A DNA stretch of 64,000 bases from an uncultured Lachnospiraceae bacterium (GTDB taxonomy: Bacteria; Bacillota; Clostridia; Lachnospirales; Lachnospiraceae). The notes under the pieces were generated by a model, which saw only the letters and a list, made by a program, of their open reading frames with translations, did no database searches and was not told the DNA's origin. The stretch is taken from the NCBI GenBank assembly GCA_947632555.1, contig CANRPU010000004.1, forward strand, positions 1 to 64,000. Reading direction: 5' to 3'. Made by a program: the position numbers and the translations under genes. Below, one piece after another: positions 1-64,000 of the stretch; the stretch's first letter is position 1, and the number at the start of each line of letters is the position of its first letter.

Positions 1-175
1 GGGCTGGGGCTAGGACTAGGTTCTTCACTGGGACTAGGGCTAGGCTCCTCGCTCGGGCTGGGGCTAGGACTAGGTTCTTCACTGGGACTAGGGCTAGGCT
101 CCTCGCTCGGGCTGGGGCTAGGACTAGGTTCCTCACTGGGACTAGGACTAGGCTCCTCACTCGGGCTCGGGCTGG
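1..175 (-). repeat. 54-bp tandem repeat coding for a Pro/Ser/Glu stalk
   Basis: The same 54-bp unit starts at 1, 55 and 109; the first two copies are nearly identical and the third has drifted. It is read on the minus strand as an 18-residue PSPSEE-type unit of the surface protein. The array runs off the left edge, so its copy number is unknown. Near-identical in-frame units of this kind can change number by slippage or recombination. Confidence 0.9.
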
Positions 176-1091
176 GCGCAGGCTTCGTCGTTACGTCAGG
201 AGCGTGCACCTCGCCGTTCTGCTGAAATTCATTACAGAACACACGGCCTACGATCCAGTTCGTATTACGAACAGTCGCGTTTAACGCGTAGATCGTACCG
301 TACGTATTGTTATTCAGATTTACTTCCGTCGCGTCGTAGAAGTTCCATACAATGTTGTTTGCCCACCACGCGTACATAGGACCATTCCAGTTCTTCTGGT
401 CGGAAACAACGCTGCCGCCCACATTGACAATAACCTGCTTGTCGGCTTCCGCGTATGCCTGAATCTCCTGTACCAGAGCGTCGTTGATACTGCTGCCGTC
501 CGCCAGATCATACACGATCGTATTGTCGCTGGTAGTCGTGGTCCTATATGCCTGGGACTGCGCTTCCAATCCGTCGAAAGCGGCTTCTATGGACTGGTTC
601 ATATAGTCCGTACTCGAAATTGTATAAGAAGTCAGATTTCCATTGCTGCTTGTGAAGAGAGAAGCGGTTACCTCCGCAAGGTCAATTCCGGAAAAAGCAG
701 GGGTGGCGTCACCGATGACCAGGTTCGTATTGTAATTCTGGAACATCAGACCGCCTGTGGTCTTTGCCACATATGCCTGGCTGTTGCTTCCCTGTCCGGC
801 GAAGTAGCCGTTGATCTGCAGCCCAAGGTTGATATTCTCAGCAGCCACGGTACCTTCTACATGGTTGCCCTGGGAAAATGTTCTGGTAAATACGGAATAG
901 GAATAGGGGCTGCCCACATCTACGTTGACCACCTCCAGCTTTCCTTCCTCATTCACCACGTTAGCGGGCTTCATCATACCGTCCGCCTTAGCCACATCGG
1001 AAAGTCCCGTCATGGTGCCGGCGATCACTGCCACGCTCAGGGCGCCGATGAACAGCTTCTGGATCCTTGCCTTTACACTCTTTCTCTTCAT
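1..1091 (-). CDS. Cell surface protein with choice-of-anchor-A-like domain and Pro/Ser/Glu repeats (partial)
   Basis: The 3' end of the gene is outside the window; 363 codons are visible. ATG at 1091 follows an AGAGG-containing ribosome site. Residues 1-36 form a basic start, a hydrophobic stretch and an AKA-D cleavage-like site, so the protein is probably exported. Residues about 40-290 resemble the choice-of-anchor A (collagen-binding-like) family: a series of short beta-type segments rich in N, G, S and T, with motifs such as VNVGG and WNFYDA. From about residue 300 the chain is only P, S and E repeats, a typical wall-spanning stalk. The gene follows a sortase by 119 bp, so a C-terminal sorting signal beyond the edge is likely but not seen. 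The family call is from memory and moderately sure; export and surface location are better supported. Confidence 0.75.
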   Translation of the reverse strand, partial: MKRKSVKARIQKLFIGALSVAVIAGTMTGLSDVAKADGMMKPANVVNEEGKLEVVNVDVGSPYSYSVFTRTFSQGNHVEGTVAAENINLGLQINGYFAGQGSNSQAYVAKTTGGLMFQNYNTNLVIGDATPAFSGIDLAEVTASLFTSSNGNLTSYTISSTDYMNQSIEAAFDGLEAQSQAYRTTTTSDNTIVYDLADGSSINDALVQEIQAYAEADKQVIVNVGGSVVSDQKNWNGPMYAWWANNIVWNFYDATEVNLNNNTYGTIYALNATVRNTNWIVGRVFCNEFQQNGEVHAPDVTTKPAPSPSPSEEPSPSPSEEPSPSPSPSEEPSPSPSEEPSPSPSPSEEPSPSPSEEPSPSPS

Positions 1092-1210
1092 CTTTTACCT
1101 CTTTCCCCACAATGAAAGTTGACTGTTTTCCCTCTATCTAACAATAAAGACTCTTTTTTAAATACAAAAGGTTCACAATATCCGAAAATATTTTATTTTT
1201 TGATCCCGTG

Positions 1211-2038
1211 TCATTGGGAAGCCGCCTGTCCATAGGGTTCCTTCGCCGTCATCGCGCCGTGGATCAGAATCCTGCGGCTGGTGCCCGCCGAGCCATAGCA
1301 GGTGGACAGGGACACGATGTTGGGCCTTTCCGACAGATCCGCGTGGGAATCAAACAGCGTATTCTGCAGCGCCCATCCCGTGTAGGCGTCATAGGTGGCA
1401 TCGTCCGTAAATGTCATGTAGCGGTCGCTGGAAGACTTCGTCTTATAATAGGAAAAGACCTGATAAGTATAAACCCAGTCCTTCGTATAGATATAGAAAT
1501 AAGGCTCTTCCTCGCACAGCGTAACATCGTTGATCAGCTTTTTGAAGGTGCCGAACATGCTGCCGTCCTTCATGTTGTGGCCAAATACGAAAGTATTTCT
1601 GTCGGACCAGTCCGGCGATGCCCCGTAATCCATGAAGATACAGCCGGCGGTTAATTTCTCGCCGTCAAACGCGTGTTTTAAATAGTAAGAATTGTCTTCG
1701 CCCTGAACAATAGGATAGCTCAGCTCCAGCGCGGGAAAATACAGCCACCCCCTGAAATCCCCGTTCATGCTCTCCAGCGTTTCGATGTCCAGCTGCAGAT
1801 CCGGGTAAAACACCTGAACCGGGGCATCTTCTTCCGCCGGCGCGGTTTCCGGAGAAGGATCGGCTTCGCTCTCTTCCTCGATCCTGCCGCCCACCGTATC
1901 GGCGAGATCCGCATAGGACTGCGCCGCGCGTTTTTCGGAAACCACGGCATCTACCATGCGGTAGCCGCAGAATACCACCAGTCCGGTCAGACACAGGGTT
2001 ATCAGTATGCGTATCGCTTTCTGCGCTATCTTCTTCAT
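1211..2038 (-). CDS. srtB: Class B sortase
   Basis: A membrane-anchored cysteine transpeptidase that joins secreted proteins to the cell wall. The 275-residue protein has an N-terminal membrane segment (about 9-30), a low-complexity acidic linker (about 50-75) and a sortase domain. Catalytic residues are visible: His154 in FGHNMKDG, Cys247 in SLSTC and Arg255 or Arg256 in SRRILIHG. The FGHNM..GSMF pattern and the long insert before the cysteine fit class B. The gene lies just upstream of the Pro/Ser-repeat surface protein on the same strand, its most likely substrate (inference). The large glycosyltransferase gene is divergent. Confidence 0.9.
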   Translation of the reverse strand: MKKIAQKAIRILITLCLTGLVVFCGYRMVDAVVSEKRAAQSYADLADTVGGRIEEESEADPSPETAPAEEDAPVQVFYPDLQLDIETLESMNGDFRGWLYFPALELSYPIVQGEDNSYYLKHAFDGEKLTAGCIFMDYGASPDWSDRNTFVFGHNMKDGSMFGTFKKLINDVTLCEEEPYFYIYTKDWVYTYQVFSYYKTKSSSDRYMTFTDDATYDAYTGWALQNTLFDSHADLSERPNIVSLSTCYGSAGTSRRILIHGAMTAKEPYGQAASQ

Positions 2039-2219
2039 GGCACCACTTTCCTTTTAAGCTACCTTCATTATACATTTATTTGTTTGCAAGGGCAATCCTT
2101 TTTTGAGAAAAAATCAAGAAAAAGTTCTAAAAAAAATAGCCTTTTTTCCTCTTTCATGGTATTATTTTTATAATTCCACCGTCACCCAGCCGAGATGGTG
2201 GAAAAGGAGGGGATATCTT

Positions 2220-5200
2220 ATGATTCTGATTCATGTATTTGCCGTAATAACCGTTCTGGGACTTTTCTATGGGATTTCCCGGATACGTTCTTCATCCGGC
2301 TTTTCCTGCCGCCGGGATGTGGTCTTCGCCGTGCTGTTCGGCGGGCTCCTGATCCGATGCCTGTTCGCCATTTTTTATCAGCCGCCTTCGGAAGACACGT
2401 ATTACTTCGCGGATATGACCTATCTGGCTTTCGGCAACAAGCTTTCCGAATTTTACGCTTCTACCGTAGCCGAGTCCTTTTCGCCCGGCATTACCTATAT
2501 ATTGTGGATACTGGGCGGTATCTTTACCCTGACCGGCATTCCCTATCTGTCCGGCGGATTCCTTCTCCTATTAAAACTGCCCGCCATTCTCTGTGACCTG
2601 GCGGCCGGTTACCTTATTTACAAAGCCTGCCTCAAAGTCAGCACGGAGAGCCGGGCTCTGCTGTTCGCGTCCCTGTACCTGTTCAATCCGGTCATTCTGC
2701 TGAACTCATCTGTCTGGGGACAGATGGATTCCCTGTACGGGCTGGCGGCTGCCGCCATGTGTATTTTCCTGACCGAGCGGAAGCTGACCCAGGCTACCGC
2801 CGCTTTTGGCGTGGGACTTTTCTTTTCTCCGCTGATGATCTGGTTCCTCCCCCTCCTGCTGATCGCGCTGATCGACGAGATCCGTCTGGAAGGATTTTCT
2901 CCCCGCAGAGTAGGGTATCATATAAGCGCCGCGCTCTGTACGCTCGGCACGCTGCTCTTCTGCAGCGTTCCCCTGGACCTGAGCCAGGTTCTTTCCCGCT
3001 ATGCCAGCCAGCTGTTCCGGCCGGGCTACGCGGCGGTCAACGCCTTTAACCTCTGGGGGCTTTTCGGACAGAACTGGTCTTCCCAGGACACTGTCCCGCT
3101 TCTGCTGTCCATCACCCAGATCGGCATCATCATCTCCCTGCTGATCGCGGCGGCCTCCGTCTTTCTGTACTTTAAACTCTCCACCGTTTCAGGCCGTTAC
3201 TTCCTGATAGGGGCGTTTATTACCGTATCCATGTTCCTGTTTTCCGTGGGCGTGCATGAGCGTTATCTTTATCCCGCCATTCTGCTCCTGCTCTTCGCTT
3301 ACCTGGAACACTCCTTCCGGGAGCTGTATGTATGCTATGTGGGCTTTTCCCTGCTGCATTTATACAATCTGGGATATTCCCTGTTCCTTTACGACTACCA
3401 GAATTACAGCAGGAAATCCTTTGTGATCCTGTTCTTCTCCGCGGCCTTCCTGCTGATGGGCGTGTTCTTTTACAGACTGTTCTTCCGTCTGCTGCGCGCT
3501 CCCTCCGCCGCGGCCTCCGTCCCCAGATTTGATTTTTATTCCTTCTCTGACGGGGATCCCGCTGTTTCCGGCCCGGCCGGCGTTTCCTATAAGCCCGCGC
3601 CTTCGGCCAAAAAGATGGCGTTTACTCTGATGGATCTTATCCTTATCCTTGTCATCACTCTGGGGTACAGCTTTTTCGCCCTGCGGGATCTGGGGTACCG
3701 TTACGCGCCCCAGACGGAATACCTGATGCATCAGGGCGATTCCATCGAACTGGAAATGAAAGAGGGCGAGCTGCCCATCCGCCTTTACTGGTACCTGGGC
3801 AACTATCACAACCGGGAATTTTCCCTGGAATATAAGAACGCGCCGGATGCGGAATGGACCACAGCTTCCGGCTATGAAACCCTCACCATGTCCGATGTCT
3901 TCAAGTGGGCTTACAAGGAACTGCCTTCCGGTTCCCGGTTCCTGAAACTGACCTGCCGCAGCGATGTGGCATCCGTCATGGAGCTGGTCCTGACGGACGC
4001 GAACGGAAATGTCTATATGCCGGTCAACGCTCCCGATTACACAGCGCTCTTTGACGAAGTGGATATGTTCACTCCCGAACTCAGTTTCCGTAACGGCACA
4101 TACTTTGACGAGATCTACCACGCCAGAACGGCTTATGAATTTGTACACGGACTGCCCGCCTATGAAACCACCCATCCCCCCCTGGGCAAGATCATCATGT
4201 CCCTGGGGATCCGCCTTTTCGGCATGACGCCCTTCGGCTGGCGTATCATGGGCACGCTTCTGGGCATCCTGATGCTGCCCATCCTTTACCTGATCGGACG
4301 GAACCTGACCCGAAGCCGTGTGCTTGGCGGCTTTGCCTGCCTGCTTTTCGCTTTTGATTTTATGCATTTCACCCAGACCAGGATCGCCACCATTGACGTA
4401 TTCGTGACCTTTTTCATCCTGCTCATGTACTATTTCATGTACAACTACTGCCGTATGAGCTTTTACGATACGCCCCTGTATAAAACCCTTCTGCCTCTGG
4501 GTGCCTGCGGGATTTCCATGGGGCTTGGCATCGCCTGCAAATGGACCGGCGTATACGCGGGCGCGGGACTCGCGGTGCTCTTTTTCCATACTCTGTACCG
4601 CCGTTACCGGGAATACCGCTACGCCAAGGCCGCGCCCCACGATTCCAGCAACGGCATTGCCCACGCCGACGTGGTGTCCCGCTTCGCGCCGTACACGAAA
4701 GCCACCATCGCTTTCTGCGTACTGTTTTTTGTAGTGATCCCCTTCGTCATCTACCTTCTCTCCTACCTGCCCTTCCAAACCGGCGGCGGAGAAGGACTGT
4801 TCGCGCGCATGTGGAATAACCAGTCCCACATGTTCCGCTACCATTCCCAGCTGAAAGCGGAGCACTACTACGGTTCCCCCTGGTATCAATGGCCCACTAT
4901 GATAAAGCCTATTTTCTACTATTCGGGCACCGTGGACATGACGCTGCGCCAGGGTATCAGCGCTTTCGGCAATCCCCTGGTATGGTGGGTCGGCATTCCC
5001 GCTTTCTTCTATATGCTCTACCTTGTGATCCGGCAGAAGGACAGGACCGCGTTCTGGCTCTGCATCAGTTACCTTGCCCAGTACCTGCCCTGGTGTCTGG
5101 TCAGCAGGCTGACTTTTATCTACCACTACTTCCCCAGCGTGCCTTTTGTGGTACTGATGATCATGTACGCCGCCTTTAAACTGAAAAGCCGGATACCGCA

Positions 5201-5354
5201 GAAGCAGTTCTACATAGCGCTGGGCATCTATTCCGCGGGCGCCGTGGGACTGTTCCTGCTGTTCTATCCTGTACTGGCCGGTCAGACCGTCAGTCTGGAC
5301 TTTGTAAGCCAATATCTGCGTTGGATGGATTCCTGGGTATTGGTACTGAAATAA
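2220..5354 (+). CDS. Large GT-C membrane glycosyltransferase, GT87-like plus PMT-like fusion
   Basis: A predicted polyprenyl-phosphate-sugar dependent glycosyltransferase of the membrane. The start is ATG 2220 after AAAGGAGGGG; an upstream in-frame TTG (2103) lacks a ribosome site. The first ~460 residues are multi-pass and resemble GT87-type mannosyltransferases. After a linker and a soluble beta-rich stretch (about 500-610), a protein O-mannosyltransferase (PMT) domain follows, with the FDEIYHAR motif (Asp630-Glu631) in the first outer loop, HPPLGK near 652 and a C-terminal 4-TM block with the WCLVSRLTFIYHYFPS motif. At 1044 residues it is about twice the usual length, since two catalytic-type modules are joined. 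The sugar donor and acceptor are unknown; surface glycan or glycoprotein synthesis is likely given the neighbouring sortase and surface protein. Confidence 0.85.
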   Translation: MILIHVFAVITVLGLFYGISRIRSSSGFSCRRDVVFAVLFGGLLIRCLFAIFYQPPSEDTYYFADMTYLAFGNKLSEFYASTVAESFSPGITYILWILGGIFTLTGIPYLSGGFLLLLKLPAILCDLAAGYLIYKACLKVSTESRALLFASLYLFNPVILLNSSVWGQMDSLYGLAAAAMCIFLTERKLTQATAAFGVGLFFSPLMIWFLPLLLIALIDEIRLEGFSPRRVGYHISAALCTLGTLLFCSVPLDLSQVLSRYASQLFRPGYAAVNAFNLWGLFGQNWSSQDTVPLLLSITQIGIIISLLIAAASVFLYFKLSTVSGRYFLIGAFITVSMFLFSVGVHERYLYPAILLLLFAYLEHSFRELYVCYVGFSLLHLYNLGYSLFLYDYQNYSRKSFVILFFSAAFLLMGVFFYRLFFRLLRAPSAAASVPRFDFYSFSDGDPAVSGPAGVSYKPAPSAKKMAFTLMDLILILVITLGYSFFALRDLGYRYAPQTEYLMHQGDSIELEMKEGELPIRLYWYLGNYHNREFSLEYKNAPDAEWTTASGYETLTMSDVFKWAYKELPSGSRFLKLTCRSDVASVMELVLTDANGNVYMPVNAPDYTALFDEVDMFTPELSFRNGTYFDEIYHARTAYEFVHGLPAYETTHPPLGKIIMSLGIRLFGMTPFGWRIMGTLLGILMLPILYLIGRNLTRSRVLGGFACLLFAFDFMHFTQTRIATIDVFVTFFILLMYYFMYNYCRMSFYDTPLYKTLLPLGACGISMGLGIACKWTGVYAGAGLAVLFFHTLYRRYREYRYAKAAPHDSSNGIAHADVVSRFAPYTKATIAFCVLFFVVIPFVIYLLSYLPFQTGGGEGLFARMWNNQSHMFRYHSQLKAEHYYGSPWYQWPTMIKPIFYYSGTVDMTLRQGISAFGNPLVWWVGIPAFFYMLYLVIRQKDRTAFWLCISYLAQYLPWCLVSRLTFIYHYFPSVPFVVLMIMYAAFKLKSRIPQKQFYIALGIYSAGAVGLFLLFYPVLAGQTVSLDFVSQYLRWMDSWVLVLK

Positions 5355-5393
5355 CCTGTTAAAGCAGAAGATTTTTCTGGGAAAGGAATATGT

Positions 5394-6266
5394 ATGAAAA
5401 AGATTAAACTTATAGCGGACTCTACCTGCGATCTGTCACCGGAATTACTGGAGCGTTACGATATCAGCATCATTCCTCTGTGCATTGTCATGGGGGAGGC
5501 AAGTTATTACGACGGTCTGGACACCACCCCCGAAGAGATCTACCGGTGGGCCGATGCCAATAAGACCACGCCGAAAACCGCCGCGGTCACCTTTGAAAAA
5601 TCGGTGGAAATCCTGCAGCCTTTTATCGAGGAAGAACGGGATATCCTCTTCTTTGGTATCTCTTCCCAGATGAGCACGACCTGCAATGTCATCCGCATGC
5701 TGCCTGAAACCACGGGAGATGAACGTTACGGCAGGATCCGCGTGATCGATTCCCTGAATCTTTCCACCGGGATCGGCCTTCAGGTGCTCTATGCCGCCAG
5801 ACTGGCAGAAGCCGGAAAGAGCGCGGATGAAATAGAGGAGCTTGTCAACAGCCGCAGGGACAGCGTCCGGGCCAGCTTTGTGGTGGATACCCTGACTTAT
5901 CTGGCCAGGGGAGGCCGCTGCAGCGCCGTTACCGCCCTGCTGGCCAATACTCTGAAAGTAAAGCCCAAGATTGCGGTCACCAACGGCGCCATGGACGTTG
6001 CCAGAAAATATCGGGGCACTCTGAAATTCGCCATTTTAAAATACGCGGAGGATCTGAAACCGCTGCTGCTTTCGGCAGACAACTCCTGTGTGTTCATTAC
6101 CCATTCCGGCTGCTCGCAGGAAATCGTGGATGCGGTCTGGGCCTACCTGGAGGAGCTCCATCATTTCAAGGCCATTTACGTCACCCGCGCCGGCGGCGTG
6201 ATCTCCAGCCACTGCGGTCCCGGTACTCTGGGCATTTTGTTCTACGACGGAAACAAAGATGTTTAG
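5394..6266 (+). CDS. DegV family fatty-acid-binding protein
   Basis: 290 residues, the normal DegV length. The N-terminal ADSTCDLSPELL and the later RGGRCSA region match the family, whose members hold a fatty acid in a cleft between two alpha/beta domains; some (FakB) hand fatty acids to the kinase FakA. No FakA gene is seen here, so a FakB role is only possible. The gene lies 39 bp after the glycosyltransferase and may share its transcript. It ends 4 bp before a strong terminator shared with the converging metK. Confidence 0.9.
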   Translation: MKKIKLIADSTCDLSPELLERYDISIIPLCIVMGEASYYDGLDTTPEEIYRWADANKTTPKTAAVTFEKSVEILQPFIEEERDILFFGISSQMSTTCNVIRMLPETTGDERYGRIRVIDSLNLSTGIGLQVLYAARLAEAGKSADEIEELVNSRRDSVRASFVVDTLTYLARGGRCSAVTALLANTLKVKPKIAVTNGAMDVARKYRGTLKFAILKYAEDLKPLLLSADNSCVFITHSGCSQEIVDAVWAYLEELHHFKAIYVTRAGGVISSHCGPGTLGILFYDGNKDV

Positions 6267-6270
6267 ATCA

Positions 6271-6299
6271 AAAGCGGGCGTCCTTAGGACGCCCGCTTT
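6271..6299. terminator. Bidirectional intrinsic terminator between degV and metK
   Basis: A perfect 13-bp stem (AAAGCGGGCGTCC and its complement) with a 3-nt loop; the A/T arms give a U-run in both directions, serving both converging genes. Confidence 0.95.
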
Positions 6300-6326
6300 T
6301 TTGGTTCTTTTATCAAACGGCTTTTC

Positions 6327-7532
6327 TTACAGATATTTTCTCAAAAGTTCCGCTTTATCCAGTTTTTCCCAGGGCAGATCCAGGTCGTTTCTGCCAAAGT
6401 GCCCGTATGCCGCGGTCTGCCTGTAGATAGGCCGGCGCAGGTCCAGCATTTTGATGATGCCGGCCGGGCGCAGATCAAAATTCTCCCTGATGATACGCAC
6501 CAGCTCCAGCTCGGAAAGCTTACCCGTGCCGAAGGTATCCACCCGCACGGAGGTAGGCTGCGCTACCCCGATAGCGTAAGAAAGCTGGATCTCACATCTC
6601 TCGGCCAGTCCGGCGGCAACGATATTCTTGGCCACATAGCGCGCCGCGTACGCCGCCGACCTGTCCACTTTGGTGCAGTCCTTTCCGGAAAAAGCGCCGC
6701 CGCCGTGACGGGCGTAGCCGCCGTATGTATCCACGATGATCTTTCTTCCGGTCAGTCCCGCATCCCCGTGGGGTCCGCCGATCACAAAACGGCCGGTGGG
6801 ATTGATAAAGTATTTCGTGTCCGCGTCCAGAAGCTCTTTCGGCAGTACCGGCTCAAAAACGTATTTCTGAATATCCTGATGGATCTGCTCCTGCGTCACA
6901 TCGGGATCGTGCTGGGTAGAAAGCACCACCGCCTCCAGACGGATGGGTCTGCCCGCCTCGTCGTACTGTACGGACACCTGGCTTTTGCCGTCCGGCCGCA
7001 GATAAGGCAGCGTGCCGTCCTTGCGTACCTTGGTCAGCTGGCGTACCAGCTTGTGCGCCAGGGAAATGGGATAAGGCATGTATTCCTCTGTTTCATTGGT
7101 GGCGTAACCGAACATCATACCCTGATCGCCGGCGCCCACAGCTTCCAGCTCTTCATCGGACATCCCGCTTTCCGTTCCCTGCTGTTTCGCTTCCAGCGCT
7201 TTATCCACGCCCATGGCAATATCGGAGGACTGCTCGTCAATGGCCACCATGACCGCGCAGGTGTTTCCGTCAAAGCCGACTTCGGAACTGTTATAGCCGA
7301 TCTCCGTCACCGTGTCCCTGACGATTTTCTGAAAATCAATATGCGCCTTGGTGGTGATTTCTCCCGTTACCAGTACAAATCCCGTGCAGCTGGCGGTTTC
7401 ACACGCCACCCTGCTCATGGGATCCTGCTCCATCAAAGCATCCAAAATGGCGTCGGACACCGCGTCGCACATTTTATCCGGATGCCCCTCCGTAACGGAT
7501 TCGGAGGTAAACAACAATTTCTCTTTTTCCAT
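6327..7532 (-). CDS. metK: S-adenosylmethionine synthetase
   Basis: Makes SAM from methionine and ATP in the cytoplasm. The 401-residue protein has the normal length and family landmarks: [10 protein letters not shown] at the N-terminus, the [12 protein letters not shown] signature and the glycine-rich GGGAFSGKD loop. ATG 7532 follows an AGAGAGGAAG ribosome site. Transcription passes through a SAM-I riboswitch with a terminator, so the gene is expected to be switched off when SAM is plentiful. It ends at the terminator shared with degV. Confidence 0.98.
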
Positions 7533-7579
7533 ATCTTCCTCTCTTTCCGCCGTGTTTTATCCACAGCCTTCTTTTTTGT

Positions 7580-7607
7580 AAAATAAAAGTCCGCTGGATA
7601 AGCGGAC
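7580..7607 (-). terminator. Riboswitch expression platform terminator
   Basis: On the minus strand, GTCCGCT-TATCC-AGCGGAC followed by TTTTATTTT, placed between the SAM aptamer and metK. It should form when SAM is bound. Confidence 0.9.
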
Positions 7608-7743
7608 CTGATACCTGGTATTCAAATCCTCTTATTGTTCGGCCCGCGTCACGCGGGATTCTCGCTCAGGTGGGCACCTTCCGCATAGCGGGGTTGCCGT
7701 GGCTTCTCAGGTCCTATGTACCTCCACCACTCTGAATAAGAGA
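7608..7743 (-). promoter_or_regulatory. SAM-I (S-box) riboswitch of metK
   Basis: Read on the minus strand, the P1 helix pairs CTCTTATT (7736-7743) with AATAAGAG (7629-7636). The conserved core follows: CAGAGTGGTGGAGG, then GGACCTGAGAAGCC and CGGCAACC, and a GGTGCC-type element. A TATAAT box at 7749-7754 lies just upstream of the 5' end. The sequence and its place before metK match the class I SAM riboswitch. Confidence 0.95.
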
Positions 7744-7766
7744 ACGTTATTATATTGTGCTGTCTT

Positions 7767-9059
7767 TCAGCCGATCTTCAACTTGAATTTCTGCATATCC
7801 CTGCCGGAATCCACCTTCTCGATCTGCGCCCCCAGCGACTGCAGTTTCAAATGAAAATCCTCATATCCTCTCTGAATATAGTGAATATCCTCCACGCAGG
7901 AATAACCCTCCGCCGCCAGCGCGGCCAGGACCAGCGCGGCTCCCGCCCGCAGATCCGGAGCGCTGATACTCGCGCCGGTATATTTGGCAACGCCATTTAC
8001 AATGGCCGTGTTGCCCTCTACTTTGATATTGGCTCCCATGCGTATCAGCTCATCCACATACTTAAAACGGTTTTCAAAAATGCTCTCCGTCACAATGCTG
8101 GTGCCGGTGGACAATGCCAGCGCCACTGTGATCTGCGGCTGCATATCCGTAGGAAATCCGGGATAGGGCAGCGTCTTGACCTGCGTGTGCCTGAGCGGCT
8201 TGGCCGCCACCACGCGCACCGCGTCATCGGATTCCTCAATCTCGCAGCCGATCTCTAAAAGTTTGGCGGTAATGGATTCCAAATGCTTGGGGATCACGTT
8301 CTTGACCGTAATGTCACCCTTGGTGATAGCCGCCGCGAACATAAAGGTCCCGGCTTCTATCTGGTCGGGAATAATGGCGTATTCCGTGCCGTGCAGACTG
8401 TGCACGCCCTTAATACGGATCACGTCCGTACCCGCTCCCTTGATATTGGCGCCCATGCTGTTCAGGAAGTTGGCCAGATCCACCACATGGGGTTCCTTGG
8501 CCGCGTTTTCGATGATCGTAGTCCCCTCCGCCATGGCCGCTACCATCATGATATTGATGGTGGCACCTACGGAAACCACGTCCATATAAATATGGCTGCC
8601 TCTCAACCGTTCCGCGTGGGCCTTGATCAATCCGTATTCGATCACCACTTCCGCGCCCAGGGCCCGGAATCCCTTAATGTGCTGGTCTATGGCCCGGCAT
8701 CCGATATCGCATCCGCCGGGCAGCGCCACTTCCGCGTTTTTATACTTGGCTAACAGCGCCCCGATAAAATAATAAGAAGCCCGGATCTTCCGGATATTGT
8801 CCCCGTCTACCACATAATCATGAACCTGGGAGGCGTTGATGGAAACGCTGTGCCTGTTGTTCCTCTTTATCATCACGCCGATTTCCTGCATGGCGTCCAA
8901 AAGTACGTTGGTGTCCCGCACATCGGGGATATTATCCACCTGTACCGACTCATCCGTCATGATGGAAGCCGCTATAATGGGAAGTGCCGCATTCTTGGCT
9001 CCTCCTATCTCCACTTCCCCAACCAATGGATTTCCGCCTTTGATCGCGTATTGTTCCAT
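7767..9059 (-). CDS. murA: UDP-N-acetylglucosamine 1-carboxyvinyltransferase
   Basis: Transfers enolpyruvate from PEP to UDP-GlcNAc, the first committed step of peptidoglycan synthesis. The 430-residue protein has the usual length. Lys22-Asn23 (GGAKNAAL) and the active-site cysteine Cys117 in LPGGCDIG are present; the cysteine is also the fosfomycin target in this family. ATG 9059 follows GAGGG. A clear promoter lies at 9155-9183 and a perfect palindrome in the leader. metK follows downstream, with its own riboswitch. Confidence 0.97.
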   Translation of the reverse strand: MEQYAIKGGNPLVGEVEIGGAKNAALPIIAASIMTDESVQVDNIPDVRDTNVLLDAMQEIGVMIKRNNRHSVSINASQVHDYVVDGDNIRKIRASYYFIGALLAKYKNAEVALPGGCDIGCRAIDQHIKGFRALGAEVVIEYGLIKAHAERLRGSHIYMDVVSVGATINIMMVAAMAEGTTIIENAAKEPHVVDLANFLNSMGANIKGAGTDVIRIKGVHSLHGTEYAIIPDQIEAGTFMFAAAITKGDITVKNVIPKHLESITAKLLEIGCEIEESDDAVRVVAAKPLRHTQVKTLPYPGFPTDMQPQITVALALSTGTSIVTESIFENRFKYVDELIRMGANIKVEGNTAIVNGVAKYTGASISAPDLRAGAALVLAALAAEGYSCVEDIHYIQRGYEDFHLKLQSLGAQIEKVDSGRDMQKFKLKIG

Positions 9060-9075
9060 TTTCTATCCCTCTATA

Positions 9076-9093
9076 CATGGGCCGCGGCCCATG
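9076..9093. repeat. 18-bp perfect palindrome in the murA leader
   Basis: CATGGGCCGCGGCCCATG, between the murA promoter and its start codon. It is GC-rich and followed by no U-run in the sense direction, so it is not a standard terminator. It could be an RNA hairpin near the ribosome site or a protein-binding site; nothing here decides. Confidence 0.85.
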
Positions 9094-9154
9094 CGCAAAT
9101 TTTTATTTAACCCCTCTTACACCCAAATTCTTCTCATAATACAGACTTTTTACC

Positions 9155-9183
9155 ATTATATACCGTCCTGTCCGATTTGTAAA
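9155..9183 (-). promoter_or_regulatory. Sigma-A promoter of murA
   Basis: TTTACA (9178-9183), 17-bp spacer, TATAAT (9155-9160) on the minus strand. Confidence 0.8.
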
Positions 9184-9205
9184 TACGAATACACGTTCGC
9201 GGCCG

Positions 9206-10798
9206 TCACTGCAGACGATCCAGCGGATTCACCTGCCTGCCGTTGATCAGGATCTCAAAGTGCAGATGCGGTCCCGTGGTAACGCCCGTATTGCCGCTCA
9301 GGGCGATCTTCTGCCCCTGCACCACCTTCTGGCCCGTGGATACCAGTATTTTACTCAGATGTCCGTAACGCGTCTGGCTGCCGTCCTCGTGCTGGATATA
9401 GACCACATATCCGTAGCCGCTTCCCCAGCCCGCTTTGACTACTGTACCGCCGCAGGAAGCCACTACGGTGGTTCCGCTGGGTACCGCCCAGTCCACGCCC
9501 TTGTGATAAGTGCTGGCTCCCGCCGTAGGACGGGATCTGCGTCCGAAGCCGGAAGTCTGCCTGCCTCCGGAAATAGGTTTGATAAAGGTGGGCGGCGTCT
9601 TGGTCCCCCTCTCCACTATTTTGGGAACCGCCTCCATAATGATCTCTTCCTTGACGATCTCCCTTCCCACTTCCTTATCGTTGCGATAGGAAACAATGGC
9701 GATGACCTTCCTGAAACCGGCGGACGGCTCCTGCAGCGTCCTGGTCTGATAGGTATACCAGTCATCATTGTCCACATAGATCACGTCCGCATCGTAGATC
9801 TCTTCATAATATCTTTCTTCCTGCCTGTCCACCGAAAGTTCCGGCTCCGGCACGGTAATGATCAGTTCCTGCCCTACGCGGATGGTAGTATTGATATTTT
9901 CCAGGCTGTCATTCATATCCACCAGCGTTTCCATGGGAATATTCACCTTCAGCGCGATGGCCGAAAGCGTATCTCCCGGCTGCACTTCATATACGGCGCT
10001 TACTTCCTGTTCCTTGATGACCTCCTCCACGGCCTCGTTCAGCGGCGTCAGCTCACTCTCGTCCAGATAAGCCTCCACCACTTCCACTTCTTCCGCGAAG
10101 TCCATGTGGATGATCCCCTGCTCATAATCTTGAAAATCCTTTTCCACAATGGGCTCGGCTTCCTCAAAAGCGGCCGAGAAAACGCCGTCCAGTCCCCCCG
10201 TTCTGGAGGGAAGCGCGTTGGCTTCCAGCGCCTCTTCCTCCGCTTCGCCGGCAGTATCCAGTATCCGCGCCGTCAGCACGTTAAACTCTCTGCCCTCCAC
10301 GTGGGCCAGCTCTACCTGATACCGGTTCTCGCTGTCATACTTGTCCACGGCCGCCTGCAGAAGCTGCTCCACTTCTTCCCGGCTTCCCAGGCTGACCATA
10401 TAGTTGTTGACCTTCATGACATAGGAGCGATGCATGGTTTCCTTGATATTCGCCTGAAGCACCCTCCGCATATTTTCCCTGATATCGGCTTCGTCATCTA
10501 TCTTTCCCCAGAGCACGGCCTGTCCTTCCAGATTCATGTCCACGTCGATAAAGACCAGTCCGCCGGCATCCTGTACCAGCTCCCTGCGGGTTTCCTGCAG
10601 CAGAGTTTCCGCTGTGGCGGTATCCTCCACTACGCCCACGTTTTCCCCGTTTAAGTAAACGGTAAAGTAATTTTCCTCCGGGTCTTCCCATTTCACAAAG
10701 GCGGGAAAAAAGAGAGCCGCTGCGATCAGTATGCCCCCTGACAGTTTCATATATGTATATCTCAGTCTTTTATAGTGTTTGGTAATTTTTTTCAGCAT
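9206..10798 (-). CDS. M23 peptidase with LysM and G5 domains
   Basis: A predicted exported peptidoglycan endopeptidase of 530 residues. Order of parts: a single N-terminal membrane segment (about 20-35), a long mixed region, a LysM wall-binding domain (about 268-315, QPGDTLSAIA), a G5 domain (about 325-400) and a C-terminal M23 domain (about 410-525). Zinc and catalytic residues are visible: His432 and Asp436 in YHKGVDW, His511 and His513 in GPHLHFE. The set is typical of clostridial cell-wall remodelling enzymes. It lies upstream of murA, which keeps its own promoter. The precise cell-cycle role is unknown. Confidence 0.93.
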   Translation of the reverse strand: MLKKITKHYKRLRYTYMKLSGGILIAAALFFPAFVKWEDPEENYFTVYLNGENVGVVEDTATAETLLQETRRELVQDAGGLVFIDVDMNLEGQAVLWGKIDDEADIRENMRRVLQANIKETMHRSYVMKVNNYMVSLGSREEVEQLLQAAVDKYDSENRYQVELAHVEGREFNVLTARILDTAGEAEEEALEANALPSRTGGLDGVFSAAFEEAEPIVEKDFQDYEQGIIHMDFAEEVEVVEAYLDESELTPLNEAVEEVIKEQEVSAVYEVQPGDTLSAIALKVNIPMETLVDMNDSLENINTTIRVGQELIITVPEPELSVDRQEERYYEEIYDADVIYVDNDDWYTYQTRTLQEPSAGFRKVIAIVSYRNDKEVGREIVKEEIIMEAVPKIVERGTKTPPTFIKPISGGRQTSGFGRRSRPTAGASTYHKGVDWAVPSGTTVVASCGGTVVKAGWGSGYGYVVYIQHEDGSQTRYGHLSKILVSTGQKVVQGQKIALSGNTGVTTGPHLHFEILINGRQVNPLDRLQ

Positions 10799-10909
10799 AA
10801 CATTTTCCTATTGTAAAATAATAACCGCAATTATTATATTATCAGCATTTTTTTGAGTTGTAAAGGCAGGAATCCCTGATATATAATCAGAGCAAAGGAG
10901 GCTTGAAAT

Positions 10910-12136
10910 TTGAAACCCGTTATCTTTCACATTGACGTCAATTCCGCCTACCTCAGCTGGACCGCTCTGGAACGCCTGGCAAACGGCGATCCCACGGACC
11001 TGCGCCTCATTCCGTCCATCATAGGCGGGGACAAAAAGCAGCGCCACGGCGTTGTCCTGGCAAAATCCCTGCCCGCCAAGGCCTTCGGCATCGTCACCGG
11101 GGAGCCGGTGGTGAACGCCTTCAAAAAATGTCCCGATCTGGTCATGGCCCTGCCGGACCACGCCATGTATTCCCGAAAGAGCAAAGCCCTCATGGAGTAC
11201 CTGGCCGGTATCTGTCCCGATATCGAGCAGGCCAGCATTGACGAGTGTTACATGGACTTTACTTCGGTAGCCCATTTGTATTCTTCCCCAATGGAGGCCG
11301 CGATATCCATAAAAGACGAAATTTACCGCCGTTTTGGTTTCACCGTCAACATCGGCATCTCCGACAAAAAGGTGCTGGCGAAAATGGCGTCCGACTTTAA
11401 GAAACCCAACCTCGTGCACACGCTCTATACCGGCGAGATCCGGGAAAAGCTCTGGCCTCTGCCCGTTTCCTCCCTCTTTATGTGCGGCCTCTCCAGCGTG
11501 GAAGTCCTGCGCAAGCTGGAAATCCTCACCATCGGGCAGCTGGCGCAAACCGATCCCGCCATTTTGGCCGCGCACTTGAAAAGCCACGGCATACTGCTCT
11601 GGAATTACGCCAACGGCATAGACGATTCCGTTGTCATTTCCAAACCCGCGCAGCGTAAAGGCGTGGGCAATTCCGTTACCTTGAGCCGGGATGTTACGGA
11701 ACGCGGCGAAGCGGCCAGAGTACTGCTCTCCCTCTCCGAATCCGTAGGAAAAAACCTGCGGGCCGCCAAAGAGTCCGCCGGGCTTGTCTGCGTGGAGATC
11801 AAATACGCCACCTTCCAGTCCGTTTCCCATCAGACCACTCTGGAAACGCCATCCGCCTCCACGGATACCATCTACCGGACCGCGCTTTCCCTGTTTGACG
11901 CTCTCTGGGACCACCGTCCCATACGCCTGCTGGGAATCCGGACCTCGCGCCTGGTTTCGGAAGAAGAACCGGTGCAGCTTTCCCTGTTTGATACCACCCC
12001 TGACGGTCCTTCCAACGAAAAGCAGAAAAAGCTGGACGCGGCGCTGGACTCCATCCGCAGCCGATACGGCGCCTCCGCCGTGGTGCGGGGCAGCCTGCTC
12101 CGCTCGCCCGGGGAAACAGAAAACACCGATCCCTGA
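10910..12136 (+). CDS. dinB: DNA polymerase IV-like Y-family polymerase
   Basis: A predicted error-prone lesion-bypass polymerase of 408 residues. Palm-domain acidic residues are present: Asp9 in FHIDVNSAYLSW and Asp111-Glu112 in SIDECYMD. Near residue 355 the QLSLFD motif matches the sliding-clamp binding consensus. The start is TTG 10910, eight bases after a strong AAAGGAGG; no in-frame ATG is nearby. No LexA box is apparent upstream. The phenylalanine-free start region and the HGVVLAKS motif differ a little from E. coli DinB, so a closely related clostridial subfamily is possible. Confidence 0.92.
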   Translation: MKPVIFHIDVNSAYLSWTALERLANGDPTDLRLIPSIIGGDKKQRHGVVLAKSLPAKAFGIVTGEPVVNAFKKCPDLVMALPDHAMYSRKSKALMEYLAGICPDIEQASIDECYMDFTSVAHLYSSPMEAAISIKDEIYRRFGFTVNIGISDKKVLAKMASDFKKPNLVHTLYTGEIREKLWPLPVSSLFMCGLSSVEVLRKLEILTIGQLAQTDPAILAAHLKSHGILLWNYANGIDDSVVISKPAQRKGVGNSVTLSRDVTERGEAARVLLSLSESVGKNLRAAKESAGLVCVEIKYATFQSVSHQTTLETPSASTDTIYRTALSLFDALWDHRPIRLLGIRTSRLVSEEEPVQLSLFDTTPDGPSNEKQKKLDAALDSIRSRYGASAVVRGSLLRSPGETENTDP

Positions 12137-12158
12137 CGCCCGTTTCCCGGCGCTTATC

Positions 12159-12725
12159 CTATTGTTTCTTTTTCTTCACGCTGTATCCGAATGTTCCCAG
12201 CTGCTTTCCCATGGAAAAGTACGCGCCGTGGGAATAGACGATAGGATCGGCTTTTTCCAGCCTGAATTTCCCGCCGTCCATGTATTTTTCCTGCACATGC
12301 ACCGCCGCCACTTCCGCCAGAAACATGTCGTGGCTGCCCAGGGGCTTCACTTCCGTCACCCGGCATTCTATGTTTACGGGGCTCTCCGCGATGATCGGCG
12401 CCCGTACTTTTTCAGCCGGCAGAGCCGTCAGCTTCATTTCCTTGAACTTATCCGTGTCCCGTCCGCTCTTTACCCCGCAGTAATCCACCGCGTAAACCAG
12501 TTCCTCCGTGGTCAGATTGATCACAAATTCTCCGGTTTCCTTCAGCAGCCTGTAAGAGTATCTCTCCGGCCTCACGGAAATGGATACCATGGGCGGATTG
12601 CTGCAAACGGTTCCGGTCCAGGCTACCGTAAGCACATTTTTCTCCCCGTCCGCTCCCGCCGCGCTGACCAGCACCACAGGCAGAGGATAAAGCATATTTC
12701 CCGGTTTCCACAGCTGCTTTTTCAT
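12159..12725 (-). CDS. Flavin reductase family protein (flavoredoxin-like)
   Basis: 188 residues from ATG 12725, chosen because GGGAGGAG lies just upstream; a longer frame to 12788 would run through a terminator. The N-terminal NMLYPLPVVLVS, NVLTVAWTGTVCSNPPMVSISVRP and EFVINL motifs match FMN-binding split-barrel flavin reductase/flavoredoxin proteins. The likely role is electron transfer through bound FMN; the partner is unknown. It converges with the polymerase gene, with 22 bp between their stop codons. Confidence 0.88.
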   Translation of the reverse strand: MKKQLWKPGNMLYPLPVVLVSAAGADGEKNVLTVAWTGTVCSNPPMVSISVRPERYSYRLLKETGEFVINLTTEELVYAVDYCGVKSGRDTDKFKEMKLTALPAEKVRAPIIAESPVNIECRVTEVKPLGSHDMFLAEVAAVHVQEKYMDGGKFRLEKADPIVYSHGAYFSMGKQLGTFGYSVKKKKQ

Positions 12726-12753
12726 TCTCGCTCCTCCCTTTCCGCTCAAAAAG

Positions 12754-12778
12754 AAAAGGCCCTCTCGGAGGGCCTTTT
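12754..12778 (-). terminator. Intrinsic terminator after the coiled-coil gene
   Basis: A perfect 11-bp stem AAAAGGCCCTC/GAGGGCCTTTT with 3-nt loop, then CTTTTT on the minus strand. It separates the coiled-coil gene from the flavin reductase gene. Confidence 0.92.
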
Positions 12779-12792
12779 GTTCTCGCATCCCA

Positions 12793-13932
12793 CTATATGA
12801 TATGCAGGTACACCAGTATCTGGAACACCAGACCCGCCACCGACGCCAAAAGCGCCACGGCGGAAACGCCCAGTACCGCGCCCAGTTTGCCGGACATGGA
12901 AGAGATATTCTTGGCTATAGCTTCGTTCTGCTTGCCGTTTTCATCTACCATGGCCGCCTGCACATTGCGGTATACCTTCACATCCTCTTTGTGTACATGA
13001 TCGCTTAACTGCTCAAACTGCTCAGCCTGCGCTTTCTTTAATTCTTCCAGCAGCGCCTGCAGTTCTTCCGTATTCCCGGAACCTCCCTGCGCCTGCATGG
13101 ACTCGATCTTCGCGATCCCGGAGGACAGAAGCTCCTCCATTCTGGACATGTTCTCATCCATCCTGGACATACCCGCGTCCACCTTAGCCATACTGTCTTC
13201 GGCTTTTACGGTATTCTCCGCGATCTTGCCCAAAATCTGCTGTGCGCTGGTTCCGCTCTCTTCCATACGTCCCAGCGTGTTTTCCGTCTTGACCGTGTTT
13301 TCCACCATACGGTGCAGCATCTGCTCAAACCGGTCGCTGCTGCCTTCCATACGTTCCGCCGCTTCTTCCGTTCTGGCGAACCCGTCCTCCATACGGCTCA
13401 GCGCCTGTTCCGTCCTGACGGCGTTTTCCTTTATCAGATCCGCGTTTTCACTGATCTTCTCCAGGCCTTCCTCCACTTTGGCAGCGCTTTCCCGCGCCTG
13501 CGAAAGATCAGGCGCTTCCGCTGCCGGCATGGCATTCACAACCGGCGCCGCCGGCGTCTGCGCGGAACGCAGCGCGACTTCCTCCAGTTTGTCCAGGCTT
13601 TCTTCCGCCCTGGAAACCGCCGCTTCCAGTTTATTCAAGCTTTCCGCGGTCCTTACCGCGTTTTCGGCGATCCCGTCTATGCCGGCTTCCATCAGTTCCT
13701 GTGTCTTGGCAACACTCTGTTCCGCTTTGGCCGTGCTCTGTGTCAGAGCGGCCGCGCCCTGCGCGCACTGTTCCGCGGTTTCCTTCAGCTTTCGTATGGC
13801 GGCTTCGTATTCCGCGTCCTGGCTTCTCTGAGGCTGGGGAGCGGGCGTCATGCCGTTTTCGGCCGCGACGTTGGCTTTGATGATCTCCTGCGCGTTCAAT
13901 CTCTGCGCCAGTTTATCCATAAATGTATCCAT
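12793..13932 (-). CDS. Coiled-coil protein with a C-terminal membrane anchor
   Basis: Not assigned to a named family. 379 residues, mostly long alpha-helical repeats built on units such as AVRTEQALSRME and NTVKTENTLGRME (about 60-290). A single hydrophobic segment at about 350-376 lies at the very C-terminus, so the protein is probably tail-anchored with the coiled coil in the cytoplasm. The repeats recall chemoreceptor or tropomyosin-like rods, but no receptor tip motif is present. Function unknown. Confidence 0.8.
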   Translation of the reverse strand: MDTFMDKLAQRLNAQEIIKANVAAENGMTPAPQPQRSQDAEYEAAIRKLKETAEQCAQGAAALTQSTAKAEQSVAKTQELMEAGIDGIAENAVRTAESLNKLEAAVSRAEESLDKLEEVALRSAQTPAAPVVNAMPAAEAPDLSQARESAAKVEEGLEKISENADLIKENAVRTEQALSRMEDGFARTEEAAERMEGSSDRFEQMLHRMVENTVKTENTLGRMEESGTSAQQILGKIAENTVKAEDSMAKVDAGMSRMDENMSRMEELLSSGIAKIESMQAQGGSGNTEELQALLEELKKAQAEQFEQLSDHVHKEDVKVYRNVQAAMVDENGKQNEAIAKNISSMSGKLGAVLGVSAVALLASVAGLVFQILVYLHII

Positions 13933-14076
13933 AACTCTTCCTCCAGATATGTTTTTCCGCAGTTTTATTTATTTTAGCATTTTTCCGTGAAAAATACAAT
14001 ATAAATTAAAATTTGAAAACCATAAAATTATGAGTGATTATTGCTCTCCATAGGTTATCAATAAAATCCTCCAAAA

Positions 14077-14100
14077 GCCTTGAAAATAAAGGATTTATCG
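14077..14100 (+). repeat. Candidate left attachment core
   Basis: Begins GCCTTGAAAATA and continues AGG-TTTAT; matches 21178-21201 at 21 of 24 positions. Its position outside the arm-like repeat fits an att core. Exact crossover point unknown. Confidence 0.55.
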
Positions 14101-14162
14101 CAATGTGTTCACCTTATCCTTTTATATGATTTCACACAAGTTTACTCTTTCCCTGCCTACTT

Positions 14163-14181
14163 ATAAGGGCAAAATCAAGGG
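14163..14181 (+). repeat. Candidate integrase arm site, left
   Basis: ATAAGGGCAAAA-T-CAAGGG; one mismatch from 21123-21141, in the same orientation. Confidence 0.55.
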
Positions 14182-14270
14182 CAAGAAAATCTCATAACAA
14201 GATATAACAGAGTGTGGCAATCGGAGAACTGTGACATATGTGCGAATATATTATAACGGAGGATTTTTTA

Positions 14271-14651
14271 ATGGACAAGTATATTTATGATGAAAGCAAC
14301 GGTTTATGGTATGAGTTGCAGGGAGATTATTATATTCCTTGCATTACTTTACCAACCGAAAAAGAACACAAGTTTATCGGCTTATGGGGACAGCGGTACA
14401 AACGCTATTTACAGGAACATAAACGAGCAGTTTACACCACGCTGCTCACAAGCGGAAAATTGAACGGTTATCTTGCTGATATTGACGAACAGGCAATGGA
14501 TATGATGTTCCGATTGGTTGAGCAAATGGCTGACAAGGAAGGTGTGACTGAGCAACTCAAAGCGGAAAACCCGATGTTGTGGGTTGTAAGAATGAACGAG
14601 ATACAGGCAAGGGCAAGAGAAATAATCAATAGAGAAATTATATACACATAA
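14271..14651 (+). CDS. TnpV-family transposon protein
   Basis: 126 residues from ATG 14271, which follows CGGAGG; an upstream ATG at 14238 lacks a ribosome site. The YELQGDYYIPCITLP start and the GKLNGYLADIDEQA middle match TnpV proteins found in clostridial mobile elements. Their function is not established. It is the first gene inside the left end of the element and ends just before a terminator. Confidence 0.8.
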   Translation: MDKYIYDESNGLWYELQGDYYIPCITLPTEKEHKFIGLWGQRYKRYLQEHKRAVYTTLLTSGKLNGYLADIDEQAMDMMFRLVEQMADKEGVTEQLKAENPMLWVVRMNEIQARAREIINREIIYT

Positions 14652-14659
14652 AAGATTAG

Positions 14660-14690
14660 AGCGGCAGGGAGAAATCTCTGTCGCTTTATT
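14660..14690 (+). terminator. Intrinsic terminator after tnpV
   Basis: Stem AGCGGCAGGGA / TCTCTGTCGCT with two wobble pairs, GAAA loop, followed by TTATT. Confidence 0.75.
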
Positions 14691-14697
14691 CTTGCCC

Positions 14698-14726
14698 TTG
14701 ACAATAAGGCACAACTATTATATACT
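14698..14726 (+). promoter_or_regulatory. Promoter of the GntR-ABC operon
   Basis: TTGACA (14698-14703), 17-bp spacer, TATACT (14721-14726). Confidence 0.88.
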
Positions 14727-14748
14727 GTACTTGTAGATGTAATACACT
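14724..14748 (+). promoter_or_regulatory. YtrA-type GntR operator
   Basis: ACTGTA (14724-14729), 13 bp, TACACT (14743-14748). This agrees, with one difference, with the AGTGTA-N13-TACACT consensus known for YtrA-subfamily GntR repressors. It overlaps the -10 box and transcription start, so bound repressor should block the operon. The assignment to the adjacent GntR gene is inference. Confidence 0.7.
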
Positions 14749-14782
14749 ATATAATAGCAAGTAACAGAATGGCGGTGGAATT

Positions 14783-15160
14783 TTGGATATTGTTGTAAGC
14801 AATAAGGCAAGCCGACCTTTGTACGAACAAATTTCTACACAAATCAAGGCGGCAATTATGAGTGGTGAATTGAAAACAGGTGAAGCCATTCCGTCTGTAA
14901 GGTCATTGGCAAAGTCCTTGCACATTAGTATTTTAACGGTACAAAAAGCTTATGCCACATTACAAGAAGATGGATTTATAGAGTCAACAGCTGGTAAAGG
15001 GTGCTATGTATCGGCACAAAATCAGGACTTTTATCTTGAGGAACAACAAAAGAAGATAGAGGAACACTTTACAGACGCAATCGAAGTGGCAAGGGCAAGT
15101 GGAATATCACTTGATAAACTAATCAATTTACTGACACTTTTATATCAGGAGGACGAATAA
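14783..15160 (+). CDS. GntR-family regulator, YtrA subfamily
   Basis: 125 residues. The winged-helix DNA-binding domain covers residues 1-75 (SRPLYEQI, GEAIPSVRSLAKSL, AYATLQEDGFIES), followed by a short helical dimerization tail with no ligand-binding domain, as in the YtrA subfamily. The start is TTG 14783 after GGTGGAA. Its stop is followed at once by the ABC ATPase start, and a matching operator covers the promoter, so it is likely an autorepressor of this ABC set; such systems often respond to cell-wall antibiotics or other envelope stress. Confidence 0.9.
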   Translation: MDIVVSNKASRPLYEQISTQIKAAIMSGELKTGEAIPSVRSLAKSLHISILTVQKAYATLQEDGFIESTAGKGCYVSAQNQDFYLEEQQKKIEEHFTDAIEVARASGISLDKLINLLTLLYQEDE

Positions 15161-16024
15161 ATGAGCGAAAATATTTTAGAAGTTAAAGGTTTGACAAAAG
15201 ATTACGGTGATTTCGTTCTTGATAAATTGACCTTCACTGTACCTAAAGGCGTAATTATGGGACTGATTGGAGAAAATGGTGCAGGAAAATCAACAACTAT
15301 TAACTGTATTCTTAATGAAATATCAAAGACAGATGGAAATATTGAAATTTTCGGAAAGGATTATCTCTCTGAAGAAATTGAAATCAAAGACAAAATAGGC
15401 GTTGTATTTGATGAAAACCATTTCCCAGATATATTTACACCAAATGAAATTGGAACATATATGTCGGGAATATATTCAAAATGGGAACGAAATACTTATG
15501 TCAATTATCTCTCGAAGTTTGAACTTCCTGCTGATAAAAGGGTAAAGGATTTTTCTAAAGGTATGAAAGTTAAGTTGGCTTTTGCTGTGGCACTTTCGCA
15601 CAAAGCAGAACTTTTAATTTTGGACGAAGCAACAAGTGGTCTTGACCCTATTATCAGAGATGACATTTTAGATATTTTGATTGACTTTGTTCAAGACGAA
15701 AATCATTCGGTATTGGTATCTTCTCATATCATAAGCGATTTAGAAAAAGTGGCAGATTATATTACTTTTATTCATAAGGGGAAATTGGTTTTCACCCACT
15801 CAAAAGACGAATTAGTTGATAATTACGGTGTAATGAGTTGTGGTGCTATGGTTTTTGACAACTTAGATAAATCAGAGATAATCGCTTATAGGAAAGAGGA
15901 TTATCAATACAAAGTGCTTGTAAAAGACCGTCACATTGCCGAGAAAAAATATCCAAAAGCGATTGTTGTTCCAGCCGCAATCGAAGAAATTATGCTTTTC
16001 TATGTAAAGGGGGAAATGAAATGA
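15161..16024 (+). CDS. ABC transporter ATP-binding protein
   Basis: 287 residues. Walker A GENGAGKST is near residue 37, the signature appears as FSKGM near 130, and Walker B LLILDEATSGLDP is near 150; the H-loop is in LVSSHIISD. The shortened signature is common in the YtrB/BcrA-like export ATPases. It starts directly after the GntR gene and overlaps the permease by 4 bp, so the three are co-translated. It should power export or membrane remodelling by the next gene's product; the substrate is unknown. Confidence 0.92.
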   Translation: MSENILEVKGLTKDYGDFVLDKLTFTVPKGVIMGLIGENGAGKSTTINCILNEISKTDGNIEIFGKDYLSEEIEIKDKIGVVFDENHFPDIFTPNEIGTYMSGIYSKWERNTYVNYLSKFELPADKRVKDFSKGMKVKLAFAVALSHKAELLILDEATSGLDPIIRDDILDILIDFVQDENHSVLVSSHIISDLEKVADYITFIHKGKLVFTHSKDELVDNYGVMSCGAMVFDNLDKSEIIAYRKEDYQYKVLVKDRHIAEKKYPKAIVVPAAIEEIMLFYVKGEMK

Positions 16025-16665
16025 AAGGGCTATTAACAAAGGATTTTCTTACAATTAAAAAGAAATATGGCTTACCTCGTGTGATTATGGATATAGCCAT
16101 TATTATTGCGTTAATGTTCATATTGGAAAAAAGCGGAACAATATATATCAGTTTTTTACTCATTCCTATTGAAATAATGTCAATGATTATCTCCCTAACA
16201 ACTTGTGACGAGCAATGGAAATGGGGGAAATATGCTGTATCACTTCCTGTATCTAAAAAACAGATTGTATGCAGCAGATATGCTTGTGCGGGTATTTTGT
16301 CCTTAATTGGCTTTGTGGTTGCACTCATTGTAAATTCTGCCTCATATATTATGTTTCCACAATATGCATATGGTTTTTATCTCTTTATGTCCTGTGCTTC
16401 ATTTGCACTGACATTATTGTTTTTGGCATTTGTTTTGCCATCAAATTACTCGTTAGGTGTTAATGCTGGATTTGCGACAATGTTTATCTTAATTATACTG
16501 CTTGTTGTTTTGGGCTTATGGACTAAGGCAACAAATAATTCAATTATGTGGTTTGTTGTAGAGAATTTTGAAGTAAGCATTGCTATTGCAGGAGTTTCTG
16601 TTGTTGCAATATGCGGGTTGTCTTTTGTACTGTCAAACTTGTTTTTCAGAAAAAAATATATATAG
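16021..16665 (+). CDS. ABC-2 type permease
   Basis: 214 residues with about six hydrophobic segments and short loops, a charged N-terminus (KGLLTKDFLTIKKKYG) and a central CDEQWKWGKYAVSLPVSKKQIV segment typical of ABC-2 membrane subunits linked to GntR/YtrA systems. It overlaps the ATPase gene by 4 bp (ATGA). No other permease is present, so a homodimer or a simple two-part transporter is likely. Confidence 0.9.
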   Translation: MKGLLTKDFLTIKKKYGLPRVIMDIAIIIALMFILEKSGTIYISFLLIPIEIMSMIISLTTCDEQWKWGKYAVSLPVSKKQIVCSRYACAGILSLIGFVVALIVNSASYIMFPQYAYGFYLFMSCASFALTLLFLAFVLPSNYSLGVNAGFATMFILIILLVVLGLWTKATNNSIMWFVVENFEVSIAIAGVSVVAICGLSFVLSNLFFRKKYI

Positions 16666-16678
16666 TTAGGAGTAAGAA

Positions 16679-16876
16679 ATGAGAAAGTGTATCAGATGTG
16701 GATGTGAAATGAAAGAAAATTGTGCTGTAAAAATTGAAGGGGCGGGATATGGAATTGTTTTATCATCTGATGAAAACAAGTTATTTGGTGGTCGAATAGG
16801 AAAGCCTAAAGTAGCCATTTGCCCTGAATGTGGAGAAGTGTCTATTTATCTTGAAGATTTGGATAGATTAAACTAA
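16679..16876 (+). CDS. Small zinc-ribbon-like protein
   Basis: 65 residues with CIRCGC at the start and CPECGE near residue 53, two CxxC pairs spaced as in a zinc ribbon. It follows the permease by 13 bp and precedes a terminator, so it is the last gene of the GntR-ABC operon. Small zinc-ribbon proteins are often seen behind such ABC sets in Firmicutes; a role is not known. Confidence 0.75.
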   Translation: MRKCIRCGCEMKENCAVKIEGAGYGIVLSSDENKLFGGRIGKPKVAICPECGEVSIYLEDLDRLN

Positions 16877-16908
16877 TCCCTTCTTTTTCTACGATAATGT
16901 TATGTACG

Positions 16909-16943
16909 CCGCCGCTATGGGTAAAACCGTAACGGCGGTTTTT
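16909..16943 (+). terminator. Intrinsic terminator after the ABC operon
   Basis: 12-bp nearly perfect stem (CCGCCGCTATGG / CCGTAACGGCGG) followed by TTTTT. It stands between the operon and the converging relaxase gene. Confidence 0.8.
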
Positions 16944-16948
16944 CAATG

Positions 16949-18385
16949 CTACCTGCTATCTCTGTCAATGGATTTTTTATACTGTCTTTGCGGTGGTTGC
17001 TGCTTGTTGCGTTCCTGTATCTCACGCAGATGTTTTAACACGCTCTGCCTTTCGGGCGGTCTGTGCTGTTCTTTAGTGGCAGCTGTCGGCTTCCTGCTGA
17101 CTTGGTATTCCCACTCGGCAAGGTCACGGTTGTACTGCTCTACAACGCTTTCCATTTCTCGGAAAGTACGCATAAATACCTGCACATCAGGATAACCGTC
17201 CGCTTTGAGTGTATCGGGGATTTTATCCAGCCTGTCGGCAATTTCCACTTCGGTTTCTTTGATTTTTACCTCCAACGCTTTTCGTTCTTTACCTTTGAAA
17301 AGCCCCTTTGTATCAGCAAGCTGCTGTTTCAAGTGCGGCAGAACTTTGTCCTGCAAGTTTTTAATTTCCTTTGCCTTATCCTGTACTTTTATCATCAGAT
17401 TTCGCATATGACGGAACTCTGCCATATCAATATCAAGTGTAGGCTTGGGTGGCATATCCTTTTCCCGAATAAGGTTTTGCAGAAAATCTTTTGCCTTTGC
17501 CACAATCCCACGGAACAGATTAGGAAGCCAGCCTTTGCTTTTAATTGACTGGCTTGCTTTTTCGTGTATCTCGGTCTGCTTGACTTCTAAAATCTTTGCT
17601 TCGGAAATACCCGATAACAACGCCATATCCGCTGTCCTGTTCCATTCCTGCCTTGCGGTATTGTCCGCTTCAATCTCGGCGGCTTTGGGATTGTTCTTGC
17701 CGATTTTCTTGGTGGGAAGATAAACGCTGTTCTTATCAAATACCTTTAACTGCTGTTCGGGATCGGAGATATGCCGATTGATAAGGTCGGTGTAAATCTC
17801 TTTTACCTCCCGAAGAAAAGGCTCGCTTTTGAATTTATCATCTTTCACGGTAAAGAGGTGGCTTTCGTAAACCTCGCCCTTTTTAATGACGGTACAGCCT
17901 TTGCGTATCTGCCCGTCCTCCCCTGTGATTTCTTTCTTGGTGCGTACCCTTTTGCCCGTTTCATCATAGAACACGCTGCGTGTGGCTCTCTTGATGTCAG
18001 GCTCAGGAAGCAGTTTTCTTTCGCTGAAGATAAGATGGATATGATAATTGGTTTTGCGTTTGTTGTGGTGGAGGGCTGACACGCACTCCACACCATATCT
18101 CTTGCGGAACTCCTCCGTAAAATCTTCAAGGACTTCCTGCGGCTCGTATCTTGTATAAACTTCGGGCAGGGCGATAATCAATTCCCTTGCTTCGATACAT
18201 TTGCCCTCTGTGCCGCTCCGCTTAAACTCCTGCTGGCTTTCCCTTGCAAGGTTACTCCAAAATTCATTGTCGGCGGTGCGGTAGGTGGCATAAAGGTTTT
18301 CCTGCTTTGCGTGGCTTGTGATATAGGATATTCTTCCCTTGACATTGGATAGCTTCGACATCTGTATAAATGAATGTCTTGCCAT
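16949..18385 (-). CDS. MobA/MobL family relaxase
   Basis: Predicted to nick oriT and lead single-strand transfer during mobilization. 478 residues from ATG 18385, which follows GGAAGGAG; a longer frame to 18424 lacks a ribosome site. The N-terminal relaxase domain starts MARHSFIQMSKLSNVKGRISYI and holds the histidine motif near residue 130 (NYHIHLIFSERKL) used for metal binding in HUH enzymes. The C-terminal half is long, helical and charged. No mating-pore or coupling genes are nearby, so transfer would depend on a helper element. Confidence 0.9.
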   Translation of the reverse strand: MARHSFIQMSKLSNVKGRISYITSHAKQENLYATYRTADNEFWSNLARESQQEFKRSGTEGKCIEARELIIALPEVYTRYEPQEVLEDFTEEFRKRYGVECVSALHHNKRKTNYHIHLIFSERKLLPEPDIKRATRSVFYDETGKRVRTKKEITGEDGQIRKGCTVIKKGEVYESHLFTVKDDKFKSEPFLREVKEIYTDLINRHISDPEQQLKVFDKNSVYLPTKKIGKNNPKAAEIEADNTARQEWNRTADMALLSGISEAKILEVKQTEIHEKASQSIKSKGWLPNLFRGIVAKAKDFLQNLIREKDMPPKPTLDIDMAEFRHMRNLMIKVQDKAKEIKNLQDKVLPHLKQQLADTKGLFKGKERKALEVKIKETEVEIADRLDKIPDTLKADGYPDVQVFMRTFREMESVVEQYNRDLAEWEYQVSRKPTAATKEQHRPPERQSVLKHLREIQERNKQQPPQRQYKKSIDRDSR

Positions 18386-18632
18386 ATACTCCTTCCTCCC
18401 GTGACGGGCATACTCTTTTTGCAACCGAGAAATCGGTTGCCGCTGTTTCGGCGGCGTAAGCAGACGGACAGCGAAGAAAACAGCGGGCTGTTTTCTTCTG
18501 TATCATAGCGGCGGTGCATTGCCCGAAGCGATGGTACAGTGCCCCCTGCAAGGGCGAAATACCCAGAGTACAAATCGAAGATTTGTGCGAGGGGTGTATT
18601 TCGCTCTCAAACGCCGAGGGCTTGGAGAATGG
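18386..18632. other. Hairpin-rich region between relaxase and excisionase, candidate oriT
   Basis: Three nested or adjacent dyads are visible: GCAACCGA-GAAA-TCGGTTGC (18421-18440); an 11-bp stem at 18473-18483/18488-18498; and GCGAAATAC/GTATTTCGC (18554-18562/18596-18604) enclosing ACAAATC-GAA-GATTTGT (18570-18586). Origin of transfer sites usually lie just upstream of MobA/MobL genes and carry inverted repeats, so this is the best oriT candidate. No nic site is identified. Confidence 0.5.
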
Positions 18633-18848
18633 TTATTCTACTTTGCGGACATCGTTTTCATTCAGCAGGTTTCTTCCCTGATTGACTCTCATAAATCGCT
18701 CTAAAGTATCCCTGCGGATAATCGCTTTTCTTCCGACCTTGAGGACGGGAAGTTTGCCCCAGTCTACCAACTTACGCATTGTATTTCTTCCGATACCCGT
18801 ACATTCTGCTGCTTCTTCTATGGTTAAACCCATTTTGATGTTGCCCAT
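18633..18848 (-). CDS. Excisionase-type helix-turn-helix protein
   Basis: 71 residues; ATG 18848 follows AAAGGAGG. It is a MerR-like winged helix of the excisionase family (LTIEEAAECTGIGRNTMRKLVDWG, then a basic RKAIIRRDTLERFM wing). Such proteins bend the element ends and steer the integrase towards excision. The gene lies between the relaxase and the divergent XRE regulator, as in other clostridial elements. Confidence 0.85.
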   Translation of the reverse strand: MGNIKMGLTIEEAAECTGIGRNTMRKLVDWGKLPVLKVGRKAIIRRDTLERFMRVNQGRNLLNENDVRKVE

Positions 18849-19028
18849 TTTATCAACCTCCTTTCAAAACACGCATTTTGCAACTATGTATCTGTAATTA
18901 TACTTATTTTGATACCTCTTGTCAACTTGTTTTGCAACTTATTAAGAAATATTTTTGTCTATTATTAAATTTATGGTTGCAAAATAGGTTTTTCTGTGCT
19001 ATACTATCAGCAATAGGAGGTGAAAGCC

Positions 19029-19715
19029 TTGAAAAAAGAAATTACATTCACCGCAAAACAGGTCGGTGAACGAGTGAAAGAACGCCGAACAGAATTAAAC
19101 TTAACAATGCCCGAACTTGGTAAGCGTGTCGGGGTAAACAAATCTACCATTCAAAGATATGAAGCGGACGGAGTAGACCCGAAGCGTACAATGATTATCA
19201 ACGGGCTGGCAGAAGCACTCCTGACCACTCCCGAATGGCTGACAGGACTTTCCGAAGATAAGGAATATGACAGCCGCACTTTATGTGCAAGGGATATGGA
19301 GGAACATATCAAAAAATATCTTGATACGGTTTCTTCTGTGGTAAAGGGAGAACCGCACCAACAACTGCTTACCACATTCCTCGGAAAGATGATTGACCTC
19401 TATACGGTTATGACTTATCACTTTGCAGACGCAATGGCTGAGGTTGACCGTGTAGCGGAGGACGAGGGCTTAAAGCAGTCCTTACGCCGCTATGCGATTG
19501 AGTCAGGGGCGATTATGGAAAGGGTTTACCGTAAAGAAATGGAACTTCCTATCGAGAATATGAAGCAGTTTTTAGATGGGATTTTACATATCTACGATGA
19601 GGGACGCACCGCTGTAAAGATGGGCGACCTGTTCGGGATAGTGACAGCAGCCGAAGAAAGGGTTGCTGAAAAAGAAAAATTCCGTGGCACTTTGACAAGT
19701 GAAAATGCCGATTGA
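19029..19715 (+). CDS. XRE-family transcription regulator
   Basis: 228 residues from TTG 19029. A GTG at 19020 overlaps the AGGAGG ribosome site and was rejected. The N-terminal helix-turn-helix (about 10-65: MPELGKRVGVNKSTIQRYEADG) is clear; the C-terminal part is helical with no named domain. It probably controls excision and transfer genes of the element, being next to the integrase and divergent from the excisionase (inference). Confidence 0.85.
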   Translation: MKKEITFTAKQVGERVKERRTELNLTMPELGKRVGVNKSTIQRYEADGVDPKRTMIINGLAEALLTTPEWLTGLSEDKEYDSRTLCARDMEEHIKKYLDTVSSVVKGEPHQQLLTTFLGKMIDLYTVMTYHFADAMAEVDRVAEDEGLKQSLRRYAIESGAIMERVYRKEMELPIENMKQFLDGILHIYDEGRTAVKMGDLFGIVTAAEERVAEKEKFRGTLTSENAD

Positions 19716-19802
19716 CATTCATCGGCATAAGTGACACTATTACTTTACGCACACCATATGTCACAGTCCCGATTGCCACGGATAGAAAGGAGAAATTTAT
19801 CT

Positions 19803-21101
19803 ATGGCAAAAGGTTCTGTAAGAAAAAAAGGTAAAAAGTGGTACGCACGCTTCTATATCGAAGATGAAAGCGGCAGAAAAGTACAGAAAGAGTTTGTGGG
19901 AACAGAAAGCAAGTCTGAAACAGAAGCCCTGCTCAGAAAAGCAATCGCTGACTATGAGGAAAAGAAATTCGTTGCGAAGTCTGAAAACATCACAGTTGGT
20001 ATGCTGCTCGATCTGTGGGTGGAGGAAGAACTGAAACCCGGCAATCTCAGCAATGGTACGGTAATGTCCTATCAGGGAACGGTCAACCGTATCAAACAGC
20101 ACCCGATAGGAAACCGAAAGCTGAAAACCGTAACCGCCGACCATTTACAGGCGTATATAGACTTTCTCAGCTTTGGCGGTACAAATCCTGACGGTACAAC
20201 CGCAAAGGCACTCAGCAAAGGGTATCTCCGATTGTTTTCGGCTGTTTTACAAGGGGCGTTCCGTTTTGCGGTATTCCCGAAAAGACTGATAACCTTTAAC
20301 CCGATGCAGTATGTGGTATGGCGAGGAAAGAAAGAAGAATGCGAACTGTTCTCGGACGAGGACGGAGAAACTGCCTCCACACCAACGCTCAGCTACGAAC
20401 AGTATCAGAGATTAGAGGACTTCCTGAAAAAGAAAAACAATCCTGCACTTCTTCCTATACAGATAGCCTATTATACAGGTTTGCGTATTGGAGAGGTCTG
20501 TGGTCTGACTTGGCAGGACATTAACCTTGAAGAACAATATCTGACAGTACGCCGCAGTATGCGTTACAACGGGGCAAGGCACAAAACAGAAATAGGGGCA
20601 ACAAAGCGTAAAAAAATCCGCACCGTGGACTTTTGCGATACGCTTGCCGCAATCCTGAAAACTGCGAAAACAGAACAGCACAAAAACCGTTTTCGATACG
20701 GGGAACTGTACAGCCTTAATTACTATTTGGAGGTCAAAGAAAAAGACCGCACCTATTATGAGGTTTACAGTCTGCCGAGGTCGGAGGAAGTCCCAGAGGG
20801 GTACAAGGAATTATCCTTTGTCTGCCTTAGACCTGATGGGGCATTTGAAGCACCGAGTACGGTGGGGATTATGTGCAGGACAGCGAGAAAAAAGGTGGAG
20901 GGATTGGAGGATTTCCACTTTCATATGCTCAGACACACCTATACAAGCAATCTGCTTTCAAACGGTGCAGCACCTAAAGATGTGCAGGAACTTCTCGGAC
21001 ACGCTGATGTCAGTACCACAATGAACATTTACGCTCACGCTACAAGGGAAGCGAAGCGTACTTCCGCAAGACTGCTGGATAAGGTAATCGGCGGAGAATA
21101 A
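19803..21101 (+). CDS. Tyrosine integrase, Tn916 Int-like
   Basis: 432 residues from ATG 19803, preceded by GAAAGGAG. It has an N-terminal arm-binding domain ([20 protein letters not shown]), a SAM-like core-binding domain (about 65-180) and a catalytic domain with Arg in [18 protein letters not shown] (His-x-x-Arg), LGHADVSTT and the nucleophile Tyr in MNIYAHAT. All family residues are visible, so it is probably active. It is the last gene before the right end, reading outward. Confidence 0.95.
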
Positions 21102-21104
21102 AAA

Positions 21105-21144
21105 TTTCCCTTGTTTCGGCTCATAAGGGCAAAAACAAGGGAAA
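21105..21144 (+). terminator. Inverted repeat after the integrase gene
   Basis: TTTCCCTTGTTT (21105-21116) pairs perfectly with AAACAAGGGAAA (21133-21144). No long U-run follows, so it may be a weak terminator; it also overlaps the right arm-like repeat and could be part of the att region. Confidence 0.5.
21123..21141 (+). repeat. Candidate integrase arm site, right
   Basis: ATAAGGGCAAAA-A-CAAGGG; one mismatch from 14163-14181, same orientation. Confidence 0.55.
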
Positions 21145-21177
21145 ATACATAAGGTTTGAACATTTAATAGGCGATAT

Positions 21178-21201
21178 GCCTTGAAAATACAGGGTTTATA
21201 G
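21178..21201 (+). repeat. Candidate right attachment core
   Basis: Begins GCCTTGAAAATA; agrees with 14077-14100 at 21 of 24 positions and lies outside the arm-like repeat. Confidence 0.55.
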
Positions 21202-21521
21202 AGGATTGAATAGATAAAACAAAATTTGAATGGTCCTTCTTTCCTATTTTTGATTCCCTTTTTGTGCATTTTGCATATTTTTTAAGGATTTTGCCGATTT
21301 TTTTGTAAATTTTACCTTTTCTTCACATGTTGTTCATAGTTTGTTCATAAATCCCTGTTATACTATGATTACAAGTTAAGAAGACAGCAGGATACACGTA
21401 GATAAATTTTTTCATAATAGCCCCGGTGCAGAGATGTGCCGGGGCACTCCTCATTTCAGGGACGCCGTTTCCGATGATCTCCCGCGTCCCGTCTTCCCCG
21501 GCAGCGCGATATTTTCCCGGC
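21202..21521. other. Intergenic region with hairpins, no gene recognised
   Basis: The first half is AT-rich. A possible plus-strand promoter is TTGTTC-N17-TATGAT around 21340-21370. Two dyads follow: GCCCCGG/CCGGGGC (21420-21426/21439-21445) and GGGACGC/GCGTCCC (21459-21465/21484-21490). This could be a small structured RNA, but no family is recognised. Confidence 0.35.
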
Positions 21522-21547
21522 AAAAAGGCCGCTATATTTCAGCGGCC
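21522..21547 (-). terminator. Terminator overlapping the alarmone synthetase stop codon
   Basis: On the minus strand GGCCGCT-GAAATAT-AGCGGCC then TTTTTG. The TAG stop codon is within the loop and the 3' arm of the hairpin, so the ribosome would sit on the hairpin as it ends translation. Confidence 0.88.
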
Positions 21548-22182
21548 TCCATTGTGCTCAGTTCCAGGATCTCCTCATTCAGCGACAGCATCCTCTCATC
21601 CAGATCCGCCGCCAGCTTGGCGCATTCCACCAGTTCGTTTTTGATGTGCTCCGGCGCGGCGCCTTCAAATTTGTAATGCATCTTATGTTCCAGGCTGGCC
21701 CAGAAATCCATCGCCACCGTCCGTATCTGGATCTCCACCTTGGTATCCACTATCCGGTCCGAGAGATACACCGGTACGGACACCAGCATATGATAACTTC
21801 TGTAGCCGCTGGCTTTGGGGTATGTAATGTAGTCCTTGACGGAGATCAGCTTAATATCCTTCTGCCCCTTTATCATATCCGCGATCCTGTAGATATCCGA
21901 CGTAAAAGAACAGATGACCCGGATCCCGGCTATGTCGTTCACGTACTGGATCATATTTCCGATCGTGGACTCATAACCATGCCTTTTCAGCTTCTTGACA
22001 ATACTCTCCGGCGTCTTGATCCGGGATTTGATATGCTCTATGGGATTATACTGGTGCACATGCTGAAACTCGTCATTCAGGATCTCCATTTTGGTCTGCA
22101 CCTGCTTCAGCGCTGCCGCATACGTAAACGTCACCTCTGTCCAGCTGTCCACTTCATTATCTTTGTAAGTACGATAATCCAT
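21532..22182 (-). CDS. Small alarmone synthetase (RelA/SpoT domain)
   Basis: 216 residues, the usual length for RelP/RelQ-type stand-alone (p)ppGpp synthetases. The synthetase domain shows RIKTPESIVKKLKR, DIAGIRVICSF, YRSYHMLV and VEIQIRTVAMDFWASLEHK. No hydrolase, TGS or ACT domain is present. It probably makes (p)ppGpp from GTP/GDP and ATP under transcription-level control, for example envelope stress. ATG 22182 was chosen; a TTG just before it (22185) is also possible. Confidence 0.92.
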   Translation of the reverse strand: MDYRTYKDNEVDSWTEVTFTYAAALKQVQTKMEILNDEFQHVHQYNPIEHIKSRIKTPESIVKKLKRHGYESTIGNMIQYVNDIAGIRVICSFTSDIYRIADMIKGQKDIKLISVKDYITYPKASGYRSYHMLVSVPVYLSDRIVDTKVEIQIRTVAMDFWASLEHKMHYKFEGAAPEHIKNELVECAKLAADLDERMLSLNEEILELSTMEAAEI

Positions 22183-22281
22183 CAAAACACCAACCCTCCG
22201 TTTGGAATAAGATGATTATATCATACCTCCGGCATTTTTTGTATATTTTGGATAATTTTTTAACATTTATTTAAGAATTTA

Positions 22282-22310
22282 TGTGACATTTTTCTTTTTT
22301 CTGCTATAAT
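22282..22310 (+). promoter_or_regulatory. Promoter before the 88-residue gene
   Basis: TGTGAC (22282-22287), 17-bp spacer, TATAAT (22305-22310). Confidence 0.65.
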
Positions 22311-22350
22311 AAGACAGTAGCCTGATTTTGAAACGCGAAAGGAGAGGCTT

Positions 22351-22617
22351 ATGTTTCGTCTATGGGCCAGGATCGTTCAGGATAACCGCGTCATAAAAGA
22401 TACCGTTGTGGATGACGGCAGCGCCGATACCCGCACTCATAAGGTCTTTCACGGCCTGGACGAAATCTGCCTCCGGTTCGGACTCAGCCACCCCATCTGG
22501 CTGGAATCCAATATCGCGGACTTTCAGCGTTTTCGCAAGACCCGCTTCCGGCAGGACAGTTTTATGGAAAACATTCCGTTTGAATATCTGGAGATACAGG
22601 TTTTAGAGGAGGACTGA
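22351..22617 (+). CDS. Conserved-looking small protein of unknown function
   Basis: 88 residues with a strong ribosome site (AAAGGAG), a clear upstream promoter and its own terminator, so it is a real single-gene unit. The sequence is rich in charged and aromatic residues (RLWARIVQDNRVIKD, GLDEICLRFGLSHPIWL). I recall similar short proteins in Lachnospiraceae but know no function. Confidence 0.8.
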   Translation: MFRLWARIVQDNRVIKDTVVDDGSADTRTHKVFHGLDEICLRFGLSHPIWLESNIADFQRFRKTRFRQDSFMENIPFEYLEIQVLEED

Positions 22618-22638
22618 AGCATTCTCCTCTATTTTTTT
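22604..22638 (+). terminator. Intrinsic terminator after the 88-residue gene
   Basis: Stem 22604-22612/22623-22631 (TAGAGGAGG with TTCTCCTCTA) followed by seven T. The 5' arm begins within the last codons. Confidence 0.85.
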
Positions 22639-22689
22639 AATTTCTGTTGACATTTCCTCCCATGTGGTGTACCATCATTTATACGATAT

Positions 22690-22706
22690 GTAGTTTTTAA
22701 AACTAC
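22690..22706. repeat. Palindrome upstream of the PAQR gene
   Basis: GTAGTTTTTAAAACTAC, just before the -35 box of the next promoter. It could be an operator; no regulator is identified. Confidence 0.5.
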
Positions 22707-22709
22707 GTG

Positions 22710-22739
22710 TTGCGTAAATAACGATCCGGCACGTATAAT
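22710..22739 (+). promoter_or_regulatory. Promoter of the haemolysin III gene
   Basis: TTGCGT (22710-22715), 18-bp spacer, TATAAT (22734-22739). Confidence 0.6.
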
Positions 22740-22800
22740 TCCGGTCAATACGCGCAAGATAGGTAACATGCATTCCCTATAGGAAAAAGGAGGATTTATC

Positions 22801-23451
22801 ATGCAGATCACTATTCGGGAACCCGGCAGCGCGATCACGCATTTCATCGGTATGATGCTGGCAGTATTCGCGGCTGTCCCTCTATTGATAAAAGCCGGAG
22901 TTACCTCCGGCAGCAGAAACTTTATCGCTATGTTCATATTTATGCTGAGCATGGTGCTGCTCTACGGCGCCAGCACGGCATATCACTCCGTCAATATCAC
23001 GGGAAAACCGCTCCGTGTTTTCCGCAAGATCGACCATATGATGATCTTCGTGCTCATCGCCGGCTCCTATACGCCCGTCTGTATGATCGTGCTGGGTGAC
23101 CGGGAAGGCTACACCCTGCTTTCCGTGGTATGGGCTATCGCCATCGCCGGCATGATCATCAAAGCCTGCTGGATCACCTGTCCCAAGTGGTTTTCGTCCA
23201 TCATCTATATCTCCATGGGCTGGGTATGCGTCTTCGTGTTCCGGAGGCTGTTCACCTCCCTTCCTCTCGGCGCCTTCCTCTGGCTCCTGGCAGGAGGGAT
23301 CATTTATACGGCGGGGGGCATCATTTACGCTTTAAAGCTGCCCATTTTCAACTCCAGGCACGAATTTTTCGGTTCCCACGAGATCTTCCATATCTTCTGC
23401 ATGGCCGGCAGCGCCTGTCATTTTATCTTCATGTACTGCTATGTGGCGTAG
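22801..23451 (+). CDS. Haemolysin III / PAQR family membrane protein
   Basis: 216 residues with seven predicted membrane segments. The conserved PAQR metal-site residues are present: Ser and His in STAYHS (first block), Asp in KIDHMMIF, and two His in GSHEIFHIF near the C-terminus. Members are proposed zinc-dependent hydrolases of the membrane (ceramidase-like in eukaryotes) and were first named for haemolysis; the bacterial role is unsettled. ATG 22801 follows AAAAGGAGG. It converges with galE with 8 bp between stops. Confidence 0.92.
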   Translation: MQITIREPGSAITHFIGMMLAVFAAVPLLIKAGVTSGSRNFIAMFIFMLSMVLLYGASTAYHSVNITGKPLRVFRKIDHMMIFVLIAGSYTPVCMIVLGDREGYTLLSVVWAIAIAGMIIKACWITCPKWFSSIIYISMGWVCVFVFRRLFTSLPLGAFLWLLAGGIIYTAGGIIYALKLPIFNSRHEFFGSHEIFHIFCMAGSACHFIFMYCYVA

Positions 23452-23459
23452 GCGCCCGC

Positions 23460-24479
23460 CTACTCCCCATAGCCGTTGGGATTCTGGCTCTGCCATCTCC
23501 AGGAATCCGCGCACATCTCCTTCAGTCCCGGGCACTGCGCTTTCCATCCCAGTTCCCTGTACGCCTTTTCCACGTTGGCGTAATTTTCCGGCACATCTCC
23601 CTCTCTTCTGGGCTTTACGCTGTAGGGGATCCGGATGCCGGTGGCCTCTTCAAAGCTGTGGATCACTTCCAGCACGCTGGAGCCTTTTCCTGTACCCAGA
23701 TTGTAGATACAAAGGCCGGCGTTTTCCTCTATCTTCTTTAACGCCTTCACATGGCCTGCCGCCAGATCCATCACATGCACGTAATCCCGGATACAGGTGC
23801 CGTCCGGCGTGGGATAGTCATCGCCGAACACGCCCAGTTCCTCTCTTTTTCCTACCGCCACCTGCGTGATATAGGGCATCAGATTATTGGGTATGCCGCT
23901 GGGATCCTCTCCGATCAGGCCGCTTTTGTGCGCGCCGATGGGATTGAAATAGCGCAGCAGGATCACATTCCATTCCCTGTCCGCGTACTGGATATCCTGC
24001 AGGATCTGTTCCAGCATGGATTTGGTCCAGCCATAGGGATTGGTGCAGGCCCCTTTGGGCGTTTCTTCCGTGACGGGCACCTGCGCGGGAGTGCCGTACA
24101 CGGTAGCGGAAGAAGAAAAGATGATATTCTTTACGCCGTGCTCCCGCATGGACTGTATCAGGGTAAGCGTGCCCGTGATATTGTTATTGTAGTATTCCCA
24201 GGGCTTGCGCACAGATTCCTGGACCGCCTTTAACCCCGCGAAATGGATCACCGCGGTAATGTTTTCTTTTTCAAATACCCGATCCAGCGCCGCTTTGTCT
24301 AGGATATCCGCCCGGTAAAAGGGCACCGGCTTTCCCGTGATCCGCTCCACCCTCTTTAAGGACTTTTCACTGGAATTGCTCAGATTATCCAAAACCACCA
24401 CGTCATAATCCGCGTTCTGCAGTTCTACTACCGTATGGCTGCCGATATAACCGGCGCCTCCCGTTACCAAAATAGCCAT
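23460..24479 (-). CDS. galE: UDP-glucose 4-epimerase
   Basis: Interconverts UDP-glucose and UDP-galactose with bound NAD. 339 residues; Rossmann motif GGAGYIGSH at 7-15, the Ser in SSSATVYG and the Tyr-x-x-x-Lys pair in [10 protein letters not shown] are all present. It ends a four-gene minus-strand operon with a UDP-sugar pyrophosphorylase, a GT-C transferase and an FAD oxidoreductase, pointing to supply of sugar nucleotides for surface glycans. Confidence 0.97.
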
Positions 24480-24500
24480 ATTCCCTCTCCTTTATCGTTT

Positions 24501-25733
24501 TTACAGTTCCACGCCGTTCTGCAGAAGCAGCGCCCTGGCGCTCTCCACAGAGTCAACGCCCGTTTTGTTCTTGATGGGAGCAAACTCCTTCTCCCGTTCC
24601 ACTTCAAATGGCAGACAGCTTTCCAGCTGATGTATCATATCCAGCACCAGATTCTCAAACTTGCAGCCGTTGGGTTTCTCAGGCTTGACCAGTTTCCCCG
24701 TTTCATCCATATACGGGATCTTTTTTTCCACCACATGGAGCGGGAGCTGTTTCTTTAACAGGCCGTCCAGCGCGGATACTCTGAACAGATAATTTAAGAT
24801 CACGCCGAAATTATAAGCCGGGCTGCCGTCAGCGTCCCTGGCCTCCATCAGCTCTTCCGTCAGCTCGTAGTATTCCACAATGGAAGGGCGTCCGTCCTCC
24901 AGGCAGATCACGCCCACTTTTTCGTCCGGCGCGTTCTTTCTTACCACCTTGGCACCCACGTCACAGTTTTTATCCAGCACCGCGCCTATAAAAACAGGAT
25001 CCGCGATCCTCTGCAGAACATTGTCCACCGCGAACACATTGAGCCACTCTATCCCCGCCTGCTCCACAATACGGGACATGCCCGCGTTTTTCATGGAAAT
25101 ATACCAGCCGCCGTTGCCGTTGGGAGAGGTAGCCAGCCTGCATCTGCTTTCCATATAGACCTTTCCGTTATAGTCGGTGGCAGGCGCCATATCCTGCCGG
25201 AAAAAATGCACATATCCGCTGTCATATCCGAAAAAGTCATGTTCCTTCAGAAACGCGGCGGTAGCCTCATGATTTTTATCGCTGGTCATCACAAAAAGAT
25301 GGATCCAGGTGTCCGTACTCTCTACCACTTCCAGAAGATTGCGGATCAGCCTTTCAAAAATGAAAACATCCTTTGTCAGGCCGATATTATATACTCCCTT
25401 GGGCTCGTCGGATCCCAGGCGGGTGCCCATTCCTCCCGCCAGCAGCACGGCGCCTACCCTGCCGCCGCGTATGGCTTCCTCCCCCAGCCTGTAAAAATCC
25501 GCTTTTCCCGCCTGGATCTCCGGCAGTTCCATAGCCTTTAACGGCGTTATCTTTCCCCGCCTGACCAGTTCCTCCCTGCGGGCGCAGAACGCGGTCACGG
25601 AAAGATCCGTGTTCTCGATCTGGGCGAGCAGCTCCTGTTTTTCTTTCTCCGTCAGTTCGTCATAATACCGCAGCACATGTTCCTGCCCGTACCGCGCCAG
25701 CTTCTCCTTGGCCTGCCCGTATGTCATACTCAT
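24501..25733 (-). CDS. UDPGP-type UDP-sugar pyrophosphorylase
   Basis: 410 residues. The nucleotide-binding loop LLAGGMGTRLGSDEPKGVYNIG (near 100-120), the downstream NGNGGWY and VDNVLQRIADP motifs match the UDPGP family (eukaryotic-type UDP-GlcNAc/UDP-glucose/UDP-hexosamine pyrophosphorylases), not GalU. It should make UDP-GlcNAc or UDP-glucose-type donors from UTP. The position 21 bp upstream of galE supports a sugar-nucleotide pathway; the exact sugar is not decided by sequence. Confidence 0.88.
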   Translation of the reverse strand: MSMTYGQAKEKLARYGQEHVLRYYDELTEKEKQELLAQIENTDLSVTAFCARREELVRRGKITPLKAMELPEIQAGKADFYRLGEEAIRGGRVGAVLLAGGMGTRLGSDEPKGVYNIGLTKDVFIFERLIRNLLEVVESTDTWIHLFVMTSDKNHEATAAFLKEHDFFGYDSGYVHFFRQDMAPATDYNGKVYMESRCRLATSPNGNGGWYISMKNAGMSRIVEQAGIEWLNVFAVDNVLQRIADPVFIGAVLDKNCDVGAKVVRKNAPDEKVGVICLEDGRPSIVEYYELTEELMEARDADGSPAYNFGVILNYLFRVSALDGLLKKQLPLHVVEKKIPYMDETGKLVKPEKPNGCKFENLVLDMIHQLESCLPFEVEREKEFAPIKNKTGVDSVESARALLLQNGVEL

Positions 25734-25758
25734 ACCGCTTCTTCCTTTCCTGCTATAT

Positions 25759-27435
25759 TTAAGCGGCCAGTCCCGCTTCCATGGTAAACAGCAATAACGC
25801 GGAAACCACCGCGTAGACCAGCATCAGGCCCATAACCCCTTTGCCCGCCTTTTCCATAACCCCGTTTTCCTCCGTTTCGGAAAACAGGCCTCCAAGCCCC
25901 AGAAAGCACAGATAGACCGGAAGCATGATATAGCGCACATGCATGGTGCACACATGGGGATAGTCAAAGCAGAACTTAAAATACGCCACGGTGATCACCA
26001 GCAGGCTGAGCCCCGACAGCAGCCTCGCGTGAAGATTGTCCCTTCTCAAAAACAGCCATACCAGCGTCCCGATAAAAGCAAGCGCCAGGATCGCCATGGT
26101 AAAGTAAAATATTCCCGTTCCCAGCTTTTCTATTATGGGGTTCTGTTTGTAATATCTCCCTTCCCCGAATGTCAGGAACTTGATGATGGAAACGGGGATA
26201 TTGTAGGAAATATCCGGCTGCTTGTTGTCCAGGACGATGTGCAGCGTGGAAAACTGCCCCTGCAGGCCGAACAAACGCTGCGCGATGCCGTAATTCCCGA
26301 TATACTGCGCCACGTTGTCACCCAGCCTGGGCACATATGTAATGGGGATCCCGAATTTTATGAGATTCTTCACCGGATACCAGAGCCCGAGGGGAAAGAC
26401 CACCGCGGCAAAGCCCAGAAACTGCGCCGGATACTTTCTGAACTCTTTCCTGTCCTTCCAGACCCTGAGCAGCATGACCGCCGCCACCGCCGGCGCTATC
26501 AGTCCGCCGGAAAGCTTCGTCATCATGGAGCAGCCTATGGTCAGCGCTATGAGAAGGATATTCTTCATGACCGGCTCTTCAAACCATTTCAGCGTAAAAT
26601 AAAGCGCCATCACGTCAAACAGTATCATCAGCGCATCGTTGTTGACGGCTCCCGACATCATAATGCCGAAGGGCAGGAAACCGATGATACCCAGCGCCAT
26701 ACATCTGCCTCTGCAGGATATTTTCATCTTGATCCCGATCTTGTTCAAAAAGCCCAGCGTACAGCCCGCGTAAAACAGCGTCAGGCTCTGCAGGAGTTCG
26801 TCGATCCCGCCGCCTCCCCTGCCGAGCAGCCTGTTCAGCTTCAGCCACGCGCCTGCCAGCATATGGTGCAGGGGCGGATGGTAAAACTGGTCAAACCACC
26901 TGGGATCGCCGGAGGGCAGAGTCCCTTTGGAATAAAACTGGTAGATATAGCCCAGATGCCCGCCGTAATTGGGCGCCATGGTCCCCGCGTCGTTCTGGAA
27001 GAGATGTACCTGCGTCAGCACCACATAGACCGCCCTGATGCACAGTCCCGCCATCAATACCAGAAAAACCGTATCCTCCGTTATCTCCCCGCCGGTCATG
27101 ACAAACAGTATCACGATATAGACCAGCACCATAGCCAAGATACAGGTCCATTTGAACAGAACGCTTTCATTTCCGAAAAAATTCTTTCTGAGCGCGCAGA
27201 CCGCCTGTATGATCCCCAGCGACACCAGCACCAGCGCGCCGGTTTTCAGCAGCATCTTCTTCGTATCCGCGGAGGATTTCTTAACCTCCGCGTACACGCC
27301 TATGGCAAAGGCCCCCGCCAGCAGCAGGATCAGGCTCAGGAACGGGATCTTGTAAGTGCCGTCCTGCAGGAACAGAAAATTCACGGCCAGAGCCGCCACG
27401 GGCACCGCCAAAAAAATACTATTTTCCCTCTTCAT
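25759..27435 (-). CDS. GT-C (GT39-like) membrane glycosyltransferase
   Basis: 558 residues with about 12 hydrophobic segments. The large outer loop early in the chain carries [15 protein letters not shown] and [15 protein letters not shown], the pattern of polyprenyl-phosphate-sugar dependent GT-C enzymes (ArnT/PMT-like). It probably moves a sugar from a lipid carrier to an acceptor outside the membrane. It overlaps the upstream oxidoreductase gene by 17 bp and precedes the pyrophosphorylase gene, so the operon makes and transfers a sugar. Donor and acceptor unknown. Confidence 0.8.
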
Positions 27436-28972
27436 GATATTCCCTCTCTGTATTTACATTCCAGATCGGAGCTTTGTCCTTCCGCCCCGTTATGATATTC
27501 TCCACCGCCTCAAAGGCCGTCACCATGGAATGATCCATATTGTTGTATCGGTGCTGGCCGTTTCTGCCGATACAGTAGAGATTTTCACAGCGGTCCAGCC
27601 AGGCGGTCAGCTGGCCTATTTCCGCGTAAGTATCGAAATAAGCGGGATAAGCCTTCTTCACCCGTTCCCTGTGGCATGCCAGAACATCCTCTTCCCCTTT
27701 TAAGATCCCCATGTCCGCCAGTTCCTTTACCGCGAAGCCGCGGACCTCCTCTTCGCTCATGTTCCAGAAGTCATCTCCCTCACGGCAGAAATATTCCAGT
27801 CCGATAAAAACCGTTTCCTCCGGTTTCTCCACCATATAGGGGGACCAGTTGTTGAATATCTGGATCCGCCCCAGCTTCACGCCGGTATCCTGCACATAGA
27901 TCCAGCAGTCCGGAACAATATCACGCAAGGTCCGCATACGGGTTTCGTTCTTTAACCGCAGGGACTTCACCAGCAGCCCCACCGTCACGAAATCCCTGTA
28001 GGGAAGCCCTGACGCGATGCGCTTTATCTCTTCCGGTACGTCACCGCCCATTCCCGTGATCAGGTCCTTGACGGGCATACTCGAAAGCACTTCGTCCGCC
28101 TCCAGCCAGTCCGTCACCCCGTCCCGTTCATATCCTACAGCCGTTATCCTGTTTTCCTGCCGCTTCAGGGACGTGACGCGGCAGTCCAGCCGGATCTGCC
28201 CGCCTGCCTTTCTGATCTTATCCGCCACCGTTTCCCAAAGCTGCCCGGGGCCGTACTTGGGATACCGGAATTCCTCTATCAGGGAAGTTTCCACTTCCCG
28301 CTTTCTGCCCGGCAGCAGCTTGCCGAACATGTCCTTCAGGACAGCCCGGACGGACAGTCCCTTTACCCGCTGGGCTCCCCAGTCGGCCGAGATCTCCCTT
28401 GGGTGCCTGCCCCAGAGCTTTTCCGTATAGCCCTCAAAAAACATGGAGTAAAGCACCTTCCCGAAACGGTTCACATAGAAATCTTCCAGGGAAGTTTCCT
28501 CTCTTTTGCGCGCGCAGGCCGCGAGGTAACTGAAGCCGGCCTTTACGGTACAGAAAAATCCCATGTTCCGTATGGTCTGCCACTTCAGGCTGACGGGATA
28601 ATCAAAAAACTTTTTGTTGTAATAAATGCGGCTGACACGGCGGCGCAGCAGCATGACGGAATCTTCCTTTTCGGGATCAGGCCCGCCCGCTTTCCATCTG
28701 CCTTCCCGGTGCAACACCCGGTCATCATAAGCAGGCGCTCCCTGCAGGGGCAGCATTTCCTCCCACCACCGCATTACCCTCTTATCCTTGGAAAAAAACC
28801 TGTGTCCGCCGATATCCATACGATTTCCGCCGCAGTTCACGGTCCTGGAGATCCCGCCTATGGCGCGGGACTCCTCCAGGATGATCACTTCCATATCCTG
28901 CCCCCGTTTCAGCAGCTCGTAAGCCGCTGTCAGTCCCGCCGGTCCGGCTCCGATAATCACGATTCGTTTCAT
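27419..28972 (-). CDS. FAD-dependent oxidoreductase, UDP-galactopyranose mutase/protoporphyrinogen-oxidase-like
   Basis: 517 residues from ATG 28972 (GAGGGG spaced nine bases); an earlier ATG at 28990 has no ribosome site. The N-terminal [14 protein letters not shown] loop and the [12 protein letters not shown] segment bind FAD, and GGHRFFSKD resembles the substrate region of mutase-like flavoproteins. Given the operon of galE, a pyrophosphorylase and a GT-C transferase, a sugar-nucleotide or lipid-sugar isomerase/oxidoreductase is likely. It is not a canonical Glf (which is nearer 370 residues). Confidence 0.78.
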
Positions 28973-29140
28973 ACCGCGACCCCTCTTCATGTTCTACTCA
29001 AATAGTACCATTACACCGCCTAAACCGTCAAGAGATTGTCATGGCAGACAAGTATATTTTATTTGGTACAGGCATATCTTGCATCAGGCGCGGAAACAAA
29101 ACACGCAATCCGCCGAATCCAGTCATCAAGGGGGATTTTT

Positions 29141-31762
29141 ATGGAACACCAGCAAACTCTGTCAGCCGCGGAAAGGGGCCGGAACGTTCTGGAAGAAGGG
29201 CACAGAAAAAACGCGTTTGAACGCTTCGCGGAACAACTGAACGACCCGCTGATCTTTATTCTCTTTATCGCGGCCGCCATTTCCCTGCTGCTGCGGGAAT
29301 ACAGCGACGCCGCCATTATCCTGGCCGTGATCCTGGTCAACGCCGTTGTGGGCGTCATCCAGGAAGGGAAAGCCCAGCGCGCTCTGGAGGCCCTGAAAGA
29401 AATGTCCAGCCCGAAAGCCCTCATTCTGCGGGATGGACAGCCTATGGAGATTCCCGCCGCCGACCTGATCACAGGGGATACCGTGCTGCTGGACGCGGGG
29501 CGCCAGGTCCCTGCCGACCTGCGGCTGACAGAAGCCCTTGGCCTGAAAATAGAGGAATCCGCCCTGACCGGCGAATCCCTTCCCGTGGAAAAGGATATCG
29601 CGGAGCACAATCAAGCCTATATGTCCACCAACGTCACCTGCGGACGGGGGACCGGTAAAGTCACCGCCATCGGCATGGATACCGAGATCGGCAGGATCGC
29701 GCGGCTGATCAACGAAGCGCCTTCGGAAAGCACGCCCCTGCAGAAACGCCTGGGAGATCTGGGCAAGGTGCTGAGCATCGTTTCCCTGCTGCTCTGCGCC
29801 CTGCTCTTCGGCATCGCCCTGCTGCAGAAGCGGGACATCATCGAGATGCTCATTACCGCCATTTCCCTGGCCGTTGCCGCGGTCCCGGAAGGCCTTCCCG
29901 CCATCGTCACCATGGTCCTCGCCCTGAGCGTTTCCCGCATGGTGAAAGTGGGCACCATCATCAAAAAACTGCCCAGCGTAGAAACGCTTGGCTGCGTGAG
30001 CGTCATCTGCTCCGATAAGACCGGCACTCTGACACAGAACCGGATGACCGTTACGGAATGCTATACGGAGGGGCGCGTCTGCCCCGTGGAAGACTTAAAC
30101 CGGGAGAAAAACCGCTGTTTCCTGGAAGGCTTTGCCCTGTGCAACGACGCGGTGCTGGCGGAAGAGGAGCCTTCCTCCGCGCCCCTGCGGGCAGCGGAAG
30201 CGGCCCTTACAGCCTCCGTGGGGGACCCCACGGAACTGGCGCTGCTGCATATGGCCGCCCGTTTTCACGTTTACCGCCCGCTTTTGGAAAGCCGCTTCCC
30301 CAGAGTGGGAGAGATCGCCTTCGATTCCGGGCGCAAAATGATGACCACCCTGCACAAGCAGGGCGGCACCTTCCTCTCCTATACCAAGGGCTCGCCGGAC
30401 GAGATCATCAGCCGCTGCCGCCGCATCTGGAAAGACGGGCGGGCGCTGCCCATGACGCCCGCCCATAAAAAGGCCATCTATGACGCCGTTTCCGCCCTTT
30501 CTTCCAAAGCCCTGCGCGTTCTGGCTCTCGGAATGCGCGCCGGTGACAAAACGCCCGTGGAAAAAGATCTGATCTTTCTGGGGCTGGCCGGCATGAAGGA
30601 TCCCGTCCGCCCGGAAGCCAGGGAAGCGGTGGAAGCCTGCCGCGCCGCCGGCGTGCGCACCGTTATGATCACCGGGGACAGGGCGGATACCGCCTGCGCC
30701 ATCGCGAAAGAACTCTCCATCGCGGAAGGCCCCTCCCAGTGCGTGACCGGGGCGGCCTTAAACTCCATGTCGGAAGCGGAGCTGTCCTCACTCCTTCCCG
30801 ACATCCGGGTCTTCGCCCAGGTTTCCCCTGAGCACAAGACCAAGATCGTGGCCGCTTTTAAATCCGCGGGACATGTGGTGGCCATGACCGGGGACGGCGT
30901 CAACGACGCGCCCTCGCTGAAATCCGCGGATGTGGGGATCGCCATGGGCATGGCCGGCACGGACGTGGCCAAAAACGCCTCCGACATTATCCTGACCGAC
31001 GATAATTTTTCCACTATCGTGAAAGCCGTGGAACAGGGCCGCAGCATCTACGCCAATATCAAAAAAGCAGTCCTCTTCCTGCTTTCTTCCAATTTTGGGG
31101 AGATCATCACCATGCTGGCCACCATTCTGGCGGGATTGGCCTCCCCCCTGAAGCCCAGCCATATCCTGTGGATCAACCTGATCACGGATTCCCTTCCCGC
31201 TCTGGCGCTGGGTACCGACGTCAGCGACACTTCTCACTTCATGAAGCGGCCGCCCCGCCCCAAAAATGAGCACCTGTTCGCGGAAGGGGGCCTGGCCTGC
31301 ACCCTGCTTTACGGTATCCTGATCGCCCTGATCAGCATAGGCGCCTACCTGTTTCTGCCCGTCCGGCTGCTGCTGCGAAACGGCCTGCCCGTTACCATGG
31401 AAAACCTGCGGCGCCTCCTGGAAGTGCCGGAACTGCTCACGCGTTCCCAGACCTACGCCTTTACCGCGCTGGGCATGTCCCAGCTTTTTCACGCCATCGG
31501 CATGCGGGACGTGGACTGCTCCCTGTTCCGAATGAACCACCTTGCCAACAAACTGATGGCCGCCGCCTTTCTCATCGGCCTGGGCCTGCAGCTCCTGGTG
31601 ACCGGCGTTCCCTATTTTACCGCTGTCTTCGGCACCTGCCTGCTCACACCCGCGGACTGGCGCCTGCTGCTTGCCCTCTCCGCCCTGCCCATGGCGATGC
31701 ACGAACTGGTGCTTATCTTTCGGAAGGCAGGCAGGAAAGAGCCAGCTGTATACAGCCCATGA
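29141..31762 (+). CDS. P-type Ca2+-transporting ATPase (P2A)
   Basis: 873 residues from ATG 29141 (AAGGGGGA); a longer frame from 29036 lacks a ribosome site. The N-domain start (AAERGRNVLEEGHRKN), TGES loop, phosphorylated Asp292 in SDKTGTLTQN, GDGVNDAPSL hinge and about ten membrane segments are present. PEGLP in TM4 and the NLITDSLPALALG segment in TM6 match calcium pumps of the PacL/SERCA type. The protein should export Ca2+ from the cell. The last 50 bp overlap the converging ROK gene. Confidence 0.93.
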   Translation: MEHQQTLSAAERGRNVLEEGHRKNAFERFAEQLNDPLIFILFIAAAISLLLREYSDAAIILAVILVNAVVGVIQEGKAQRALEALKEMSSPKALILRDGQPMEIPAADLITGDTVLLDAGRQVPADLRLTEALGLKIEESALTGESLPVEKDIAEHNQAYMSTNVTCGRGTGKVTAIGMDTEIGRIARLINEAPSESTPLQKRLGDLGKVLSIVSLLLCALLFGIALLQKRDIIEMLITAISLAVAAVPEGLPAIVTMVLALSVSRMVKVGTIIKKLPSVETLGCVSVICSDKTGTLTQNRMTVTECYTEGRVCPVEDLNREKNRCFLEGFALCNDAVLAEEEPSSAPLRAAEAALTASVGDPTELALLHMAARFHVYRPLLESRFPRVGEIAFDSGRKMMTTLHKQGGTFLSYTKGSPDEIISRCRRIWKDGRALPMTPAHKKAIYDAVSALSSKALRVLALGMRAGDKTPVEKDLIFLGLAGMKDPVRPEAREAVEACRAAGVRTVMITGDRADTACAIAKELSIAEGPSQCVTGAALNSMSEAELSSLLPDIRVFAQVSPEHKTKIVAAFKSAGHVVAMTGDGVNDAPSLKSADVGIAMGMAGTDVAKNASDIILTDDNFSTIVKAVEQGRSIYANIKKAVLFLLSSNFGEIITMLATILAGLASPLKPSHILWINLITDSLPALALGTDVSDTSHFMKRPPRPKNEHLFAEGGLACTLLYGILIALISIGAYLFLPVRLLLRNGLPVTMENLRRLLEVPELLTRSQTYAFTALGMSQLFHAIGMRDVDCSLFRMNHLANKLMAAAFLIGLGLQLLVTGVPYFTAVFGTCLLTPADWRLLLALSALPMAMHELVLIFRKAGRKEPAVYSP

Positions 31763-32591
31763 CAGCCTGGTTATCCGCCAGGCTGGCCCCTGTGATATAG
31801 CTCTCCATATCCTCCAGCCGCGGCGTTTTGACATACCCGGCCATCAGCTCCGTGAATTTTTCCCTGACAAGGGGCAGCAGCGCCGGCTGCTTCATCACGC
31901 CGCCGCCCAGCACGATCCGTTCCGGAGAGAGGATCATGGTATAATTGACGCAGGCCTGAGCAATATAGTAAGCCTCGATCTCCCATACCTTTTTCTCTCC
32001 GGCCAGCAGGGCTCCGGCCTTTCCCCAGCGCTTTTCCAGGGAAGGGCCTCCGGCAAGTCCTTCCAGACAGTCCCCGTGAAAAGGACAGCATCCCGCGAAC
32101 GTATCCTCGGCATGGCGCCTGATCAGGATATGCCCGGCCTCCGGATGCATCATGCCGTGGAGCAGTCTGCCCTCCGAATAAACGCCTACGCCGATGCCTG
32201 TGCCCACCGTGATATAAATGCTGTTCTTCAATCCCCTGGTGATCCCGAACGTGGCCTCGCCCAGAGCGGCGGCATTCACGTCCGTATCAAAGCCCACGGG
32301 ACAGCGCAGCCTTTCTTCAAAGGCTTTCACAATATTGTAATTCTGCCACGCCAGCTTCGGCGTGGAGGTAATGTATCCGTAAGCGGGGCTGTCCCTGCGG
32401 GGATCTATGGGCCCAAAGCAGCCGATCCCCAGCGCCTCCACCTTTTCTCTCTCAAAAAAATCCAGCATATCCGGCATGGTGTCCGCGGGCGTCTTCGTAG
32501 GGAATACTTCCCTCTTAAAGATCTCCCCCGACTCGTTTCCCACCGCGCACACCATTTTGGTCCCGCCGGCTTCCAGCGCTCCGATCCTCAT
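31713..32591 (-). CDS. ROK-family sugar kinase, fructokinase-like
   Basis: 292 residues from ATG 32591 (GGAAGGAG seven bases upstream; an ATG six bases earlier, 32597, is also possible). It has the GALEAGGTK phosphate loop, DTDVNAAALGE, VGTGIGVG and the ROK zinc site spread over HILIRRH and the CCPFHGDC cluster. The close likeness to Bacillus GmuE-type fructokinases suggests fructose as substrate; this is not proven. Last gene of the long operon; its end overlaps the ATPase gene on the other strand. Confidence 0.88.
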   Translation of the reverse strand: MRIGALEAGGTKMVCAVGNESGEIFKREVFPTKTPADTMPDMLDFFEREKVEALGIGCFGPIDPRRDSPAYGYITSTPKLAWQNYNIVKAFEERLRCPVGFDTDVNAAALGEATFGITRGLKNSIYITVGTGIGVGVYSEGRLLHGMMHPEAGHILIRRHAEDTFAGCCPFHGDCLEGLAGGPSLEKRWGKAGALLAGEKKVWEIEAYYIAQACVNYTMILSPERIVLGGGVMKQPALLPLVREKFTELMAGYVKTPRLEDMESYITGASLADNQAVMGCIQLALSCLPSER

Positions 32592-32609
32592 AACCATTCT
32601 CCTTCCTTT

Positions 32610-34430
32610 TTACGCCAGTTCGGCGATCTCATGATACAGGTCCGCGTACCGTCCTCCCAGCGCCAGCAGTTCCTCGTGGCTGCCCCGTTCTATCACGCGC
32701 CCGTGCTCCAGTACCATAATGGCGTTGGATTTGCGCACGGTGGAAAGCCGGTGGGCAATGACAAAAGTGGTGCGGTCCTTCATAATGGCATCCATGCCTT
32801 CCTCAATATGTTTTTCCGTTCTGGTATCCACGGAGCTGGTCGCTTCGTCCAGGATCAGGATAGGCGCTCTGGAAACCGCCGCCCTGGCGATGTTTAACAG
32901 CTGGCGCTGTCCCTGGGAAAGGTTGGCGCCGTCGTGTTCCAGCACGGTATCGTATCCGTTCTTCAGATGCAGGATAAACGAATGGGCGGAAGCCACTTTC
33001 GCCGCCTCCTCCACCTCCTCGTCCGTGGCGTCCAGCCTGCCGTAGCGGATGTTTTCCCGCACAGTGCCCGTAAACAAATGGGTATCCTGCAGCACCATGG
33101 CGATATTGCCGCGCAGGATCCCCCTTGGGATCTTTTCAATGGGTATGCCGTCAATGGTGATGCTTCCCTCCTGAATATCGTAAAAACGGGAAAGCAGATT
33201 GGTGACCGTGGTCTTGCCCGCTCCCGTAGACCCCACGAACGCGATCTTCTGGCCCGGCTTCGCGTAGAGGGAAATGTCATGCAGCACGGTCACTTCCGGC
33301 GTATAGCCGAAGCTTACGTGATCCAGCACAATATGTCCCTTGATCTCTCCGATCTCGGCGCAGTCCTCCCCGTCCCGCTCGGGCTCGCAGTCCATCACCT
33401 CAAATACTCTCTCCGCTCCGGCCAGGGCCGCGAACACCGTGTTCATCTGCATGGAGATCTCGTTGATAGGACGGTTAAATCTCCGGGTATAGTTTAAGGA
33501 TACGGTCAGCCCTCCAAGGTCAAAGCCTCTCCTGACCACCAGCAGGGCCCCTACACAGGCGGTAAGCGCGTAGGTCATGTTGCAGAGCTGATGCGTGACC
33601 GGTCCCATGATGCCGGCTCTGAACTGCGCCTTGATCTGCGCGTCGCGAAGTTCTCTGTTTAAGCCGGCGAATTCCGCCATGGCGGCGTCCTCGTGGTTAA
33701 AGACCTTCACCACCTTCTGTCCGCTGACCGTTTCCTGAACAAATCCGTTCAGCGTGCCCAGGGTCTTCTGCTGCCTGGCGTAGGCGCCCCGCCCCTTCTT
33801 GATGATCAGCTTGCTGATCCAGGTGAGCACCGGCGTCATGACCAGGGTGATCCCTCCCAGGATGGGATTGGTATAGAGCATCAGCGCGATCGTTCCCACG
33901 ATGGTGACCGCGCCGGAAAGGATCTGGATCAGCGTGGTGTTCAGCATTTCCCCCACCGTATCCACGTCGTTGGTAAAACGGCTCATGATATCTCCCGTGG
34001 CATGGTCATCAAAATAGCGGATGGGAAGGGTCTGCAGCTTGCCGAACAGGTCCCCGCGCATTCTTTCCAGGGAGCGCTGGGACACGCTGAGCATCAGGCG
34101 GCTCTGCAGCCACTGGCTGAGGACCTCCATTCCGTATACCAGCGCCAGAAACAAAAGCGCCGCGGCCAGCCCGGAGATACGCGCTTCCACGTTCCCGTCC
34201 TCCGGATCATAGTAGATAAACCGGTTGATGACGGGCCTGAGCAGGTAGGAAACCGCCAGAGAGGCCGCGGTATAGACCACGGTACACGTCATCGCCAGGA
34301 TAAACAGTTTTTTCTCATGGGACAGATAACGCATCAGCCTCAGCACCGTCTGTTTCATGTCCTTCGGCCTGCCGCTCATCTGCAGGCTCCTGTCCCTGCT
34401 TCCCCTGGAGCCTACGCTCATCTCATTCAT
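32610..34430 (-). CDS. ABC exporter half-transporter, second subunit
   Basis: 606 residues from ATG 34430; the longer frame to 34586 reads through the upstream gene. A six-helix exporter domain (about 25-340) precedes the ATPase domain with GSTGAGKTTV, the LSQGQRQLLNIARA signature, LILDEATSSVDT and AHRLSTV. Its start overlaps the stop of the other ABC gene by 8 bp, typical of heterodimeric multidrug exporters such as LmrCD and BmrCD. Here the second ATPase has a full set of catalytic motifs. Confidence 0.92.
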   Translation of the reverse strand: MNEMSVGSRGSRDRSLQMSGRPKDMKQTVLRLMRYLSHEKKLFILAMTCTVVYTAASLAVSYLLRPVINRFIYYDPEDGNVEARISGLAAALLFLALVYGMEVLSQWLQSRLMLSVSQRSLERMRGDLFGKLQTLPIRYFDDHATGDIMSRFTNDVDTVGEMLNTTLIQILSGAVTIVGTIALMLYTNPILGGITLVMTPVLTWISKLIIKKGRGAYARQQKTLGTLNGFVQETVSGQKVVKVFNHEDAAMAEFAGLNRELRDAQIKAQFRAGIMGPVTHQLCNMTYALTACVGALLVVRRGFDLGGLTVSLNYTRRFNRPINEISMQMNTVFAALAGAERVFEVMDCEPERDGEDCAEIGEIKGHIVLDHVSFGYTPEVTVLHDISLYAKPGQKIAFVGSTGAGKTTVTNLLSRFYDIQEGSITIDGIPIEKIPRGILRGNIAMVLQDTHLFTGTVRENIRYGRLDATDEEVEEAAKVASAHSFILHLKNGYDTVLEHDGANLSQGQRQLLNIARAAVSRAPILILDEATSSVDTRTEKHIEEGMDAIMKDRTTFVIAHRLSTVRKSNAIMVLEHGRVIERGSHEELLALGGRYADLYHEIAELA

Positions 34431-36162
34431 CCGCTTCCTCCTCCCTGTCCGTCTGCGAATCATAAATTTCCCGATAAGGCGCGCAAGAGGCCAGCAGCTC
34501 CTCATGGGTGCCCACCCCTGCCACTTCTCCCGCATCCAGCACGATGATCTTGTCCGCATCCCTGACGGAGCTGATGCGCTGGGCAATGATCAGTTTGGTC
34601 ATGCCCGCCAGGTCTTCCTTAAAAGCCCTGCGGATACGGGCGTCGGTAGCCATATCCACCGCGCTGGTGGAATCGTCCAGGATCAGGATCCTGGGATTCT
34701 TTAACAGCGCTCTGGCAATGCAGAGCCTTTGCCTCTGGCCGCCGGACAGGTTGGATCCTCCCTGTTCCAGCACCGTTTCGTAACCGTCGGGAAAAGAAAG
34801 GATAAAATCATCCGCCTGGGCAATCCTGCAGGCCCGGCGCAGTTCTTCCTCCTTCGCGTCCTCCCTGCCCCAGCGCAGATTGTCGGCAATGGTGCCGGAA
34901 AACAGGGTATTTTTCTGCAATACCACGGCCACGCCCTCCCGCAGGTGCCGCAGGGAAAGCTCCCGTACATCCGTACCGTCCACCAGCACCCGGCCCGTGT
35001 CCACATCGTAGAGCCTGGGGATCAGGGAAACCAGCGTGGTCTTGCCGCTGCCGGTAGAGCCCACGATCCCCACCGTTTCCCCCGCCTTCACGGAAAAGCT
35101 GACATTTTTCAGGACGCTTTCCGCGTTTTCTTTAAAGTAGCGGAAGCTTACCCCTTCAAAGGCGATCTCCCCCTTTGTGATCTCCTGTTCAGGGCAGGAT
35201 GCCCCTTCGTCGGTCAGGGCGATCTCCGCGTTCAGCACCTCGGAAATACGCCTGTCGGAAGCCGCCGCTCTGGTGCCCTGCAGGAAAATATTGGCCAGGA
35301 AATCCAGCGCGACCAGGATCTGGGACAGATAGGTGATAAACGCGGTCAAGGTGCCGATCTCCATATCCCCCACCATGATCTGCCGGCCGGCGGTCCAGAC
35401 CACCGCCAGCGTGGTCACGCTGACGGCCAGTGTGGAAAGAGGCTGCAGCAGGAGCATCATCTTCAGCGCGGAAACGCTCTTTTTCACCAGTTCCCCGTTC
35501 ACCTTCCGGAATTTTTCTTTTTCAAATTCTTCCCTGACAAAAGACTTGATCACATATTCGTTGGTAATGGTTTCATTGATGCTGTTGTTCAGATTGTCCA
35601 GCTTTTTCTGCATCGCGGTATAGCGCGGTGAGGCGGTCCTGATGATGGCGGCAATGGCCAGCGCCAGCAGGGGCACCACGATACAGAGGATCATGGCCAG
35701 ACGGCGGTTCAGCAAAAAAGACATGCCAAAAGCGCCCAGCAGCATGACTGGGCTTCTGAACACCCCTCGCAGCAGGGATTGGGCAAAGGTCTGTATCTGG
35801 TTGACATCGTTGGTGATCCTGGTGATCAGCGAACCTGTGGAAAAATCATCTATGTTTGAGAAAGAAAACTCCTGAATCCTGGAAAAAGCCTTCCGGCGCA
35901 CATCCGCCGCCAGATACGCCGCGCCTTTGATGGCAAAATGGGCGCCCAGCACACCCGCGGCCAGCATCCCGGCGGCGATCAACAGCATATATACGCCGTT
36001 TTGCACAATATACGCGGTATCGCCCACCGCGGCGCCCTTATCTATGATATTGGCGTTGATGAAGGGCAGGATAAATTCCCCTGCCGCCTCCAGCACCATA
36101 AAAAACGGTCCTAACAGAAAGCAGTAAAAATACCGCTTTACCGTATCCTTATACTTGCTCAT
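34423..36162 (-). CDS. ABC exporter half-transporter, first subunit
   Basis: 579 residues with an N-terminal exporter membrane domain (about 15-320) and an ATPase with GSTGSGKTTLVSL, LSGGQRQRLCIARA and ILILDDSTSAVD, followed by AQRISSVRDAD. The Walker B is followed by Asp (LDDST), not the catalytic Glu, a degenerate site that is usual for one subunit of heterodimeric exporters. The switch H-loop position is Gln (AQRI), also typical. So the active pair is this protein with its downstream partner. Confidence 0.92.
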   Translation of the reverse strand: MSKYKDTVKRYFYCFLLGPFFMVLEAAGEFILPFINANIIDKGAAVGDTAYIVQNGVYMLLIAAGMLAAGVLGAHFAIKGAAYLAADVRRKAFSRIQEFSFSNIDDFSTGSLITRITNDVNQIQTFAQSLLRGVFRSPVMLLGAFGMSFLLNRRLAMILCIVVPLLALAIAAIIRTASPRYTAMQKKLDNLNNSINETITNEYVIKSFVREEFEKEKFRKVNGELVKKSVSALKMMLLLQPLSTLAVSVTTLAVVWTAGRQIMVGDMEIGTLTAFITYLSQILVALDFLANIFLQGTRAAASDRRISEVLNAEIALTDEGASCPEQEITKGEIAFEGVSFRYFKENAESVLKNVSFSVKAGETVGIVGSTGSGKTTLVSLIPRLYDVDTGRVLVDGTDVRELSLRHLREGVAVVLQKNTLFSGTIADNLRWGREDAKEEELRRACRIAQADDFILSFPDGYETVLEQGGSNLSGGQRQRLCIARALLKNPRILILDDSTSAVDMATDARIRRAFKEDLAGMTKLIIAQRISSVRDADKIIVLDAGEVAGVGTHEELLASCAPYREIYDSQTDREEEADE

Positions 36163-36166
36163 CGCT

Positions 36167-38020
36167 TCAGTCCTCCGCTATCACGATCAGATAGTCTTCC
36201 GGTTCATAGACCACCCTCTCCGATTTCAGCGGATTGGTCACGATAGAAGTCTTTCCGTCCCGCACCTGTTTATAGCCTACCGCGATCTCGCCCTTTCTGG
36301 AGGCGCTTTCCGTAACCGTATAAAAATTCACCGGCACGCCGGTACGGACATAATCGCCCGCCGGTTTCATGTACAGCTCCGAGCCTTCCTCGTCCAGAAT
36401 GTCCTCGAACAGAGCCTGGAGCTCCCGGTTTTCCGCCACCTGCGTCATGATCAGATTGACGATGTTGGAACCTATCACCAGATCCTCCACTCTGATCTGC
36501 GCCGCCAGCCGCTGGTTGTCGCTCTTTTTCATTTCACTGGTAATGGTAAAATGCTTGTGACCCTTTTCGGAAATATTCCGCAGGAAGATCAGCTGCAGCA
36601 GCGTCCTGGCGTCGGAAACCTCCGGCTCCAGTCCGTCGCTGCTCAGGATCAGCACATCGTCCGCGCCGTCCGCCAGCAGCTCCTCCAGCAGCGCGGGATC
36701 CACCCCTTCGCTTTCTTTCCACTGAATTATGATATTCCGGTAGGAAGCCTCATCCAGCTCCATCCTCTGCTCCGCCACTATCTTCACCACAGAGCCTCTC
36801 GCCACATAGCAGTCATACTCCGCGAGAATCAGGGGCAGCATACTGTTGACGCCCAGTATCAAAAGGGTTTCCGGCAGGAGCGCCCGGCCTTCTCCCTCCG
36901 CCACGATCAGGTCTTCCTCCACGGCGGCCTCCTGCGCCCCCAGCGTGAAGGAGCCGTCATCTTCCTCCAGCAGAATGACCTCGTCACCCTCCCGGAGCAC
37001 CGTGTCCATGGGCGGATTCATATGCGGGCCGTCCTCCCTGCGGATGCCGAATACCACCGCTTTGGGAAACAGGTTCAGAAGTTCTTTTAACGTCCTGCCG
37101 TACAGCTGCGGGATCTTTTCAAAATACAGTTCGTCCCCGTCGTAGTCAAACAGCTCTATCAGCACGTTGGAAAGCCCGGGCTGCCTGCAGGTATGCGCGA
37201 TGATACGGGAAACCGCGTCGCTGACATAGATGATCTCCGCCCTGCCTTCCCCGGCGATCCTGGCCGCCTCCACATTCTGCTCGCTGGTCACGGCCGCCGT
37301 TATATACAGATCTTCCCTGTAGAGATCCTTCCCTTTTAAGAACGCCGCCAGCGACAGGATCACTTTGATGGTTTCCGCATCGTCATAGAGATTGATGATC
37401 ACGGAACGGCTCCTGTCCACCGCGCATCTTTCCAGTATATGAGCCTGGGTGAGCGGGCCGCTCCTGCAGATCACGCGGGTGGTCTTAAAATCCTTGATAT
37501 GGGCGGCGATCTCCTCTTCCATAAATTCTTTTTCCTGCACCCCGGCCACCACGATACAGCCGTTTTTGTGGTTGGAATTGGCCTCTATCAGCTCGTTCAG
37601 CAGCGTATAAACATTGTCGTTGAAACCCAGGATAACGGTATGGCCTTCCTCCAGCACCCTGGACGTGCCTTTTCTGAGCCGCTTCAGCTTTTCCTCAAAG
37701 CCGGTGGTGATGATACCGATCAGTACGCTGGTCACCAGAATGCCGTAAAGGGTCATCACGGACAGGATCGCGATAAACACCAGGTTGTCCGTTTCATTGC
37801 CCGCCAGCGTACCGGGGTCCAGGGTATGCATCAGACTGACCCAGACCATTTTCGCGTAGCTTCCGTCCTTCCCCGACAGTACCGCCGCCAGTCCGGCTAT
37901 TCCCACCACGATGATCGTTATGCCCATCAGCAGGCCGATCAGCGCCACGGTCCCCCTGGACATGATATTGTCAAATTCGTACTGCAGCCGCTCCTTAAGG
38001 GTTCGTTTGTTCTTTTTCAT
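36167..38020 (-). CDS. CASTOR/POLLUX-like ion channel with RCK domains
   Basis: 617 residues. Two membrane segments (about 22-48 and 80-110) bracket a pore-helix region (WVSLMHTLDPGTL). The rest is a large cytoplasmic part with Rossmann-like RCK units (GHTVILGFNDNVYTLLNEL). This is the pattern of bacterial relatives of the plant CASTOR/POLLUX channels. In plants these are Ca2+-gated channels; the bacterial ion is not known here. It overlaps the HD-GYP gene by 26 bp and the ABC gene follows by 4 bp. Confidence 0.85.
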   Translation of the reverse strand: MKKNKRTLKERLQYEFDNIMSRGTVALIGLLMGITIIVVGIAGLAAVLSGKDGSYAKMVWVSLMHTLDPGTLAGNETDNLVFIAILSVMTLYGILVTSVLIGIITTGFEEKLKRLRKGTSRVLEEGHTVILGFNDNVYTLLNELIEANSNHKNGCIVVAGVQEKEFMEEEIAAHIKDFKTTRVICRSGPLTQAHILERCAVDRSRSVIINLYDDAETIKVILSLAAFLKGKDLYREDLYITAAVTSEQNVEAARIAGEGRAEIIYVSDAVSRIIAHTCRQPGLSNVLIELFDYDGDELYFEKIPQLYGRTLKELLNLFPKAVVFGIRREDGPHMNPPMDTVLREGDEVILLEEDDGSFTLGAQEAAVEEDLIVAEGEGRALLPETLLILGVNSMLPLILAEYDCYVARGSVVKIVAEQRMELDEASYRNIIIQWKESEGVDPALLEELLADGADDVLILSSDGLEPEVSDARTLLQLIFLRNISEKGHKHFTITSEMKKSDNQRLAAQIRVEDLVIGSNIVNLIMTQVAENRELQALFEDILDEEGSELYMKPAGDYVRTGVPVNFYTVTESASRKGEIAVGYKQVRDGKTSIVTNPLKSERVVYEPEDYLIVIAED

Positions 38021-39122
38021 CCGTGTTCTTCTCTCCGTTCTCCGGCCTGATGCTCTCTTCCAGCTCTTTCTTCGCGCTGCGGAAGCATTCCATCAGTTTG
38101 GGGGAGAATATACCGCAATCTCCCCGCAGGATCATATTATAGGCCTCTTCCGCCGGCACCGCGTCCTTGTATACCCTCTCTCCGGTCAGGCCGTCATACG
38201 CATCCGCCAGGGACACCAGCTGGGCCGAAAGCGGGATCTCCTCCCCTTTCAGTCTGTCCGGATACCCGCCGCCGTCGTATCTCTCGTGATGGTGCCTGCA
38301 GATCTCCAGGCTGTAGTGCACATACTCCTTTTCCCAGAATTCCGCTATCCCTTTTACGATCACCTCGCCCTGGATGGTATGGGATTTCATATAATCAAAC
38401 TCCTGGGGAGTCAGCTTTCCGGGCTTCAGCAGGATACTGTCCGGAATGGCGATCTTGCCTACATCGTGCAGCGCGCTGGCGGACACGATGGTGTTGATCT
38501 TCTCCTTTGTCAGGCCGTATTCGGGATACAGCTTCATGGTATGTTCCGCCAACACTCTGGTCAGGCGCTTGATCCGGACGATATGGTCATTGTTCTCCAC
38601 ATTCCGGTACTCTACCATGGCGCCCAGCATGTCGATGATATTCTCGTTGTTCTTCCGCAGCTTCGCGGCCTGCTCCTGCAGCAGCCGGTACTGGTTGCGC
38701 AGCGCTATGGTCTGCTGCTCATACTTGCTCTGGTACTCTTCTTTTTTCTGATACAGCGTGACCAGCTTATTGACACGCTTTTTGATCATCTTGCCCTCAA
38801 AGGGCTTTTTGATAAAGTCCGCGATGCCGTGGTCAAAACACTGCTCCACCAGATGGATATCCTGCTCGCCCGTCACCATCAGCACCGGTATTTTGTCTAT
38901 GTAACCCTTCTTCTCCATGTGCCCCAGGACCTGCACCCCGTCCATTTCAGGCATGACAATATCCAGAAGCACCGCCGCCAGTTCGTCAATGTTCTTTTCT
39001 ATCAGTTCCAGCGCCACGCGTCCGTTTTCGGCTTCCAGACACTCGTACTCATCCTTTAACAGGTTCTGCAGTATCTGTCGGTTAAATTTCATATCATCTA
39101 CGATCAATATTTTGCCGCGCAT
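37995..39122 (-). CDS. Response regulator with HD-GYP c-di-GMP phosphodiesterase domain
   Basis: 375 residues. The receiver domain (1-120) has the phosphorylation site Asp54 and the DD pair at 9-10. A coiled linker (about 120-165) leads to an HD-GYP domain with His219-Asp220, the HHHERYDGGGYP region (277-288) and conserved downstream metal ligands. It should degrade cyclic di-GMP in response to a histidine kinase, which is not in this window. Loss of c-di-GMP usually favours motility. It overlaps the channel gene downstream by 26 bp. Confidence 0.93.
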   Translation of the reverse strand: MRGKILIVDDMKFNRQILQNLLKDEYECLEAENGRVALELIEKNIDELAAVLLDIVMPEMDGVQVLGHMEKKGYIDKIPVLMVTGEQDIHLVEQCFDHGIADFIKKPFEGKMIKKRVNKLVTLYQKKEEYQSKYEQQTIALRNQYRLLQEQAAKLRKNNENIIDMLGAMVEYRNVENNDHIVRIKRLTRVLAEHTMKLYPEYGLTKEKINTIVSASALHDVGKIAIPDSILLKPGKLTPQEFDYMKSHTIQGEVIVKGIAEFWEKEYVHYSLEICRHHHERYDGGGYPDRLKGEEIPLSAQLVSLADAYDGLTGERVYKDAVPAEEAYNMILRGDCGIFSPKLMECFRSAKKELEESIRPENGEKNTDEKEQTNP

Positions 39123-39153
39123 ATTTTTCAGCCTGCCTCCCGCATCCTTCCGT

Positions 39154-41343
39154 TTAATTGTTCAACAGATCCAGCCGGTTTTCTTTCATTCGTATCGTGA
39201 TGTTATACAGATCGGTAGCTTTCCACTCCATCTCATTGAAAGCCACCGTCACTCCCTCGTGGACATAGCCCTTCACCATCACCCTGGCCAGCTCCAGCTT
39301 CTGCAGCTCGCTCTCCAGTTCCCTCAGCTTCTCTTCCAGTTCCCGGAGTTCCTTTTCCTTGGTGTAGACAGCGTTCTCCACCTTCAGATAAATGTCCATG
39401 GCATTGCGCACTTCCGGCGCGAACTTATTCTGAAAATCCTTGTAGGCATTCCGCAGAGAGGCAAGCTCCGTGGAAGATTTCCGAATGGCCTCCTTGACCT
39501 CGTACCGTTCCCGCCTGGCTTCCTCGCTCACATTGATCTCCAGCCTGGTCCTGATGCCCACCTTGTTGCCCGCCTCACCGGTCCTGATCTCCTTTTTGGC
39601 CGCCACCTTTCCGCCCACGATGGCGTTTATCACTTCCACCTTGCCTTCCGCGTGCAGCTCGCTGTTCATGCAGTTATTGGTCTGAATATTCCCGCCGGCG
39701 TATACCTGTACGGACTCAAAGAATTTGCTGTTGATATCTCCCTCGGCCCGTATGGAGCCCTTTCCCGCGGAGTTCATACCCTGCATCAGGACCACGTTGC
39801 CGCCGCTCTCGATCCGCGCGGCGCCCACCGCTCCCTCTATGACGATATCCTCAGTGGCTCTTATCGTGACCCCGTTCCCCACGATCCCCCGTATCATGAT
39901 GGTGCCGTCAAAATCCAGATTGCCCGTAGCCATAGTGATCTCGTCCAGGGTCAGCTTCTTGGCTATCTCAATATAGGTATCCTTCAGCTTGATCATGCCG
40001 TCCACCGCGGCCCAGTAGGTCTTCTTGTCTTCATCCACCTTAAAGCCCGTGCCTGTCAGCCTCTTCATCTCGGTACCTTTCCGGGCTACCAGAGGCTCTC
40101 CCGTCACCAGATACCCGTCGATCCCGTCCTGGGCTTCATGATAATACGCGATCTTCTGTCCGGCGGTGACAGTTTCAAACCACTCTATATTCTGGTAGTC
40201 CACGGAACCGTCCTCCAGTACCCGGGGCTTCTTCTCCACATCGGTCCTGAAGAAAAATTCATACCAGCCGTCCGCGCCTTTACGGGGAATAGCGCCCTGG
40301 GCGATCAGAATGGGCTCAGTCCCGTATCTGCCCTCCATTACCGCCTGCAGATTTTCCTCCCGGATCCCCTTGCGCACATCTCTGCTTTCCAGAAAGGCCA
40401 GAAGCTCTTTTCTGGAAAAAGTCTGCTTCTGCGCTTTCACGGTCAGATACGCCTGCATCCCTCTCTGGGAAGTCGTTACGGCCAGTCCGTTCTCGTTCAG
40501 AAGCCTGTTGATCTCCTCTTCCTCCGGCAGCTCATGATGCTCTTCAAACTGCTGCTCCGCCTGCGCCAGCAGCTCTTTCCGCTTTCTGGCCATTTCATAG
40601 GACGGATACATCAGGCTCTGATAAAGGATGACCGGAAGACCTTCCTCCAGTCCCAGACGGATCTCCTTCATCTGCTGCCAGCGGTAGAGCGGGTCGCTGT
40701 AATAGGAAATATCCACCCGGCTTTCCAGCCCCAGACGGATCTCCCGCATCTGCTGCCAGTTATACTCTATTTTGGCGTATACGGACACGTCCAGTCCGCT
40801 TTTCAGTCCTTTATAGATCTCCGCGATGGCCACGCCCCGAAAATCCATCTTGGCGTAGGGCCCGATATCTATTCCTTCCGCCAGGGCCACCCGGATACTG
40901 TGGAGCTGCTCCTGGTCATATCCCTCCCGCACGTACTCCAGGATATCCACACTGGCCAGCCTGGCCTCCCTGATCTCCTTCAAGATCCCGGCATCATAAT
41001 CCATATAAGCCGTCAGATTGACGCCCTGCTCCCAGCCTACGCGCAGCTGGCGCATCTTCTCATAAGGCACCTCCGGGCTGGCATACATGGAAATATCCAG
41101 ACCGGCCTTCAGTCCAAGCCGGATCTCTTCCATCTGAAACCAGTCGTATTCCGGGCTGGCGTATACCCATACGGGAAGCCCGTCTTCCAGCCCCAGGCGG
41201 ATCTGTTCCATCTGGATCGCCAGAAACTCCCTGTCACGATAGACGGACACATCCAGTCCCTTGTCCAGTCCCTTCGCGATTACCTCCACCTGATCCTGGG
41301 TATATCCCTCTTTCATCAGACTAAGCCGTTCCTGTGGTAACAT
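39154..41343 (-). CDS. FapA/DUF342-domain protein with an N-terminal helical repeat array
   Basis: 729 residues. Residues about 1-260 are seven to nine degenerate repeats of ~24-32 residues around the motif QMEEIRLGLxxGLDVSxYA. Residues about 300-600 match DUF342/FapA, a right-handed beta-helix with many Val/Ile and Gly-rich turns (AEGKVEVINAIVGGKVAAK). The tail (about 620-700) is a coiled coil. The family is linked to polar or flagellar positioning in other bacteria (FapA-like, swarming) and to polymer secretion; role here unknown. It lies 31 bp upstream of the HD-GYP gene, so they are co-transcribed. Confidence 0.82.
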   Translation of the reverse strand: MLPQERLSLMKEGYTQDQVEVIAKGLDKGLDVSVYRDREFLAIQMEQIRLGLEDGLPVWVYASPEYDWFQMEEIRLGLKAGLDISMYASPEVPYEKMRQLRVGWEQGVNLTAYMDYDAGILKEIREARLASVDILEYVREGYDQEQLHSIRVALAEGIDIGPYAKMDFRGVAIAEIYKGLKSGLDVSVYAKIEYNWQQMREIRLGLESRVDISYYSDPLYRWQQMKEIRLGLEEGLPVILYQSLMYPSYEMARKRKELLAQAEQQFEEHHELPEEEEINRLLNENGLAVTTSQRGMQAYLTVKAQKQTFSRKELLAFLESRDVRKGIREENLQAVMEGRYGTEPILIAQGAIPRKGADGWYEFFFRTDVEKKPRVLEDGSVDYQNIEWFETVTAGQKIAYYHEAQDGIDGYLVTGEPLVARKGTEMKRLTGTGFKVDEDKKTYWAAVDGMIKLKDTYIEIAKKLTLDEITMATGNLDFDGTIMIRGIVGNGVTIRATEDIVIEGAVGAARIESGGNVVLMQGMNSAGKGSIRAEGDINSKFFESVQVYAGGNIQTNNCMNSELHAEGKVEVINAIVGGKVAAKKEIRTGEAGNKVGIRTRLEINVSEEARRERYEVKEAIRKSSTELASLRNAYKDFQNKFAPEVRNAMDIYLKVENAVYTKEKELRELEEKLRELESELQKLELARVMVKGYVHEGVTVAFNEMEWKATDLYNITIRMKENRLDLLNN

Positions 41344-41384
41344 GATCTCCCCCCGTCATTCTATGAATATCCGTTCTGCCCTCT

Positions 41385-41564
41385 CTACATCTGGTGCCGT
41401 ACCACACTGTACTCGTCGTTGGAAACAAAGTACGGACACTCCCCGCAGTCCCCTGTCAGAAAGCGGTACATCTCGTCCTCATCCAGGCTGACCATACAGG
41501 TATAATAATCCTCTTCTTCATCATATTCGTAATTAGCGCAAAAATCACAGCCGCCTGCCGCCAT
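41385..41564 (-). CDS. Small Cys-rich protein, DUF6472-like
   Basis: 59 residues from ATG 41564, which follows GGAGG. It has Cys6, Cys9, Cys23, Cys40 and Cys43 (CDFC, TC, CGEC), a metal-binding pattern. Too short to be noticed easily; it is the first gene of the long operon, with a good promoter upstream. I recall DUF6472 proteins of this type in Lachnospiraceae; function unknown. Confidence 0.75.
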   Translation of the reverse strand: MAAGGCDFCANYEYDEEEDYYTCMVSLDEDEMYRFLTGDCGECPYFVSNDEYSVVRHQM

Positions 41565-41583
41565 CACTCTGTTCCTCCGGTAT

Positions 41584-41595
41584 GTACTTAAGTAC
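41584..41595. repeat. Palindrome near the operon start
   Basis: GTACTTAAGTAC, just downstream of the -10 box (41597-41602); a possible operator. Confidence 0.4.
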
Positions 41596-41596
41596 C

Positions 41597-41625
41597 AGTA
41601 TACCGTATTTGAACCGGTTTTGCAA
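41597..41625 (-). promoter_or_regulatory. Promoter of the DUF6472-to-ROK operon
   Basis: On the minus strand, TTGCAA (41620-41625), 17-bp spacer, TATACT (41597-41602). It lies 33 bp upstream of the first gene and no terminator is seen before 31713. Confidence 0.75.
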
Positions 41626-41649
41626 TGTAATACAGATTTTTTCGGCCGC

Positions 41650-41682
41650 AAAAAAACGGGAAAGGCCTCCTGCCTTTCCCGT
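41650..41682 (-). terminator. Intrinsic terminator after flagellin
   Basis: Perfect 11-bp stem (ACGGGAAAGGC / GCCTTTCCCGT; 41656-41666/41672-41682) and TTTTTT on the minus strand. Confidence 0.95.
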
Positions 41683-41724
41683 CTTTCGTACAACAAAGCA
41701 ATCACTCTTATGAACTTACGCCGC

Positions 41725-43200
41725 TTAACCCAGTAAGGAAAGTACTCCCTGATTCGCCTGGTTAGCCTGCGCCAGCATAGCCTGACCTGCCTGTGCCAGG
41801 ATCTGGCCGTTGGAGTATCTAACCATCTCGTTCGCCATATCGGTATCACGGATGGAAGCTTCAGCGCTGGTGGTGTTCTCCACAACGTTATCCAGGTTGC
41901 TGATGGTGTGCTCCAGTCTGTTCTGAACAGCGCCCAATGCGGAACGCTGCGTGGAAACCTTCTGGATCGCTTCCTTGATGGTTTCAATGGATGCCCTGGC
42001 GTTGGTGTCATCCGCTCCGTCTACCTTCAGGCCGTTGATGCCAAGCCCCTTAGCGCTCATGGCGTCCAGAGCAATGGTGATCTGGTTGTTGGAAGTAGCG
42101 TCGGCGCCCACATGGAGCGTCAGCAGCAGATCGCCTACCAGATCCTGTTTGCCCACTACATAATCCGCGCTCAAGTCAGTTTCATTTCCAAGCGCATCGT
42201 ATACCTTGGGCGCATCCGCTCTGGGAGAAGAGGTCACTGTACCATCTGTGCCGGTAGTGGAAGAGTAGTAGCTGTCCAGCGCGTTCTTGGGAATCGCGTT
42301 TCCGTCCCTGTCATAATACTGGAAGGATTCTCCCTCGCCAAAACCTGCTTCCGCTTTCACTGCTGCAACAGTTTCACTTCCTGTTACTTGTGCAGCCTGA
42401 GTTTCACCAAGGTTATCATTAACCAGCGTAATAGTAGCAATCAAGTTACCCTGACGGTCTTTTACCTCAAAATCTTTATTAGTGGCACCTTCCGCCTTAG
42501 CAGTCACTACATATTTATCTGTTCCATTGAGAGAAACAGAAGCCTTATTTACATATTCATTTTCCTTCTCTCCTGTACTGCTATAGGTAATATTGATACC
42601 CTGGTCCCTGATAAGCCTCGCTACCTCATTCTGATCAGCGCCCTTTGCCGTTTTTTTGAATTCAACCGTAACTCCTTGTAAACCCGTAGTTTTATTATCA
42701 ATTTTGCCCATCTCGACCGAAGCTGTTTCAGTTTCTGCTAAATCATAGGAATACGTATACTCCTTGGTCGCGTCCCTATCACCTTTCAGCAGATAGGTTT
42801 CGTTGAACTTGGTGGTTTCCGCTACACGGTCGATCTCGGTAGTCAGCTGATCGATCTCGTTCTGAATGTAGCTTCTGTCGTTCTCGGAGTTGGTACCGTT
42901 GGCTGCCTTTACCGCCAGCTCGTTCATTCTCTGCAGCATATCCTGCACTTCGCCCAGCGCGCCTTCCGCGGTCTGCACTGCGGAAATACCGTCCTGCGCG
43001 TTCGCGGAAGCCTGTGTCAGGCCGCGGATCTGCTTTCTCATCTTTTCACTGATGGAAAGGCCTGCCGCATCGTCCGCCGCGCGGTTGATCTTGTATCCGG
43101 AAGAAAGCTTCTCCGTGGATTTCGCCTGTGCCTTGGTGTTTACGCCCAGCATTCTGTTAGAGTTCATTGCCGCAAGGTTGTGTTGTACTATCATTGCCAT
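41725..43200 (-). CDS. hag: Flagellin
   Basis: The filament protein, exported by the flagellar type III system; 491 residues. The conserved N-terminal part (MIVQHNLAAMNSNRML, SSGYKINRAADDAAGLSISEKM) and C-terminal part (NRLEHTISNLDNVVENTTSAEASIRDTDMA, LAQANQ.NQGVLSLLG) form the D0/D1 domains; residues about 150-380 are the variable outer region. ATG 43200 follows AAGGAGG. csrA lies 149 bp upstream on the same strand. I see no sigma-28 promoter directly before the gene, so transcription probably starts upstream of csrA and depends on the invertible segment (inference). A strong terminator follows. Confidence 0.97.
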   Translation of the reverse strand: MAMIVQHNLAAMNSNRMLGVNTKAQAKSTEKLSSGYKINRAADDAAGLSISEKMRKQIRGLTQASANAQDGISAVQTAEGALGEVQDMLQRMNELAVKAANGTNSENDRSYIQNEIDQLTTEIDRVAETTKFNETYLLKGDRDATKEYTYSYDLAETETASVEMGKIDNKTTGLQGVTVEFKKTAKGADQNEVARLIRDQGINITYSSTGEKENEYVNKASVSLNGTDKYVVTAKAEGATNKDFEVKDRQGNLIATITLVNDNLGETQAAQVTGSETVAAVKAEAGFGEGESFQYYDRDGNAIPKNALDSYYSSTTGTDGTVTSSPRADAPKVYDALGNETDLSADYVVGKQDLVGDLLLTLHVGADATSNNQITIALDAMSAKGLGINGLKVDGADDTNARASIETIKEAIQKVSTQRSALGAVQNRLEHTISNLDNVVENTTSAEASIRDTDMANEMVRYSNGQILAQAGQAMLAQANQANQGVLSLLG

Positions 43201-43349
43201 AATTGTTACCTCCTTGTATTTCTGCGCAAATCCGTTTGCGTCAGTTGTTTGGTTTTTGGTTTTTATAGTAACCGAGGGCTTTCCGCTCCATATACGGGCC
43301 CTGCATACTTCCCTTCCGGCCTTCGGTTATTATCTTTTTCGCGGGCCGC

Positions 43350-43625
43350 TTACGGCTCCAGATTCCCGTGCGTGATAATGACGCGGGGGTTCTTTTTCTT
43401 TAAGTACCTGGGATCCGTCTGCGGTTCCGCGTAATACCTGGGCAGTTTTGCCTTTTCTTCCGGATCCGTGATCTTGTTTTCCAGAACCGTGCTCCTTACG
43501 ATATTGACATCTTTGGGCGCGTCCACCATAATTCTTAAATGGTTGTGAGTGCCGCCCAGAAACACGATCTTGATGTTTTCTCCGATCATCAGATACTCTT
43601 CGGTGCTCACTGTCAATCTCAACAT
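43350..43625 (-). CDS. csrA: CsrA-family translational regulator with C-terminal extension
   Basis: An RNA-binding regulator that blocks ribosome access at GGA-rich leaders; in Bacillus it controls flagellin. 91 residues from ATG 43625, preceded by AAGGAGG; the longer frame is not a gene. The MIGENIKIVFLGG and the later LRIMVDAPKDVNIVRSTVLE agree with the CsrA beta strands, including the Arg of the VxRxE-like end. The first strand (VSTEEY in place of TRKxGE) is unusual, and about 35 residues extend past the normal end. It lies between the invertible segment and flagellin, whose transcript it should share and whose leader it may bind. Confidence 0.85.
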   Translation of the reverse strand: MLRLTVSTEEYLMIGENIKIVFLGGTHNHLRIMVDAPKDVNIVRSTVLENKITDPEEKAKLPRYYAEPQTDPRYLKKKNPRVIITHGNLEP

Positions 43626-43678
43626 TTCAAAACCTCCTTGTTTACCGGCATATGACCGGACATCCCTGCTTTTTGCCA

Positions 43679-43705
43679 TGCAACATTCTTTCATAAAATG
43701 TTGCA
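43679..43705 (+). repeat. Left 27-bp inverted repeat (recombination site)
   Basis: Half-sites TGCAACATT and AATGTTGCA separated by nine bases (CTTTCATAA). The whole is the exact reverse complement of 44385-44411. The internal dyad with an asymmetric spacer is the layout of a tyrosine recombinase site. Outside it, to the left, no U-run follows for a leftward transcript. Confidence 0.95.
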
Positions 43706-43740
43706 TTTTTGACTGCGGTTTATTTTGGAAAGGAGAATTT

Positions 43741-44319
43741 ATGAGTACGACACAACCGATCAAAGACATGAAACAACTGAAGCTGTTCAAAGAGTATTAT
43801 CAATTAAAAAAGCCCAACGCCAGAAACTATCTTCTGATCATCATGGGCTTAAATTCCGCTCTGCGGATATCCGATATCCTGCATCTTACCTGCGGGGACG
43901 TATTTGATTTCCGCCGGAAGGAATGGCGGACACATATCACGGTACGGGAAAAGAAAACCGGAAAGGAAAACTGTATCTACATGAACAGGGAGATCATCGA
44001 AGCGCTGGAGGAAAGCGCGGAGCTGCTCCTGCGCGGGCCGGGGGATTTTCTGTTTTTCAGCCATATGCATCCGGACGAGCCGTTAAGCCGCAGCCAGGCT
44101 TTCCGGCTGGTAAAGGAAGCGGCCTTCTACGCGGGTCTGGACAGCGGCGTCAGCTGCCACTCCCTGCGCAAGACCTTTGGTTATCACGCATGGAAGCAGG
44201 GTACGCCGCCGGCGCTGCTGATGAATATTTATAATCATTCGGCCTATCAGATCACCAAACGGTACCTGGGGATCGAGCAGGACGAAAAGGACGCGGTCTT
44301 CCGTGAGATCATTTTGTAA
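43741..44319 (+). CDS. Small tyrosine recombinase (FimB/FimE-sized), probable inversion enzyme
   Basis: 192 residues from ATG 43741 with GAAAGGAG upstream; a longer frame reads back through the repeat. It is a catalytic domain with no separate core-binding or arm-binding domain. Active residues: Arg42 (SALRISDI), Lys72 (REKKTGK), His140 and Arg143 (CHSLRKTF), His166 (IYNHSA) and Tyr175 (TKRYLGI). All are present. The size and lack of an N-terminal domain match FimB/FimE, which flip the fim promoter. It lies wholly inside the two inverted repeats, so it would move with the segment it inverts. Its own promoter is not clear. Confidence 0.93.
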   Translation: MSTTQPIKDMKQLKLFKEYYQLKKPNARNYLLIIMGLNSALRISDILHLTCGDVFDFRRKEWRTHITVREKKTGKENCIYMNREIIEALEESAELLLRGPGDFLFFSHMHPDEPLSRSQAFRLVKEAAFYAGLDSGVSCHSLRKTFGYHAWKQGTPPALLMNIYNHSAYQITKRYLGIEQDEKDAVFREIIL

Positions 44320-44338
44320 AAAAAATTTCTTTTTGCCC

Positions 44339-44365
44339 TAAAGTATTTTTCTTCTCCGCCGATAA
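44339..44365 (+). promoter_or_regulatory. Sigma-28 (flagellar) promoter inside the invertible segment
   Basis: TAAAGTAT (44339-44346), 11 bases, GCCGATAA (44358-44365). This is one base from the enterobacterial sigma-28 consensus TAAAGTTT-N11-GCCGATAA, and fits sigma-D of Bacillus (TAAA-N15-GCCGATAT). It faces right, away from flagellin, in this sequence. It begins 19 bp after the recombinase stop and ends 19 bp before the right repeat. Confidence 0.9.
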
Positions 44366-44380
44366 ATATATCAGATAACA

Positions 44381-44420
44381 AAAGTGCAACATTTTATGAA
44401 AGAATGTTGCACTTTTTATT
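44381..44420 (+). terminator. Right repeat with flanks: terminator-like hairpin
   Basis: The dyad at 44385-44411 is extended by AAAAG/CTTTT pairs and followed by CTTTTTATT, so a rightward transcript from the sigma-28 promoter should end here. In reverse it has TTTTGTT, so it can also end the DUF554 transcript. The left repeat has no such flank outside. Confidence 0.7.
44385..44411 (-). repeat. Right 27-bp inverted repeat (recombination site)
   Basis: Exact reverse complement of 43679-43705. Half-sites TGCAACATT and AATGTTGCA; spacer TTATGAAAG. Confidence 0.95.
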
Positions 44421-44462
44421 ATGCCGCTTTCTGTTTATTTTTAAAAAAGGAATCTTACTTTC

Positions 44463-45191
44463 TTACATCACGTGCCAGGGCAGGAATGCCGCCCCTGCCG
44501 CCAGCGCCAGAGCCGGCAGCAGATTGGCCACGCGTATCTTTTTTCCCCACACCAGATTTACGCCTACGCAGAAGATCAGAATGGACCCGATCATGGAAAG
44601 ATAAGCCAGCGCGGTTTCCGTCATGAAAGGCTTGATCAGGCGGGCCAGCAGCGTCAGCGTCCCCTGCAGAAAGGCCACGGGGATCGCGGAAAAGACACAG
44701 CCTTTCCCCATGGAGCAGGTCATGATCAGCACGATGATAAGGTCCAGCACCGCTTTTGTGGCCAAAATGGAATAATTTCCGAACATGCCGTCCTCTATGG
44801 CTCCCACTACCGCCATGGCGCCGATACAGACCGTCAGGGATGCCGTCACAAAGCCTTCCACGAACTTCTGCTCTCTGCCGTTGCCGGTCTTGACCTTCAG
44901 CCATTCCCCAAAGCGCTCAAACTTGTCCTCTATATTGATCAGTTCACCCAGGAGGGCCCCCAGGGCCAGAGAGCCCACGATCAGCATGGTCCCTCCGCTT
45001 ACCACGGATGTTCCCTCCACCTTCAGCATCCCTTCCAGCGCTCCGGCGATGCCGATAAAAAGCACACAGATGCCGCAGGTTTTATTCAGTGAGTCCCGGT
45101 ATCTCTCGGAAAGGAATCTGCCGCAGAATTTTCCCAGCAGTCCGCCCGCGGCAATACCGGCCACATTGATCACAGTTCCCAATCCTATCAT
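44463..45191 (-). CDS. DUF554-family membrane protein (YqgA-like)
   Basis: 242 residues with six to seven hydrophobic segments; the start IGLGTVINVAGIAAGGLLG and CIGAMAVVGAIEDG motif match DUF554/YqgA. Function is not known; a transporter has been suggested. It is the last gene of a group with GNAT (17 bp upstream) and MATE genes and ends near the right inverted repeat, whose hairpin may end its transcript. Confidence 0.9.
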   Translation of the reverse strand: MIGLGTVINVAGIAAGGLLGKFCGRFLSERYRDSLNKTCGICVLFIGIAGALEGMLKVEGTSVVSGGTMLIVGSLALGALLGELINIEDKFERFGEWLKVKTGNGREQKFVEGFVTASLTVCIGAMAVVGAIEDGMFGNYSILATKAVLDLIIVLIMTCSMGKGCVFSAIPVAFLQGTLTLLARLIKPFMTETALAYLSMIGSILIFCVGVNLVWGKKIRVANLLPALALAAGAAFLPWHVM

Positions 45192-45208
45192 TTCCGTCTT
45201 CTCCGCCT

Positions 45209-45706
45209 TTACGCCTGTTTCCGCTCTGCCGTCATGGTAAACTTATCCCAGATCTCTCCGTGGAATTCCAGCGCACCGGGAATGGAGCGCGTTTCCGTAA
45301 ATCCGGCCTTATGATAGCAGTTTCTGGCCGCGGTATTGCCAGCGAACACGTTCAGGCTCACGCTGTCCACCCGCGAGATCTCAAACGCGTGTTTCAGCAG
45401 CAGCTCCAGCATTGTTACGCCGTATCCCCTGCCTCTTGCCGCCGTATCCACCACGATCAGCTTGACGAATCCGGAATTGTCTTTCTCATTCACGGAATAA
45501 GCGCAGAATCCCACCGGACGTCCGTCCTCTTCCGTAAGCACATAACGGGCATCTCCCTCCCGCTCCTCAAAATATCTTTCAAAATCCGCTTTGGCAAGGG
45601 GATAGGGAAACAGGCCGGCACACCAGAGCGCATGCGTCCTTTCCTCTCCCAGCCAGGAAGAAACCAGAGGAAAATCCTCGTTTTTCCTGTAAGTCCGCAG
45701 TTTCAT
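45209..45706 (-). CDS. GNAT-family N-acetyltransferase
   Basis: 165 residues; the acetyl-CoA binding motif appears as VDTAARGRGYGVTMLELLLKHAFE and the later SVSLNVFAGNTAARNCYHKAGF is the typical motif B. The substrate is unknown. It lies 13 bp after the MATE gene and before the DUF554 gene. Confidence 0.92.
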   Translation of the reverse strand: MKLRTYRKNEDFPLVSSWLGEERTHALWCAGLFPYPLAKADFERYFEEREGDARYVLTEEDGRPVGFCAYSVNEKDNSGFVKLIVVDTAARGRGYGVTMLELLLKHAFEISRVDSVSLNVFAGNTAARNCYHKAGFTETRSIPGALEFHGEIWDKFTMTAERKQA

Positions 45707-45719
45707 TTTCGTTTCTCCT

Positions 45720-47075
45720 CTATGTAAAATCTTTTTTTCTGAGAAAAACCACCGTAAAAGGAACGCTGGCCAGTCCCGTCAGTACGTCCGCCAGAGGCTG
45801 GGAGATCTGGATCCCCAAAAGTCCCCACAAACGCGTTGTGATCAACAGGGTGGGAATAAACATGAGCCCTGACCGCAACAGGGACAGAAAAGAGGAAACA
45901 GCCGGTTTGCGGATGCTTTGGAACAGCATGTTCACCGGCACTGACAAAGGCAGAAACATCACTCCCACACAGGCGCAGCGCAGCGCGAACACGCCTATGG
46001 CCATGACCTCTCCGCTTTTCTGGAACAGATATACGATCTGCTGGGAAAAAAGCAGTCCCGGAACGGCAAGACAGGAAATAAACGCCATGCCCACGCCCAT
46101 GGTGATGAGCAGGCCCCTTTTCACCCGCTTGTATTCCTTTGCCTGATAATTAAAGGAAGCCACAGGCTGGTACCCCTGCCCGATCCCCAGGCCCACGCAC
46201 ATTACAAACGCGCTGAAGCGGTTGACTACGCTCATAGCCGCGATAGCCGCGTCACCGTACGGTCTGGTCAGGTTGTTCAGCAGCCCGCTGGAAGCGGAAC
46301 TCAGGCCCTGTCTGATCAGCGCGGGAAATCCCACCCTGGAAATGGTAAGAAGCACTTCGGCCCTCCTGCTGAACAAAGAAACGCGGATGCTGCTCTGGGC
46401 CATTTTTCTAAAGAAATACAGCAGGATCAAAAAACTGATGAACTGGGATACCGCCGTGGATATCCCCGCGCCCAAAACGCCCAGCGAAAAGATCCTGATC
46501 AGCATGTAATCCCCAAAGATATTCAGTACGCCGCCGGTCACAAGCCCTATCATGGCGTAAAAGGCCTTTCCCTCGTAACGCAGATTGTTGTTTAACACAA
46601 AAGAGCCTATGGTGAACGGGCAGCTTGCCAGTACGCAGATCCCGTACTGTCTGGCGTAGGGCAGAATGGTTTCCGTACTGCCCAAAAGCCGCATAAAAGG
46701 CGTCAAAAAAAGCAGGCCTCCAACCATCAGCACAACGCCCATTCCCACTCCCGTAAAAAACGCGGTGGAAACATATTCGGAGGCCTCTTTTTGATCCTTA
46801 TCCGCCAGGGCTTTGGACACCATGGTGCCGGAGCCCTGTCCCAGCATAAACGCCACAGCCTGTATAATGGCCTGCAGCGTAAAGAGGATCCCGGTGGCGC
46901 CCTGAGCGCTCTCGCCCAGCGTCCCTACAAAGTAGGTGTCCGCCATATTGTAGATGCTGGTCACCAGCATGGAAATGGTAGTCGGTATTCCCAGGGTGAT
47001 GATCAGCTTCGCCAGGGGCGTTTTTGTCATTTTATCATAATAAGCCTGAGAATCCTTCCCGACGTTTTCGCTCAT
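45720..47075 (-). CDS. MATE-family efflux protein
   Basis: 451 residues from ATG 47075 (GGAGG, six bases); the longer frame to 47126 was rejected. Twelve predicted membrane segments in two similar halves, with GIPTTISMLVTSIYNMADTYFVG near the start. It should expel cationic drugs or metabolites in exchange for Na+ or H+. Followed closely by GNAT and DUF554 genes. Confidence 0.93.
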   Translation of the reverse strand: MSENVGKDSQAYYDKMTKTPLAKLIITLGIPTTISMLVTSIYNMADTYFVGTLGESAQGATGILFTLQAIIQAVAFMLGQGSGTMVSKALADKDQKEASEYVSTAFFTGVGMGVVLMVGGLLFLTPFMRLLGSTETILPYARQYGICVLASCPFTIGSFVLNNNLRYEGKAFYAMIGLVTGGVLNIFGDYMLIRIFSLGVLGAGISTAVSQFISFLILLYFFRKMAQSSIRVSLFSRRAEVLLTISRVGFPALIRQGLSSASSGLLNNLTRPYGDAAIAAMSVVNRFSAFVMCVGLGIGQGYQPVASFNYQAKEYKRVKRGLLITMGVGMAFISCLAVPGLLFSQQIVYLFQKSGEVMAIGVFALRCACVGVMFLPLSVPVNMLFQSIRKPAVSSFLSLLRSGLMFIPTLLITTRLWGLLGIQISQPLADVLTGLASVPFTVVFLRKKDFT

Positions 47076-47112
47076 AAGGCGCCTCCGTTTTCTATTTCTC
47101 CCCCCCGCGGCG

Positions 47113-48003
47113 TTACAATGCCACATCTACGCTGGCGCCTTCCACCGCGGCGGGAGCCGCCGCTTCCACGGGAACCGCAGTTCCGGAAAGTTCCAGCGTA
47201 ATACCGCCCGGGAAGCCGCCGGAACCGTTTTGCTGCTCCTGCGCCAGCCTTTCAAACAGAGCGCGCAGATATTTCATATCCGCTTCCATGATCTCCCTCT
47301 GTTCATCCGACCTGTGTTTTTTTCTGAGCCGGTCCAGATCCTCCGGCGTCAGTTCTCCCGACGCGGCGATTCCCAGTTCTTCCGCCAGGTCATCGCAGGA
47401 CATTTCCCTTTCCAGCTCTTCCATCTCATCCGTAAATTCTTCCATGGACTGCCGCATTTCTTCCATGGAACGCTGCATCTCTTCCATAGACTGCCGCATC
47501 TCGTCCATGGATTGTTTCATCTCGTCCATGGACTGCTCCATCTCGTCCATGGACTGTTCCATCTCTCCGCCGGTTCCAAACGGATCCTGTTCCTCTAATT
47601 CCTCTGTGTCCGGCATATTGGAAGCAGCGCCGCTGTTTTTCGCCATCTCTTCCATTTTCAGGTGTTTCAGTTTCTTACGGGCGATCCGCACCATTTTCAT
47701 GGCGTGCAGTATGGCGTGTTCCAGCTCGCTCTCGTCATATTCCCCGCTCCGCCGTTTCCGCTCCAGCAGCGCCACTTTCCCGCGGGCAGCCGCGACGGCG
47801 CGGCTGGCGGACGCTGAGGTTTTCGCCCGCAGTATCCGCGAGGAAACTTCTTTAAAATTATACTGTAAACGTTTTGTCTTTTTTCCGCTGCTCCCGCCCG
47901 TACTTCTTTTGGCGCGGCCGCAGGCTCCCATGGCGGTTCCATCCGCCTTCTTAAAAGAGAGCTGCCCAAGTCCAAAGGTATTTCCACCGATCATCATACT
48001 CAT
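47113..48003 (-). CDS. Coiled-coil protein with MDEMxQS repeats, unknown function
   Basis: 296 residues. The basic N-terminal third (GGSSGKKTKRLQYNFKEVSSRILRAKTS) is followed by helical segments and then near-perfect seven-residue repeats (MDEMEQS, MDEMKQS, MDEMRQS, MEEMQRS) at about 140-190. It ends in a Gly/Pro/Ala-rich tail. Not assigned to a known family with confidence, but it seems to be paired with the next gene, 36 bp upstream. No signal peptide. Confidence 0.75.
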   Translation of the reverse strand: MSMMIGGNTFGLGQLSFKKADGTAMGACGRAKRSTGGSSGKKTKRLQYNFKEVSSRILRAKTSASASRAVAAARGKVALLERKRRSGEYDESELEHAILHAMKMVRIARKKLKHLKMEEMAKNSGAASNMPDTEELEEQDPFGTGGEMEQSMDEMEQSMDEMKQSMDEMRQSMEEMQRSMEEMRQSMEEFTDEMEELEREMSCDDLAEELGIAASGELTPEDLDRLRKKHRSDEQREIMEADMKYLRALFERLAQEQQNGSGGFPGGITLELSGTAVPVEAAAPAAVEGASVDVAL

Positions 48004-48038
48004 GCAGTCATCCTCCCTGATAAATGCAAGCTGTCGGC

Positions 48039-48737
48039 CTAAACGCTGAAATCTACTTTTTTGCCGCTTTCATTGGGATCCTTAGGATCGACGGCGCTCC
48101 AGTCCACTTTTCTGACTTTTTCCAGAAGCTCTTCCAGACTGTCCGCCCAGACGGTAGCACTCTTTACGCGCTCCTCTTTTTCCGCCTTCTCTCTTTTTTC
48201 GGCGCGTTTTTCCTCTCCCGCTTTCTCTATGCGCTCTCTCTGTTTTTCACTGCTCTTTTCCAGCTCCGCGAAGAAAGTCGTGCTGCCGTCCTGGTTAAAG
48301 GAGATCCCCACACGGGTCACTTCGCCGCCGTTTCCGTCTTTGCCGAAAGCGGACTCAAACCCGAACTGCTGATTGATCTGCGAGGACATGCGCACCGCGC
48401 TCTCTACCCTGCTCATATATTCCTGTTCGTACTTTTCATCGGACGCCATCTTTTCCAGCTCGTCGCAGGAAAACAGGACGGAAAATTCTTTGGTGCCCCG
48501 TGAGAGGATTTCCTTCGCTTCCTCCCCGTCCTCAAAATCCGCCGCCATAAAATCCATGTTGCCGTAGGTTTTACGCAGCTTTTCCAAAAGCTTCTGCGCC
48601 TTCTCGGAAAGTTTAGGCCGCGCGGCGTTTTCCGCCCGTCCGGCGGACCTGCTTCCCGCCGCTTTCCTCTCGCTTCCGGTTCTTCCCACATATCCTTCCG
48701 TATGGGCGCCGTAAGTACTGCCGATCTCCATTGCCAT
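48039..48737 (-). CDS. DUF6033-like protein
   Basis: 232 residues. The middle (LSEKAQKLLEKLRKTYGNMDFMAADFED) and the FSVLFSCDELEKMASDEKYEQEYM segment recall DUF6033 proteins of Lachnospiraceae; the name is from memory. A charged coiled coil (about 155-200) precedes a short C-terminal part. Ribosome site AAGGAGG. Function unknown. It probably shares an operon with the coiled-coil gene that follows. Confidence 0.7.
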   Translation of the reverse strand: MAMEIGSTYGAHTEGYVGRTGSERKAAGSRSAGRAENAARPKLSEKAQKLLEKLRKTYGNMDFMAADFEDGEEAKEILSRGTKEFSVLFSCDELEKMASDEKYEQEYMSRVESAVRMSSQINQQFGFESAFGKDGNGGEVTRVGISFNQDGSTTFFAELEKSSEKQRERIEKAGEEKRAEKREKAEKEERVKSATVWADSLEELLEKVRKVDWSAVDPKDPNESGKKVDFSV

Positions 48738-48816
48738 AGTATCATCCTCCTTGAATTTATTCGACAGAAATCCGTTTCTTATCTATTTCTATATATCGGC
48801 AGATACACGTGATTCT

Positions 48817-49998
48817 TTAACGCTTTTGTCCTGTGTCCCGCAGCCACGCTTCCACGCCTTTCCGAAAACGTTCCAGGCCGTCCTGCAGAAGACAGCGGGG
48901 ACACGCCGCGTTCCAGCGCAGAAAGCGTTTCCCCGTCCCACCGTAGCGGGCGCCGTCGGACAGATAAAGCCCCGTTTCCTTTCGCAAAAACTCCTGAAGC
49001 GCCCCGCTGTCCTCGCAGATATCCCCGCAATCCAGCCAGAGCAGGTAGGTAGCCTCCGGGACCCCGGCCTTCACCCCAGGTACGTTCCGGCGCAGAAAGT
49101 CCACCGTCGTTTTTTTGTTTTCGGACAGATATTGCCGCAGTTCCTCCAGCCACGCTTCTCCCCGGGTAAAAGCCGCCACGGCCGCCGTTATGGCAAAGGC
49201 GTTGGGTTCCGCCACTTCGTCGGTATTCAGTCCTCTTTGGGCCTTATGGCGCAGCGTTTCATTGGGTACGCAGACAGCGGCGGTCTGCAGTCCCGCCAGA
49301 TTAAAGGTCTTGGTAGGGGCGATACAGGTCACGCTGTTCTCCCGGCATTCCTCGCTGGCAGAAGCGAAAGGGATATACTCTTTTCCGGGCTCCGTCAGAT
49401 CGCAGTGGATCTCATCCGACACCACCAGCACATGATGTTTCGCGGCCAGATGTCCGATCCGTTCCAGTGTCGGTCTATCCCAGATCTTCCCCACCGGATT
49501 GTGGGGATTGCACAGTATCATCATGGTAGTCTGCGGCCTGGCCAGTTTTTCCTCCAGATCCACAAAATCCACGGAATAAACGCCGTTTTCATCACGCAGC
49601 GGGCTTTCCAGCACATGCCTGCCGTTGTTGATAATGGAATGGAAGAAGATATCGTAGACCGGCGTCTGTACCAGCACGTTTTCCCCCACCGTAGTCATTT
49701 TCCGCACAAGGGAAGACAGCGCGGGTACTACGCCCGTGCAGAAGACCAGCCACTCTTTTTCCATGTGAAAGCCATGCCGCCTCTCCCACCAGCCCTGTAT
49801 GGCTCTATACCATTCTTCCGGCACGACGGAATAGCCGAACACTCCGTGCTCCAGCCGTTTTCTCATGGCTTCCAGGATTTCCGGCGCCGTCCGAAAATCC
49901 ATATCGGCCACCCACATGGGAAGAGTTCCCTCCGCCGTATCCCACTTCAGGGAACCGCTCCCTTTCCGGTTTACCGGCGTATCAAAATCATACTGCAT
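48817..49998 (-). CDS. MalY/PatB-type PLP-dependent aminotransferase or C-S lyase
   Basis: 393 residues, fold type I. The WVADMDFRTAPEI start, the CNPHNPVGK and SDEIHCDL motifs and the PLP lysine in IAPTKTFNLAGLQ match MalY/PatB cystathionine beta-lyases. It probably breaks C-S bonds of cysteine conjugates, or acts as an aminotransferase. The DUF3737 gene precedes it by 23 bp. Confidence 0.92.
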   Translation of the reverse strand: MQYDFDTPVNRKGSGSLKWDTAEGTLPMWVADMDFRTAPEILEAMRKRLEHGVFGYSVVPEEWYRAIQGWWERRHGFHMEKEWLVFCTGVVPALSSLVRKMTTVGENVLVQTPVYDIFFHSIINNGRHVLESPLRDENGVYSVDFVDLEEKLARPQTTMMILCNPHNPVGKIWDRPTLERIGHLAAKHHVLVVSDEIHCDLTEPGKEYIPFASASEECRENSVTCIAPTKTFNLAGLQTAAVCVPNETLRHKAQRGLNTDEVAEPNAFAITAAVAAFTRGEAWLEELRQYLSENKKTTVDFLRRNVPGVKAGVPEATYLLWLDCGDICEDSGALQEFLRKETGLYLSDGARYGGTGKRFLRWNAACPRCLLQDGLERFRKGVEAWLRDTGQKR

Positions 49999-50021
49999 AC
50001 CTGCCTCATTTCTCTGCCGCC

Positions 50022-50867
50022 CTACGCTTTCTCCCGGCAGACGATCACCGTTTTGGACGGGTCTATTTTATCTTTTTCCAGGATCAGTTCCCCGATACTC
50101 TCCGCCGAGATCCTTCCTCCCGACGGATTCATCACGCTGTCTATCCTGCCGGTAATATCCGCCTCCACCGTGGAATATTCAAAAGCCAGCGTGGTATTGA
50201 GGAGCTTACAGTTCTTCATGACCAGATTGTCGATATAGCACATTCCCTGCAGGCTCTCCACCGTACAGTTTACCAGCGTCAGATTCCGCGCGTTCCAGCC
50301 CAGATATTCACCGGAAATAAAGGAATCGTACACGGTCACGTTCTCGCTGTTCCAGAAAGAATCTTTGGAAAGCAGCTTCGCGTTCCGTATTTCCACATTC
50401 CGGGCTCCGTCAAAGCTGTAGTTGCCGTACAGGGTAAGATCCTTCACCGTCATGTTTTCACAGTTCATGGCAAAGTAATCGCCCTTCGCCACCACCTGCT
50501 CCAGGGTAACGTCCCTGCACTGCCACAGGGTTTCCGCCGCGTTGGAAAAGGATACCTGCCGTAAGGTCACGTCTTGGCAGCGGCGGAAATTTTTGGGCGC
50601 TTCTATCCGGCAGTCTTCCACTTCTATGTGGTCGGTATACCACACGCCGGCCCGCGCCATCTCAAACCAGGTGCAGTCCTTCGCATGGATATCATGGGAA
50701 TACCAGAGCGGATATTTCCATTTAAACATACAGCCCAGCAGTTCTATATGGAAGCACTCCTTCAAAGGGGATTCCCCGTCGGTAAAGATGGTATCCCGCA
50801 CCCGCAGCTCCTTTTCTCCGAACAACGGTCTTTCCCCCGTATAAAATGCCTGATTGATTTCCCGCAT
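50022..50867 (-). CDS. DUF3737 family protein
   Basis: 281 residues from ATG 50867. Beta-helix-like: repeated short strands (VEDCRIEAPKNF, LEQVVAKGDYFAMNCENM). The YTGERPLFGEKELRVRDTIFTDGESPLKE start matches the family I know as DUF3737, predicted to form a parallel beta-helix. It lies 23 bp upstream of the MalY gene. Function unknown; a hydrolase of sugars is possible by fold. Confidence 0.88.
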   Translation of the reverse strand: MREINQAFYTGERPLFGEKELRVRDTIFTDGESPLKECFHIELLGCMFKWKYPLWYSHDIHAKDCTWFEMARAGVWYTDHIEVEDCRIEAPKNFRRCQDVTLRQVSFSNAAETLWQCRDVTLEQVVAKGDYFAMNCENMTVKDLTLYGNYSFDGARNVEIRNAKLLSKDSFWNSENVTVYDSFISGEYLGWNARNLTLVNCTVESLQGMCYIDNLVMKNCKLLNTTLAFEYSTVEADITGRIDSVMNPSGGRISAESIGELILEKDKIDPSKTVIVCREKA

Positions 50868-50931
50868 TTTCCTCACGTCCTTTGCTGATCAATTTTGATT
50901 TTCTTATTTCCGCCGGCGGAACCGGTAAAGA

Positions 50932-50966
50932 GAAATCCCCGGAAAGTGCTGCTCTCCGAGGATTTC
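50932..50966 (-). terminator. Terminator after rpsI
   Basis: 12-bp nearly perfect stem (GAAATCCTCGGA / TCCGGGGATTTC on the minus strand), then TCTTT. Confidence 0.85.
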
Positions 50967-50973
50967 GCAATCT

Positions 50974-51369
50974 TTATCGCTTGCTGAACTGCGGCGCTCT
51001 TCTTGCCGCCTTAAGTCCGTATTTCTTACGCTCTTTCATACGGGGATCACGTGTCAGATACCCTTCCTTCTTCAGGACAGGTCTGTAATCCGCGTCCACC
51101 TGGCAGAGCGCTCTCGCGACGCCGTGACGGATAGCTCCTGCCTGGCCGGTGGTGCCGCCGCCCTTTACATTTACCAGAACGTCAAACTTATCCAGAGTTT
51201 CTGTAGCGTTCAGAGGCTGACGGACGATAACCTTTAAGGTTTCCAGTCCGAAATAATCGTCAATATCTCTTTTATTTACGGTAATCTTGCCTTTGCCGGG
51301 CACAAGATATACCCTCGCGATGGATTTCTTCCTTCTGCCTGTTCCGTAATATTTTGCTGCTTTAGCCAT
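50974..51369 (-). CDS. rpsI: 30S ribosomal protein S9
   Basis: 131 residues, normal length. The [16 protein letters not shown] start and the C-terminal [25 protein letters not shown] are diagnostic. Follows rplM by 22 bp in the conserved L13-S9 pair. Confidence 0.98.
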
Positions 51370-51391
51370 TTTATTTTTCTCCTTTCAGTCC

Positions 51392-51820
51392 CTAGAACGT
51401 TAATACTTCGGGCTTCTGAGCCGCATGCTTGTGATCCGGTCCCGCGTAGACATGCAGCTTGGTAAACATCTGCCTGCCTAAGGGTCCTTTGGGAAGCATA
51501 CCTTTTACAGCCAGCTCTATTACCTGTTCAGGCTTCTTGTTCAGCTTCTCTCTTAAGGTGGTTTCCTTCATACCGCCTACATAATCGGAGTGGCTGTGAT
51601 ACACTTTCTGATCCAGCTTCCTGCCGGTTACTTTCACTTTCTCGGCATTGATAACGATCACGTTGTCACCGGTATCCATATGAGGAGTAAAGATAGGCTT
51701 ATTCTTACCTCTTAAGATCTTCGCGACCTCTGACGCCAGACGGCCCAGAGTCATATTTGCAGCGTCTACTACATACCATTTTCTGTCAATGGTAGCCGGA
51801 CTAGCCATAAATGTTTTCAT
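51392..51820 (-). CDS. rplM: 50S ribosomal protein L13
   Basis: 142 residues from ATG 51820 after [25 protein letters not shown] and the HKHAAQKPE end are typical. A longer frame (51847) was rejected. Preceded by a leader of about 160 nt and a strong promoter; pairs with rpsI. Confidence 0.98.
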
Positions 51821-51983
51821 GATATTTCCTCCATAACATATAAACAACGTAAAATTCTGTGTTCCTGCAGTATCTTATCCGACGGATGTCCGGCCGCCTC
51901 GTAAGATTCCTCAAAACAGCTTTCTGCCGCGGTCATTCCTGTGCCGCCGGGGCTTTGGCACCACACGAAAACACCGCCACAGT
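51821..51983 (-). promoter_or_regulatory. rplM-rpsI leader
   Basis: An untranslated leader of about 160 nt follows the promoter; Firmicutes often carry a ribosomal-protein-binding leader before rplM. I could not identify the known L13 motif with confidence. Confidence 0.4.
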
Positions 51984-51988
51984 GATAT

Positions 51989-52017
51989 ATTATATTATAT
52001 AGATTCGGTACTGTCAA
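51989..52017 (-). promoter_or_regulatory. Promoter of rplM-rpsI
   Basis: TTGACA (52012-52017), 17-bp spacer, TATAAT (51989-51994) on the minus strand; consensus in both boxes. Confidence 0.93.
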
Positions 52018-52065
52018 GCCCGCGAAACGCAAAAATTCCCCTGGAATCCTGTTTTTTCAGAGCCG

Positions 52066-52827
52066 TCAGGGGCGCAAAGGCGTTTTCCACAGAAATACGT
52101 AGTCCACCAGCATCAGCCCGCAGGCGGGAGCGGTAGGCCCCGCCGCCTTTCTGTCCCTGGCCTGCAGCGTTTCCCGGATGCTTTCCGGCTGCCGCTTGCC
52201 CTGGCCCACTTCCATCAGGGTTCCCGCTATGATCCTTACCATATTGTAGAGGAAACCGCTGCCGCAGACACGGATCACCACATCTTCCTCCTGCTCCGTC
52301 ACATTGACGGAATAGACGGTGCGCACCGTGCTTTCGGCCCCGGAGGCCGCCGCGCAGAAGCTCTTAAAATCATGTTCCCCCACCAGAAACGCCGCCGCCT
52401 CTTCCATAGCCGCTATATTCAGCACGTGATAGGTGAAGCAGGAATAAAGCCGCTTGGTCGGAACGGGGAAGGCCCCTCTCGTGATACGATATTCGTATGT
52501 CTTCCTGGCGTTGCAGCGCCGGGGATGAAAATCGGCGGGCACCTCTCTGGAAGCCCGTATCCGGATATCTTCCGGCAGCTTCTGATTGAGCGCGTAAGCC
52601 AGTTTGGGCGCGGGGATCGCCGTATCCGCGTCAAATACCGCCACATTGCAGAGCGCGTGCACGCCGGTATCGGTCCGGCTGGCGCCGATCACTTTGATCT
52701 CTTCGTCCAGCAGCTGCGAAAGACAGCGGTTCAATTCCCCTTCTATCGTCGGGCAGCCGTTCTGCGCCTGGAAGCCGCGGTAAGCGGTTCCGTCATAGGC
52801 TACCGTAAGCATATACCGTTTTTTCAT
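52066..52827 (-). CDS. truA: tRNA pseudouridine38-40 synthase
   Basis: 253 residues with the catalytic Asp in ASRTDTGVHAL and the GSGFLYNMVRI motif of TruA. It modifies positions 38-40 of the tRNA anticodon stem. It lies between ecfT and the rplM promoter, as in many Clostridia. Confidence 0.97.
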   Translation of the reverse strand: MKKRYMLTVAYDGTAYRGFQAQNGCPTIEGELNRCLSQLLDEEIKVIGASRTDTGVHALCNVAVFDADTAIPAPKLAYALNQKLPEDIRIRASREVPADFHPRRCNARKTYEYRITRGAFPVPTKRLYSCFTYHVLNIAAMEEAAAFLVGEHDFKSFCAAASGAESTVRTVYSVNVTEQEEDVVIRVCGSGFLYNMVRIIAGTLMEVGQGKRQPESIRETLQARDRKAAGPTAPACGLMLVDYVFLWKTPLRP

Positions 52828-52854
52828 CCGGCTTCCTCCTTCGTGGTACTCGTT

Positions 52855-53658
52855 TTAAAACAGCACTCTCCCTACCGTGACGCTTCCCGCCAGATAGGCA
52901 AACAGCGCCAGATACGCCAGGATATCGCGTTTCTTATATACCAGGGGTTTCATCTTGGTGCGTCCTTTCCCGCCTCTGTAGCAGCGGGCCTCCATAGCCA
53001 TCGCCAGATCGTTGGCTCTGCGGAAAGCGGAGATGAACAGCGGCACCAGCAGCGGCACCATGGCCTTTGCCTTTTTGAAAAGGCCGCCGCTCTCAAAATC
53101 CGCGCCCCGGGCCGTCTGCGCTTTCATGATCTTGTCCGTTTCTTCCATCAGAATGGGAATGAACCGCAGCGCGATGGACATCATCATGGCGATCTCATGT
53201 ACCGGCACCCGTAAAAATGTCAGCGGCCGCAGTCCCTTTTCGATCCCGTCCGTCAGGTTGTTGGGCGTGGTGGTCAGCGTCATAATGGAAGAACCGATGA
53301 TCAGCATGGAAAGTCTGGCCGTCATCTGCAGGGCGAGCGCTACGCCTTCCCGGGTGATCCGCAGTTTCCACACGGAAACCAGCGCCTCCCCCGGCGTGAG
53401 GAACAGATTGAACCCCACCGTTAAAAGCAGCAAAAACAAAATGGACTTCATTCCTTTTATCATATAGCGGAACGGTACCCGCGAAAGTCTTATCATAGCC
53501 GCCAGAAACGCCGCCGCGCACAAATATCCCCAAAAATTGTCGAAAAGGAACAGCGAAAGAATAAAGATGAGCGTACCGGCCAGCTTTACCCTGGGATCCA
53601 GCCTGTGGATCACGGACTCGGTCTGATAATATTGTCCTATGGTAATATCTCTTAACAT
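52855..53658 (-). CDS. ecfT: ECF transporter T component
   Basis: 267 residues from ATG 53658 (AAGGAG). Five to six membrane segments, and the two Ala-Arg-Gly type coupling motifs (KAQTARGADFE and AMEARCYRGG) that bind EcfA. With EcfA1 and EcfA2 it forms the shared energy module for vitamin-binding S components encoded elsewhere. Confidence 0.95.
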   Translation of the reverse strand: MLRDITIGQYYQTESVIHRLDPRVKLAGTLIFILSLFLFDNFWGYLCAAAFLAAMIRLSRVPFRYMIKGMKSILFLLLLTVGFNLFLTPGEALVSVWKLRITREGVALALQMTARLSMLIIGSSIMTLTTTPNNLTDGIEKGLRPLTFLRVPVHEIAMMMSIALRFIPILMEETDKIMKAQTARGADFESGGLFKKAKAMVPLLVPLFISAFRRANDLAMAMEARCYRGGKGRTKMKPLVYKKRDILAYLALFAYLAGSVTVGRVLF

Positions 53659-53671
53659 ATGGCTCCTTGTT

Positions 53672-54517
53672 TCAGGAAAGGGCCCGCAGGATGGCGTCCG
53701 CCGCTTCCGGTATCGTGATGGCGTCCGTGTCCACATCCACGCCTTTTTCTTTTAATTTATGCATGATATAGGTTACCTGCGGAGCTGCCAGCCCCACTTC
53801 CTCCAGTTCTCTGTAATGGGAAAATACTTCTCTGGGTTCTCCGTCATACAGGAGTTTCCCCTTGTTCATCACCAGTATCCGCTCCACATACTCCGCTACG
53901 TCATCCATGCTGTGCGACACCAGGATCACGGTGATGCCTCTTTCCCTGCGCAGTTTCTCTATCTGCCCCAGTATTTCCTCACGTCCCCTGGGATCCAGTC
54001 CCGCCGTGGGCTCGTCCAGGATCAGCACCTCCGGTTTCATGGCCAGCACTCCCGCGATAGCGGCCCGCCGCTTCTGTCCGCCGGACAGATCAAAGGGGGA
54101 TTGGTAAAAGCAGTCATCGGGCAGCCCAACCTGCTTCAGCGCCGCGTAGGCCCGCAGTTCCACTTCCTTTCTGGGAAGTCCCAGATTCCTGGGGCCGAAG
54201 CACACGTCCTTGAACACATCTTCCTCAAACAGCTGATGCTCGGGGTACTGGAAGACCAGTCCCACCTTGCTGCGCAGCTCCTTTTTGTTGTAACCTTCAT
54301 CGTCGATATCCTGTCCGTTAAAATAAATATGGCCGGAATCCGCTTTCAGCAGACCGTTCAGGTGCTGTACCAGCGTGGATTTCCCGGATCCGGTATGCCC
54401 GATCAGGCCGATAAACTGTCCGTCGGGGATCACCAGGCTGATATCGTCCAGCGCTTTGACTGCCATCGCGGTATCGGAACCGTATATATGACTGACATGG
54501 TCCAGAATAATGGACAT
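53672..54517 (-). CDS. ecfA2: ECF transporter ATPase A2
   Basis: 281 residues. GHTGSGKSTLVQHLNG (Walker A), LSGGQKRRAAIAGVLA, and LILDEPTAGLDPRGR are present. It overlaps no gene but lies 2 bp from ecfA1. Pairs with EcfA1 as the ATPase heterodimer. Confidence 0.96.
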   Translation of the reverse strand: MSIILDHVSHIYGSDTAMAVKALDDISLVIPDGQFIGLIGHTGSGKSTLVQHLNGLLKADSGHIYFNGQDIDDEGYNKKELRSKVGLVFQYPEHQLFEEDVFKDVCFGPRNLGLPRKEVELRAYAALKQVGLPDDCFYQSPFDLSGGQKRRAAIAGVLAMKPEVLILDEPTAGLDPRGREEILGQIEKLRRERGITVILVSHSMDDVAEYVERILVMNKGKLLYDGEPREVFSHYRELEEVGLAAPQVTYIMHKLKEKGVDVDTDAITIPEAADAILRALS

Positions 54518-54519
54518 AG

Positions 54520-55392
54520 CTACTCCTTCCCTCCCAGGCTCCGCCGGTACCGCAGGATCTCTTCCACCAGCTCTTCTATGCTCAGGATCCCATCCGGCAG
54601 GGGGATGCCTCTCTGCTGCAGTTCATAGGCCAGCAGCGTTGCCTGGGGCGCTTCCAGGCGCAGTTCCTTTAATCTTTCCACCTGCGAAAAGATCTCCCTG
54701 GGCGTTCCTTCCATGGCGATCCTGCCCCCGTCCATGACAAATACCTTATCCGCGTGAATGATCTCTTCCATGTAATGCGTGATCAGGATAACCGTTACGT
54801 TCTCCACATCGTTCAGCGCCCTGACAGCCCGTATCACTTCTCTTCTGCCATTGGGATCCAGCATGGCCGTGGGCTCGTCCAGGACAATGCATTTGGGGTG
54901 CATGGCCAGTACGCCGGCGATGGATACTCGCTGCTTCTGACCGCCGGAAAGCTTATTGGGAGAATATTTGCGAAATTCATACATTCCTACCGCTTTCAGG
55001 CTCTCCTTCACCCGTTCCCAGATCTCCGCCGTGGGCACTCCCATATTTTCCGGTCCAAAGCCCACATCCTCTTCCACTACCTGACCGATGATCTGATTGT
55101 CCGGATTCTGGAAGACCATACCGGCGCTCCGGCGGATATTCCAGATCTCATCCTCTTCTTTGGTGTCCCGTCCGTCCACCCATACGGTGCCTTCCGTGGG
55201 GAAAAGCAGGGCGTTTATATGCTTTGCCAGCGTGGATTTCCCGGAACCGTTGTGTCCCAGGATAGCGACAAAATCTCCCTGCCTGATACCCAGCGTCACC
55301 TCGTCCACCGCGCGGTTGATGCCTTCCACGTTGCCGTCTTCGTCCCGTCTGATATATTCAAAAACCAGTTTATCCGTCTTTACGATCTCCAT
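54520..55392 (-). CDS. ecfA1: ECF transporter ATPase A1
   Basis: 290 residues from ATG 55392; a longer frame to 55473 covers the promoter. Walker A LGHNGSGKSTLAKH, signature LSGGQKQRVSIAGVLA and VLDEPTAMLDPNGR. It opens the ecfA1-ecfA2-ecfT-truA operon, which has its own promoter since the conserved order from rplQ is interrupted here. Confidence 0.95.
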   Translation of the reverse strand: MEIVKTDKLVFEYIRRDEDGNVEGINRAVDEVTLGIRQGDFVAILGHNGSGKSTLAKHINALLFPTEGTVWVDGRDTKEEDEIWNIRRSAGMVFQNPDNQIIGQVVEEDVGFGPENMGVPTAEIWERVKESLKAVGMYEFRKYSPNKLSGGQKQRVSIAGVLAMHPKCIVLDEPTAMLDPNGRREVIRAVRALNDVENVTVILITHYMEEIIHADKVFVMDGGRIAMEGTPREIFSQVERLKELRLEAPQATLLAYELQQRGIPLPDGILSIEELVEEILRYRRSLGGKE

Positions 55393-55444
55393 TGCCGTCC
55401 GCCGTCCCCAGGCGCCGTTTCCGTTGGCGCGTGATTTGATTTTT

Positions 55445-55473
55445 ATTGTACTAAATATTTTGAGGAAATACAA
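55445..55473 (-). promoter_or_regulatory. Promoter of the ecf operon
   Basis: TTGTAT (55468-55473), 17-bp spacer, TACAAT (55445-55450) on the minus strand. Confidence 0.75.
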
Positions 55474-55477
55474 CTAT

Positions 55478-55506
55478 TTTACAAAATCCTTCCGGCATGC
55501 TACACT
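55478..55506 (+). promoter_or_regulatory. Promoter of the carboxypeptidase gene
   Basis: TTTACA (55478-55483), 17-bp spacer, TACACT (55501-55506); divergent from the ecf promoter. Confidence 0.7.
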
Positions 55507-55543
55507 TAAGACACTACGGACAAGGAAAAGGAAGGAAGCGGCC

Positions 55544-56542
55544 ATGAAAGACCTTTCACCCAAGCGCAACGCCAATATCGTTTCTCTGCTCAAGATTTTG
55601 GGGCTTCTGCTGCTCATCGTCATCCTTTTTTCTCTGCTCTCCCGATACCTTTTCGGCAGCGGCATGACCTTGCGGGAATACGCCGACTCCCGGGCAGAGG
55701 AAAGCCAGTCTTCGGAGAGCGGCGGTGAAACCCTTCTTTCCGAACCGGGATCCACTTCGGGGACCGTTCCTGAATCTGTTCCTGAATCTGCCTCTGGAAC
55801 CGCCCCCGAATCCGTCCCGGAATCTGTCCCTGGAACCGCCCCCGAATCCGTCCCGGAAACCGCGGATATCCCCGCGGCGGAAACGGAAGCCGTCAACGGC
55901 CTGCTGCCCGGAACACTCCCGGAAGAGAATCCTCTCTGCACGGTATACCAGGACGGTTTTTATTATGAGCCCCTCGGCGGGGAAGTGATCGAATATATCA
56001 CCGGCACTTCCTATCCCGCGGACGGCGCGGAAGAAATCTCCTATGAGGATCTGCGTTATGTTCATGTTCTGCACTACAACTTCAACGGGGAAACCGCCCA
56101 CGGAGAGCTGATCTGCAATCAGGCTATCGCGCAGGATCTGGTGGAGATCTTTTATGAGCTGTATCTGGCGGAATACCGGATAGAAAAGATCCGGCTGATC
56201 GAAAATTACGACGGGGATGACAACGCCTCCATGGAGGACAACAATACTTCCTGCTTCAACTACCGGCCCGTCACCGGGCAGGACAATCTGTCGCGGCACG
56301 CGCTGGGACTGGCCGTGGACATCAATCCTTTTTACAACCCCTACATCCGCGGCACACAGGAAGGCGGCCGGATAGTCCTGCCCGAAGGCAGCGAAACCTA
56401 TGCCGACCGCTCTTTGGATTTTCCTTATAAAATTGATTCCCAGGATCTCTGCTGCCGCCTTTTTCTGGAACACGGCTTTATCTGGGGCGGCAACTGGAAC
56501 TCCGTAAAAGATTATCAGCACTTCCAGAAGACGCCTGACTGA
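55544..56542 (+). CDS. M15-type D,D-carboxypeptidase, VanY-like, with Pro/Glu/Ser repeat stalk
   Basis: 332 residues from ATG 55544. One N-terminal membrane anchor (about 15-37), an in-frame repeated linker of Ser/Val/Pro/Glu and Ala (about 70-105, SVPE/GTAPE units), then an M15 domain. Zinc and catalytic residues: His and Asp in SRHALGLAVDINPFYNP and the His in YQHFQ near the end. It should trim peptidoglycan stem peptides outside the membrane. It sits inside the otherwise conserved rplQ-ecfA interval. Confidence 0.88.
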   Translation: MKDLSPKRNANIVSLLKILGLLLLIVILFSLLSRYLFGSGMTLREYADSRAEESQSSESGGETLLSEPGSTSGTVPESVPESASGTAPESVPESVPGTAPESVPETADIPAAETEAVNGLLPGTLPEENPLCTVYQDGFYYEPLGGEVIEYITGTSYPADGAEEISYEDLRYVHVLHYNFNGETAHGELICNQAIAQDLVEIFYELYLAEYRIEKIRLIENYDGDDNASMEDNNTSCFNYRPVTGQDNLSRHALGLAVDINPFYNPYIRGTQEGGRIVLPEGSETYADRSLDFPYKIDSQDLCCRLFLEHGFIWGGNWNSVKDYQHFQKTPD

Positions 56543-56550
56543 GCCGCGGC

Positions 56551-58248
56551 TTACAGCTTGAAGATAGCCATGCTCTTGTCCATTTCGTCCGCTATGTTCT
56601 TTAAATGGCCCGCCTTTTCGGAAATATCGCCCACTGTATTGGCGATCTCCGCGACGGATGCCGATGTCTGCTGCGTGCTGGCGGCGTTCTGCTCCGCGAT
56701 GGCCGTCAGTCCCTGCACCGTATCCACTACATTGATGCGGGCCTTGTCCATTTCTTCCGTCTTTTCCACGATCCTGTCAATGGCCTGCATGGAACTTTCG
56801 ATCCCTTCCAGCACTTCCCCGAATTTTTCATCTGTGATGACCACTTTCCTGCTCTGCTTATCCATGATCTCTTTTACTTCATCCATGGTCTGCACAGCCT
56901 TGTCGGAATCCGTTATCAGGTAGGAAATGATCTCCTCAATGCGGCTGGCCGATTCATTGGACTGCTCCGCCAGCTTCTGGATCTGGGAAGCCACAACCGC
57001 GAAGCCTCTGCCCTGTTCTCCCGCTCTGGCCGCCTCAATGGAAGCGTTTAAGGAAAGCAGATTGGTTTCCTCCGCTATGGAGGTGATCAGCCCGGTTGCT
57101 TCCCGGATCTTCTGCACGGACTGATTGGTCGTATTGGTCTGTTCATAGATAATATCAATGGACTCTCTGGCCTGCCGGTTAATATCCTGCAGCTCATGCA
57201 GCGTCGTAAAGGCTTCCTCTCCCAGCCGCTTCATATCCCTCGCGCTGGCATGCATGGACTCGGCCTCCCTGGCGGTGTCTTCCACCATCTCTCCAATGCG
57301 CACCACATTGTCGGTAGCCTTCTGGGTTTCTTCCGCCTGATTGGTAGCGCCTTCCGCCACTTCTCCCACGGCCTTTTCCACCTGCGTGATGGTATCGGAG
57401 GTTTCCACGGTCTTATCGTTTAAGAAAGCGGCCGAAGTACTGAGAGCCTCGCTGTGTTCCTTCACCGTACCGATCACGGAGGTCAGTTCACTCTTCAGCT
57501 TCTTGATGGAACGGGTGATGTTGCCGATCTCATCTTTTCTCTTTAATACCTTGCTGTCCAGTTCTACATCCAGTCTACCCTGCGCCAGCTCTCCCAGAGC
57601 CCTGGAGCCCTTCTCCAGCGCCTTTACCAGCTTGCGTACCACAAAGCTCAGGATGATCGCGCCCAAAATACCGGTCACTACTACAATGGCCACGATCAGT
57701 CCCAGGATACTGGCGATCTGCGCCTTGGCGTCCGCCTGGGGCATTCCCGCGAAGATCATTCCCACCGCTTCGCCGTCAGCATTTCTCAGCGGCATATAAT
57801 AACCGAAATATTTCTGTCCGTAAATGTCCGCGTTCTGGGTAAAATATTCTTCTCCGCGGTTTATCACTATCTCCACTACTTCGTCACTGGCTCTGGTGCC
57901 TATCATCTTGTTGCCGCTTTCTCCCACCAGGGAAGTCATATAGCGGATATTTCCGTAGAATATGGTGATGTCCATGTTGGTGGCTTCTTTGATATCGTCT
58001 ACCAGCGCCGGGGATTTGCTGATATTAAAATCGCCCTTGCAGAAATTACCCTTTCTGTCCATCTGGTAATCCCCTTCGTCCGCGAAATTCAGCGTGCCTT
58101 CCACCGCGACCGCGGCGCCTTTCAGTCCGTTCATAATGGAGTTCGTTACCACGTTGTTGATCTTTGCGTTGCTGAACAACAGAATGATCACGCCCAGGAT
58201 CAGGAGCGGCCATATAGCCAGCGAAAGAATTTTATACTGCATTTTCAT
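56551..58248 (-). CDS. Methyl-accepting chemotaxis protein
   Basis: 565 residues from ATG 58248 (AGGAGG). Two membrane segments (about 8-27 and 185-208) bracket a Cache-type sensor with KSPALVDDI, then HAMP and a signalling domain with the conserved hairpin tip [25 protein letters not shown]. It should sense a ligand outside and control the CheA kinase for flagellar bias. Ligand unknown. It converges with the carboxypeptidase gene, 8 bp apart. Confidence 0.95.
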
Positions 58249-58287
58249 GATAAGTCCTCCTGTTTCAAAATATAAATTGACAAAATT

Positions 58288-58293
58288 ATTATA
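58288..58293 (-). promoter_or_regulatory. -10 box of the chemoreceptor gene
   Basis: An extended -10, TGATATAAT on the minus strand, lies 40 bp upstream of the start. No good -35 was seen, and no sigma-28 promoter. Confidence 0.5.
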
Positions 58294-58331
58294 TCACAGG
58301 CGCCTTCTTTTTTCCATTCTTTTTTCGGCAA

Positions 58332-58423
58332 AAACAGAATCCCCCGCGCGGGAGGGCGCCGGGGATCTTCCATACGCAAAAAACCGGCAGCCGGCCGTAT
58401 CCACGGCCCGAAGCTGTCGGTTT
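58332..58423 (-). terminator. Two terminator-like hairpins after rplQ
   Basis: First: AAACCGACAGC with GCTGCCGGTTT (one mismatch; 58381-58391/58413-58423) then TTTTTT. Second: GC-rich stem centred near 58350 (GATCCCCGGCGC with GCGCGGGGGATTC) then TGTTTTT. They end the alpha operon before the chemoreceptor gene. Confidence 0.8.
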
Positions 58424-58447
58424 CATTCGCGATCAAAATATAGTTAG

Positions 58448-58984
58448 TTATACCAGTTCCAGTATCACTTCCATAGCGCCGTCACCCTTGCGCTGGCCTA
58501 CTTTCACGATCCTGGTATATCCGCCCTTGCGGCTGACATACTTGGGAGCGATATCGTCAAAGAGCTTCGCGGGCATATCCACTACTTTGGTGTTTTTCTT
58601 CTTTCCGGCATTCGCTGCGGGTACTTCCTTTACAGGATTTAATACCTTCAGCATCTGACGGCGCGCGTGCAGTCTGGAAGGCAGATCCTTTTTGATCTCC
58701 TTCTCCACAGTATCGAACTTGGTCACTTTCTTACCGTCCACTACTTCTTTTACTCTTTTGCCGTCCTTGTCCTTTACGGGTACTTTGGCGGAAACCTTCA
58801 CGGTTTCAAAATTGTCCTTTTCCTTTACCGCCAGGGCGATCAGGCCCTCCGCGATCTTCTGGACTTCCTTCGCCTTTGCTTCCGTGGTAACGATCCTGCC
58901 GCGATATAACAGCGCCGTTACCTGATTTCTTAATAATGCCTTCCTCTGGCTGCTGGTTCTGCCAAGCTTTCTGTATTTTGCCAT
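58448..58984 (-). CDS. rplQ: 50S ribosomal protein L17, long form
   Basis: 178 residues; most L17 proteins have 115-130. MAKYRKLGRTSSQRKALLRNQVTALLYRGRI is the typical start and GYTRIVKVGQRKGDGAMEVILELV the typical end. The extra ~50 residues are an insert at about 60-125 (KDKDGKRVKEVVDGKK ... LHARRQMLKVLNPV). Similar long L17 proteins are known to me from Lachnospiraceae. Last gene of the alpha operon. Confidence 0.96.
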   Translation of the reverse strand: MAKYRKLGRTSSQRKALLRNQVTALLYRGRIVTTEAKAKEVQKIAEGLIALAVKEKDNFETVKVSAKVPVKDKDGKRVKEVVDGKKVTKFDTVEKEIKKDLPSRLHARRQMLKVLNPVKEVPAANAGKKKNTKVVDMPAKLFDDIAPKYVSRKGGYTRIVKVGQRKGDGAMEVILELV

Positions 58985-59001
58985 TTTTTTAGATCCTTTC
59001 T

Positions 59002-59094
59002 CATTTCATGGTACATCCGGCCACGCGCTTTGGACTTACTTACCGAATGCTGTTTACCTTGCCATTTCATGATATACGGCCGCGCACTCTTCGG
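59002..59094. repeat. Imperfect direct repeats between rplQ and rpoA
   Basis: CATTTCATG-type segments of about 32 bp at 59002-59033 and 59063-59094 share a CATTTCATG start and a GGCC-CGCGC middle. The spacer holds no gene. Confidence 0.55.
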
Positions 59095-59118
59095 TTTTAC
59101 CGCGGTCCGCATACATTG

Positions 59119-60078
59119 TCAGTCTTCGCTGGGGTTCAGCTGCAGACCTAATTCCTTTAATTTCGCAAGCACCTCTTCCAGGGATTTCCGGCCCAGATTC
59201 CGTACCTTCATCATATCCTCCGAGGTCTTGTTCGTCAGTTCTTCCACCGTATTGATGCCCGCTCTCTTCAGACAGTTGTAAGAACGGACGGAAAGCTCCA
59301 GCTCATCAATACTCATTTCCAGAACCTTTTCCTTTTCATCGTCTTCCTTCTCCACCATAACCTCCGCGGTCTTGGCGTTCTCGGACAGATCAATAAACAG
59401 GCTCAGATGCTCGCTGAGCACCTTGGCCGCCAGGCTGACTGCCTCGTCCGGCGCAAGCGTTCCGTTGGTATAGACATCCAGCGTCAGCTTATCCAGGTCC
59501 GTATCCTGACCTACACGGGTATTTTCTACGGTCACGTTTACTCTCTCTACCGGAGTGTAGATGGAGTCCACAGGGATCACGCCGATGGGCAGATCCTCCC
59601 TCTTGTTCTTCTCCGCGCTGATATATCCTCTGTTCTTGGTGATCGTCAGTTCCATGTACAGCTTGGTATTCTTACCGCCGCTCAGGGTGGCTATGACCTG
59701 ATCGGGATTCAGGATTTCAATGTCCTGGTCAGTGCGGATATTGGAGGCTCTTACAACGCCGTCCCCTTCAAACTCGATGTAAGCGGTTTTGGGCTCGTTC
59801 GTTTCGCTGTTGTTCTTAATTGCAAGACTCTTGATGTTCATGATAATTTCGGTCACATCTTCTTTTACGCCCGGAATGGAGCTGAACTCGTGCAGTACGC
59901 CCTCGATCTTCACCTGGCTTACCGCAGCGCCCGGCAGGGAAGACAGCATGATCCTGCGCAGAGAATTGCCCAGAGTGATGCCATAGCCTCTTTCCAAAGG
60001 CTCTACCACGAACCTGCCATACTTTTTGTCCTCTGAAATCTCAGCGACCTCAATATTTGGTCTTTCAAATTCAAACAC
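59119..60078 (-). CDS. rpoA: RNA polymerase alpha subunit
   Basis: 319 residues. N-terminal dimer domain ([34 protein letters not shown]) and C-terminal domain with [18 protein letters not shown] and [12 protein letters not shown]. Needed for enzyme assembly and for UP-element and activator contacts. Between rpsD and rplQ, the normal order. Confidence 0.98.
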
Positions 60079-60116
60079 TGCAAATACCCTCCTTTACGAA
60101 CACTTTTCACTACGGC

Positions 60117-60710
60117 TTATTTAGAATATAATTCGACAATAAGCATCTCATCTACAGGAACATCGATCTGCTCTCTGGTAGGAAGTACCTTTACAGTTCC
60201 CTTCAGCCCTTCAATATCGGATTCCATCCATTCCGGAACCAGCCTTCCGGCCGTTACCTCGACGATATCCTTATATCTCTGCAGGGACTTGGATTTTTCT
60301 CTGATCTCAATGACATCCCCCGCCTTTATCTGATAGGAAGGAATGTTGATACATTTGCCGTTTACCAGTACGTGCTTGTGGCCCACGATCTGTCTTGCCT
60401 CTCTTCTGGTCCTGGCGAATCCCATCCTGAACACTACGCTGTCCAGTCTGCTCTCCAGCATGACCATCAGATTCTCACCGGTCATGCCCTTCATTCTATC
60501 GGCCTTCTCATAATAATTTCTGAAAGGCTTCTCCAGCACGCCGTAAATAAACTTCGCCTTCTGCTTCTCTCTTAACTGCAGGCCGTACTCACTCATCTTC
60601 TTGCCTGCTCTCGCGGAAGTCCTGTTGGACTTCTTGTCATATCCCAGATATGCCGGTTCCAAACCCAGGCTTCTGCATCTTTTTAATACCGGTACTCTAT
60701 TTACTGCCAT
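60117..60710 (-). CDS. rpsD: 30S ribosomal protein S4
   Basis: 197 residues from ATG 60710 (AAAGGA); a longer frame to 60746 was rejected. S4 core with [14 protein letters not shown] and the S4-type RNA-binding motif. The zinc cysteines of the C+ form are not present (only one Cys near the start), so it is the zinc-free form. Confidence 0.97.
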
Positions 60711-60802
60711 TTTCTGATTCCTTTCTGTGAGGCCATCTGCCTCCAACTATTGTTTACAGTCAGGCTGCTGCCTTGACTTTCTTCCAACCTGTTCTCCTCG
60801 TG

Positions 60803-61204
60803 TTATACACGACGTCTTTTCGGCGGGCGGCAGCCGTTATGAGGAACCGCGGTCACGTCACGGATGCTCGCGACCTCCAGTCCGCATGCCTGTAACGCGC
60901 GGATTGCCGCCTCACGGCCTGAACCGGGACCTTTTACAAAGACATCCACGGTCTTTAAGCCGTGCATCAGAGCCGCTTTGGTAGCGGTTTCTGCTGCCAT
61001 CTGTGCTGCATACGGAGTAGATTTCCTTGAACCTCTAAATCCAAGACCACCTGCACTTGCCCAGCTCAACGCATTGCCCTCCATGTCAGTCAGAGTTACA
61101 ATGGTATTGTTAAAAGAAGACTGGATATGTGCCTGTCCACGTTCAACGTTTTTCTTAACTCGCTTTTTAGCGACTTTCTTATTAGCTGTTACTTTCTTAG
61201 CCAT
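60803..61204 (-). CDS. rpsK: 30S ribosomal protein S11
   Basis: 133 residues; [21 protein letters not shown] and the [12 protein letters not shown] end are diagnostic. Follows the repeated rpsM tail. Confidence 0.98.
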
Positions 61205-61256
61205 TTTAAACTAACCTACTTTCTCAATATTGTTTACAGTTACGAAATCATTTCTA

Positions 61257-61407
61257 TTATTTTTTCTTATTTGCCACAGTTCGCGAAGCGAACTTACGTT
61301 ATTTCAGTTATTTTTTCTTATTTGCCACAGTTCGCGAAGCGAACCCAATTCAAGCGTTATTTCTTTTTATTGGCCACTGTTCGCGAAGCGAACTTACGTT
61401 ATTTCAG
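61257..61407 (-). repeat. Three tandem copies of the rpsM 3' end
   Basis: Between the rpsM stop (61408) and rpsK are three units of 47-52 bp: 61257-61307, 61308-61356 and 61357-61407. On the minus strand each reads like the last codons of rpsM (R-T/S-V-A-N-K-K-K-stop), with a stem GTTCGC-TTC-GCGAAC in front (palindromes at 61279-61293, 61330-61344 and 61379-61393). The second base of the V-A codons differs between copies. None is in frame with rpsM. Confidence 0.85.
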
Positions 61408-61779
61408 TTATTTTTTCTTATTTGCGACGGTTCGCTTTGGTCCCTTGCGCGTCCTCGCGTTGGTCTTAGTCTTCTGCCCACGCACCGGCAGTCCCTTACG
61501 ATGACGCACACCGCGGTAGCATCCGATCTCCTGTAAGCGCTTGATGTTCAGAGCGACTTCTCTTCTCAGATCGCCTTCTACCATCACTTCCAGTTTTTCC
61601 AATGCTTCGCTGATTTTCTTTACTTCCTCGTCGGTCAATTCCCTGACGCGGGTATCAGGATTTACTCCTGCTTCCGCGAGGATCTTGTTTGACGTTGCTC
61701 TGCCGATTCCGTAGATATACGTCAAGCCGATCTCCACGCGCTTTTCTCTGGGTAAGTCAACACCTGCAATACGAGCCAT
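61408..61779 (-). CDS. rpsM: 30S ribosomal protein S13
   Basis: 123 residues; [26 protein letters not shown] and the [18 protein letters not shown] end are typical. Its last codons have been copied three times downstream. Confidence 0.98.
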
Positions 61780-62044
61780 TTACGTTTTCCTCCATTTTTT
61801 TCAGTTACTAAGTTGATTGGGGCTTTCACCCAACTGGACGTTTTCTGTTTCATCCAATCTTTCCACGATATCGCTGTGGTATCAACAAGTAATCTCCCGC
61901 AAGCTCTTCCATTATATATAAACTGCAATTCCTGTTATGGGATCCGCTTTCACGGTCACCGTGTCAAAGGGAACTGCATTTTCAGCCGCATATCATAATG
62001 GGACAAGAACTCACATACCTGAATCTTTGTTTCCAGGCCGGTGA

Positions 62045-62158
62045 TTATCCTTGTCTTTGTTTGTGTTTCGGATTTTCACAGATTATCCTGATACGTCCTT
62101 TTCTCTTGATGATCTTGCACTTTTCGCAAATCGGTTTTACTGATGATCTAACCTTCAC
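62045..62158 (-). CDS. rpmJ: 50S ribosomal protein L36
   Basis: 37 residues from GTG 62158 after [46 protein letters not shown] is split here into its known parts: the [10 protein letters not shown] zinc pair, the second Cys in ICENP and the terminal KHKQRQG. It is the usual neighbour of infA and rpsM. Confidence 0.97.
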
Positions 62159-62228
62159 GTTAAACCCTCCTTTCAAAAAAGACCGTCTTTCATTATAACA
62201 TGGAACATTCGCATTTACAAGCACTTTT

Positions 62229-62447
62229 TTATTTATCCCGCCAGATGATCCGGCCCTTGGATAAATCGTAGGGAGAAAGCTCCAGCGTCACCTTGTCACC
62301 GGGCAGAATACGGATAAAATTCTGGCGCAGCTTGCCGCTGATATGGGCCAGCACCTTATGTCCGTTTTCCAGCTCTACCTGGAACATGGTGTTGGGAAGC
62401 TTCTCGATCACGGTTCCTTCAATTTCAATGACATCCGATTTTGACAT
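62229..62447 (-). CDS. infA: Translation initiation factor IF-1
   Basis: 72 residues; S1-like OB-fold with [37 protein letters not shown] and [11 protein letters not shown]. It blocks the A site during initiation. Its ATG shares one base with the stop of the KOW gene (TAATG), so they are coupled. Confidence 0.98.
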
Positions 62448-62725
62448 TAGATACCTCCTTTTGTCTGAAACATTTTGATTGCTCTCCTGATTTCTTCATC
62501 GCGCACAGGTTTCCCGGCCAGCAGCCGTTCCCGTACATCTCCGCCATAATCCTGCCTGACGGGCTGTATATGCTTTTTATTTTTCTTCTTTGGATGCGCC
62601 AGCGGTTTCAATCTGCCGTCGGAAAGATACACATAGCCGTCTTCTTCTCCTACTATCATATAGAGCGTCTGTCCGTCGTGTCCCGCTTTGGAATATGCCA
62701 GCATACCTATCATAATCGTAACCAC
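62447..62725 (-). CDS. KOW-domain RNA-binding protein
   Basis: 92 residues from GTG 62725 (an ATG at 62713 or 62704 is also possible). A KOW-type beta barrel ([30 protein letters not shown]) is followed by a basic stretch (HPKKKNKKH). It resembles L14e/L6e-type proteins found in this place, between map and infA, in Clostridia. Probable ribosome-associated role. Confidence 0.85.
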
Positions 62726-62749
62726 GCTTTCCGCCGGCCCCGCTGCCGT

Positions 62750-63502
62750 TTAGTACAACGTCAGGATCTCCGGCTCCCCATCCGTAATGAGGATAGTGTT
62801 TTCATAATGGGCGGATAAAGAACCGTCCGCCGTCACCACGGTCCAGTCATCGTCCAGCCATTCCACATCCGCTCTGCCCATATTGATCATGGGCTCCACG
62901 GCCAGGGTCATGCCCGGCACCAGTTTCGGCCCCCGGCGCTTCTGCGCGAAATTGGGGATCTGCGGGTCCTCGTGAAGCGCGGTTCCGATCCCGTGTCCCA
63001 CCAGATCCCTGACAATCCCGTATCCGAATCCCGACACGTAACTGTCAATGGCATTGGAAATATCGTGGAGATGGCCGCCGGCTCTGGCTTTTTTGATCCC
63101 TTCAAAAAAACTCTGTCTGGTCACGCTGATCAGTTGTTCCGCTTCCGCGCTGATCTTTCCCACGCCGTGCGTTCTGGCGGCATCGGAATGATAGCCCCGG
63201 TAGATCAGTCCCGCATCCAGGCTGATGATATCCCCTTCCTGAAGCACCCGCTCCTTGCTGGGGATCCCATGCACTACCTGGTTATTGACGGAAGTGCAGA
63301 TGGAAGCCGGATATCCCTGATAGTTTTTAAAATTGGGTACACAGCCCAGCTTCCGTATCAGCTTCTCTCCCAAAGCATCGATATCCCATGTGGTCATGCC
63401 GGGACGGATGGCCTCCTCCAGCTCCTTATGCACAATGGCAAGGAGCCTGCAGGATTCCCGCATCAGTTCTATCTCGCCGGCTGATTTTATCCTGATCGCC
63501 AT
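62750..63502 (-). CDS. map: Type I methionine aminopeptidase
   Basis: 250 residues, which removes the first Met of new proteins. Metal ligands: Asp in SLDAGLIYRGYHSDAARTHG (two), His in GHGIGTALHEDP, Glu in LAVEPMINMG and a Glu near the end. It lies 17 bp from adk in the normal adk-map order. Confidence 0.97.
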   Translation of the reverse strand: MAIRIKSAGEIELMRESCRLLAIVHKELEEAIRPGMTTWDIDALGEKLIRKLGCVPNFKNYQGYPASICTSVNNQVVHGIPSKERVLQEGDIISLDAGLIYRGYHSDAARTHGVGKISAEAEQLISVTRQSFFEGIKKARAGGHLHDISNAIDSYVSGFGYGIVRDLVGHGIGTALHEDPQIPNFAQKRRGPKLVPGMTLAVEPMINMGRADVEWLDDDWTVVTADGSLSAHYENTILITDGEPEILTLY

Positions 63503-63519
63503 AATCTTCCCTGCTTTTC

Positions 63520-64000
63520 TCAGTCCAGTATCGCCGTAATGGCAGCAAATACATCCTGCATATCCTGTGTACCGTCCACCGTCTTCAGCACGCCCTTCGC
63601 GGTATAGAAGTCGATCAGCGGCTGCGTCTGCTCGTGGTACACCTGCAGCCTGTTCTTTACGGTTTCCGGCTTGTCATCGTCGCGCAGCACCAGCGGCTGG
63701 CCGCAGTTATCACATATTCCTTCCTTTTTGGGGGGAATATGTACCAGGTGATAGGTGGCGCCGCAGGAAAGGCAGGCGCGTCTGCCGGACATTCTGTTGA
63801 TGATGTTTTCGTCCGGTACGTCCACATTGATCGCGTAATCGATCCGATCTCCCAGCCCGCTCAGCGCTTTGTCCAATACCTCCGCCTGGGGAATGGTCCT
63901 GGGGAAACCGTCCAGTACATAGCCGTTTCCGCAGTCTTTCTGCGCCACTCTGTCAAGGAGGAGCTTCACCGTCAGTTCATCCGGTACCAGCAGCCCTTTG
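63520..64000 (-). CDS. adk: Adenylate kinase (partial)
   Basis: The N-terminal part lies beyond the right edge; about 160 residues are visible. GNGYVLDGFPRT and the zinc-binding Cys pairs (CLSCGATYH, CDNCGQPL) of the Gram-positive LID domain are present, and the frame stays open to 64000. It converts 2 ADP to ATP and AMP. Precedes map. Confidence 0.97.
   Translation of the reverse strand, partial: KGLLVPDELTVKLLLDRVAQKDCGNGYVLDGFPRTIPQAEVLDKALSGLGDRIDYAINVDVPDENIINRMSGRRACLSCGATYHLVHIPPKKEGICDNCGQPLVLRDDDKPETVKNRLQVYHEQTQPLIDFYTAKGVLKTVDGTQDMQDVFAAITAILD

What the first reader, a model, noticed from the sequence alone, without database searches (positions are those of the whole stretch)
43679..44411. 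Apparent invertible promoter switch for csrA-flagellin with a built-in tyrosine recombinase
Seen: perfect 27-bp inverted repeats enclose a 192-residue tyrosine recombinase gene and a near-consensus sigma-28 promoter; csrA and flagellin read away from the left repeat on the minus strand. Known: FimB/FimE flip promoters with similar-sized enzymes; Hin in Salmonella sits inside its invertible segment beside a promoter for flagellin plus a flagellin repressor. Inferred: this segment flips, giving flagellin ON (promoter toward csrA) and OFF (as seen here). It would be a Hin-like layout reached with a tyrosine recombinase and CsrA instead of FljA. I know of no described system with this combination, but cannot search.
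Basis: partly seen in the sequence, partly recalled or inferred. Interest (0 to 1): 0.95.

Follow-up and report, generated by a model that had tools for sequence, protein, structure and literature searches.

The report
Self-flipping flagellin switch with private CsrA
Beside a flagellin gene in a likely gut bacterium sits a 0.7-kb stretch of DNA that carries a recombinase gene and a flagellar-type promoter sequence between two mirror-image sites; related species carry it in either direction, so it likely flips to turn on or off that flagellin together with a CsrA-like protein predicted to control the flagellin's own message.

Summary
In detail: two perfect 27-bp inverted sites (43679-43705, 44385-44411) enclose a 192-aa tyrosine recombinase gene and the best sigma-28 match of the 64 kb, which points away from csrA and flagellin (OFF). 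The design recurs in Lachnospiraceae: of 177 distinct recombinase loci, 119 lie beside a csrA that reads away, and 102 of these show a sigma-28 promoter in the element (96 OFF, 6 ON). The six ON loci are scattered on the recombinase tree; against OFF relatives their flanks align directly and the segment inverted, with breakpoints at the sites. Site spacers match within loci, not between loci. In 88 of 88 OFF loci tested no other sigma-28 site faces csrA-flagellin. The csrA is a distinct paralog (R44 kept, R6 lost). Most switch flagellin leaders hold a covarying GGA-loop hairpin, whose loop (mostly ACGGAU) differs from that of the few fixed flagellins examined (mostly AGGGAA). That suggests a private CsrA-RNA pair rather than a FljA-like repressor. 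Inversion within one strain, and expression, are not shown. I rate it a new variant of a known kind, the invertible-promoter phase-variation switch.

The parts
43679..43705 (.). Left (csrA-side) recombination site, 9-9-9 palindrome with spacer CTTTCATAA
44385..44411 (.). Right (far) recombination site, exact reverse complement of the left site
43679..44411 (.). Predicted invertible segment, 733 bp with its sites
   Evidence: inversion seen between related species
43741..44319 (+). Tyrosine recombinase, 192 aa, catalytic domain only; R42, K72, H140, R143, H166, Y175 invariant in the window's protein and 23 relatives
44339..44365 (+). Sigma-28-type promoter TAAAGTATTTTTCTTCTCCGCCGATAA, now pointing away from csrA
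43350..43625 (-). csrA paralog of the switch, 91 aa (R44 kept, R6 replaced by V, R at position 3)
43224..43241 (-). Flagellin leader hairpin CGCAAA-CGGA-TTTGCG (6-base loop reading ACGGAU), predicted CsrA site; the Shine-Dalgarno AAGGAGG lies just downstream
41725..43200 (-). Switched flagellin, 491 aa

Best explanation
The segment at 43679-44411 is likely a self-contained invertible promoter switch: its own tyrosine recombinase is predicted to flip it between two inverted 27-bp sites, so that the sigma-28-type promoter inside would point either at csrA-flagellin (ON) or away from it (OFF, the orientation in this assembly). Shown: the sites, the enzyme's family and catalytic residues, the promoter sequence, the genes and the present orientation; both orientations across related species with breakpoints at the sites; spacers that match within loci; no second sigma-28 site for the genes in the OFF loci tested. 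Inferred: that flipping occurs within a strain, that ON cells make this flagellin, and that the csrA paralog of the operon binds the hairpin and ribosome-binding site of its own flagellin message to set its level. A second flagellin elsewhere in the genome, with a fixed sigma-28 promoter, would keep the cell flagellated in OFF.
For: Anatomy and uniqueness. Conservation: 119 of 177 distinct recombinase loci have a csrA reading away within 1 kb; of the 119, 108 also have a flagellin and 96 a site pair, and 102 have a sigma-28 promoter in the element, 96 OFF and 6 ON (shuffled flanks reach the threshold in 2 of 120). The -10 to site gap is 18-19 bp in 50 of 90 and 13-24 in 84 of 90. Both orientations: six ON loci (L045, L066, L074, L088, L104, L106) against OFF relatives, flanks aligned directly and segment inverted; at least 6 changes of state on the tree. 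Sites picked by half-site motif alone, found on both flanks in 65 of 119 loci: spacers agree at 8 or 9 of 9 positions in the inverted sense in 57 of 65; mean (better of two senses) 8.28 within, 4.5 between loci; 0 of 2000 permutations as high. No other sigma-28 site (score 10 or more) toward csrA-flagellin in 88 of 88 OFF loci. Catalytic residues invariant in 24 of 24 aligned; fold model pLDDT 86, best match XerA. csrA paralog: R44 in 119 of 119. Hairpin: 93 of 108 leaders against 5.85 expected; all 7 pairs covary in 50 leaders that I chose.
Against: No strain is shown in both orientations: the closest ON/OFF pairs are different species (recombinase 85-87% identical). No reads and no expression data. 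ON is rare (6 of 102), so rare flipping or locked copies are possible. 17 of 119 csrA loci lack a sigma-28 site by the ungapped profile, though five of them show one with a 12-bp spacer (L023, L064, L105, L110, L126). 46 recombinases over 200 bits had neither csrA nor flagellin in the stretch fetched; of six sampled, five lie beside unrelated genes, so the enzyme is not always a flagellin switch. A weak sigma-70-like match (9 of 12) on the csrA-flagellin strand lies beyond the right site (44445-44418). What drives the recombinase gene is unknown. CsrA binding is untested, loss of R6 could mean altered or lost RNA binding, and the window's leader as a whole folds no better than shuffles (z -1.14). 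The sigma-28 factor itself was not looked for in this genome.
Confidence: 0.88

Rival explanations
1. FljA-like cross-repression (a variant of the same switch that differs in the role of csrA): the flip turns on the switch flagellin and a CsrA paralog that represses translation of the other, fixed flagellin, so the filament protein is exchanged as in Salmonella.
For: The genome has a second flagellin (C4:141581-142405, 274 aa) with its own sigma-28 promoter and a GGA-loop hairpin and SD in its leader; CsrA represses hag translation in B. subtilis (PMC7652899, passages).
Against: Leader loops mostly differ: ACGGAU/AAGGAU in 69 of 85 switch leaders with a 6-base loop, AGGGAA/AAGGAA in 11 of 13 leaders classed as fixed (5 of the 13 come from one genome); in this genome ACGGAU versus AGGGAA. 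The canonical csrA-fliW pair of this genome lies near the fixed flagellin.
Confidence: 0.25
2. The element is a mobile integrase cassette that happened to land beside csrA-flagellin in two directions, not a switch.
For: The recombinase resembles small integrases of phages and Gram-positive plasmids (phrog_216), and some relatives lie beside unrelated genes.
Against: Sites are inverted, not direct; spacers match within loci; a sigma-28 promoter at a narrow distance and no other sigma-28 site for the operon; flanks collinear in ON/OFF pairs.
Confidence: 0.04
3. A relic switch now locked OFF in this strain, flagellin silent.
For: 96 of 102 loci are OFF.
Against: Here the sites are perfect and the recombinase, csrA and flagellin frames are intact; decay is seen elsewhere, in Roseburia faecis M72.
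Confidence: 0.07

Closest known systems
Hin / fljB-fljA switch of Salmonella (features recalled; segment size 966 bp from a passage of PMC5903667)
   Same: Recombinase gene inside the invertible segment; promoter at one end drives a flagellin and an RNA-level regulator; a second flagellin elsewhere.
   Different: Tyrosine, not serine, recombinase; the regulator gene lies before the flagellin and is a CsrA paralog, with a predicted CsrA hairpin in its own flagellin leader.
fim switch with FimB/FimE of E. coli (features recalled)
   Same: Tyrosine recombinases of about 200 aa that flip a promoter.
   Different: There the enzymes lie outside a segment of about 0.3 kb; here the enzyme is inside. 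NCBIfam tyrosine-type DNA invertase models score 40.4 and 26.4 bits against cut-offs of 222 and 221 (that these stand for FimE and FimB is recalled).
Clostridioides difficile flagellar switch, RecV (PMC7446863, abstract and passages)
   Same: Tyrosine recombinase (as named in PMC5903667), inverted repeats, flagellar phase variation in Clostridia.
   Different: 154 bp, no promoter inside, lies in the 5' UTR of flgB, acts through Rho after initiation.
Putative fimbrial inverton of Providencia stuartii (PMC5903667, section 13)
   Same: Large segment (844 bp) that encloses a recombinase gene.
   Different: Fimbriae, 14-bp imperfect repeats; no CsrA or flagellin reported there.
FliW-CsrA-hag homeostasis of Bacillus subtilis (PMC7652899, passages)
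   Same: CsrA represses flagellin translation by occluding the SD.
   Different: Not described as phase variable; here a second, divergent csrA travels with the switch.
Gut invertons found by PhaseFinder (Jiang 2019, recalled, not held; PMC11892184 and PMC10939037, term searches)
   Same: Invertible promoters of gut bacteria.
   Different: The terms flagell, motility, Lachnospir and Roseburia do not occur in the main text of the two papers searched; the 2019 paper could not be checked.

Membership tests
Invertible-promoter phase-variation switch | Inverted recombinase sites around a promoter | tested here: met
Invertible-promoter phase-variation switch | Segment found in both orientations with breakpoints at the sites | tested here: met
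   Between related species only; not within one strain
Invertible-promoter phase-variation switch | Orientation decides expression of the adjacent gene | not testable with these tools
   Indirect only: no other sigma-28 site in 88 of 88 OFF loci tested
Hin-type flagellar switch | Serine recombinase (invertase) | tested here: not met
   Tyrosine recombinase: (PF00589), catalytic residues
Hin-type flagellar switch | Recombinase gene inside the segment beside a promoter for flagellin | tested here: met
Hin-type flagellar switch | Co-expressed repressor of the other flagellin | tested here: inconclusive
   Leader loops of switch and fixed flagellins mostly differ
FimB/FimE invertases | Match to the curated family models | tested here: not met
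   40.4 and 26.4 bits against cut-offs 222 and 221
C. difficile RecV flagellar switch | Promoterless short segment in the flgB 5' UTR | tested here: not met
   733 bp, contains a promoter sequence and the recombinase gene, upstream of csrA-flagellin:
CsrA family | Pfam CsrA above cut-off | tested here: met
   63 bits against 27
CsrA family | NCBIfam CsrA equivalog above cut-off | tested here: not met
   39.7 against 73 and 33.5 against 70.1
CsrA family | RNA-binding residues L4, R44 and R6 (recalled) | tested here: inconclusive
   R44 in 119 of 119, L4 in 91 of 119, R6 in 0 of 119, R or K at position 3 in 106 of 119

The most novel reading that the evidence does not exclude
A phase-variable flagellin cassette of gut Lachnospiraceae that brings its own orthogonal CsrA: a paralog that lost R6 and gained a basic residue at position 3 reads ACGGAU-loop hairpins in its own flagellin leader, while the canonical CsrA-FliW pair reads AGGGAA loops of the fixed flagellin, so two insulated CsrA-RNA circuits run in one cell and one of them is switched by DNA inversion. 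(Odds lowered from 0.40 to 0.35 on recheck, because 5 of the 13 fixed leaders come from one genome.)
Probability: 0.35. Interest if true: 0.9.

Novelty: new variant of a known kind. Interest (0 to 1): 0.8.

Why it matters
Antibodies against gut-microbiota flagellins are raised in Crohn's disease (PMC11285207, search listing only); that Lachnospiraceae flagellins are prominent among the targets is recalled. A heritable DNA switch for such flagellins, OFF in 96 of 102 loci, would offer a readable cause of flagellin silence in the gut that could be scored in existing metagenomes. A 2013 survey could find no sigma-28 or sigma-43 promoter for three Eubacterium/Roseburia flagellin genes (PMC3720852, passage); a switch in the OFF state is one thing to check there. 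It would also be an independent arrival at the Hin layout with an unrelated enzyme and an RNA-binding regulator, and would provide a natural pair of CsrA paralogs with different predicted RNA targets.

Tried and rejected
Recombinase in viral contigs: one pattern hit, no relative. Antisense sigma-70-like promoter inside csrA (43504-43532, 11 of 12) as driver of the recombinase: not conserved, 6 of 100 tested csrA genes reach 11; dropped. Low-score sigma-28 calls that gave extra ON loci (L021, L051, L128, L142, L146, L167) were no longer ON in the profile scan. FljA-like role: made a rival after the loop comparison. Mobile cassette reading: rejected, see rivals. A test for contig ends piling up at the switch was considered but not run, because repeated flagellin genes would confound it. 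Literature: eight searches aimed at such a switch listed no title or abstract start that describes it; two more were on CsrA-FliW and on flagellin in Crohn's disease. PMC12806557, PMC11892184, PMC10939037 and PMC11868660 were searched for terms. PMC3720852 was searched for terms: recombinase, integrase and 'phase varia' 0, 'invert' 1 in a passage not shown. Jiang 2019 is not held. Absence from print is therefore not shown.

Full report
What is there. The window holds two perfect 27-bp inverted sites, 43679-43705 and 44385-44411, each made of two 9-bp inverted halves around a 9-bp spacer. Between them lie a 192-residue tyrosine recombinase (43741-44319, +) and a sigma-28-type promoter (44339-44365, +), the best such match in 64 kb. 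To the left, on the minus strand, lie csrA (43350-43625) and flagellin (41725-43200). The promoter points right, away from them. The site pattern occurs nowhere else in the held genome, and the next recombinases found in it score 26.9 and 23.2 bits against 434.8.

It is a conserved module. Of 177 distinct recombinase loci, 119 have a csrA reading away within 1 kb, 5 have only a flagellin and 53 have neither in the stretch fetched; the set was drawn by similarity to this recombinase, so these are not population rates. Of the 119, 108 also have a flagellin and 96 a site pair; the median site-to-site length is 802 bp.

Orientation. 102 of the 119 have a sigma-28 promoter in the element (profile score 12 or more; shuffled flanks reach this in 2 of 120). 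In layout A (as in the window, promoter and recombinase in the same direction) 87 are OFF and 4 ON; in layout B (divergent) 9 are OFF and 2 ON. Layout B sites seen look like GTAACAC...GTGTTAC rather than TGCAAC...GTTGCA. The -10 to site gap is 18-19 bp in 50 of 90. The six ON loci lie singly on a recombinase tree of 102 rows and need at least 6 changes; layout needs one. Pairwise alignments of ON loci with OFF relatives show flanks in direct and the segment in inverted orientation, for example L088 with L073, L104 with L095, L045 with L007. The csrA-side site tends to carry the weaker outer half, in ON and OFF members of the pairs alike (weaker in 46 loci, the far one in 5, equal in 39; equal in the window). 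That is what one expects if the crossover lies in the spacer and outer halves stay with the flanks.

Site co-evolution. Taking sites by half-site motif alone, 65 of 119 loci gave one on both flanks. In 57 of the 65 the two spacers agree at 8 or 9 of 9 positions in the inverted sense; the mean (better of two senses) is 8.28 within a locus and 4.5 between loci, 0 of 2000 permutations reaching the former. Tyrosine recombinases need identical spacers but tolerate changed spacer sequence (established knowledge), so this is a mark of use.

OFF means off, as far as sequence can tell. In 88 of 88 OFF loci with a flagellin, no other sigma-28 site (score 10 or more) faces csrA-flagellin between recombinase and flagellin. 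Housekeeping promoters cannot be excluded. In the window none of the four sigma-70-like matches (2.2 expected) lies on the csrA-flagellin strand between recombinase and flagellin; one weak match on that strand lies beyond the right site.

The enzyme. R42, K72, H140-x-x-R143, H166 and Y175 are invariant in the window's protein and 23 relatives. The best of five models (pLDDT 86, the others 71-75) matches XerA and other tyrosine recombinases. Its nearest family models are phage integrase ones (phrog_216), relatives under 60% identity occur on phages and plasmids, and it is below the cut-off of the tyrosine-type DNA invertase models.

The csrA. All 119 switch CsrA proteins keep R44; none has R6 (V, L, I or M instead), and 106 have R or K at position 3. 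The canonical CsrA of the same genome, next to fliW at C4:146 kb, has R6 and R44. All 18 genomes examined have a csrA of 85 bits or more, and 16 of the 18 have further csrA genes.

The RNA. 93 of 108 switch flagellin leaders hold a GGA-loop hairpin of 5 or more pairs just upstream of the SD, against 5.85 expected from single-base shuffles. In 50 leaders, chosen among those with a hairpin, all 7 pairs show changes on both sides, 65 such cells against 20.7 in shuffles, and the slid controls fall below 50% paired. The window's leader as a whole does not fold better than shuffles (z -1.14), though the hairpin is in its best fold. CsrA of B. subtilis represses hag translation at the SD, and R44 is critical for RNA binding (PMC7652899, passages). 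Switch leaders mostly have the loop ACGGAU or AAGGAU (69 of 85 with a 6-base loop; 23 more had none by this test), leaders classed as fixed AGGGAA or AAGGAA (11 of 13, from 7 genomes; the two others, from two further genomes, are AAGGAU, one of them an either/or switch); last base p 4e-6, second base p 4e-7. The rows are related by descent and five fixed ones are copies in one genome, so these p values overstate the case. I read this as a private CsrA-flagellin pair; it is an inference.

A second form. In L010 and L017 (the same locus as L084) the recombinase, sites and promoter lie between two divergent flagellins without csrA, so flipping would exchange one flagellin for the other.

What it works like and what it is. 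It works like the Hin switch in layout and like fim in enzyme class, but fails a membership test of each. It differs from the C. difficile flagellar switch, which has no promoter in the segment (PMC7446863, passages). The nearest layout in print that I saw is the putative fimbrial inverton of Providencia stuartii that encloses a recombinase (PMC5903667, section 13).

Limits. No read data, no same-strain pair, no expression. ON loci are 6 of 102, and assemblies show one state only. The recombinase's own promoter is unknown.

Noticed in passing
L010 (rec 1501-2070) and L017/L084: Variant with two divergent flagellins around the segment and no csrA: predicted either/or flagellin exchange.
   Followed up: partly
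L266 (MT837916.1), 4838-6441: A human faecal scaffold deposited as 'Bacteriophage sp.' carries recombinase, csrA and flagellin with a sigma-28 site in the layout-B OFF arrangement; it is probably bacterial DNA.
   Followed up: partly
G512 (L177/L104, L178/L100, L181): One genome with four switch recombinases: one ON, two OFF, one without a called promoter.
   Followed up: no
G046 C2:241-274 kb: Array of 11 flagellin genes with three switch recombinases, all three OFF.
   Followed up: no
L092, Roseburia faecis M72: Apparently decayed switch: recombinase, sites and a weak sigma-28 promoter kept, a weak csrA match beside it, no flagellin found in the stretch.
   Followed up: partly
window 48793-48819 (-): Second good sigma-28 site (19.9) upstream of ORF 48039-48737, a possible further motility gene.
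   Followed up: no
csrA-side sites of 90 loci: Outer half-site next to csrA is the weaker one in 46 loci, the far one in 5, equal in 39; reason unknown, perhaps to avoid a hairpin in the ON transcript.
   Followed up: partly
L056, L072, L087, L093, L071: Recombinase relatives without csrA or flagellin nearby, beside genes such as an ABC transporter, a tRNA synthetase or metabolic enzymes; their sites and targets are unknown.
   Followed up: partly
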